NCBI GenBank assembly: GCA_002167215.1
Contig: NHDS01000005.1
Coordinates: 1-34,237 of the forward strand
From: Pelagibacteraceae bacterium TMED65
GTDB taxonomy: Bacteria > Pseudomonadota > Alphaproteobacteria > TMED127
DNA length: 34,237 nt
Direction of reading: 5' to 3'
Below the pieces are notes generated by a model that ran no database searches, was not told the DNA's origin, and saw only the letters and a program-made list of their open reading frames with translations. Both the position numbers and the translations under genes were made by a program. The number at the start of each line of letters is the position of its first letter. Position 1 is the stretch's first letter. Shown piece by piece: positions 1 to 34,237 of the stretch.

Positions 1-979
1 ATAAATTAATGGATTTAAAATGAACAAAAAAATTTTTTTTAACATTAAAGGTTTTATGCTTTAGTAAAATTGTTGGTTTATTTGAATATATTGCTTGAAA
101 TAATGCGTCTGAACTATGTCCCACCACAGCCTTGGAGCGAGATATTAAGTCTAAAGTTTTTCCGTAAATTATTTTCCTTCCTTCAAAATAATTTTTATCG
201 TAAGTGTATTTTTTAGAACAACTTATAATAACTTTAGTTTTATACTTTTTCTCTAAAATATTAAAAAATAAATTTATATCTTTAAGAAAAGTATTTACAT
301 TTGAAATTTTTTTCATTTTCTTATCAAATAAAAATTGATCTCTAGAAAAAAAAAGATTTTCATCCACATAAACGATAAAATTTTTTATTCGAGGCTTTTT
401 TTTTGAAGATTTAATCCAAATACTAGGACAATCTAAATATTTCGTTTTTTTGAAACCCATTTTTATAAAATTTTTTTTGGTTTCCGTTCCGAAGCCAACA
501 TAGTAATTTGGTTCATAATCATATTTCTTCATTGATAATATCAATTTTCTAGTTGCGACTCTAATATGCCTTAAAGTGTTTAAAAAAGTACTTTTTGACA
601 AATTAGATTTAAACCAAGGATCATAGTCAAACCATATTGTTTTGATTTTATATTTTTTAAATAACTTTAGATCAAAATTATTAAATTTAATCTCATTAAT
701 ACTTCTTTCTCTTAAGAACACTAAATCTTCTGACTTAATTTTTTTTACATAATTTTCAAACTCATTTTGACTATTAAGATAAATTACATTTTTAGGAATT
801 TCATTTGACGGTGTACTCTTATAATAATTTCTTATTTCATCTTTTGTAAAACTAATATTTTGTGTACTTAAAAATTTTAAATTAAATTTTGGATTTTTAA
901 ATTTTTTAGGAAAAACCATTTCCATTTGTTGATTTGCAAATGGCTGATCGATATAAATATAGAGATTATTTTTTTTCAA
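1..979 (-). CDS. GT-B-like surface glycan transferase, 3' end beyond window
   Basis: The frame stays open without a stop from 979 to the window edge, giving about 326 codons of an incomplete gene. The earliest possible start is a TTG at 979, directly after an in-frame stop. It gives MKKNNLYIYIDQPFANQQ and overlaps the 3' end of the upstream hisH-like gene by 14 bases. An in-frame ATG lies at 925. The N-terminus looks like the first beta strand of a Rossmann or GT-B fold. Near the visible C-terminal end, a segment around VVGHSSDALFQAIYSNKPTI resembles the nucleotide-sugar side of GT-B-like capsule proteins, where a Ser/Thr-rich loop is followed by a helix and a 'gkPvi' strand. Placement after an acetamidino-sugar trio suggests a transferase for that sugar, but this is inference. 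The exact family is unknown. Confidence 0.7.
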   Translation of the reverse strand, partial: MKKNNLYIYIDQPFANQQMEMVFPKKFKNPKFNLKFLSTQNISFTKDEIRNYYKSTPSNEIPKNVIYLNSQNEFENYVKKIKSEDLVFLRERSINEIKFNNFDLKLFKKYKIKTIWFDYDPWFKSNLSKSTFLNTLRHIRVATRKLILSMKKYDYEPNYYVGFGTETKKNFIKMGFKKTKYLDCPSIWIKSSKKKPRIKNFIVYVDENLFFSRDQFLFDKKMKKISNVNTFLKDINLFFNILEKKYKTKVIISCSKKYTYDKNYFEGRKIIYGKTLDLISRSKAVVGHSSDALFQAIYSNKPTILLKHKTFNVKKNFFVHFKSINL

Positions 980-1610
980 TTAAATTAATAAAATTTTTAT
1001 AAATCTTTATTCCTTCGCTTCCACTTTTTTCAGGATGAAATTGAGTAGCAAATATATTTTTATCAGAAACACTAGAACAATATTTAAAATCTAAATAATC
1101 CACATTAGATGAAATGATCAAGTCATCAGCTGGCTCCACGTAAAAAGAATGGGTGAAATAAAAAAATTCATGATCTTTAATATCTTTAAAGATTTTACAA
1201 TTTTTTTTTTTAATAATTTTGTTCCATCCAATAAATGGAATCTTTCTTTTTTTTCCTTGATAATCATGTTTAATTTTTTTAACTTTTCCTTTAAATATAT
1301 TTAATCCAGTATGATTTCCAAATTCACTACTTTCAGAAAAAAGAATTTGCATTCCAACACAAATAAATAAGATTGGTGTTTCTTTTTGCACAAAATTTAA
1401 AATTAATTTATCTAATTTTCTTTTTCTTAATTGTTCCATTACCTCACCAAAACTCCCAATCCCTGGAACAACTAATGCATCAATTTTTAAGTTGTCATCA
1501 AAATTTGATAAATGAATAACATTAGAATTGCACTCCTTCAGTGCATAAGTTACACTTTGAATATTAGATGTACCTGTATCTATAATTCCGATTGTTGGAA
1601 TATTAATCAT
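966..1610 (-). CDS. hisH: HisH-like glutamine amidotransferase subunit (trio 2)
   Basis: This is a class I glutamine amidotransferase of 214 residues, the usual length for HisH. The nucleophile Cys84 sits in FICVGMQIL, and His192 and Glu194 sit in QFHPEKS, so the catalytic triad is complete. An oxyanion-type PGIGSFGEV segment lies near residue 50. It would hydrolyse glutamine and pass ammonia to the HisF-like partner, whose stop codon overlaps this start by 4 bases. The location in a glycan locus beside an N-acetyl sugar amidotransferase points to the surface-sugar paralogue system (WbpG/HisH2/HisF2 type in Pseudomonas), not histidine synthesis. Gene order here is amidotransferase, HisF, HisH, the reverse of the other trio. 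Confidence 0.88.
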   Translation of the reverse strand: MINIPTIGIIDTGTSNIQSVTYALKECNSNVIHLSNFDDNLKIDALVVPGIGSFGEVMEQLRKRKLDKLILNFVQKETPILFICVGMQILFSESSEFGNHTGLNIFKGKVKKIKHDYQGKKRKIPFIGWNKIIKKKNCKIFKDIKDHEFFYFTHSFYVEPADDLIISSNVDYLDFKYCSSVSDKNIFATQFHPEKSGSEGIKIYKNFINLIEKK

Positions 1611-2437
1611 AATCTTATTTTAATTCCTCTTGAAATAAGATATTTTTTTAAATCTATTATAGAGGTTCCAGTTTTATCACTTTCTTTAAAAGATTGACTA
1701 AAAAAATTACTTCCTATGAGCTCTTTATCCCTAATTGGCTCATGGTAATGATAGTGAAACAATGATGCGATTGATATTGCATCAACATTGCAAAAATTAA
1801 ATAATTCATAAATATTATCAAATGGGCCAGCCCCTCCATGCGCTACAAACTGAACATCTATTTTTTTTCTTAATTTTTCATAGAGATCTAAATTAAAGCC
1901 TTTCTTTTTTCCTTCCATTGGTATTTCAGTCACAATAACTTCTCCAACACCAAGATTTTGAACTTTTTCAACCCATCTAAATAGTTCAATGCCTGTTCTT
2001 TCTCTTCCAGTTTCAATTAAAATTTCATATTTATTATTAATTTTTACGGTTTCTATGCTTGATGATATAGTTGAAGATCCATATTTTTTGACAAGATTTT
2101 TTAAAAAAATTGGGTTCTTAACTGCTGCTGAATTTATAACAACTTTATCGATTCCAATTCTTAAAAGCTTATCAACATCTTTTTCATCTCTTATACCTCC
2201 CCCAGAGGAAACATTCACAAATATTTTTTTTGAAATTTTTTCTATGATTTTAAAAAGCACATTTCGATTATATAAGGTGGCAACAATATCTTGGAAGTGT
2301 ATTTCATCAATTTTATCATAGTAATATTTACTCGAGAAAAATTCTGGATCTCCCAAATTTCTTAAACCTTCTAGATTTATTCCTTTAACGAGAATACCGT
2401 TTTTAACATCAAGTCTTGAGATTACTCTTTTGTACAA
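1607..2437 (-). CDS. hisF: HisF-like ammonia-channelling barrel (trio 2)
   Basis: This 276-residue (beta/alpha)8 barrel is close to canonical HisF in length and pattern. It keeps the first-strand motif RLDVKNGILVKG with Asp10, equivalent to catalytic Asp11 of Thermotoga HisF. It also keeps the phosphate-binding SGGGIRDE and AHGGAG loops. Two acidic positions differ: the Asp130 equivalent is Glu129 (SIETVK) and the Asp176-type DG is EG (MEGKKKG). This fits a barrel used to deliver ammonia to a partner sugar amidotransferase and not one making imidazole glycerol phosphate. It starts 8 bases after the amidotransferase gene and overlaps the HisH-like gene by 4 bases, so the three are likely translated together. 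Confidence 0.87.
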   Translation of the reverse strand: MYKRVISRLDVKNGILVKGINLEGLRNLGDPEFFSSKYYYDKIDEIHFQDIVATLYNRNVLFKIIEKISKKIFVNVSSGGGIRDEKDVDKLLRIGIDKVVINSAAVKNPIFLKNLVKKYGSSTISSSIETVKINNKYEILIETGRERTGIELFRWVEKVQNLGVGEVIVTEIPMEGKKKGFNLDLYEKLRKKIDVQFVAHGGAGPFDNIYELFNFCNVDAISIASLFHYHYHEPIRDKELIGSNFFSQSFKESDKTGTSIIDLKKYLISRGIKIRL

Positions 2438-2444
2438 TTTAATT

Positions 2445-3650
2445 TTATAAACTCTTTTTTAAAATCCACTGATTAGATTTTTTTTGCCAAATATGGTCAG
2501 GTCTAAACTTATCGCAAAGTTCAAGAAATTCCTCTTTCTTCATAGAAATATAATCATAAAATTCATTTTCATATCGCTGAGGATATTCTCCATCAAATTT
2601 CTTTATTAAAGCTTTTCCTTCATCTTTCGTGATGTGTCCATGTCTGACTTCTTCACATGAATCGGACATAGCCCTTCCGAAACCAAATTTAATATAGCTT
2701 GTGTAATGAAAAAATCCGTCAATTTTATCGTCCAAACTTTGATATTTAGTATAAGTTCCCTCAGTCCGTTGTGGATTTGGACTAAAATCTGTATTTTTAA
2801 CAGCGAAGTAATACATTTCTTGAGGTATCCACCTTAGAAAATATCCTAAGTAGTAAAAATTTATTTTTTTCTTCTTTATTGTTTCGATATTTAAGGGTCT
2901 ATAACTTTCTAAATCATTTAAAGTGACTCCTTCATCTAAATATTCCCTGATTTGTTTACCTCCTAGATATGCATCCTCAAATTTTTTTCCCTCCAAAGGA
3001 TCCATCTCGAACCCCCCTTGACTACCGCTTTCAGCAAAAGTTTTAGCTTTATGTGAAACTTCTTTACCTCCTTTACCTTGCATTTCACCGTAGAATATTA
3101 ATGGAATATTAAACTTTGCAGCAATTTTAGTAGCAAACATTTTTTGACCTATGATAAATGGCTGAAAAGGATGTAAAAGCCTTAATACCGCCTCTCTAGT
3201 TACAAGCTTATGTATTTTAGGATTTGGGGTATAAAGATAATTGTCAAATCCACCCTTGTGTAGCCAACTTTGAAAATTTTTCCATCCCACATCAGTATAC
3301 AGATGCGGTGACCATGTTACTGTCAAAGGATTCATTTTATACTTATGTTTCAAAATATAAGCTGCATAAATACTATCTTTTCCTCCTGATCCCGGAACAA
3401 TACAATCATATTCTCCGTTATTTTTTCTATTTGCATCACATAACTGCTTTAATTCTTCTTCTCTTTCTTTCCAGTTAATAACTTTTTCATCAAACTCTTT
3501 TTTTACAAAATGACATCCGGCACAAACTCCATTTTCATCAAATTTAACAGTTTTGTGAATAGTCTCTGGTGTATGAAAAAATTCATTTTTTCCTGTAGTT
3601 CTTTGATTAATTAAATTACAATTAACACAATATCGAATTTCTGAAGGCAA
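2445..3650 (-). CDS. N-acetyl sugar amidotransferase (trio 2)
   Basis: This is a PP-loop ATP-pyrophosphatase of the WbpG/PseA type, 401 residues. The N-terminus has a Cys-rich, probably zinc-binding segment (YCVNC, then VCAGC near residues 40-47), followed by the PP-loop VPGSGGKDS. Family members activate the acetamido oxygen of an N-acetyl sugar with ATP and replace it with ammonia to give an acetamidino group; the HisF/HisH partners supply the ammonia. The neighbouring legionaminate-type genes suggest a legionaminic- or pseudaminic-like substrate, but this is inference. The start is TTG at 3650. An ATG at 3655 is out of frame, and the upstream frame opens at the stop of the preceding gene. 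Confidence 0.87.
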   Translation of the reverse strand: MPSEIRYCVNCNLINQRTTGKNEFFHTPETIHKTVKFDENGVCAGCHFVKKEFDEKVINWKEREEELKQLCDANRKNNGEYDCIVPGSGGKDSIYAAYILKHKYKMNPLTVTWSPHLYTDVGWKNFQSWLHKGGFDNYLYTPNPKIHKLVTREAVLRLLHPFQPFIIGQKMFATKIAAKFNIPLIFYGEMQGKGGKEVSHKAKTFAESGSQGGFEMDPLEGKKFEDAYLGGKQIREYLDEGVTLNDLESYRPLNIETIKKKKINFYYLGYFLRWIPQEMYYFAVKNTDFSPNPQRTEGTYTKYQSLDDKIDGFFHYTSYIKFGFGRAMSDSCEEVRHGHITKDEGKALIKKFDGEYPQRYENEFYDYISMKKEEFLELCDKFRPDHIWQKKSNQWILKKSL

Positions 3651-3674
3651 CCCATTATTTGTTTTTTTTTTCCA

Positions 3675-4730
3675 TTATTGCTCCTTTTGAATAATATTCA
3701 TATAATTTAGCCAATTTCCAGTATCCTGCCATTCATTATCTTTGATCGGAAATATTCCAACTTTTTTTCTTTTTTTTTGTAACAAATTTATAACTTCATT
3801 CATTCCAAATTTTTTTGATTTAGGAAGGAAATTAAATACACTTGGCTCACATACATAGAAACCAGTATTTGCTAAAACAAACTTCTTTGGTTTTTCCTCC
3901 ATTTTCATAAGCTTTCCACTCTTTTTTTCTAATTCACAAACCCCGTATGGTATTTCAAATTTTTTAACCGCAGCGACTAAAGTGATAAAATTTTTATTTT
4001 CTTTGTGAAATTTTATTAAATCTTTTGGATTTATCTTAAATAAATTATCACAGTTAATTACAAAAAATGTTTTTTTTACATTCTTTATCTTCTTCAAAGC
4101 TCCGGCTGTTCCTAGTGGACTATGTTCTTCTAGATAATTAAAGTTATATATTTTTCTAAGTTCATTTAAATAAGATTTTAAAACTTTATGTTTTTTATTT
4201 ATTGAAATAGAAAAATTTTTAAAACCGTTAGATTTGAATAAGTCCATTATATGTATTAAAACTGGCTTTCCTTTTACAGGAATTAATGGTTTAGGAAGAA
4301 TGGATGTTAAGGGTTGAAGTCTTTTTCCTTGTCCACCTGCCATAATCATTACTAAGTTTTTTTCTTGACCTATATTTTTTTTTAATGAATTTTTGTAAAT
4401 ATTGAAATAGTTAACCACAAAACGTTTTTTGTTTATAATTGGTATCAAGGTAATTGTTTTTTTTTGAAGTAGTTTAAATGCTAAGTTTTCATTAAAATTT
4501 TCCGAAGTCAAATATGTGCTTCGAGAGTTAAATATTGAATTTATTTTTTTTGTAAAGTCTTTACTTTTTAAAATCTCTCTTCTTATATCTCCATCTGTCA
4601 CTGTACCAAGATATTTATTTTTTTTGTCTACTACAATTAAACATTGCAAACCCGTTTTTTTTAGTTTTTTTAAGGCATCAGTGATTGTTGACTCTCTTTT
4701 GATTAAAAGTTCTTTAATTATTTTATTCAT
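3675..4730 (-). CDS. CBS-domain sugar-1-phosphate nucleotidyltransferase, PtmE-like
   Basis: This 351-residue protein has two parts. Residues 1 to about 120 hold a CBS-domain pair (TDALKKLKKTGLQCLIVVD, LGTVTDGDIRRE). From about residue 124 comes a nucleotidyltransferase domain with the signature MAGGQGKRLQPLTSILPKPL. The arrangement matches Campylobacter PtmE, a glucosamine-1-phosphate guanylyltransferase that opens the GDP-linked legionaminic acid route. Supporting context is the LegC-type aminotransferase and NeuD-type acetyltransferase directly upstream. The start ATG overlaps the TGA of the acetyltransferase gene (ATGA), indicating translational coupling. Choice of GTP over another nucleotide, and the exact sugar phosphate, cannot be read from the sequence. 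Confidence 0.82.
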   Translation of the reverse strand: MNKIIKELLIKRESTITDALKKLKKTGLQCLIVVDKKNKYLGTVTDGDIRREILKSKDFTKKINSIFNSRSTYLTSENFNENLAFKLLQKKTITLIPIINKKRFVVNYFNIYKNSLKKNIGQEKNLVMIMAGGQGKRLQPLTSILPKPLIPVKGKPVLIHIMDLFKSNGFKNFSISINKKHKVLKSYLNELRKIYNFNYLEEHSPLGTAGALKKIKNVKKTFFVINCDNLFKINPKDLIKFHKENKNFITLVAAVKKFEIPYGVCELEKKSGKLMKMEEKPKKFVLANTGFYVCEPSVFNFLPKSKKFGMNEVINLLQKKRKKVGIFPIKDNEWQDTGNWLNYMNIIQKEQ

Positions 4731-5302
4731 ATTAAATCGTTTTTAATAAGACTATTAGACTTTACAAATTTAGATTTACCAATTTTTATATTGTTAACTA
4801 CAACTGAATTCGATCCTATAAAAGTATTATTTCCAATTTTGCACTCACCATTAATGGTAACATTTGTTGAAATATGACAATTATCTCCTACAACAACATC
4901 ATGCTCTATTATAGCTCCAGTGTTTATAATCGTATTTTTCCCTATTTTAGCATAAGCATTAATGATAGCTCCATGCATTATAATTGTTCCTTCTCCAATT
5001 GAAGATAGTTTTGAAACGTATGAGTTGTGTGATTTAACAATTGGTAATTTAAAACCAATTTTTTTTAATTTTTTAAAAATTTTAAATCTTGACGTATAAT
5101 TCTTAATTTGACCAATGCCAATTAAAGCATGTTTCACTTTCTTAATTATGTTTTTTAAATCATCATCTGAACCAACAATATTTCTTTTACTTGAATTTTT
5201 ATCAATAAACCCCAAGAACTTATATTTTTTTTCAGATAGTAGTACATCTAAGCAAGATCTAGCATGACCACCTGATCCAATTATTATAATTTTTTTAGCC
5301 AT
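4727..5302 (-). CDS. NeuD/PglD-family sugar O- or N-acetyltransferase
   Basis: The 191-residue protein starts with a Rossmann-like segment (KKIIIIGSGGHARSCLDVL) and a substrate-domain turn (LGFIDKN). A left-handed beta-helix of hexapeptide repeats follows from about residue 100 (IGEGTIIMHGAIINAYAKIG and onward). This architecture defines the NeuD/PglD/LegH group, which acetylates an amino sugar using acetyl-CoA. Sitting between the LegC-type aminotransferase (8-base overlap) and the PtmE-like enzyme (4-base overlap), it most likely acetylates the 4-amino group that LegC installs. O-acetylation of a nonulosonate remains possible. Confidence 0.85.
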   Translation of the reverse strand: MAKKIIIIGSGGHARSCLDVLLSEKKYKFLGFIDKNSSKRNIVGSDDDLKNIIKKVKHALIGIGQIKNYTSRFKIFKKLKKIGFKLPIVKSHNSYVSKLSSIGEGTIIMHGAIINAYAKIGKNTIINTGAIIEHDVVVGDNCHISTNVTINGECKIGNNTFIGSNSVVVNNIKIGKSKFVKSNSLIKNDLI

Positions 5303-6431
5303 TAAGTTTTGAGATAATTTTATTAAGCTGATTAATACTTAGAGACGGATAAGAAGGTAAACATAAACTTCTATCTACCAAGTCAAGAGCATTACTAATT
5401 TTATAATTTTGAAATTTTTTAAAAGGTTTTTGTAAATGATTTAGTTTCCATATAGGTCTTACTATTATTTTATTTTTAAGAAAATTTTTTATCAATTTAT
5501 CTTTTTTGATTTTTTTTGTATTTTTAATTTTTAAAATATTCATCCAATTATTGTTTATAGAATACTGAGGTGTATCAGCTAATTCAAAATTATTAATTTT
5601 TTTTATTTTTGATAAATAATAATTTCTTATTATTTCTTTTTTTTTTAAGAAGAATTTAAATTGCTCTAATTGGCTTAAGCCTAAAGCTGCAGAAATATTT
5701 GTCATACGATAGTTATAACCAATTTCATTATGGACAAAATTTATAGGGTCATCCTTTGCCTGTGTGGTTAAGTATCTGGCTTTATTTGCAAGTTTTAAAT
5801 TATTTGTTAAAATTATGCCTCCACATCCGGTTGTAATAATTTTATTAGAGTTGAAAGATATAGCTCCAAATAAGCCTTTTGTACCTGTGTGGTCACCATT
5901 TTTATACCTTGATCCTAAACTTTCACTCGCGTCTTCTATAATTTTTATGTTTTTTAATTTGCACTCTTTTACTAATTTATCAATGTCTACCGCGTTCCCC
6001 CAGACATGGGTCACAACTAGTGCAGAAATTTTTCTTTTTGTTTTTTTATTATAAGTGAAATTATTTTTTTTAAATGTCTGATCTCTAAGAAATTCTAAAG
6101 TTTTTTTTGCGTCTATATTGTAATATTTATCACAATCCATAAATATTGGATTACATTCATTATAGATTATAGTGTTTATAGTCGCTACAAAAGTTAGTGT
6201 TGGAGCAATAATTTCATCTCCTGGAGATATGTCAGATAATTTTATACTTATATGAAGTGCAGATGTGCCAGAGTTACATGCTATTGCATGCTTAACACCA
6301 GTTATTTTTTCAATTTTTCTTTCAAACTTATTTATTAAATTACCGCCAGTTGACACCCATCCTGTGGATACGCATTGTTTAAAATATTTTAAGGCTTTTT
6401 TATTTATAGATGGAGGGTATAAATGTATCAT
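5295..6431 (-). CDS. legC: LegC-type PLP sugar aminotransferase
   Basis: A DegT/DnrJ/EryC1/StrS aminotransferase of 378 residues, normal for the family. It shows the CNSGTSALH phosphate-binding stretch near residue 53, the EDASESLGS aspartate segment near 167-174, and the PLP lysine Lys197 in ISFNSNKIITTGCGG. The 'PP...' opening and the NSNKIITTG pattern resemble LegC, which transaminates a nucleotide-linked 4-keto sugar on the way to legionaminic acid. PtmE-like and NeuD-like genes lie immediately downstream. The partner dehydratase (LegB), epimerase (LegG), synthase (LegI) and CMP transferase (LegF) are not beside it and may lie past the left edge. Confidence 0.82.
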   Translation of the reverse strand: MIHLYPPSINKKALKYFKQCVSTGWVSTGGNLINKFERKIEKITGVKHAIACNSGTSALHISIKLSDISPGDEIIAPTLTFVATINTIIYNECNPIFMDCDKYYNIDAKKTLEFLRDQTFKKNNFTYNKKTKRKISALVVTHVWGNAVDIDKLVKECKLKNIKIIEDASESLGSRYKNGDHTGTKGLFGAISFNSNKIITTGCGGIILTNNLKLANKARYLTTQAKDDPINFVHNEIGYNYRMTNISAALGLSQLEQFKFFLKKKEIIRNYYLSKIKKINNFELADTPQYSINNNWMNILKIKNTKKIKKDKLIKNFLKNKIIVRPIWKLNHLQKPFKKFQNYKISNALDLVDRSLCLPSYPSLSINQLNKIISKLNG

Positions 6432-6474
6432 TATTTTATAATAATTAATTTCAATTAATTTTTAAAAATTAACT

Positions 6475-7500
6475 TTAGTATTTTTTAAGTATCTCTTTAA
6501 TATAAAATTTTTCTAAATTTTTAAATTTTTTAAAATAAGATTCTCTTATTTTATTTTTGAGTAATTTACTATCAGAATTATTTAGATGTTTTTTTAAATC
6601 ATTCTTAATTATTTCAGAAGTAAATAATAAATTTTGATTAGAAATAATTCTTGGCACTTTATTTTTTTTCATAGTTTTGAAGGTAATTTTGTCTAATTTT
6701 GATCCAAGTTTTTTAGAAACTTTTTTTAGATAGTAATTTGGATTAGCTATAAGTGTTTCAAAAGGAATAATAACATAATCAGATTTATACTTTTTTGAAA
6801 GTTTAAAAAGCGCTTTTAATGATTGATAATAATAGACTTCAATTAAATAAATAGCTTTTTCATAATTGTTTAGTTTAGAATAATGATTAATATTTCTTTT
6901 ATCCACTTCATAAGGCAAATTAATCTTATATTTTTTTGAGTAATAATTAATTCTTCCATCTCTGCTATCAATCCTTTTAAATAATTCAGCCCATCTTGCC
7001 ATTGAACTTAACATAAATAAATCTGAGGGGTTTCTAAGAATAATGATATATAATAATTTTTTCTCAAATGCTTTAAAAACCGGTTCTGCATAAGGCGTTA
7101 ACGTATGAGTCATAAATTGTAAAATATTTTTAGTTTTTTTGACTTTTTTCTCTGCAATCTTATCAGTCATTTTCAACCTTTTAATTATTTCCTTAAATCT
7201 TGGATGATTTTTTATTGACGAGAAGTCTTTATTTCTAAAATTTGCATGTCTTAAAATAAAGGCATCAAAGTATTTTTCATTATAAATTTTCTTAATAAAA
7301 TCTGCGCTTATAGAAGTATTTATTCTATTTAACTTATTTAATGCACAAATTCTCTCAATATTTGAGTCATATATCCATTGTTCAACATTTTTTATTCCGG
7401 ATATAAGATTACAAATAAGAGTTTTTCCTCCTCCTACCATTCCATCTGTAACAATAATTTTATTTTTTTTATAAATATTAGTCTTAAATGTATTTCTCAT
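6475..7500 (-). CDS. Sulfotransferase-like P-loop protein
   Basis: This 341-residue protein opens with a Walker A-like loop, GMVGGGKT at residues 20-27, placed where sulfotransferases bind the 5'-phosphosulfate of PAPS. A central strand-helix IIILRNPSDLFMLSS resembles the 3'-phosphate-binding 'RdP.d...S' motif of the same superfamily, and YVIIPFETLIANP resembles its following strand. It could add sulfate to the glycan, but the loop is as rich in glycine as a kinase loop, so a nucleotide-dependent kinase is an alternative. The start ATG shares one base with the TAA of the upstream HisF-like gene. A 43-base gap separates it from legC. Confidence 0.55.
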   Translation of the reverse strand: MRNTFKTNIYKKNKIIVTDGMVGGGKTLICNLISGIKNVEQWIYDSNIERICALNKLNRINTSISADFIKKIYNEKYFDAFILRHANFRNKDFSSIKNHPRFKEIIKRLKMTDKIAEKKVKKTKNILQFMTHTLTPYAEPVFKAFEKKLLYIIILRNPSDLFMLSSMARWAELFKRIDSRDGRINYYSKKYKINLPYEVDKRNINHYSKLNNYEKAIYLIEVYYYQSLKALFKLSKKYKSDYVIIPFETLIANPNYYLKKVSKKLGSKLDKITFKTMKKNKVPRIISNQNLLFTSEIIKNDLKKHLNNSDSKLLKNKIRESYFKKFKNLEKFYIKEILKKY

Positions 7501-8324
7501 TATAAGTTATTTTTTCTGTTGCCAAAAGATGCCTCAAGTTTTTTGATTTCTAACATATCCCATTTTGGAAAAGGAATATCTTTTTCTAAAAGTTTATTTC
7601 TTGTTTTAATCAATCCATCCCCTACAAAATTCAATAAGTTTGATGTTGAGATGGCATCAACATCAGTTTTTTTTAAAGTTTCATAAATGTGATTAAAATT
7701 TCCTGTTCCACCTGATAAGATAATTGGTTTTTTAAAATTATCAGGAAGTAAAGAAAGAATTTCATAATCTAAACCTGTTCCTGTCCCGTCTTTAGTAATT
7801 GAATTTAAAAATATTTCTCCAAATCTTAATTCGGATATTTCTTTAAAGATATCCTTTGGTGTTTTTTTTATTTTATTTTGCCCGTTGTCTGAATATACAT
7901 AATAATCTTTATTATCTTTTTTTAAATCAATACCAATTATTATAGATTGTTCTCCAAAAGTTGAGCTAATATCATTTATCACTTCGTAATTTTTTAAAAA
8001 TTCTGTATTGACCAAAATTTTATCAGATCCATTTGTAAGAAAATATTTAGCATCCTCTAGAGATTTTATACCACCACCAACAGTTATAGGAACAAAGCAA
8101 AGCTCTGATATTTGCCTTACATTTTCTATAAATTTTTTCTTATCTTTTTTTTCTCTCGAAATATCTAATACAATTAATTCGTCAATATAAAATGAAATAT
8201 TTTTAAAGTTATAATTTTTTTTAAGCCAATTAATATCTCCAACTTCTTGTAAATCAAAATTTCTACTTTGGCAGAAAAAATCATTACTATAAAGAAGTGT
8301 GAAGATTAATCTTTTCTTAATCAT
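7500..8324 (-). CDS. hisF: HisF-like ammonia-channelling barrel (trio 1)
   Basis: A 274-residue HisF-type barrel that keeps TVGGGIKSLEDA near residues 81-92 and the LSGGTGNFNH phosphate loop. The canonical first-strand 'LDV..G..VKG' with catalytic Asp11 is replaced by TLLYSNDFFCQSRNF, so that aspartate is missing. The second catalytic position, Asp133 in GIDLKK, and the KDGTGTG segment are kept. Known partners of sugar amidotransferases belong to this HisF paralogue group, so a role as ammonia conduit is more likely than histidine synthesis. The start overlaps the HisH-like stop by one base (TAATG), and its own stop overlaps the next gene in the same way. Confidence 0.85.
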   Translation of the reverse strand: MIKKRLIFTLLYSNDFFCQSRNFDLQEVGDINWLKKNYNFKNISFYIDELIVLDISREKKDKKKFIENVRQISELCFVPITVGGGIKSLEDAKYFLTNGSDKILVNTEFLKNYEVINDISSTFGEQSIIIGIDLKKDNKDYYVYSDNGQNKIKKTPKDIFKEISELRFGEIFLNSITKDGTGTGLDYEILSLLPDNFKKPIILSGGTGNFNHIYETLKKTDVDAISTSNLLNFVGDGLIKTRNKLLEKDIPFPKWDMLEIKKLEASFGNRKNNL

Positions 8325-8941
8325 TAATACTTAATAAAATTGCTTAAAACTTTTAAACCACTTGACTGACTTTTTTCAGGATGAAATTGAACCCCAAAAA
8401 TATTATCATCTTGAAAAGCTGCTAAAAATTCGGATCCGTAACTGCTTAAGGCGTAATTCTTGTTATCTTCTAAATTCATCTTATAAGAATGTACAAAATA
8501 AAAGTTATCACTACTGTTTATATCTTTAAATAAAGGGAAATTTTTTGATAAATCGGTAATGTTGTTAAAGCCTACGTGGGGAACTCTTAAAACATTTTCC
8601 TTGTCAAATTCGAATTTTGTTACTTTATTCTGTACAATTTTAAGACCCTTATTGTACCCATCCTCAGTACTAGAATCTCCAAGTAATTGCATGCCTAAGC
8701 ATATACCTAAAATTTTCTTTTTCTTAATTAAAGCTAAGTTTTTTAATTCATCGATTAATTTTAATCTTTTTAAATTGCTCATTGCTTGCTTAAATGAGCC
8801 AACTCCAGGTAGCACAATCATTGAGTAATTTTTAATTTCCTCTGCTTTATCGCTTAGCTTAAAATCAACTCCAAGAAATTTAAATGCATTTACAACAGAA
8901 TTAATATTACCCATTCCGTAATTCACTATTACAACTTTCAT
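8324..8941 (-). CDS. hisH: HisH-like glutamine amidotransferase subunit (trio 1)
   Basis: A class I glutamine amidotransferase of 205 residues. Cys81 lies in GICLGMQLL, and His187 and Glu189 lie in GVQFHPEKS. The N-terminal VVIVNYGMGNINSV and VLPGVGSFKQAM are typical HisH segments. It should generate ammonia for the HisF-like barrel downstream, which delivers it to the amidotransferase upstream. The amidotransferase ends 7 bases before it and HisF overlaps by one base. All catalytic residues look intact. Confidence 0.88.
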   Translation of the reverse strand: MKVVIVNYGMGNINSVVNAFKFLGVDFKLSDKAEEIKNYSMIVLPGVGSFKQAMSNLKRLKLIDELKNLALIKKKKILGICLGMQLLGDSSTEDGYNKGLKIVQNKVTKFEFDKENVLRVPHVGFNNITDLSKNFPLFKDINSSDNFYFVHSYKMNLEDNKNYALSSYGSEFLAAFQDDNIFGVQFHPEKSQSSGLKVLSNFIKY

Positions 8942-8947
8942 TAATAA

Positions 8948-10060
8948 TTAGCGTGGTTCAAATTTAGGTACCCACCTACCATTAATTTTTTTAAAAAGAG
9001 ATTTGTTTACGTGGGTGTCTAAAACATTATGAAATTCATCTTTTTTCATTTCATAATAATCTAAATACTGATCCAAAAATTGTTCTGGGTAACTGTTATC
9101 ATAAATCTTTACTAAATTTAGAGCCTGATCTCTTGTCATTGCGCCTCTTCTGATCTCAATTCCAGCATCTTGCGTTGCTCTTCCAAAGCCAAATTTTAAA
9201 TACATCAAATAAGTATGTAACGCGAATAAGGCTTGATCGTTTTGTGCAAAATTAGTAAATGTACCGACATTTGTTGTTCCGCTTTCTTCAAAGTCATACT
9301 TTTCTTTAGCAAATAAATAGTTTCTATATGAATCCCAGGGCTCGAAGTAACTCCAATGAGTAAGTTTAATATCACTTTCAAATAGTTCCTTTTCATCGAT
9401 TCTAAACCAATATAGTTCTGCTTTACTTAAACCACTTTCTTTGCAGATTTCTTTATAATCACCCTCAAAATAATTCTTTATGATATATTTTGGATCAAAA
9501 AATGGCTTGTGTTTATTTTGAGTTGAACCACCATACTCGATTTCACCGTCCTCAGAGTAAAAGATCAATTTTATTTTGTGGTTAAGAGCAACTCTTATTA
9601 CAGAGGAAAAAATTGAAACTAACCAACCATAGTATGGCGAACCTTTTTTTATAAATCCTAACTTGTTCATTTTTTTCATCGCCTTACTATTTTGAGTAAT
9701 ATGAATATGCTCAAATCCTTGCCTTACAAAATTTATAAGATTTTTCTTCCCTAGATTTAATTCAAGTGGTGGTCTAGAGGTAACAGTTAAAATATTTAAA
9801 TTGTATTTATCTTTTAGTTGATAAGAAACATAAGTGCCATCTTTACCTCCACTTACAGGAACCAAACAATCATAATTCCCTTTCTTGCTTTTTTTAATAT
9901 CATTCAATATTTTAGTAAGTAATTTCTGTCTTTCTAACCAATTAAATTTTTTCTTTTCTTCTGTCCACTGACACGCATTACAATGACCTATTTCATTAAA
10001 AGATATTCTTGGTCTTGTTGACATATTTAAACAGTTTTTACACCAATAGTAGTTAGTCAT
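8948..10060 (-). CDS. N-acetyl sugar amidotransferase (trio 1)
   Basis: A PP-loop amidotransferase of the WbpG/PseA group, 370 residues when started at the ATG at 10060. That start leaves a 4-base gap after the ABC transporter gene and puts the Cys-rich motif (YYWCKNC, then HCNAC) right at the N-terminus, as in relatives. The longer reading from 10102 would add 14 residues overlapping the transporter. The PP-loop reads VPVSGGKDGTY, with Gly where the other copy has Ser. It would convert an N-acetyl group to acetamidino using ammonia from the two following genes. It is clearly diverged from the second copy at 2445-3650, so the two probably act on different sugars or positions. Confidence 0.87.
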   Translation of the reverse strand: MTNYYWCKNCLNMSTRPRISFNEIGHCNACQWTEEKKKFNWLERQKLLTKILNDIKKSKKGNYDCLVPVSGGKDGTYVSYQLKDKYNLNILTVTSRPPLELNLGKKNLINFVRQGFEHIHITQNSKAMKKMNKLGFIKKGSPYYGWLVSIFSSVIRVALNHKIKLIFYSEDGEIEYGGSTQNKHKPFFDPKYIIKNYFEGDYKEICKESGLSKAELYWFRIDEKELFESDIKLTHWSYFEPWDSYRNYLFAKEKYDFEESGTTNVGTFTNFAQNDQALFALHTYLMYLKFGFGRATQDAGIEIRRGAMTRDQALNLVKIYDNSYPEQFLDQYLDYYEMKKDEFHNVLDTHVNKSLFKKINGRWVPKFEPR

Positions 10061-10064
10061 TTTT

Positions 10065-11894
10065 TTAAAATAGATTATCTTTTTCTGTAGTTTTTTTAAC
10101 ATCTATGAGATTTTTGAAATCCTCATTAGATTTTATTAAATTTTCATAATTATCAAAGCCGCTAATAATTCCTCTATGAAGAAAAATAATTTTGTTAAAT
10201 CTTTTAATTACATCATTTTTATGAGCAATCATTATTACCGTAATTTCTTTTCCAAAGTTTTCTAAAAAGGCTAGTATTTCGTTTTCTGTTAAATTATCCA
10301 AAGAATTAGTTGCTTCATCTAAAATCAAAATCTTTGGATCATTGTATAAAGCTCTGGCAATACCCAGTCTTTGTTGTTGTCCTCCTGACAATTTTATTCC
10401 TCTCTCTCCAACTTCTGTATTTTCTTTATGTGGTAATGACTCAACTACTTTTGATAGCTTTGTTTTTTTAATTAATTCTTTTACTTTATTAATATCTATA
10501 TCCTTTTTAGGAATACCAAAGGCTATATTTTCTTTTATTGATCTTTCATTAAAAAAAATAGATTGAGGAACGAAACCCAAAATTTTTTGCCAATTATTAA
10601 GATTTGAAATATTAATTTTTTCATTATCAATTAAAATTTCACCACTACTTGGTTTAAGTAGTCCTAAAATTATATTAATTAAAGTTGTTTTTCCAGATCC
10701 ACTTAAACCTGTTAACGCTATCTTGTCGCCTCGTTTTATTTCAAAACTTAAATTTTTTACTATTGATAAATTTTTATTATTGTAATCAAAGCTTAAATTA
10801 TTAATTATTATTTTATTAAAATTTGAAAAATTTGTATTATTTCTAAGTTTTAAATCTTTTAAATCTTCATTTTGAATAGATTTTTTTAAATCTTCAGATA
10901 TTTGGTCAAGGGCAGGTATATGATTTTTAATTATAGTAAGATGATAATAAATTTGTTGAAATGCAGGAATTATTTTATAAGAGCATATAATAAATATTGA
11001 TAAGCTAATTATAATTTCATTGAATGTTAAATTTAAACTCCTGCTTAAAAATAAAATGATCAATACAGTAAATACAAAAAAGAATAATTCGATTAAATAT
11101 CTTGGAAATTTTCCGATTATATCTCTATTAACTTCGATTTGCACTAATTTAGCAAAAAGTTGATCATAAATATTTTTAAAAAAATCGAACTTGTTCAAGA
11201 TTTTTACTTCTTTAATGCCATTTAATCCTTCTTGTAAAATTGAATATTTTTTTTCGGTAATTACACTTTCTGTTTTTCCCAAATTACCCATCTTATGTCT
11301 AAATAATCTAAAAAAAATCATGTAAGAAGTTAAAATTAGAAAAATAGAAATAACCGCGACTAATGGTTGATATATTATCAAGCCAGTAAGTAACGGAAGA
11401 AGAAAAATTATTTTTGATATTATAACAAGCGAGGGTTCTAGTACAAAATTAGATACTCTTCTCACAAGTTCAAAAATATTATTCATAAGTTGCGATGAGG
11501 AAGAATTAATATGGAATAAATAATTTTTCCTCAAATAATATCTGAAAAGGCTGCTCTCCATTTCTCCTCCGGTTGTTAAAGAAAGCTTAGATGTAAAATA
11601 AATAGTAGCCAAAACAAAAATACTATTGAGTGCAATTGTAAATATTAAAATATAGCTAAATGTTTCTAAATTTAAAAAATCTGTATTCAAATTTAAAATA
11701 TTTGCAAATCTTTCAATTATACTTACGCCTGAACTAAAACCTTCAGATCCCAAAATCGAAACAAACTCAATTAAAAAAACTATTGTAGTTATTTCAATTA
11801 AACTTGAAAATACCATCAAAAACAAAAGTATTGAAAGCCTAGTTTTTTGCTTTTTATTTAGGATATCAAATAAGAAATTTATTTTTTTTATCAC
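10065..11894 (-). CDS. ABC exporter/flippase with fused membrane and ATPase domains
   Basis: A half-size ABC exporter of 609 residues. Residues 1 to about 320 carry six likely membrane spans. The ATPase domain follows, with Walker A GLSGSGKTT at 396-404, signature LSGGQQQRL at 502-510, Walker B ILILDE at 522-527 and the H-loop histidine at 558. It resembles MsbA and particularly PglK-like flippases that move lipid-linked oligosaccharides across the inner membrane, so it likely exports the glycan or its lipid-linked repeat unit. No Wzx, Wzy or Wzm/Wzt gene is visible in the window, making this the only visible candidate for the export step. It begins 9 bases after the KdsB-like gene. Confidence 0.9.
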   Translation of the reverse strand: MIKKINFLFDILNKKQKTRLSILLFLMVFSSLIEITTIVFLIEFVSILGSEGFSSGVSIIERFANILNLNTDFLNLETFSYILIFTIALNSIFVLATIYFTSKLSLTTGGEMESSLFRYYLRKNYLFHINSSSSQLMNNIFELVRRVSNFVLEPSLVIISKIIFLLPLLTGLIIYQPLVAVISIFLILTSYMIFFRLFRHKMGNLGKTESVITEKKYSILQEGLNGIKEVKILNKFDFFKNIYDQLFAKLVQIEVNRDIIGKFPRYLIELFFFVFTVLIILFLSRSLNLTFNEIIISLSIFIICSYKIIPAFQQIYYHLTIIKNHIPALDQISEDLKKSIQNEDLKDLKLRNNTNFSNFNKIIINNLSFDYNNKNLSIVKNLSFEIKRGDKIALTGLSGSGKTTLINIILGLLKPSSGEILIDNEKINISNLNNWQKILGFVPQSIFFNERSIKENIAFGIPKKDIDINKVKELIKKTKLSKVVESLPHKENTEVGERGIKLSGGQQQRLGIARALYNDPKILILDEATNSLDNLTENEILAFLENFGKEITVIMIAHKNDVIKRFNKIIFLHRGIISGFDNYENLIKSNEDFKNLIDVKKTTEKDNLF

Positions 11895-11903
11895 GAAAAT
11901 TTA

Positions 11904-12626
11904 CTAATTAAAGTACTTTTGTATTTTTTTAAGATCGGCTTTTGTGTCTACAGCGTAAATTTTTGTTTTAAGTTTTACCATTAAAATTTTATACCCTTTT
12001 TCTAAGAATCGTAAAATTTCAATATCTTCTAAATTTTCTAAATAGGTTTTTTTTGTTGAATTAAACTTTAAGAGCTCTTTTTTGTTGAACGCGTATATGC
12101 AAACTTGCTTAAAGTATTTAGCTTTGCTTTTTTTATTTTTAAATCCTGGAATTTGAGAACGTGACATATAAATCAGCTCTTTTTTTTTATTTAAAACTAA
12201 CTTAGGAATATTTATATTTTCAACTCTTTCGTCCTTGTTTAAATCAGTATATCCACAAATCACTTTGTTGAAATTTTTAATTTTAGCTTTAATAATTTTC
12301 TTTATATCTAAAGGGTTTATCAACGGTTCATCGCCTTGAACATTTATATAAATATTTGCTGAAATTTTTCTAGCTACTTCTGCAACTCTATCCGTTCCCG
12401 TTAAACATTTTTTTGAAGTCATTAAAGATTTATATCCATTATCTTTAACTAATTTATGAATTTGCTCATTGTCTGTCGCCACTATTAGTCCAACTTGTTT
12501 TCCAATAATTTTTTTACATTTTTCAATAACCCTCAGAATTAACTCTTTTCCTTTTATTTTCTTCAAGGGTTTTCCAGGTAATCTAGAGGATTTGTACCTA
12601 GCTGGTATTATTATTAAAACCTTCAT
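11904..12626 (-). CDS. kdsB: KdsB-like CMP-ulosonate cytidylyltransferase
   Basis: This 240-residue protein matches 3-deoxy-manno-octulosonate cytidylyltransferase in length and motifs: IIIPARYKSSRLPGKPL at the N-terminus, LTGTDRVAE near residue 80, INVQGDEPLI near 95-104, and a C-terminal YAVDTKADL. KdsB-type enzymes couple CTP to a 2-keto-3-deoxy sugar acid to form the CMP-activated donor. It directly follows an aldolase-fusion gene with no spacer, which suggests it activates the product of that enzyme and is not necessarily the housekeeping Kdo enzyme. Confidence 0.85.
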   Translation of the reverse strand: MKVLIIIPARYKSSRLPGKPLKKIKGKELILRVIEKCKKIIGKQVGLIVATDNEQIHKLVKDNGYKSLMTSKKCLTGTDRVAEVARKISANIYINVQGDEPLINPLDIKKIIKAKIKNFNKVICGYTDLNKDERVENINIPKLVLNKKKELIYMSRSQIPGFKNKKSKAKYFKQVCIYAFNKKELLKFNSTKKTYLENLEDIEILRFLEKGYKILMVKLKTKIYAVDTKADLKKIQKYFN

Positions 12627-14237
12627 TTATATTTTAAATAGTGGAATTTTATAATTTGTACTTGTTAAGGTTTTAATCTTTGGATTTTTATTATATCTAG
12701 AGATTATTTTCTTTAATAAAAAATTAGTTTCATCGGTTGAAGGATCATTTTTTTTATAACCATCAAATCCTGCCAAATATATTGCTTTCGCTTGGCCAGA
12801 AATAGCTACTGAAATAGCATAAATTATCGCTAGTGGACTTGGAATATTGCAATAATTTTTATTAATTAATAATTTTTTTTTATTGTTAAGCCTTAAACCA
12901 AAGTCAAAAATAAATTTATTTTCAATATTAAATAGATTTTTAAGCTTGATCGGCATCATTGATAGCGGCATTACCATATTTACTCTAGATTTATTATGAA
13001 GATTGACGTCAGAAATTATTCTATGAGGATGGCAAATTGCTCTTAAATTAATCAAATTTTCAGATATTCCTAAACTTGTATTAACACTAATAACGAACAA
13101 ATTATTTTTGAAGATGAATTTTTCTATTTTTTCTTTATTTCTTTCAACTGATTTACCAGGTCCAATTATTAAAATCTTTTTAAGTTTAAGATCTTTAGCT
13201 GGTAACCATTCACCTTTTCCTTTACTCAAATATGTAGCATTTGGAAAAAATAGTTTATTAATGTTATATTTTGTGCTCTCTATATTTTTTAAATTATTGA
13301 TGATTTGTAAGTAATTTTCTTTTTTATAACGTTTATCAGACAACATTTCTTGAATGTAAGTAGGATGAATTTTATATTTAGCTGCTAGAGCATAGTATTT
13401 ATTGCTTCCCCATTTAAAATTTTTATGAAGGTCTATAAAATACTTATTTTTAATCTTGTTTATAAGTTGTAAGTCTCTTGGATGATAAGATTTTATTATT
13501 TCTTCAGTTTTCAAATTACCAGGCCCTCTTCCCATACCTAAAATAGTACAATCTATCCATTTAAAATGATTATTGATTGCGAAAATTGAATTTTTTAATG
13601 CTAAATTTAGATTATTATGCGCGTGTAAACCTAAATCACCTTTCCAATAAGTTTTAAATTTAGTTATTATTTTGCTAAATTCTTTTATCTTCAAACTCCC
13701 TAAACTATCTGCAAGATATATTGCTCTTATTTTTTTAGTTTTTAAAAATTTACAAATTTTTGAAATATTAATATCTTCAATTTCAGAAATTTGCATTATA
13801 TTCACAAATACATCTATATTTTCTATTTCAAGCCAATTAAAACACTCTTTCAGCTGAAAAACTTCGTTGAAATGGCATGCAAACCTTACAAATTTAATTT
13901 TAGAATTTCTTTTTGGAAATAATTTTTTTAAATACTTAAGTGAATTTTCTTTATTATTTATAAGTTCACTAGCGTTTATCATTACTCCTAAATTTAAATT
14001 TTTTGGAATATTAAGAGAGTTTACTAATTTATCATCTGTGTATGCGGTCAATCCCATAAGATAATTTTTTTTCAAAAATCTAAATCCTAGCTCTATGTAA
14101 TTGATGTTTGTTTTACTTATTTCTTTAATATAAAATTTAATAAGGCTTAAAGAAAAATCCCAGTTATTGTAATAACCACCGTCTCTTAATGTGCAATCAA
14201 GAAGATTAAATCTATTTTTAAAACTCTTCAATTTCAT
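12627..14237 (-). CDS. DRE-TIM aldolase fused to a C-terminal DUF115-like domain
   Basis: Residues 1 to about 290 are a DRE-TIM metallolyase of the 4-hydroxy-2-oxovalerate aldolase/HMG-CoA lyase type: LLDCTLRDGGYYNNW at the start, a GLHAHNN metal-binding motif and GMGRGPGNLKTEEI. The remaining part starts with ILIIGPGKSVERN, a Rossmann-like loop, and contains AIYLAGFDGYKKND, reminiscent of DUF115/MptE-like domains. Total length is about 536 residues, far longer than a plain aldolase. The ATG at 14237 is preferred; a TTG at 14249 would add four residues. Paired with the adjacent KdsB-like gene, it may join or cleave a pyruvate-derived unit to build a 2-keto sugar acid, which is inference. Function of the C-terminal half is unknown. 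Confidence 0.72.
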   Translation of the reverse strand: MKLKSFKNRFNLLDCTLRDGGYYNNWDFSLSLIKFYIKEISKTNINYIELGFRFLKKNYLMGLTAYTDDKLVNSLNIPKNLNLGVMINASELINNKENSLKYLKKLFPKRNSKIKFVRFACHFNEVFQLKECFNWLEIENIDVFVNIMQISEIEDINISKICKFLKTKKIRAIYLADSLGSLKIKEFSKIITKFKTYWKGDLGLHAHNNLNLALKNSIFAINNHFKWIDCTILGMGRGPGNLKTEEIIKSYHPRDLQLINKIKNKYFIDLHKNFKWGSNKYYALAAKYKIHPTYIQEMLSDKRYKKENYLQIINNLKNIESTKYNINKLFFPNATYLSKGKGEWLPAKDLKLKKILIIGPGKSVERNKEKIEKFIFKNNLFVISVNTSLGISENLINLRAICHPHRIISDVNLHNKSRVNMVMPLSMMPIKLKNLFNIENKFIFDFGLRLNNKKKLLINKNYCNIPSPLAIIYAISVAISGQAKAIYLAGFDGYKKNDPSTDETNFLLKKIISRYNKNPKIKTLTSTNYKIPLFKI

Positions 14238-14269
14238 CGAAGATACCAATCAAGTATTAACAAAAAAAA

Positions 14270-15052
14270 TTATAACTCCCCTTTTTTTCTCATTTCTTCT
14301 CTGATTTTTGTAGCTGAGATTTTTTGAGTCTCTTCGTCAAGAATTATTTCCTCAATCTTGTAACCAACTCCTCTTCCGTAACATATGTTGGTTATATTAG
14401 GCACTAAAGAAATTTTTATTCTATCTTTATAATCCTTTAAAGCTAACTCAATTTTTTTTTTAACCTCTTCAAAATTGAAAGGATTGTCTCTAACTCCTTT
14501 TACATCACGCACCATAATATTTACTTGACCTGTCTTTCTAAATATTTCTATAAAAAGTTTATGATGACCTTCATGCCAGGGTTGCCATCTTCCAAGCATC
14601 TGAGCTGTTGGTTTTTTATTATCCCATTGATACTTATCAATTTGATCGGCAATCAAAAATTTGTAAAGATCTGCGTTCTTTTCTTTTACTATGAAATTAA
14701 CCTCATTTTCTTTAGGCTCTTCAAACATTTTATTTGTGTCTTCGTACTTGCTTTTTGAAATTGTGTTCATCCAAATTATATAATCTGCTTTGAAGTTTTC
14801 TCTAGTTTTTCTAGTTGGGCATATAAAGTCTGCGATAACATGTTTCCCGCTTGCTAGTGCTTCTTGGGAAAGCTTATTCATCCTGTCTGCCTGCCTTACT
14901 CTTCCTGCCAAACTAAAATCCCAATCGTTAGCCTCTTTTCTAATTTTGTCTGCATTTAACCATACAGCACCTAGTACTTGAGCCAATCTTTCACTTAAAT
15001 AACTTTTACCGGAGCCTGGGAAGCCCATCGTTAAAATTTTTTTTTTGGTCAT
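14270..15052 (-). CDS. APS-kinase-like P-loop kinase fused to a nucleotidylyltransferase
   Basis: The first ~125 residues look like an adenylylsulfate-kinase-type domain: P-loop GFPGSGKS at 10-17, NADKIR at 33-38 (compare DGDNVR) and ADFICPTRKTR near 74-84. Residues ~148-260 are a compact nucleotidylyltransferase with the HEGH motif at 160-163 and ISATKIR at 245-251. A full ATP sulfurylase is far larger, so this is not a standard PAPS synthetase. A fused kinase plus cytidylyl- or adenylyltransferase acting on a small alcohol or sugar is more likely. The codons appear less A/T-saturated than neighbours by eye. A 20-base gap to the gene before and after its operon mates suggests co-transcription. 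Confidence 0.75.
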   Translation of the reverse strand: MTKKKILTMGFPGSGKSYLSERLAQVLGAVWLNADKIRKEANDWDFSLAGRVRQADRMNKLSQEALASGKHVIADFICPTRKTRENFKADYIIWMNTISKSKYEDTNKMFEEPKENEVNFIVKEKNADLYKFLIADQIDKYQWDNKKPTAQMLGRWQPWHEGHHKLFIEIFRKTGQVNIMVRDVKGVRDNPFNFEEVKKKIELALKDYKDRIKISLVPNITNICYGRGVGYKIEEIILDEETQKISATKIREEMRKKGEL

Positions 15053-15109
15053 GAAATTACAATCTTTTGATATAACTTTTTATAAATAATATCAATGTTT
15101 ATTGGATGT

Positions 15110-16315
15110 TTAATTAACTGCCTTAGACTCTGATAAACTAATTAATCTTTTTCTTAGTTTTTGCTCAAACTTATTGGGTGCTTCCATAATATAGTTTTTA
15201 TCTTTTCCTAAAAGCTTAAAGTATTTTTTTTTTGGCATTTTATATAAATCTAAAAATTTTTTTTCAAATTTATCAAATGAATGTTTGTTAAAATATAAAT
15301 GCTTTTTGATAGGAAAGTCTAAGTCTCTATGGCCAGATAAATTACAAGCTAAAACTTTACAGTTTAAACCTACTGCCTCACGCAATAAAGTTGAATTAGT
15401 TGCAACAACTATTTTACTTTGAAGTGCAAGATAATAACTTGAAAGTTCTTTAGGCCTTGGAATCAAATTGAAATTTAAATTTTTTAAATAAAAATTATAA
15501 AACGATAATTCTTTTGATCTACCTGGTGAGTTTTTTGGATATTTTCCTGCGATGATTACTTTTAAATTATTATTATAGGCAACTTTATAAACAAACTTTG
15601 CGAGTTTTCCGTAAGAAAAACCTGCTTTTTTAACATGGTCTAAATCATCTATGGATTGAAAATCTCTATTGAAATCTCTATGAATTTTATAATTTTTATT
15701 AGGAATTTGTATATCGCCCTCACTAATCAGGCAAACGTCATATAATTTTTTTTTGATATTAATTTTGCCTTTTTTTATATTTGATAAAACAATTGATGAC
15801 TTAAGTGAACCAGAAATAAAATATTTCTTTACAGAAATTTTTTTCTTTTTGAAGTAATTTAGATCATATTTTGAGAGACAATGAAACTCAGGTATATATT
15901 TTTTTTTGGTAAACTTATATGGCAAATATTTTATTTCACTTGTTGCTTGTTGAATTGCAATAAATCTAATATCTCTCTCAAGAACTTTTGACACTAAATA
16001 AAAATCTTGTGAATTATCAATATGTGTAACTACTACTTTAGAATGAAATTTTTTTATTAAAATTATCAAATAATTAATTTTAAGACTTCTCCTAAAGAAA
16101 TTTTTTAAAATATAACTTATAATATCAAATGAGATATAAATTTTTTCAATTTTTTTAAGTCTAGTGGATATTATACCTACACTATCTTTTAATAAAAGCC
16201 CTCTGAGACAAGGACTTTCACAATCAAAAATCAAAATTTTTTTTGGATCGGGATTTTTAAATATTTTTTTAGTAAGAAATAAAAACTTTAATAAAAAGAA
16301 AATTTTTCTTATCAT
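15110..16315 (-). CDS. GT-B-like surface carbohydrate protein
   Basis: This 401-residue protein has no clear catalytic signature, but its layout resembles GT-B-type surface carbohydrate biosynthesis proteins. An N-terminal Rossmann half carries KKILIFDCESP, a hinge lies near residue 170 (KYFISGSLKSS), and a C-terminal half has LKVIIAGKYPKNSPGR followed by SSYYLALQSKIVVATNSTLLREAVG, a donor-site-like Ser/Thr loop plus helix. The same arrangement appears in the incomplete gene at 1-979. It is probably a transferase building the glycan. Donor and acceptor are unknown. Confidence 0.55.
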   Translation of the reverse strand: MIRKIFFLLKFLFLTKKIFKNPDPKKILIFDCESPCLRGLLLKDSVGIISTRLKKIEKIYISFDIISYILKNFFRRSLKINYLIILIKKFHSKVVVTHIDNSQDFYLVSKVLERDIRFIAIQQATSEIKYLPYKFTKKKYIPEFHCLSKYDLNYFKKKKISVKKYFISGSLKSSIVLSNIKKGKINIKKKLYDVCLISEGDIQIPNKNYKIHRDFNRDFQSIDDLDHVKKAGFSYGKLAKFVYKVAYNNNLKVIIAGKYPKNSPGRSKELSFYNFYLKNLNFNLIPRPKELSSYYLALQSKIVVATNSTLLREAVGLNCKVLACNLSGHRDLDFPIKKHLYFNKHSFDKFEKKFLDLYKMPKKKYFKLLGKDKNYIMEAPNKFEQKLRKRLISLSESKAVN

Positions 16316-16363
16316 GGTTTTACTAAATATTTAAAATAGTTTATTAATGAAAATATTTAATTA

Positions 16364-17575
16364 TTAATATTTTTTTAAAATATAATAAGAAGTACCCAGT
16401 CCATTGTACCCTTTGAAAAGATACTTAATTTTTTTTTTTATCAATTTATAAGAACAATTTTTATCATTAATTACTTCAAGTAAATTTATTATTTCATCTG
16501 ACATATTTGAAAAGTTATTTAAGGTATTTTTTTTTATATTCTTAAATAAGTATGAGATATCAAAATTAAGTTTCTTTTTAAGATTTTTAAGCTTTTTCAA
16601 ATTTTTATTTGAAGCAAAATTGTTTTTGACTTGTAAAATTTTGTTTATTTCTGTAATTAAATTTTCAATATTTTTACTAATATTTGAATTTTTGATGCCT
16701 GCCAAATGGCTATATACTTTCTCATCTTTGCTATGCGCAAAAATTGATCTTAAACGGTATAAGGATTCTATATTTTTTTTTAAGTGTATATTTTTTAATT
16801 CAAAATTTTTTGTTGCTGAGTCAATTCTAATTGGTAATTCAGCTTTAGGTAAACTTGAGTAGTACTTTAATTTATATTTTTTTATCCAATTATTTAACTT
16901 TATAGTGGATAAGCCGTCATAAGCCTGGTTAACTAAATAATCATTTATTATTCCTCTGTAAGTTCTCATTCCAAACTTTACAGACCTATTAATATGTTCT
17001 GAAAATAATTTTTTAGCATATTCATATACTTTCTTTTCATCATTTTCTGAAAGTTTTCTAATAATGGCTCTATGCAGTAATCTTTGTATTAATCCAGCAT
17101 CTTCAACAAAGCCAAGAATTATATAACCGCCTTTTTTTGTTGAATTAACTAATTTTTTAAATAAACCTTCCTGGTCATAAACATGATTAATCACACCAAA
17201 AGAAATTGAAATATCGAAAAAGTTTTTTTTTACTTTGTAGTCTTCTATGCTTATATTTTTAAAGCTTATATTTTTTAATCCTTTTTTTTTCTTTATAAAG
17301 TTGGCGTATTCAATTGATTTTTTTTGGAAATCAATGCACTCTAATTTACCTCCAAATTTATTTATAACTAGATCTACTTCTCCTGTTCCACACCCTAAAT
17401 CAATAATTTTTTTGTTTTTAAAGAGCTCTGTTGGAAATTTTAAATTTTCAAATAAATTAACATGTAAATTCAAATAATTATTCAAATCTTTATTATTTTT
17501 TATATTAATTTTTGATGGACTTTCTTTTTTAAAATCCTCCATGACTCTATTTGAAAAGATTTTATTTTTTTTCAT
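16364..17575 (-). CDS. Class I SAM methyltransferase with long C-terminal extension
   Basis: Motif I, IIDLGCGTGEVDLV, lies at residues 57-70, followed by LECIDFQKKSIEYA (acidic ribose-binding position), FDISISFGVINHV and a motif III-like GGYIILGF. This is a typical methyltransferase core spanning about residues 50-210. The remaining ~190 residues are lysine- and asparagine-rich, predicted to be mostly helical, and not recognised. The target is unknown; O- or N-methylation of the glycan is the simplest reading of the context. It lies between a radical SAM gene and a GT-B-like gene. Confidence 0.75.
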   Translation of the reverse strand: MKKNKIFSNRVMEDFKKESPSKINIKNNKDLNNYLNLHVNLFENLKFPTELFKNKKIIDLGCGTGEVDLVINKFGGKLECIDFQKKSIEYANFIKKKKGLKNISFKNISIEDYKVKKNFFDISISFGVINHVYDQEGLFKKLVNSTKKGGYIILGFVEDAGLIQRLLHRAIIRKLSENDEKKVYEYAKKLFSEHINRSVKFGMRTYRGIINDYLVNQAYDGLSTIKLNNWIKKYKLKYYSSLPKAELPIRIDSATKNFELKNIHLKKNIESLYRLRSIFAHSKDEKVYSHLAGIKNSNISKNIENLITEINKILQVKNNFASNKNLKKLKNLKKKLNFDISYLFKNIKKNTLNNFSNMSDEIINLLEVINDKNCSYKLIKKKIKYLFKGYNGLGTSYYILKKY

Positions 17576-17614
17576 TTTTAAGATTTGTAAATATTATAAG
17601 TCTCTTAAATAATT

Positions 17615-18610
17615 CTACTTCTTTAAATTATAACTTGTTTCTATGCACTGTTTGCAGATTTTGTATTTCTTATAACCGCCTGGTTTAGTCAGCGTTTTTC
17701 TAAGATCAACAAATTTTTTATTATTCCAAATTTCTTTAATGCTATTTTTATAAAGATTTCCCATCGGCATTTTAAGCGCTATATGAGAACAACATGGAAT
17801 TACATCTCCATCTCCTCTGATGGTCATTCTTTCTGATGGTTGAGTACAAATAATGCTTGCAGGGTCTGTTTTAAGACGTTTAGAGGATTTTGGTATTAAG
17901 TGAGATTTACTATGATCTGATACGGGACTTATAAACTCCTGTATTGTCAGATAATCTATTTTATCTTTCCAAAAATTATACCAATTGGGTATCTCATGCT
18001 CATTATCGCTTGTTTTTACAAAGGAAATTCTAGTAACAGGAAAAATTTTTTTCATCTTTTTTTTTAATTCTAAAAAATTAATTATGTTATTAAAAACTTG
18101 ATCATATTTTGCTCTATCTCTAACTTTTTCAAAAACATCTTTTGAGTATCCATCAAAGCCTAATAGTAATCTTGTTAAATTAGAGTTAAGTATCTTTTCA
18201 CTATTTGATCTATTTAACAACACAGCATTAGTATTCATGTGAATATCAACAACTGAGTCAACTTCGGAAACGATTTTAATTTTATCGTAAATTTTCTTAT
18301 CTAGTAATGGTTCATTTATCTGATTCATCGCAACAGCTGGTATTCTTAAATCTGAAATTTCTTTTATTGATTTTAAAAAAAGCTGATCTTGCATTCTTTC
18401 TGTTTGCTCATAGCCAACTGATTGAACACACATAGTGCATCTAAGATTACATTTTGAAGTAGTTTCAAACAAAACAAACATTGGTTTATCAGTTGTTTTT
18501 TTATTCCAACTATCTCTGTATTTTCTAAATTGTTGAGGACTTTTATGATTTCTCTCTATAAATTCATTTATGTCACCGTGTTTACAATAATCTGTTACTA
18601 AAGCTACCAT
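17615..18610 (-). CDS. Radical SAM/SPASM-domain protein
   Basis: The radical SAM cluster motif is CNLRCTMC with Cys54, Cys58 and Cys61. A C-terminal SPASM-like region carries further cysteines: CTQPSERMTIRGDGDVIPCC, the GNLYKNSIKEIW segment and CKQC near the end. SPASM domains bind auxiliary iron-sulfur clusters, and the DG..PCC..GN..... layout is typical. Length is 331 residues. Radical SAM/SPASM proteins of this shape occur in polysaccharide loci, where the substrates are mostly unknown. It lies 2 bases from the 307-residue methyltransferase gene, so the two are almost surely co-translated. Confidence 0.87.
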   Translation of the reverse strand: MVALVTDYCKHGDINEFIERNHKSPQQFRKYRDSWNKKTTDKPMFVLFETTSKCNLRCTMCVQSVGYEQTERMQDQLFLKSIKEISDLRIPAVAMNQINEPLLDKKIYDKIKIVSEVDSVVDIHMNTNAVLLNRSNSEKILNSNLTRLLLGFDGYSKDVFEKVRDRAKYDQVFNNIINFLELKKKMKKIFPVTRISFVKTSDNEHEIPNWYNFWKDKIDYLTIQEFISPVSDHSKSHLIPKSSKRLKTDPASIICTQPSERMTIRGDGDVIPCCSHIALKMPMGNLYKNSIKEIWNNKKFVDLRKTLTKPGGYKKYKICKQCIETSYNLKK

Positions 18611-18611
18611 A

Positions 18612-19535
18612 TTATTTCTTTCTTATTTCAAAAACGTGATAACAGTTTTTATTATTATTAAAATAAATATTAGAGTAAAATAGAAAAAATAATAATATAA
18701 CTGGATAAAGAATTATCATCCAAATTAATTTAAAAGCAATTCTTAATATAGATGGAAAAAAATTAAAAAGCCTCACTAAAAAGTGAAGTATAGGCCTTGT
18801 TTGTACGTCATAAACTTTCCAAGCTGTACCGCTCAAACCACTGCTAATTTTTTGTATCTTGAAGCCATTTTTTTCAAAAAAATTCTTCCAACCTTTAAGT
18901 GTCTTGCTGTAATTGGAAATTTCTTTGTATCTTCCATTATCAATTTTATTAAAAAAAGCTGGAAAGAAATTTTTTTTACTCATTTTATAACAGATAAAGT
19001 TTTTTTTGACAAAATCATCAAAAACTAAAATTAAAATTTTTCCATTTTTTTTTAAATGTTTCTTTGCTCCGAGTATACTCTTTTTTAAGTCGGTCAGCCC
19101 ATGTGCAGTATAAAAAAAGATTAAATCAAATTTATTTTTTTTTTTTAATTTTATGTTTTCCAACTTTGAATGAAAAGAATTTTTTGAAAAACCTATTTCT
19201 TTAATTTTTTTTACATGATTTTTTTTTGCATCTATTGAAAGAAAAGGTCTGATTAATTTTATCGTATTCTTAATCTTAATTTCTTTTGTATGCGTATCAA
19301 ATATATCTTTTTTGTTTAAAGCTACATCTATATACCTGTCAAAGTAAAAAGGAAATTTACCTCCAGCCATAATAAAGCTAAACATCCCATCACCAGATCC
19401 TAATTCAAGATAATTATTTTTTAATTTATGAACTTTATAGATTAAATAACTTGTAAGGGTATCATTTACAGCATCAAATGGTTTTAAGAAATAAATATTT
19501 AGATATCTCCATAATCTACTAAAAATAAAATTCAT
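18612..19535 (-). CDS. SAM methyltransferase with C-terminal membrane segment
   Basis: The methyltransferase motif NYLELGSGDGMFSF lies at residues 41-54, preceded by a short hydrophobic N-terminal stretch (YLNIYFLKPF). A central FDLIFFYTAHGL and GKILILVFDDF follow. A strongly hydrophobic segment near residues 265-290 (AFKLIWMIILYPVILLFF) would span or dip into the inner membrane. This suggests methylation at the membrane surface, perhaps of a lipid-linked sugar. It sits between the carbamoyltransferase locus and a radical SAM gene with almost no spacing. Total length is 307 residues. Confidence 0.72.
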   Translation of the reverse strand: MNFIFSRLWRYLNIYFLKPFDAVNDTLTSYLIYKVHKLKNNYLELGSGDGMFSFIMAGGKFPFYFDRYIDVALNKKDIFDTHTKEIKIKNTIKLIRPFLSIDAKKNHVKKIKEIGFSKNSFHSKLENIKLKKKNKFDLIFFYTAHGLTDLKKSILGAKKHLKKNGKILILVFDDFVKKNFICYKMSKKNFFPAFFNKIDNGRYKEISNYSKTLKGWKNFFEKNGFKIQKISSGLSGTAWKVYDVQTRPILHFLVRLFNFFPSILRIAFKLIWMIILYPVILLFFLFYSNIYFNNNKNCYHVFEIRKK

Positions 19536-19537
19536 AA

Positions 19538-21336
19538 TTATTTTTTCAAAATAAAAAAATTATTTAATAACAATCCATCAAGATCGCTTTTTAATAAAAC
19601 ACTGATTGCATCCTTAGGTGTATTCACAATTGGAAATCCATGTAAATTGAAACTTGTATTAAGCAATGCTCCAACGCCAGTTATTTTATGAAACTCTGAA
19701 ATTAATTGGTATAATTCTGGATTTTGTTTTTTTTCTAGAATTTGAGCTCTAGCCGTCTTGTCAGCAGGATGACATGCTGCAATCATTTTTTTATATCCTA
19801 ACTCTGTAGTTTCAAAGCCTATTGTCATGTGGGGAGACTCAATCTTTTTTGGATTGATCAAATATTTCTCACTAAATTTTTTTAAAATTACAGGCGCAAA
19901 TGGCATCCAAAAATCTCTATTCTTAATAGCTGAGTTAATTTTTTCTTTGATTTCTAAAAATCTCGGATCGGCTAAAATAGATCTATTCCCTAAAGCTCTT
20001 TGTCCAAACTCCATTCTTCCTGCGCATCTAGCGATTATTTTTCCTTTTGATAAAAAATTGGCAACTTGCTTAAGAGAATGCTTCTTATAAATATTAAATT
20101 TTTTTTTATTTAATTTTTTTATAGATTTATTTTCTTCAATATAATTATTAGATGGACCTAAATACAAATTTGAGATTTGAGGAAACTTTTTAAAACCAAA
20201 TTTCTCACCATTTTTTTTATGAAGTTTATCAAGTAAGAAAATTCCAGCACTTAATGCCATTGACTCATCGCTAGCTGATCCGCCAACAAATAATCTTTTT
20301 ACACCATGTATTTGTGAAATTTTTCCCATTGCTTTAATATTCAGAGCAACTCCTCCTGAAATCACAACATTTGATATTTTAAATTTTTTAAGACAATTTT
20401 TAACCCACTTCACAAGCAATTCCTCTACCCAGGTTTGGACTGCCCAAGCAATACTATCAAATCGCTCTCCCTCTAATCTAGACTTAAACCAAAAATAACT
20501 ATCGGTTGGTTTTTGTTTCCATATAAATTTTGTTCCCTTGACTTGTAAAGTGCTTCTAAAAACCTCTAATGCTTTTTTACCGTATTTCTCCTTGCCGTAA
20601 GGTGCCAAGCCCATTAATTTATATTCATGTTCATTTGGTTTCATTCCAAGTAATAGTGTCATATACCGGTAGATACGAGCTATTGCGCAAATATTTGTTT
20701 TATAAACTCTTCTGTAATTACCGCTTTTATCAAAAATTCCTATAGTTGAATTTAAACCATCTCCAAATCCATCAATAGTCAATGAAAGTACCTTTTTATC
20801 TTTAAATGGAGAAATATAGTAAGAGTAAAACGCATGACAAGTATGATGATCTAATCTGATTACTCTAGACCTGTCTATATTGAAATAATCTGCCACCATA
20901 TTCACTCTGTCAGTAAGATATTTTTTTTGGATATCTTTTTTTTGTAATTTTTTTTCCAATATTTTTTTGGGTACATATCAAAATTAATTTTTTCAGGAAA
21001 TATATCTATTGGGGATTTTTTAAATTTATCAGTTTTATCGATTAAATAAGGCTTCCAGATTTGATTTTGTTCTTTGAGGTAATCTTCTACTGTCCATTGA
21101 TTTTTTCTTGTAATTGTATCATCAAAAGGACTTATAAAACTTGCTAATGCAATATAGTCTAGGTCTGAAGTTTTAAGTTTTGCTTCTTTTAAACAATATT
21201 TAATTGCATTTATCGGGAAGACAATCTCATTTTTTACACGCGTAAATCTCTCTTCGTGAGTAGCAGCAATAATTTTATTATCAATAATTATAGAAGCTGA
21301 GGATGGATAATGAGTATAAAGGGAAAGAATTTTCAT
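19538..21336 (-). pseudogene. NodU/CmcH-type carbamoyltransferase, broken by a one-base frameshift
   Basis: Two overlapping frames together make one carbamoyltransferase. The N-terminal frame runs from ATG 21336 to a stop at 20902-20904 (MKILSLYTHYPSSASIII, HEERFTRVKN). The C-terminal frame, readable from about 20959, carries the metal-binding DHHTCHAFYSYY, the VISGGVALNIKAMG segment, the RMEFGQRALGNRS motif and NTSFNLHGFPIVNTP. Adding one A to one of the A7-A8 tracts between 20921 and 20969 restores a single ~599-residue protein, the normal family size. Intact homologues carbamoylate hydroxyl groups using carbamoyl phosphate and ATP. The lesion may be real decay, transcript slippage rescue or a sequencing error. 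Confidence 0.82.
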
Positions 21337-21338
21337 AA

Positions 21339-22447
21339 TTATCTAAGTTTTAATTTTTCTTTTGAAATAAGATTTATCACTCTATCTAAATAAACCTTAT
21401 TAATTTCTTCATTAATCCAAATATTAAGTATTTTGTTGCTTAAATAATCAGCAACAGGAAAATGACTTTTTTTTCCACCAAAAAAAAGGTCTAATCTAGG
21501 ATGCCAGCTACTCACTTTAAGTTTATTCTCTAATAATTTTTTCAAAATATGATTTCTATGAGCTTCATTCTTAAAAAAAATATTATATCTCCAAGGTATT
21601 TCATTTTTTTTTAATTTATTTGGTAATGTAAAAAAATTTTTTCTTAAAATTTTTAATTTTTTATTTAAATAAAAAAAATTTTTTTTTCTAAAATTTACAA
21701 TTTTTTTAATATTTTTTTTATCTATTTTCAGCTTTCTCAGAATTTTGTTATCAAATTTATGAAGTAGGTTTTTTGCATCAATTAGAACTTTTTTTTTATA
21801 TGCATCCTTAATTTTTGACTTTTGATCCTCTATAAAAAAATTATTATAAATTTTAGTATGATTATCATTAATAATTTGAATTTTTTTTGTAGATTTTTTA
21901 TTTTTTTTTTAAGTTTTTTGTATAACTCTTTTACTCTTTGAAAAAAAATATTATCATCTGTAACAATTGCTCCTCCTCCATCAGCATCAATAACTTTACC
22001 TTTGCCAAAGCTAAATACAGATGATATTCCAAATGAACCTACGGGTTTTTTTTCCGATTTTGTTCCTAAAGATAATGCTGAGTCCTCTATTAGATGAATA
22101 TTTTTTCTTTTACAAAAATTTTCTATTTGATTAATTTTGCAAATTTTACCGAAAGAATGAATAGCTAATATTGCTTTTACTTTACTATTAAAATTTTTTT
22201 TAATATTTTTTAAGCTTAATCCAAAATTAGATTTGTCAATATCTACTAACAAAGGTACATGGCCTGATAAAAAAATAGATAATGGAACGTGATGACAAGA
22301 AATATTTGGAATCATAATCTGAGATCTTGGTTTTAATTTTAAACTTTTTAATGAAAGATATAGTGAGGTTGTTGCATTTCCAGTCATTAAAACATATTTT
22401 CTCCCGCTTAATTTTTTTAAAGCTGAAGTAACTTCTACCATTCTCAT
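21339..22447 (-). pseudogene. DegT/StrS-family aminotransferase, broken by a one-base frameshift
   Basis: The N-terminal frame starts at ATG 22447 and shows MTGNATTSLY (phosphate-binding), EDSALSLGTK near 121-130 and the PLP lysine Lys149 in FSFGKGKVIDADGGGAI. It leaves frame after KELYKKLKKK and stops at 21830-21832. The C-terminal remainder is fully open in another frame from just left of 21909 down to the stop at 21339, including WRYNIFFKNEAHR and SSWHPRLDLFFGGKKSHFP, typical of the family's C-terminal domain. Adding one A to the A10 tract at 21901-21910 joins them into a ~369-residue protein. The N-terminus is about 20 residues shorter than usual. Enzyme activity depends on whether the shift is real. 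Confidence 0.8.
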
Positions 22448-22460
22448 TATGAAACTTTGA

Positions 22461-23552
22461 TTATTTTCCGACTTCTTGGGATCTATTAATATAACTTTCT
22501 ATTTTTACTTCTCTTCCATTAATAAGTGCTGACTCGCTTTCTTCCATTTTTCTCGGATAGAAACAATTTTTACAAGGTTTTATCTCTTTGAAACCATCTT
22601 TTTGCTCATGTTTATTTCTAACATTTGAAAACAATTTTCCATGCCATATATCGTGTATAGAACTTTTGTTTGCGTCTCCGATATCAATGTCCATAAAATC
22701 GTCAGAGCTGCACATTGCAGCCATGCCATTTGATCCAATAACTATCCTCTGGTAATGTTGAGGACAGGCGAAATTATCTTCATAAATAATATCTTGATCT
22801 TTGTGTAAATAATCAATCAGGGGATTAAAAGCTATTAAATCAACAAGAGGTTTAAAAGTATTATAAAATCTTTCTGGATTCTCTTTTACAGCTGGCCAAA
22901 CACCTTGAATTTTTATTAATGGTTTTTCTAAATTATTTTTTTGTTTAAAATTAGCTATATCAGTCAATTTTTTTAAGGTCTCATCAAATTTCAGTGGTTT
23001 TCTGATTTTGTTATAAACCTCATCCATGCCATCAATAGAAACCGTAATTAAGTCGACGCCAGCATCAACTAGTTTTTTGAAGTATTCAAGATGAAGTTTG
23101 TATCCATTTGTAAGGAAAGAGATTTCTTTAATCTTTTTACCTTTTGCATATTTAGCTATTTCAATTAATTTAGAATGTAGTGTTGGTTCACCAATCCAAC
23201 TCAATCTTAAAGAATAAATTTTTCCTGCAACTTCATCAATTATTTTTTTTGCTAAATTTAAATCCATCTGTCCTCTCTTAAAGGGCAACACTCTTTTATC
23301 TAAAAATTCTTGTGTAACCGTTGGGCACATGGGACAACTTAGATTGCATCTAGATACTGTTTCTAAATCAACTAATAATGGATAATCTCTGACTGTTCTA
23401 TTTTTTGGAAGTTCTTCCCAAAGATTTCTATATTCATTGTACTCTTCCTCCCAACCTTTAGAAATCTTTCTCTTAAAAGCGTCAATTCTATCTTTTGTTT
23501 CTAAATCAAACGAATGACCTTTATTTACTGGTGAGTTTTTTTTTGCTTTCAT
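22461..23552 (-). CDS. Radical SAM/SPASM-domain protein
   Basis: A 363-residue protein whose radical SAM motif is CNLSCPMC, with Cys69, Cys73 and Cys76. Conserved GEPTLH and LTNGYKL segments of the radical SAM barrel follow. The C-terminal part holds SPASM-type cysteines: CPQHYQRIVIGSNG, MCSSDD, DIGDANKSSIHDIW and CKNC. It is a paralogue-type match to the protein at 17615-18610, sharing the same overall plan, and lies 7 bases after the FemAB-like gene and 13 bases before the broken aminotransferase. Substrate unknown; modification of the glycan or its lipid carrier is inferred from context. Confidence 0.87.
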   Translation of the reverse strand: MKAKKNSPVNKGHSFDLETKDRIDAFKRKISKGWEEEYNEYRNLWEELPKNRTVRDYPLLVDLETVSRCNLSCPMCPTVTQEFLDKRVLPFKRGQMDLNLAKKIIDEVAGKIYSLRLSWIGEPTLHSKLIEIAKYAKGKKIKEISFLTNGYKLHLEYFKKLVDAGVDLITVSIDGMDEVYNKIRKPLKFDETLKKLTDIANFKQKNNLEKPLIKIQGVWPAVKENPERFYNTFKPLVDLIAFNPLIDYLHKDQDIIYEDNFACPQHYQRIVIGSNGMAAMCSSDDFMDIDIGDANKSSIHDIWHGKLFSNVRNKHEQKDGFKEIKPCKNCFYPRKMEESESALINGREVKIESYINRSQEVGK

Positions 23553-23558
23553 AAAAAT

Positions 23559-24530
23559 CTAAATTTTTACTTTGTAATACTGTGTTAAATTTCCTCCTAA
23601 ACTAAGTTTAAACCAACCTCTAAAAGGACTGTTAACGCCCTCTAAATCTACTTGGTTTATATCATATTTTTTATTTAAGTATTTAAAAATTTCACAATGA
23701 CCAAAAACACTTTGCCAAGACTTACTTATTTTGGGATTGCCTGCACCAAGATAATAGAACGCTTTATCTTTTTCCAAAATATAAAAAAAGGTATACAGAA
23801 TATTACCAATCTTATCCTCAACATGAAACATTAAACCTTTGCCTATTTTAACTATATTGTTTAGTTCTTTTTGTAATTCTATTAAGTATTTTTTAGAAAC
23901 TTTCTTTTGTTTTGAAAATAAATTTTTATAAAATTCAATAAAAACAGACAAGTCTTTGCTAATGGTTAATTTAGCTTTCTCTTTAATAGCTGCTCTATAA
24001 TCATATCTTCGCACAGTTTCCATATTTTTATAAACTTCAGTTTCTAAAAAATTATCTAAATTTTTTTCATTTAAACTTATAAGACTTGTAAATCTATTTT
24101 CTATTAAAAATCCTTTTTTGTTTTTATTGTTATAATTAAACCATTGAAATGGCCTGATATCTTTAAATTCTGGACTAAATTGTATTTCTATACTTTTAAA
24201 TTTTCTCGTAAGTTTTTTTATCAAAAATTCTGTAATATTAAATTCTTCACTTCTTCTTTTAGTTTCTATTCTTGAAAAATCAGTATTAAATATGATGCCA
24301 CCATAAATTATTTTATCACTTAAGATAACTTTTTTTTTATCTTTAGATAATGTTAAACAAATTACTGCTTTAATTTGTGATCCTAACATAACATTCCATA
24401 TTTCATATTTTATATTAAGAGCATTCAAAAAACTTGTATTTGAAAATATGGTTCCTTGTTTAGAATTTGAAACAATTCTTTCATATTCTGCAATATCTTT
24501 ATGTTTGTTGAAAGTATATTTATCAGACAC
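23559..24530 (-). CDS. FemAB/GNAT-like acyltransferase
   Basis: This 323-residue protein resembles FemAB- or BioF2-type acyltransferases of the GNAT fold. Signs are the N-terminal 'dp..y.....tf.hs..w' style opening (QGTIFSNTSFLNAL), a central helix with basic residues (VRRYDYRAAIKEKAKL), a strand pair with FFYILEKDKAFYYLGAGNP and a C-terminal FKLSLGGNLTQYYKVK. Family members move acyl or aminoacyl groups to sugars or peptidoglycan precursors. It overlaps the upstream fusion gene by 8 bases. It could acylate an amino sugar made by the aminotransferases nearby; the donor cannot be read from sequence. Confidence 0.7.
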   Translation of the reverse strand: MSDKYTFNKHKDIAEYERIVSNSKQGTIFSNTSFLNALNIKYEIWNVMLGSQIKAVICLTLSKDKKKVILSDKIIYGGIIFNTDFSRIETKRRSEEFNITEFLIKKLTRKFKSIEIQFSPEFKDIRPFQWFNYNNKNKKGFLIENRFTSLISLNEKNLDNFLETEVYKNMETVRRYDYRAAIKEKAKLTISKDLSVFIEFYKNLFSKQKKVSKKYLIELQKELNNIVKIGKGLMFHVEDKIGNILYTFFYILEKDKAFYYLGAGNPKISKSWQSVFGHCEIFKYLNKKYDINQVDLEGVNSPFRGWFKLSLGGNLTQYYKVKI

Positions 24531-26487
24531 GATGTACTAAATTTTTTTTCTCAAAATTCTTATATAATTTTAAAATCTTATTCTGATTTAAATCTAAAAA
24601 TTTTGCTATTTGATTTAAAGTTCTTTTGCCGTTTGACAGAAATAATATCCAAAGAGTAATATCAATATTCGACAATTTTTTTTTAGGTAATATTCCTCCT
24701 CCAAGTTTTGGATATAAATTATATTTGGAAAGCATGGGTTCACATTTTGAATTATTTGATTTGTAAATAACTTGATTTTCAATTTTTTCAATTAATTTAT
24801 GGTAAATCTTAAGTGTTTCAAAAATATTTTCAGGTTTTACGAATTTAAGATTATCTTTTGAAGTATGATATTCTTTAAACTCATAATATTTATCTTTAAA
24901 AACTGAACAAATATTTATTCCAAAAAATTGAGAAGAATATTGTCTCTCATCACTTCCGTTAATATCAAATGGATATTTTTTACTTTTTAAATTTAGCTCT
25001 TTAAATAATTCATTTACAATCTCATTAATAAAATGATCACTTTCATAACTTTGTTTGTAACTAAAATCTCCTTTTCCGCCAACATTGGTAACAACCAAAC
25101 CTAAATCAATTTGTTTCATTTTATTTTCGTTTATTTTGCAATAAGAAATAGCACCAATTGTCTCTGGCAAAAATACTATACGATAAGACCAATATCTGTT
25201 TTTTATCGATTTTATAAATTTAGCTAAATAAGATGTTAATATTACTCCGCTCAAATTGTCATTTGCCATTGATGGATGGCATATATATGTAGAGATTAAA
25301 ATCTCTTTTTTAGACTTACCTTTAATTAATATTTCACCGTAGACTAAATTTCCCTTTTTAAATTTTGAGTCAATTTTTACTTGAAATTTTTTCTTACTAG
25401 ACTTTACAAAATCGAAAACTTTTTTTTCAACACAAAAACCCCAATCTCTTTTAAAATATGATGTTTTATAAGGAATGGCATTTGGAAGTTTTTCACTATA
25501 ATGTAATTTCTTTATCAGTCTTTTTGGTGAAATATATCCATTGAAACGAGTGCTGTATCCGACTAAATTTAAATTGCTTTTCTTAAAGTCAGCAATTTTA
25601 TTATTTTTAGAGTCTTTAATCCAAGCATCTTTAATAAACCATTCATATGGAACTTTCCAATCATAAACCTTAGTCCCTGATGGAATCTTTTTAATTTTTA
25701 TTGATGTTATCTTTTTTAATTTTTTAAGTGTAGCTAAATTTCCATCGCCGGTAAGACTTCTATTGAGAGGAAACATCTCTTTCAAAATATTTCCAATTTC
25801 ATTGGACAGATAGGTTTTTATAATTTTTTGAGCTGGTGTCCTCATATTTATTTTTGAATTATTTATAAATTTTCTTATTTTTTTTAAATCAGTTTCGGTA
25901 TTTATATCGAATTTAAGATAAGGAAAGTTTATTCCATATTTTGAAGGATAGATTTTAGAATGAAAAAGATTTTTTTTTTTTCTAAATATACCTGTAACGT
26001 GTTCTCTTTCATTCTTGGATTTAGAAATAGCATTAGCTTTTTTTAATGCCTCATAAGTAAAAATTTCAGCTCCAAATCCATCTGCATTTAAATTGTTTCT
26101 AATTTTCATATTGTTGAAAGCATAATCAATTTTTGAATTTTTAAAAAAACTAATAAGTCCATCTATCATTACTGGGTCTATGAGTGGATTATCTGCACAT
26201 ACTCTAATAATGTTTTTAGATTTATTTTTTTTGGCACATTCGTAGTATCTTTTAAGAACATCGTTTTCTTCACCGGCAAAAATTTTATACCCAGATTTTC
26301 TTGCAATTTTTATCAGAGACTTTTCATTATTTTTAGATGTTGCAACTATAAATTTGTTTATCAATTTACTTTTTTTTATTCTAAACAAAACCCATTCCAA
26401 AATCTTATGGTTATCCAAATTAGCAAACATTTTATTTTTAAGCCTTTTTGAATTTGATCGAGCTTGCACAATAGCGGTGAATTGCAT
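24523..26487 (-). CDS. SpsF-like cytidylyltransferase fused to aminopeptidase-like protein with winged helix
   Basis: From the ATG at 26487 the protein is 654 residues; a longer reading would overlap neuB. Residues ~1-215 are a SpsF-type cytidylyltransferase (AIVQARSNSKRLKNKMF, ATSKNNE, EENDVLKRYYE, RVCADNPLIDP). Residues ~230-575 resemble the DUF4910/DUF2172 aminopeptidase-like family related to M28 peptidases, with probable metal and catalytic residues His404 and Asp410 (CHPSMANDN), Glu442 (PETIGA) and His541 (EYHTSKDN). The last ~50 residues (TLNQIAKFLDLNQNKIL) look like the winged helix found at the end of that family. ATG and the neuB stop share one base. The peptidase-like part may deacylate a sugar or peptide-linked glycan, which is inference. 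Confidence 0.83.
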   Translation of the reverse strand: MQFTAIVQARSNSKRLKNKMFANLDNHKILEWVLFRIKKSKLINKFIVATSKNNEKSLIKIARKSGYKIFAGEENDVLKRYYECAKKNKSKNIIRVCADNPLIDPVMIDGLISFFKNSKIDYAFNNMKIRNNLNADGFGAEIFTYEALKKANAISKSKNEREHVTGIFRKKKNLFHSKIYPSKYGINFPYLKFDINTETDLKKIRKFINNSKINMRTPAQKIIKTYLSNEIGNILKEMFPLNRSLTGDGNLATLKKLKKITSIKIKKIPSGTKVYDWKVPYEWFIKDAWIKDSKNNKIADFKKSNLNLVGYSTRFNGYISPKRLIKKLHYSEKLPNAIPYKTSYFKRDWGFCVEKKVFDFVKSSKKKFQVKIDSKFKKGNLVYGEILIKGKSKKEILISTYICHPSMANDNLSGVILTSYLAKFIKSIKNRYWSYRIVFLPETIGAISYCKINENKMKQIDLGLVVTNVGGKGDFSYKQSYESDHFINEIVNELFKELNLKSKKYPFDINGSDERQYSSQFFGINICSVFKDKYYEFKEYHTSKDNLKFVKPENIFETLKIYHKLIEKIENQVIYKSNNSKCEPMLSKYNLYPKLGGGILPKKKLSNIDITLWILFLSNGKRTLNQIAKFLDLNQNKILKLYKNFEKKNLVHRV

Positions 26488-27530
26488 TACTTTATTAAAT
26501 TCCAATTAATAATCGTGTCGTATAAAAGTTTCTTTTTTGTCTTTTTGCCTATTACTTTTTTAATAAACATAGGGCTTAAGCCAACTCCAGGTCTTTTACA
26601 TGTCAAATCATTTTTTTTTATCTTGTGATTTTTTTCTAAATCTTTATTTAATACAATGCTTCGTCTGGCGTTTTTTCGAGATTTTAATTCTGACTTTAAA
26701 AAATTCTTATTGTTGGAACCTAAAGTTCTTTCAACTAAATTAATCTTTTTAATAAATTTTTTTAGATCATATTTATCTAATGAATGATAATGGTCATTTC
26801 CCTTTTTTTTTTTATTTATCGTAAAATGTTTTTCTATTACTTTTGCACCTAAAATATAAGCTGTGGTAAGATTTTGCATATTTTTTTTTGGGAGCGTGTG
26901 ATCAGAGTATCCTGAGATACAATTAGGAAATTCTTTTTGTAATGAACTAATCATTCTTAAATTTGCATCACTATCTTCTGTTGGATAATTTAAAATACAA
27001 TGCATCAGAACTATTTTATTAACTTTTTTGCTTAAAATTTTTACAGCTTCTCTTATTTCGTTTAAAGAAGAAGCTCCTGTCGATAAAATAGTTATCTTCT
27101 TTTTTGACGCTACTGCCTCTAGCAAGGGTAAATTTGTAATGTCAGAGGATGAAATTTTAAAAATTCTTAATAATGGATTTAAAAAATTAACTGCATCTAT
27201 ATCAAAAGGTGTAGATAAAAATTCTATTTTTTTTTTGGAACAATACTGAGAAAGAATTTTATAATGTTTTAGATCAAACTTGTCATACTTAGAAAATAGC
27301 TCAAATTGACTTTTTGTTTTCTCTTTTTTAATATCCCAATAATACGGTGAATTTTTTATAGCAAGTTTTTCAGCCTTGTAAGTTTGAAACTTTACTGCAC
27401 TAGCACCTCCGTCTTTCGCGGCATCAATCATTCTTTTAGCATTTTTCAGTGAGCCCTCATGATTTACTCCAATTTCAGCAATAAAATATGGTTTTTTTAA
27501 TTTAAACTGTCTTAAAATTTTTTTACTCAT
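26487..27530 (-). CDS. neuB: NeuB-family nonulosonic acid synthase
   Basis: A 347-residue PEP-dependent sialic/legionaminic/pseudaminic acid synthase. The barrel starts with KPYFIAEIGVNHEGSL and contains AAKDGGASAVKFQTYKAEKL, EFLSTPFD, KISSSDITN and SGYSDHT. The C-terminal ~60 residues (ARRSIVLNKDLEKN, KRPGVGLSP) form the SAF antifreeze-like domain typical of NeuB. It would condense PEP with a 6-carbon N-acyl amino sugar to give a nine-carbon acid, which the SpsF-like domain encoded next could activate with CTP. The gap to the upstream glycosyltransferase gene is one base, and its stop overlaps the next start. Confidence 0.93.
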   Translation of the reverse strand: MSKKILRQFKLKKPYFIAEIGVNHEGSLKNAKRMIDAAKDGGASAVKFQTYKAEKLAIKNSPYYWDIKKEKTKSQFELFSKYDKFDLKHYKILSQYCSKKKIEFLSTPFDIDAVNFLNPLLRIFKISSSDITNLPLLEAVASKKKITILSTGASSLNEIREAVKILSKKVNKIVLMHCILNYPTEDSDANLRMISSLQKEFPNCISGYSDHTLPKKNMQNLTTAYILGAKVIEKHFTINKKKKGNDHYHSLDKYDLKKFIKKINLVERTLGSNNKNFLKSELKSRKNARRSIVLNKDLEKNHKIKKNDLTCKRPGVGLSPMFIKKVIGKKTKKKLLYDTIINWNLIK

Positions 27531-27531
27531 T

Positions 27532-28188
27532 TTAAAATTTGTGTTTTTTTTTAAATCTTTTTAAGTGAGATTTCATATTTTTTTTATTATTTGTTATGTT
27601 GCTGTCGTGTTTTCTATATCTATATAAAGGTATAGGAAGCCTATAAATTGAATATTTTTTTAAAAATCTGAACCTTAAATCTTTATCTTCATGTACTAAA
27701 AATGTATTATCATAAAGACCTATATCTAATAAATTTTCAATTCTAAATAATATTCCACAACCGATAGGGTTTACATCAGCGTTAACTCTTTTTAAAAAAT
27801 TTTCTTTATCATCTACTAAAAAATAATCGCATGCGACTGCATCCATATTAGAATTAGTTGATAAAAAGTTATAAAGAATATTTAAAAACTCTTTATTAAC
27901 ATAATCATCAGAGTCAACTCTTACTATAAATCTACCCTTTGCCGCTTTTATCCCTCTGTTAATAGAATAAGGCAGTCCTTTATTTTTTTTATTTGTAATT
28001 AGTTTGATATCATCTTTAAACAAACTTAAAGCAAACTTGGTTTTATCTTTGCTTCCATCATTTATAACAATTATTTCATAGTTATACTTTTCAATACTTT
28101 GATCTAATAGTGATCTTAAACATCTTCCAATGTATTTTTCTTGGTTATAAACCGGTACAATAACCGAAATTTTACTTTTAAATTTCAC
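27532..28188 (-). CDS. GT2-family glycosyltransferase
   Basis: A short, 218-residue GT-A fold glycosyltransferase. The N-terminus [20 protein letters not shown] and [12 protein letters not shown] are classic GT2 segments, and the metal-binding DxD-type motif is RVDSDDYV near residue 96. The acidic catalytic region appears as [13 protein letters not shown] near 169-180. No membrane segment is present. It lies one base before neuB and abuts the aminotransferase gene, so it probably transfers a sugar in the same chain. Donor and acceptor are not readable. Confidence 0.9.
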
Positions 28189-29355
28189 TTAGGGCTTAAG
28201 GCCTAGGGCTTTTTTAATTGAAGTTTCGACTTTTCCTGGAAATGAAGTGTCCATTTTCACAAAAATTGGGATAGAAACTGATCTCTCTATTAATTTTTTG
28301 GATGATACAAATGTATTTTTTAAATTTGGATGTTTTTTTTTTAATTCTTTTATATGATGCCATTCCCCTGCAAAGTGCCAAGTGAATGCCTCTGGAAGTA
28401 TTTTTGTAGAAATTTTATTTTCTAAAAGAATTTTTCTACACTTTTTCGCCAAACTTTTTGTTTTTACAAAAAAAATTAAAGCATCAGCAGAAATTTTACT
28501 TCCCTTGGGTATCTTTCTACTTTCAACGCCTGGTATTTTCTCTATTTTATTCCAAATCTTTTCATAGTTGCTTTTTTGTTTTTTTACAATATAGTGAAGT
28601 TTTTTTAATTGGGCTAAACCTACAGCTCCTTGCATTTCTGTCATCCTGAAATTGAAACCACTGCTTTTTCTTGTATCTTCCCATCTGGGAAAATTTGGAT
28701 TATTTTCATGTCCATGATCGTGCCAAGCTTTAGCAAGCTGAAATTTTTCTTTAGACTTAAAAAGTAACATGCCCCCTTCTCCCGTAGTAATTGTTTTAGC
28801 AAAATCAAAAGAGAATGCACCAATATCGCCCCATGTGCCCAAATATTTATCTTTAAATTTTGCACCACATCCCCACGCTGTATCTTCAATTAAAGTAATA
28901 TTTTTTTTTTTACAAATATCTCTAATTTTATCGATTTTACATGGCACACCTAACATATGAACTGCTATTACAGCTTTAGTATTTTTTGTTATTTTCTTAA
29001 CTAAACTTTCAGGACACATGTTTAAAGTTTTGTCTATCTCCGTGCAAACTGGTACTGCTCTTGCTTCAACTATTGCCTCTACAGTTGCAACAAAAGTAAA
29101 TGACTGAGTAATAATTTCGTCATTTTTTTTTAAATTCAATGTTGATAAAGCTACTCTTAAAGCGGCTGTACCAGAAGTAACAGCCAGAGAAAAATTAGAA
29201 CTTAATTTTTTTGCAAATTTTTTTTCAAATTCTTGTACTTTAAATATTCCTTTTCTCTGAAGATCAAATCCCATTCTAAATAACGTTTTGCTTTTTTTAA
29301 AAATCTCTGAAACTTGCTCAAACTCTTTTTTATCAATAATTTCGTAACCTGGCAT
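28189..29355 (-). CDS. DegT/StrS-family PLP sugar aminotransferase
   Basis: A complete 388-residue aminotransferase: VTSGTAALRVAL near 59-70, QSFTFVATVEAI near 84-95, EDTAWGCGAKF near 157-167 and the PLP lysine Lys187 in FSFDFAKTITTGEGGM. A good Shine-Dalgarno, GGAGA at 29365-29361 on the minus strand, sits 5 bases before the ATG, stronger than most starts here. It would transaminate a keto sugar bound to a nucleotide. With the GT2, NeuB and SpsF-like genes that follow it recalls the order of Bacillus spsC-E-F type clusters. Confidence 0.9.
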   Translation of the reverse strand: MPGYEIIDKKEFEQVSEIFKKSKTLFRMGFDLQRKGIFKVQEFEKKFAKKLSSNFSLAVTSGTAALRVALSTLNLKKNDEIITQSFTFVATVEAIVEARAVPVCTEIDKTLNMCPESLVKKITKNTKAVIAVHMLGVPCKIDKIRDICKKKNITLIEDTAWGCGAKFKDKYLGTWGDIGAFSFDFAKTITTGEGGMLLFKSKEKFQLAKAWHDHGHENNPNFPRWEDTRKSSGFNFRMTEMQGAVGLAQLKKLHYIVKKQKSNYEKIWNKIEKIPGVESRKIPKGSKISADALIFFVKTKSLAKKCRKILLENKISTKILPEAFTWHFAGEWHHIKELKKKHPNLKNTFVSSKKLIERSVSIPIFVKMDTSFPGKVETSIKKALGLKP

Positions 29356-29382
29356 TTATGTCTCCATTGAATTTTAAATTTA

Positions 29383-30120
29383 TTAAATTTGTTTTTTTAA
29401 GTCTTTTTCGTATTTGTTTTTTTGAGATTTATTAATTTTACTTGATTTACCAATATATCTTAAGGTGAGTCCTGCTCTGTCATTTTTACTTAAATTTTTT
29501 TTACTTCCGTGAACTACCAAACAATGGTGTATCAGAATATCACCAACATTTAGTTCAGGGGTAAATTTTTTAAATTGCTTAAGAATTTTTTTATTTTCAA
29601 GTTCCTGGGAACTTCCAGGCGCATATGAACATTTATGATCTAATAATCCAACTTTATGACTTTTTTTATAATAAAAAATTGCTCCATTTTTTTTGGTGGA
29701 CTCATCTAGCGCTATCCAGACGGTAACACCTTTTCCATTATTTACATTCCAATAAAAATTGTCTTGATGTATTGGTGCAGGCATTCCAACTTTAGCTGGT
29801 TTCGCGAATACCTCTGCACCGAAATTTTTTAAATCATCTTCAAGAATATATTTTACAATTTTTAAGATTTTTTTATTACCTCTAAATTTTTGAATATAAG
29901 GCCATTTTAAATGATGAACAGAGTTGATTAATTTCGATGTGTTCGCAAAGTGAATTTCTCTTTTTTTTTTAAAGTTTCTTTTTTTTTTATTTAGAAAATT
30001 AAAAAGATTTTTTTTAATTAAAGCTATCTTATTTTTATCAAAAAATTTATTTAAAAGGATATATCCATTTTCATCGAAACCCTTTTTAATCTTATCTAGT
30101 TTTTTTTTATTTAGTGTCAT
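29383..30120 (-). CDS. PhyH-family 2-oxoglutarate/Fe(II) dioxygenase
   Basis: A 245-residue member of the phytanoyl-CoA dioxygenase family. The iron-binding triad is visible as His118 and Asp120 in PIHQDNFYW and His204 in CLVVHGSKKN; the 2-oxoglutarate-binding arginine is probably Arg215 (NDRAGLTLRY). The start region DENGYILLNKFFD is typical. Members in glycan loci hydroxylate or oxidise small molecules or sugars. It is the first gene after the antiterminator leader, followed by a 27-base gap to the aminotransferase. The substrate is unknown. Confidence 0.87.
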   Translation of the reverse strand: MTLNKKKLDKIKKGFDENGYILLNKFFDKNKIALIKKNLFNFLNKKKRNFKKKREIHFANTSKLINSVHHLKWPYIQKFRGNKKILKIVKYILEDDLKNFGAEVFAKPAKVGMPAPIHQDNFYWNVNNGKGVTVWIALDESTKKNGAIFYYKKSHKVGLLDHKCSYAPGSSQELENKKILKQFKKFTPELNVGDILIHHCLVVHGSKKNLSKNDRAGLTLRYIGKSSKINKSQKNKYEKDLKKQI

Positions 30121-30136
30121 AATTTGTTTTATATTT

Positions 30137-30154
30137 AAGCAATGCTCCGCACTT
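30137..30154 (-). promoter_or_regulatory. Candidate ops-like antiterminator loading element
   Basis: The 78-base gap between the NusG-like gene and the dioxygenase gene holds a GC-rich island, AAGTGCGGAGCATTGCTT on the minus strand, in otherwise very AT-rich DNA. Its core GCGGAGC resembles the GCGGTAGC core of the RfaH ops element with one base missing. The flanks can pair as AGTGC/GCATT around a GGA loop, comparable to the small non-template hairpin known for ops. Position just upstream of the long operon is right. The match is short and read by eye. Confidence 0.35.
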
Positions 30155-30198
30155 CGTAAAGTTTACTTTTACAACTCTTCACTAATCATAATTTTTTT

Positions 30199-30696
30199 TT
30201 ATAACGGAGTAAATATTAATTTTTTTCTTTTAATTGTTGTTTTAAAGTCTCCGATCAAAATATCAATTTTGTTTTTTTGTAATTTTATAATTTTAAAAAT
30301 TGAGTCCGTAAATGGTCCAGACGATAGTTTATAATTAGTATTTATACAAAGTTCAAAAAAGTTTTGAGATATATAGCCTTTATTATCTTCCGACTCTTTG
30401 CATTTATTTACGAAATTTTTGATTTCCTCCTGGGATTGAACAAAACCTTTTAAAAAGTATTTCAATCCTTTAACAAATTGTAGCGAGTTAACAATACTTG
30501 GATTTTCAAATTTTTTATGGAAACAAAAAAGATAATCTCCTAATAATCTAAATTCTTTACAAACAAGCTTATTTTGTTTGTATTTTTCTATATTCAATAT
30601 TGGAGAGTAGATATTAACATCTTCTCCAAGTTTTTTTTTAAAGTCTTTTTTTAAATACTCTAAATTGTTTTTATCAAATTTAATTACTGCCCACAT
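30199..30696 (-). CDS. NusG/RfaH-like transcription antiterminator
   Basis: At 165 residues this has the two-domain plan of NusG paralogues. The N-terminal domain starts MWAVIKFDKNNLEYLKKDF (compare W.vv......E..v...L) and includes LGDYLFCFHKK (compare PGYvfv). A KOW-type C-terminal domain around SSGPFTDSIFKIIK and DILIGDFKTTIKRKK follows. Specialised paralogues such as RfaH and UpxY bind paused polymerase at a leader and let it read through long surface-polysaccharide operons. It directly follows the MarR-type regulator gene (no gap) and precedes a 78-base leader and about 30 kb of glycan genes on one strand, which fits that role. Confidence 0.85.
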   Translation of the reverse strand: MWAVIKFDKNNLEYLKKDFKKKLGEDVNIYSPILNIEKYKQNKLVCKEFRLLGDYLFCFHKKFENPSIVNSLQFVKGLKYFLKGFVQSQEEIKNFVNKCKESEDNKGYISQNFFELCINTNYKLSSGPFTDSIFKIIKLQKNKIDILIGDFKTTIKRKKLIFTPL

Positions 30697-31005
30697 TTAT
30701 TTATTTTTCTCCAATTCTTTTTTTAATTCATCATATTCCTTCATTTTTCTTCTCATGAAATTAATCGTAAGTTTAGTTCTTTCAGCAATACCTCTTGGAG
30801 TTATTATGTATTGAAGATAATTAATTTTATTTGTTTTTTTTTGAAAATTTTTTAATTTGACTAATCCTTTTTCTTGTAATGCTTTAAGACAATAGTTTAG
30901 CTTTCCAAGACTGAAGCCTAGCTCTTCCGCTAATTGCCTTTGAGAAGCCTCGGGTTTCTTTTGGATCTTTCTTAATACCTCAAAATGATCTGGTTCTATT
31001 TTCAT
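30697..31005 (-). CDS. EPS-associated MarR-type transcriptional regulator
   Basis: A 102-residue winged-helix protein: residues ~8-50 form the helix-turn-helix (EASQRQLAEELGFSLGKLNYCLKAL), followed by a wing (NYLQYIITPRGIAERT) and a lysine/glutamate-rich helix likely to dimerise. This matches the short EPS-associated MarR family often found at the head of exopolysaccharide loci. The ATG at 31005 is preferred; a TTG at 31014 would place coding bases inside the adjacent palindrome. No Shine-Dalgarno is visible. It probably binds the repeated operator just upstream and controls its own operon. Confidence 0.88.
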   Translation of the reverse strand: MKIEPDHFEVLRKIQKKPEASQRQLAEELGFSLGKLNYCLKALQEKGLVKLKNFQKKTNKINYLQYIITPRGIAERTKLTINFMRRKMKEYDELKKELEKNK

Positions 31006-31008
31006 AAC

Positions 31009-31046
31009 GTTCAAATTATGAACATTTTAATGTTCAAATTATGAAC
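31009..31046. promoter_or_regulatory. Tandem palindromic operator
   Basis: Two identical 15-base copies of GTTCAAATTATGAAC lie at 31009-31023 and 31032-31046, with starts 23 bases apart. Each has perfect GTTCA/TGAAC arms. The space between also forms an inverted repeat, GAACATT/AATGTTC, so three overlapping palindromes are present. They sit immediately upstream of the MarR-type gene start. This is a likely autoregulatory operator, with repressor dimers on two helical faces about two turns apart. Confidence 0.7.
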
Positions 31047-31066
31047 AGTAAAGCAAAAATATTGAA
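31038..31066 (-). promoter_or_regulatory. Candidate promoter of the glycan operon
   Basis: On the minus strand, TTCAAT (31066-31061) and CATAAT (31043-31038) are spaced 17 bases apart, resembling sigma-70 -35 and -10 boxes. The -10 box lies inside the distal operator copy, so bound regulator would block polymerase. In such AT-rich DNA chance matches are frequent, so only the overlap with the operator gives support. Confidence 0.4.
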
Positions 31067-31142
31067 TTTTTATGATATATATGATCTTTTTAATAAATAT
31101 TTCTATATTTAGTGTTTTATAATGCAAAGAAAAAATAGAGTC

Positions 31143-32117
31143 TTATTTATTAAATGTCATTTTCAAAAGCTCTCCATGTACATTTTTTGACATATCATTT
31201 AATTTCTTATCTAAATAATTATCGTCATTATTATGTTTAGGCGGAATTTTAAATTTAAAATCTAAAATCTCCTCTAGGTCTAATTTTTTTTTAAGACTTA
31301 CTAAATATTGAACGTCTGATAGTTTTTCAAAAGATACAAAAATAACGTTTTTATTATTTTTCATATTTTGAAGTATACCTTGATAAAACATGCACCACTG
31401 TTCGAGCCAATAATTTAGATCGAAAGTATCAAAAAAGGATTTTGGTTCATTCCAGCTTTTGTGATCAAGGCCGAATTCGTGGTGATTTAAATAATTCATA
31501 TACTTTCTTGCAAAAAAATCTTTCTCTTGTAATTTTGAAAATAAATGGTGCTGTCTTAGTAGTGAAGCTGAATGCTGCACAGGATCTCTAAAGGGTATTA
31601 AAATTGTGGAGTAAGGAAAAATTTTTGTTAAAGCGTCAATCCTTTTGTAATTTAAATTATTTTTTGACAGATACCTCTCTTTTTTTCTTCTTCTCAATAC
31701 TAAACAAATAAACTTTGGTAGTTCATAATCTAAGTCTCGATTATCTATTAATGAAAAAAACACCTCATCAAAGGATTCCGGGCTAGATAAATTATAATAA
31801 ATTCCATCATTATGTTTTCTTTCAATTTTAGAAAAATCTTTTTTTCTATAAATTTTTGAAAAAAGATTCGGAGATAAGATGAAAGGCATATCCTCATAAA
31901 GTAAAGATGCAAATTTTTTTGAACTAAAAATAAACTCAAGTATTGCTGTTGTGCCTGCTCTTGGCAAACCAGTGATAAACACATGATTTTTATTGACAAA
32001 ATTTTTATCTTTTTTATAAAATAAAATTTTTTCTACTTCATACAAAGATCTTTTTACAAAGTTGTTTCCTAAACAAAAGTCATGTATCAATTTTTCTAAG
32101 AAACTGTATTTATCCAT
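31143..32117 (-). CDS. Sulfotransferase
   Basis: A 324-residue sulfotransferase. The 5'-phosphosulfate loop is HVFITGLPRAGTTAIL (residues ~45-60) and the 3'-phosphate-binding motif is STILIPFRDPVQHSASLL near 175-190. It should move sulfate from PAPS to a sugar or other hydroxyl. It overlaps the upstream 118-residue membrane protein gene by 8 bases and ends the four-gene module next to 23S. About 96 bases then separate it from the operator region, with no convincing terminator hairpin. Confidence 0.87.
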   Translation of the reverse strand: MDKYSFLEKLIHDFCLGNNFVKRSLYEVEKILFYKKDKNFVNKNHVFITGLPRAGTTAILEFIFSSKKFASLLYEDMPFILSPNLFSKIYRKKDFSKIERKHNDGIYYNLSSPESFDEVFFSLIDNRDLDYELPKFICLVLRRRKKERYLSKNNLNYKRIDALTKIFPYSTILIPFRDPVQHSASLLRQHHLFSKLQEKDFFARKYMNYLNHHEFGLDHKSWNEPKSFFDTFDLNYWLEQWCMFYQGILQNMKNNKNVIFVSFEKLSDVQYLVSLKKKLDLEEILDFKFKIPPKHNNDDNYLDKKLNDMSKNVHGELLKMTFNK

Positions 32118-32466
32118 TTATTTTTTTTCTTAGATTATGGTATATGAATAAGATAATTGAAGTTTCAATAATTCCTTTAATGCTTATTAAAAAGTTCGAA
32201 AAATTTTCTATTATTAAACTATTAATGAAAATCAATAAAATAATAAATATTAGTACCATAAAAATTTTAAAAGAACTTATAAGGAGTTTTTTTGAAAATA
32301 AAAAAATTTCTTTTTCATTTAGTCTTTCTCTTGTTTCACTTTTTTTAAATTGATTTATAAAATTTTTATAAACATCAAAATTCTCATTTATTAGTTTAGT
32401 TACTTTGAAATATTTTAATATTTCATATGATAATAAAATAAAAATAATAAGTCCTAAATGGTTCAT
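32110..32466 (-). CDS. Small membrane protein, unknown
   Basis: A 118-residue protein of no recognised family. Three hydrophobic segments are visible: residues ~4-20, ~70-92 (FKIFMVLIFIILLIFI) and ~94-112 (FLISIKGIIETSIILFIYHN). A charged stretch of about 30 residues (FKKSETRERLNEKEIF) lies between the first two. Its start overlaps the previous gene's stop by one base and its end overlaps the sulfotransferase by 8 bases, so it belongs to the same unit and may anchor or aid the sulfur-transfer enzymes. Confidence 0.65.
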   Translation of the reverse strand: MNHLGLIIFILLSYEILKYFKVTKLINENFDVYKNFINQFKKSETRERLNEKEIFLFSKKLLISSFKIFMVLIFIILLIFINSLIIENFSNFLISIKGIIETSIILFIYHNLRKKING

Positions 32467-32669
32467 TACTTAATATTTTTTTTTTCTTGCTTTTTTCTAT
32501 TTATTAATCTTTTAATTGGAAACCATAAAATTCCAAATACAGCAGCCACTAATGCAACTATAAAACCTAGTGTGGCAAAAATAATTCCTGCTCCCATCCC
32601 TGGGCCCAGGTATGAATAGGCAGGATTAAGGAAAAATAATAAATATACTATTGCAATTAATTTTAACAT
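32466..32669 (-). CDS. Very small membrane protein with GPGxG motif, unknown
   Basis: A 67-residue protein with a signal-like hydrophobic start (MLKLIAIVYLLFFLNPAYS), then YLGPGMGAGIIF and a single membrane helix (FIVALVAAVFGILWFPI) ending in a basic tail. The YLGPGMGAG segment recalls the 'YLDPGTGS' small membrane proteins seen in some polysaccharide loci, but the link is weak. It overlaps the arylsulfotransferase-like gene by 7 bases and the next gene by one, so it is probably a real, co-translated gene and not a chance frame. Confidence 0.65.
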   Translation of the reverse strand: MLKLIAIVYLLFFLNPAYSYLGPGMGAGIIFATLGFIVALVAAVFGILWFPIKRLINRKKQEKKNIK

Positions 32670-34042
32670 TTTTTGTTACTAATTATATTTTTAATATTTT
32701 CAATTAATTTCTTATCTTTAATTATTCTGCTCCAAGTTATTATATAAATGTTGTTTTTATCATCTTTATTTATAAATTCCCATTCGATTTCCCCCTTATT
32801 ATTAAAAAGTATAAGTCTGCCTTTATTATGCTCTTCGACTAATAAAGAACCGTCATCAAAGAATTCCATCAGCCCCTGTGTCACTGTTTTGAAATTGACA
32901 TTTTTTAACTGATTATCAAATTTTTTTGAAAATTTTTTTGTTTCAAAATTGTATATAAGTATATTTGAATATTTCCCTTTTATTTTGTCTATCTGTTCAT
33001 TATTATTAAATATTCCTATTTCATTTTCAGAAATAATATCAACATCGTGTTGATTATAAAATGGCCCCTTAATAAAATTTATAACTTTGTTAGTTGACGG
33101 TCGATAATGAATAATCGCATTTTGGTGTCTCGAACTTAAAAATAAATCTCCTTTCTTCCAAAAATCTGTATCAAACTTAGCCTCTTCAATGTCATTTAAA
33201 TGTATTGGATCTCCACGTGCTGTAAAAATATTTAATGCGTCTGATAACTGAAAAATATTATTATCAAGTAATATTTCTACAACTGACTTTTGAAAAAGAA
33301 TTTTACCATCTAAGTTTATTTTTGTAATTGCATCATCCTGGAATCCGAATTCAGTTAAATGTTTTTGCAATTTTTTTGAATACGGATATATTTGTGATGG
33401 CACCCAAATATTTTTATCATTCGATAACATTTTACTGTGATGAAATCTTTCACTATCATTCATCCATTCAAGTTCACTACAAAAGTTAATTTTAAATAAA
33501 GGAGAGTAGTCACTATCGCTAATGAGACTTCCATCTTCTAGTATTATTGGGTGTCTGTATTCAAATCTTATCTGACTATCGTCAAATTTAATTGTTGGAT
33601 GTTCTATTTTATTCTTAATTAAGTCATTCATTTTATTAACATCATGACTGTATCTATGAAGAACTTTAAAATTATTTAAGTCTATTATATCAACTATTGA
33701 TCTTTTTTGATTACCATCATATCGAGGAAGAACAAGCAATTCGTTACGATTTGAGTTTGTGTATCTTTTAAAAATTGACTTATTTCTTAATTCTTGAAGT
33801 TCTTTACTGCTATGTTCTCTTACCAAAGGTAAGTCTTCAGCATTATAAATTTTTCCATTGATAAACTTTAAATTTTTTGCATTTTTTGGAATTTCAGCGA
33901 TAAAAACTGCAATATTTTGTAAAAAAGGGAATCTTTTTCCGTTTTTGTAGTGGTGACTAAGAAGTGAACCAAATAAAATTGAGCAAAAAATTAAAAAAAT
34001 TATAATTAATAGAACTATCCAAATTTCAATTTTTTTAAACAT
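32663..34042 (-). CDS. Arylsulfotransferase (ASST)-family protein, membrane-anchored
   Basis: A 459-residue protein with one N-terminal membrane helix (IWIVLLIIIFLIFCSILFG) placing the body in the periplasm. The rest looks like repeated beta-propeller blades of the ASST family: RYDGNQKRSIVDIIDL, FHHSKMLSNDKNIWVPSQ, DPIHLNDIEEA, GDLFLSSRHQNAIIHY and QHDVDIISENEIGIFNN, with histidines at usual positions. Classic ASST moves sulfate between phenols without PAPS; many relatives have unknown activity. It begins 57 bases after the 23S 3' end with no clear terminator between, so read-through from the rRNA operon may feed it. Confidence 0.75.
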   Translation of the reverse strand: MFKKIEIWIVLLIIIFLIFCSILFGSLLSHHYKNGKRFPFLQNIAVFIAEIPKNAKNLKFINGKIYNAEDLPLVREHSSKELQELRNKSIFKRYTNSNRNELLVLPRYDGNQKRSIVDIIDLNNFKVLHRYSHDVNKMNDLIKNKIEHPTIKFDDSQIRFEYRHPIILEDGSLISDSDYSPLFKINFCSELEWMNDSERFHHSKMLSNDKNIWVPSQIYPYSKKLQKHLTEFGFQDDAITKINLDGKILFQKSVVEILLDNNIFQLSDALNIFTARGDPIHLNDIEEAKFDTDFWKKGDLFLSSRHQNAIIHYRPSTNKVINFIKGPFYNQHDVDIISENEIGIFNNNEQIDKIKGKYSNILIYNFETKKFSKKFDNQLKNVNFKTVTQGLMEFFDDGSLLVEEHNKGRLILFNNKGEIEWEFINKDDKNNIYIITWSRIIKDKKLIENIKNIISNKKC

Positions 34043-34099
34043 AAATGCATGTTTAATATATAAGTTATCTCACTAATCCAAAGAAAATTTTTTTCAGTG

Positions 34100-34237
34100 C
34101 ATAAATCAAGCCAATTGAGCTATTAGTACTGGTCAGCTGCACGCATTACTGCGCTTCCACATCCAGCCTATCAACGTAGTGGTCTACTACGGCTCTATAG
34201 GAAGAACTAGTTTTGAGGTGGGTTTCCCACTTAGATG
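34100..34237 (-). rRNA. 23S rRNA, 3' end (partial)
   Basis: The minus strand reads CATCTAAGTGGGAAACCCAC, continues through GTTGATAGGCTGGATGTGGAAGCGCAG and CAGTACTAATAGCTC, and ends near GGCTTGATTTATGC. This matches the conserved last ~140 bases of bacterial 23S rRNA, including the 'GTACTAAT' segment before the 3' end. The exact 3' end is uncertain by a few bases. The 57 bases down to the first protein gene hold no tRNA, 5S rRNA or strong terminator; only a weak GAAAA/TTTTC pairing is seen. Confidence 0.95.

Follow-up and report, generated by a model that had tools for sequence, protein, structure and literature searches.

In the Kdo pathway (KdsA-KdsC-KdsB-WaaA), a C-C bond is formed, the product is dephosphorylated and activated with CMP, and the sugar is then transferred. 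To our knowledge, the CMP-activated ulosonates (Kdo and the sialic, legionaminic and pseudaminic acids) are all built by PEP-dependent synthases. In aldolases of the DmpG/BphI type, the RDG motif is followed by a catalytic His that serves as general base. The locus described here has a DRE-TIM aldolase next to a KdsB-like gene. No description of this gene pair was found in the titles, abstract openings and selected passages of the open-access literature, for the part of the result lists covered. A term search of the main texts of two annotated papers on marine capsules (PMC11766843, PMC11641403) met neither 'aldolase' nor 'kdsB'.

Results

The aldolase fusion protein

Judged by its nearest sequence relatives, the window (the whole stretch of 34,237 nucleotides that was analysed; GC content 25.9%) is a surface-glycan island of the SAR11/Pelagibacter type. 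Its features are collected in Table 1.

Table 1. Position, strand and basis of assignment of the features of the window.
Feature	Position	Strand	Basis or remark
KdsB-like, putative CMP-ulosonate synthetase with exchanged active-site residues Q174, C176, I204	11904..12626	(-)	NF009905
Aldolase fusion ORF	12627-14237	(-)	ATG start, 536 aa
C-terminal half, residues ~340-536 + stop; PF01973/DUF115-like, proposed CMP-ulosonate transferase	12627..13220	(-)	Weak PF01973, hhalign
N-terminal DRE-TIM (HMGL-like, PF00682) aldolase half, residues ~1-330	13248..14237	(-)	PF00682, 3dxi
Kinase (APS-kinase/AAA_33-like) - HxGH nucleotidyltransferase fusion	14270-15052	(-)	PF13671, PF01583, PF01467
Two separate HisH/HisF-like gene sets with WbuX-like amidotransferase	966-3650 and 7500-10102		
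Second WbuX-like gene	2445-3650		Judged by eye
Carbamoyltransferase over two overlapping frames (19538-20959 and 20902-21336)	19538-21336		
660-aa fusion of CTP_transf_3, DUF4910/DUF2172 and winged helix	24523-26505		Adjoins NeuB

The initial annotation had described a DRE-TIM aldolase with a DUF115-like half, adjoining a KdsB-like gene. This was borne out, the TAA stop of the aldolase ORF being followed directly by the ATG of the KdsB-like gene. The ORF listing also offers a TTG start 4 codons earlier, which gives a 540-aa version of the protein.

PF00682 matched residues 124-259 of the 540-aa version (E 1.1e-22). The closest solved structure was PDB 3dxi, a 'putative aldolase' (E 8e-36, residues 11-319 of the 536-aa version), and the next closest were 4-hydroxy-2-oxovalerate aldolases. 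The latter are also the nearest named family: their models outscored synthase models, and homocitrate, citramalate and isopropylmalate synthases were more weakly similar to the DRE-TIM half. The score for TIGR03217 (4-hydroxy-2-oxovalerate aldolase) was 67.5 bits, below the cut-off of 286. A protein search with the aldolase protein gave 3736 matches. No PHROGs family was found at E<=1e-5 for the aldolase or the KdsB of the window, or for one of the viral fusions described below (L157, positions 5998-7695).

Alignments comprised the window and 78 related loci (see below); L012 and L074, for which ORF calling gave no clean aldolase ORF, were left out. R18, D19, Y22, H205, H207 and N241 were identical in all 79 sequences. 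When aligned to 1nvm, R18, D19, H205 and H207 formed a metal-site motif kept in 79/79; presumably they have the roles of the metal-site Asp and HxH and of the adjacent Arg in 4-hydroxy-2-oxovalerate aldolase. Tyr22 takes the place of the catalytic His of DmpG/BphI throughout (79/79). The chemistry of the aldolase half may thus differ from that of DmpG/BphI, and its catalytic detail must.

The C-terminal half

PF01973 (MptE-like, formerly DUF115) matched the last 197 aa with E 0.0025 and 18.1 bits, short of the gathering score of 34.6. When 34 C-terminal halves were searched and all matches of E<=1 considered, PF01973 appeared in 16 and DUF498, which looks unrelated, in nine. With hhalign, a profile of 79 C-terminal halves matched eight PF01973 proteins along a GxGPS stretch of 42 columns (probability 94%). 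After addition of twelve phage proteins and under relaxed settings, the match spanned 184 columns at 13% identity and took in the '..I.L.G.D' motif near the end. The hhalign probabilities against PF01973-type proteins were 93.9% and 94.2%. N386, R399, H403, R406, D410, D445 and D492 were identical in 79/79 halves. Searches for solved structures with two PF01973-type proteins gave nothing useful. Kinship with a transferase-like protein beside the Marinobacter cassettes was also considered and rejected (hhalign probability 0.7%).

A passage of PMC11339370 likens the PF01973 domain of Maf to Cst-II and names CMP-Neu5Ac and Kdo as Maf donors. By analogy with Maf and Cst-II, the C-terminal half perhaps transfers a CMP-activated sugar. 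Comparison also supports the initial suggestion to the extent that the half looks transferase-like.

Conservation of the gene pair in bacterial genomes

A scan of genome contigs gave 302 relatives of the aldolase protein. The best 80 of these were kept, a choice by similarity that favours full-length fusions; in this set both halves lay in a single ORF of 528-564 aa in 78. Partners were sought by seeds on the same strand, from 1.2 kb upstream of the aldolase to 4 kb downstream of it. A cytidylyltransferase was present in 79 of the best 80 (of 302) loci, KdsB-like in 48 and NeuA-like in 33, with both in two. It lay less than 100 bases downstream in 68 loci, further downstream in seven and only upstream in four. 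In the one locus missed by the seeds (L057), the cluster table places an ORF of a cytidylyltransferase cluster two genes downstream. Since the pair is kept in 79/80 relatives, the linkage is more than chance, and the doubt that these genes might not be linked in other genomes does not apply to the aldolase and the cytidylyltransferase. We refer to the linked genes as the cassette.

Of the best 80 loci, 63 had a HAD phosphatase in the 4 kb downstream, and one example was of HAD-IA type. The 17 loci without it were nine of Pelagibacterales together with L012, L016, L019, L021, L032, L039, L052 and L078. There was little room for it in L012 and L016, and in L032 a HAD of the same cluster lay upstream on the other strand. 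None was found in the nine loci of Pelagibacterales, to which the window is related, five of them with 5 kb or more of sequence downstream, nor in the window with the same seeds. The HAD phosphatase is the commoner third member of the cassette outside SAR11. An HpcH/HpaI aldolase, nearest to HpaI and GarL, was present in seven of the best 80 cassettes; in the other 73 the span that was searched held no HpcH match. A match to the NeuB of the window was found within the fetched stretch in 7/80 loci. The nearest model of one NeuA-like cassette sequence was PseF, far below the PseF cut-off.

By their record titles, the cassettes come from Pseudomonadota, Bacillota, Prochlorococcus, Garicola (Actinomycetota) and Sulfuricurvum (Campylobacterota); those with a KdsB include Bacillota, a Prochlorococcus, Garicola and a Sulfuricurvum. 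Garicola falls among Halomonadaceae in both trees, so recent transfer or contamination is possible there. On a Leisingera plasmid the trio is annotated as aldolase, 3-deoxy-manno-octulosonate cytidylyltransferase and HAD hydrolase. On a quick tree of the aldolases, the labels KdsB-like and NeuA-like changed 14 times, at least 10 of the changes being forced by starred branches; the mean for shuffled labels was 24.6. From this swapping, the aldolase looks like a constant part that feeds two synthetase families. The changes fit a single aldolase product with exchangeable synthetases, and different products are also possible.

Unfused aldolases were seen on two rhizobial plasmids (L111, L114) beside SDR and HAD-IA genes, with a pyrroline-5-carboxylate reductase or phosphoserine aminotransferase nearby, a set that we cannot explain, and on a Priestia plasmid beside neither SDR nor HAD-IA. 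No cytidylyltransferase is annotated near these three in the gene table, which is incomplete. A Streptomyces record carried no annotation.

The kinase-nucleotidyltransferase gene

The gene upstream of the aldolase ORF, at a gap of 32 bases, is a real kinase-nucleotidyltransferase fusion, as initially read, with matches to PF13671, PF01583 and PF01467. Its score of 25.4 bits lies below the apsK equivalog cut-off of 138.7. The proposed order of three genes including it did not hold: it was absent from 80/80 of the best genome loci (tblastn, E<=1e-6), and a looser search of the same 80 gave one meaningless match (E 0.94). The three-gene order is thus not a conserved unit. Apart from the aldolase, the fusion occurs widely (7720 homologues, 35 viral loci, phrog_10255), and we discarded it as a pathway member. 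No aldolase was found near the 35 viral loci, for which as much as 6 kb to each side had been fetched. The only hint of a connection, and the sole exception seen, was a metagenome protein of 672 aa (P0099) in which the kinase half is fused to the aldolase.

Active-site residues of the KdsB-like synthetase

The KdsB-like protein of the window scored 284.7 against the cut-off of 255 for subfamily NF009905, just passed TIGR00466 (155.9 vs 155.2) and fell short of NF003948 (158, cut-off 281). Its relatives L010 (148.1) and L157 (123.3) missed TIGR00466, and a housekeeping KdsB copy of SAR11 (L173), which is outside the tree described next, scored 180.6.

A tree was made of 43 cassette KdsBs (the window and 42 loci, the other six of the 48 KdsB-type loci having failed at ORF calling; only the last 262 residues of long ORFs were used) and 16 non-cassette KdsBs; from the latter group the cassette copies L102, L105, L108 and L109 were left out, and L107 of Bacillus was added. 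The cassette proteins formed one clade with branch support 99/97.

Table 2 of PMC12058783 lists KdsB active-site residues including Q98, R157, H185, E214 and Q215 (3DUV numbering). These were mapped onto H. influenzae KdsB 3DUV by counting on the alignment; the listed Lys74 was left out, residue 74 of the chain not being Lys by this count. His185 was replaced by Gln in 43/43 cassette KdsBs, the window included, and Gln215 by Ile in 40/43, again including the window (Leu in two, a gap in one). In the non-cassette group His and Gln were each kept in 15/16. The exception was L107, whose branch is long and in which both sites hold other residues. His and Gln were also kept in the five PDB chains for which an alignment was shown, including a pair that represents one H. 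influenzae enzyme. Q98, R157 and E214 were kept in 43, 43 and 42 of the 43 cassette KdsBs, and correspond to Q97, R156 and E203 of the window protein.

A passage of PMC3149649 describes the C-terminal domain of KdsB as Kdo-binding, and from their place in this domain we infer that His185 and Gln215 contact Kdo itself. Since these residues are exchanged, the substrate of the cassette KdsB is probably not Kdo.

Aldolase-KdsB fusions in viruses and metagenomes

When viral contigs were scanned with the aldolase, one relative was found (L150), a single protein of 573 aa in which the aldolase is fused to a KdsB-like domain. A search with this fusion gave 1612 matches, and the 120 listed all carry PF00682 and PF02348. 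At the position of His185, the 120 listed (of 1612) had Gln in 118 and His in none, two not being read; at the second motif, the Gln215 site, they had Ile in 92 and Val in three, with 25 not read by the pattern.

A viral scan with the fusion gave 19 loci, comprising 16 fusions (seven groups at 95% identity) and three that matched the KdsB part only. One of the 16 was cut by the contig end, and L151 is the contig of L150. A PF01973-like protein lay near the fusion in 12/16 loci (6/7 groups), and a small HAD in 13/16 (5/7 groups). The PF01973-like protein of L150 scored 33.6 bits against the gathering score of 34.6, and its small HAD had no match in Pfam. In the L160 group the fusion is accompanied by NeuA-like and NeuB-like genes as well. 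Two of the 16 fusion records contain a capsid gene of the T4 type (Gp23); in the other 14, mostly fragments, none was seen. The phage glycan islands (L150-L166) also carry 2OG oxygenase and glycosyltransferase-like genes.

The activities are thus joined in two different ways, and this argues strongly that aldolase and synthetase work on a single product. The direct aldolase-KdsB fusion suggests that the product of the aldolase is the substrate of KdsB.

Keto-acid synthases elsewhere in cassette genomes

Twenty-two cassette genomes, whose completeness was not stated, were searched for the KdsA and NeuB families. KdsA was over its cut-off in 18/22, including all seven SAR11 genomes, in each of which a separate KdsB of housekeeping type was also read. 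The concern that the KdsB of the cassette might be the only Kdo enzyme therefore does not hold for the relatives, 7/7 SAR11 genomes having a separate KdsA and KdsB. A NeuB-family match was over the cut-off in 15/22, at only 32-37 bits in G008, G019 and G021. KdsA or a full NeuB was present in 20/22 genomes and could supply keto-acids there; Prochlorococcus G020 and a Bacillales MAG (G016) had a full NeuB without a KdsA over the cut-off.

In Rossellomorea (G008) and Metabacillus (G019) the KdsA-family match reached only 127-130 bits (cut-off 314), and the NeuB-family matches of 32 and 37 bits (Pfam cut-off 22.1) fell on the same gene. This gene codes for DAHP synthase and chorismate mutase in one bifunctional protein (653 and 661 bits against a cut-off of 279). 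No PEP-dependent ulosonate synthase other than DAHP synthase was found in these 2/22 genomes. DHDPS-family aldolases gave two matches in G008 and one in G019.

Bacillus sp. PS06 has a Kdo-like operon in a Gram-positive (L107; G021:C29 200-9000). It consists of a HAD with a KdsC-like start, a presumed SIS-domain ORF, KdsA (407 bits), a PF01973 protein and a KdsB-like gene (TIGR00466 135 vs cut-off 155.2) with unusual active-site residues.

Discussion

We consider it fairly probable that the cassette makes, activates and transfers an ulosonic acid other than Kdo by a PEP-independent aldolase route. The DRE-TIM half would be a metal-dependent aldolase of the pyruvate type that joins a three-carbon keto-acid unit, by its family probably pyruvate, to a sugar aldehyde, filling the slot held by PEP-dependent KdsA or NeuB in known pathways. 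Outside SAR11 the linked HAD suggests that the aldehyde is probably a phosphate ester, from which the HAD-IA enzyme would remove the phosphate. The KdsB-like or NeuA-like enzyme, to judge by its family, would make the CMP-sugar, which the PF01973-like C-terminal half, as a relative of Maf/Cst-II-type transferases, would pass to a glycan. The phages have another cut of the same parts, with the aldolase fused to KdsB, and mostly a separate PF01973-like protein and a small HAD nearby. An aldolase route to an unusual CMP-linked ulosonate had been proposed in the initial annotation, and the comparison of sequences supports it in the conserved pair, the fusions and the exchanged KdsB residues. Nothing in the comparison spoke for chain shortening, which the initial annotation had offered as another possibility. 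The main weakness of the pathway reading is the HpcH/HpaI aldolase in seven cassettes together with the missing HAD in SAR11. Where it occurs, HpcH/HpaI would double the aldol step or take it over, and could be the true ulosonate maker.

This last point leads to an alternative that we regard as unlikely, in which the aldolase acts elsewhere in the pathway (in cleavage or remodelling of a precursor, or in making the aldehyde) and the keto-acid that KdsB or NeuA activates comes from HpcH/HpaI, NeuB, KdsA or a lyase of the DHDPS type. Besides HpcH/HpaI in 7/80 loci, the NeuB-family matches in 15/22 genomes, the DHDPS-family genes of G008 and G019 and the Tyr22 in place of the catalytic His are in its favour; however, HpcH was missing within the searched span in 73/80 loci, and the direct fusion of aldolase and KdsB suggests that the one makes the substrate of the other. 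Decidedly unlikely, in our judgement, is an ordinary bypass to CMP-Kdo. Here the aldolase would add pyruvate to arabinose 5-phosphate, the HAD would act like KdsC, and KdsB would be a second Kdo-activating enzyme, in the way that KpsU serves capsules. The family name and sequence of KdsB are in favour of this, and an extra, capsule-specific CMP-Kdo synthetase is mentioned in PMC3149649. Yet two active-site residues retained in 15/16 non-cassette KdsBs are exchanged in 43/43 and 40/43 of the cassette enzymes, and in the SAR11 relatives KdsA and a further KdsB are present already. That the DRE-TIM half carries out Claisen-type or other chemistry (e.g. acetyl-CoA with a keto-acid), leading to a branched or carboxylated sugar acid, seems very improbable: the similarity to homocitrate, citramalate and isopropylmalate synthases that would point this way is the weaker one, the models of 4-hydroxy-2-oxovalerate aldolase scoring above them.

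Taken at its widest, the aldolase reading becomes a PEP-independent pathway to an undescribed class of CMP-ulosonic acids in SAR11, several phyla and T4-like phages, with the synthase fused to its own transferase in cells or to the CMP-synthetase in phages; on this wider claim we are evenly divided. To judge by the phage fusion, a large part of the route may be carried by some viruses, serving their own glycans or those of the host. An aldolase-based route, if true, would be a new way into the CMP-ulosonate sugars. Marine bacteria, SAR11 relatives included, would then be expected to bear an acidic sugar that is new, and many proteins (3736 and 1612 matches) would gain a function; the present names of some of these are '4-hydroxy 2-oxovalerate aldolase' or 'CMP-KDO synthetase'.

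Comparison with known systems

The roles assigned to the cassette are those of the known CMP-ulosonate pathways, but the proposed synthase is of another kind, and there is a good chance that the sugar is new. With the Kdo pathway the cassette shares the order of roles and a KdsB homologue; it differs in having a DRE-TIM aldolase instead of PEP-dependent KdsA, a phosphatase of HAD-IA type, exchanged active-site residues in KdsB and a PF01973-like half fused to the aldolase. The sialic, legionaminic and pseudaminic acid pathways (NeuB, NeuA/PseF, Maf, Cst-II) resemble it in the NeuA/PseF-like synthetase, found in 33/80 cassettes, and in the PF01973-type domain, whereas the constant member of the cassette, in the place of NeuB, is the aldolase. 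The DmpG/BphI type (1nvm, 4jn6) and 3dxi have, by sequence, the same DRE-TIM domain, with Arg-Asp and HxH kept, but the cassette aldolase reads RDGGYYNNW where DmpG/BphI has RDGSH, and it is fused to a transferase-like or KdsB half. The HpcH/HpaI aldolases (HpaI, GarL, 2-keto-3-deoxy-L-rhamnonate aldolase) are, by family name, pyruvate aldolases of 2-keto-3-deoxy acids; they belong to a separate family (PF03328), and in the cassettes they are optional (7/80).
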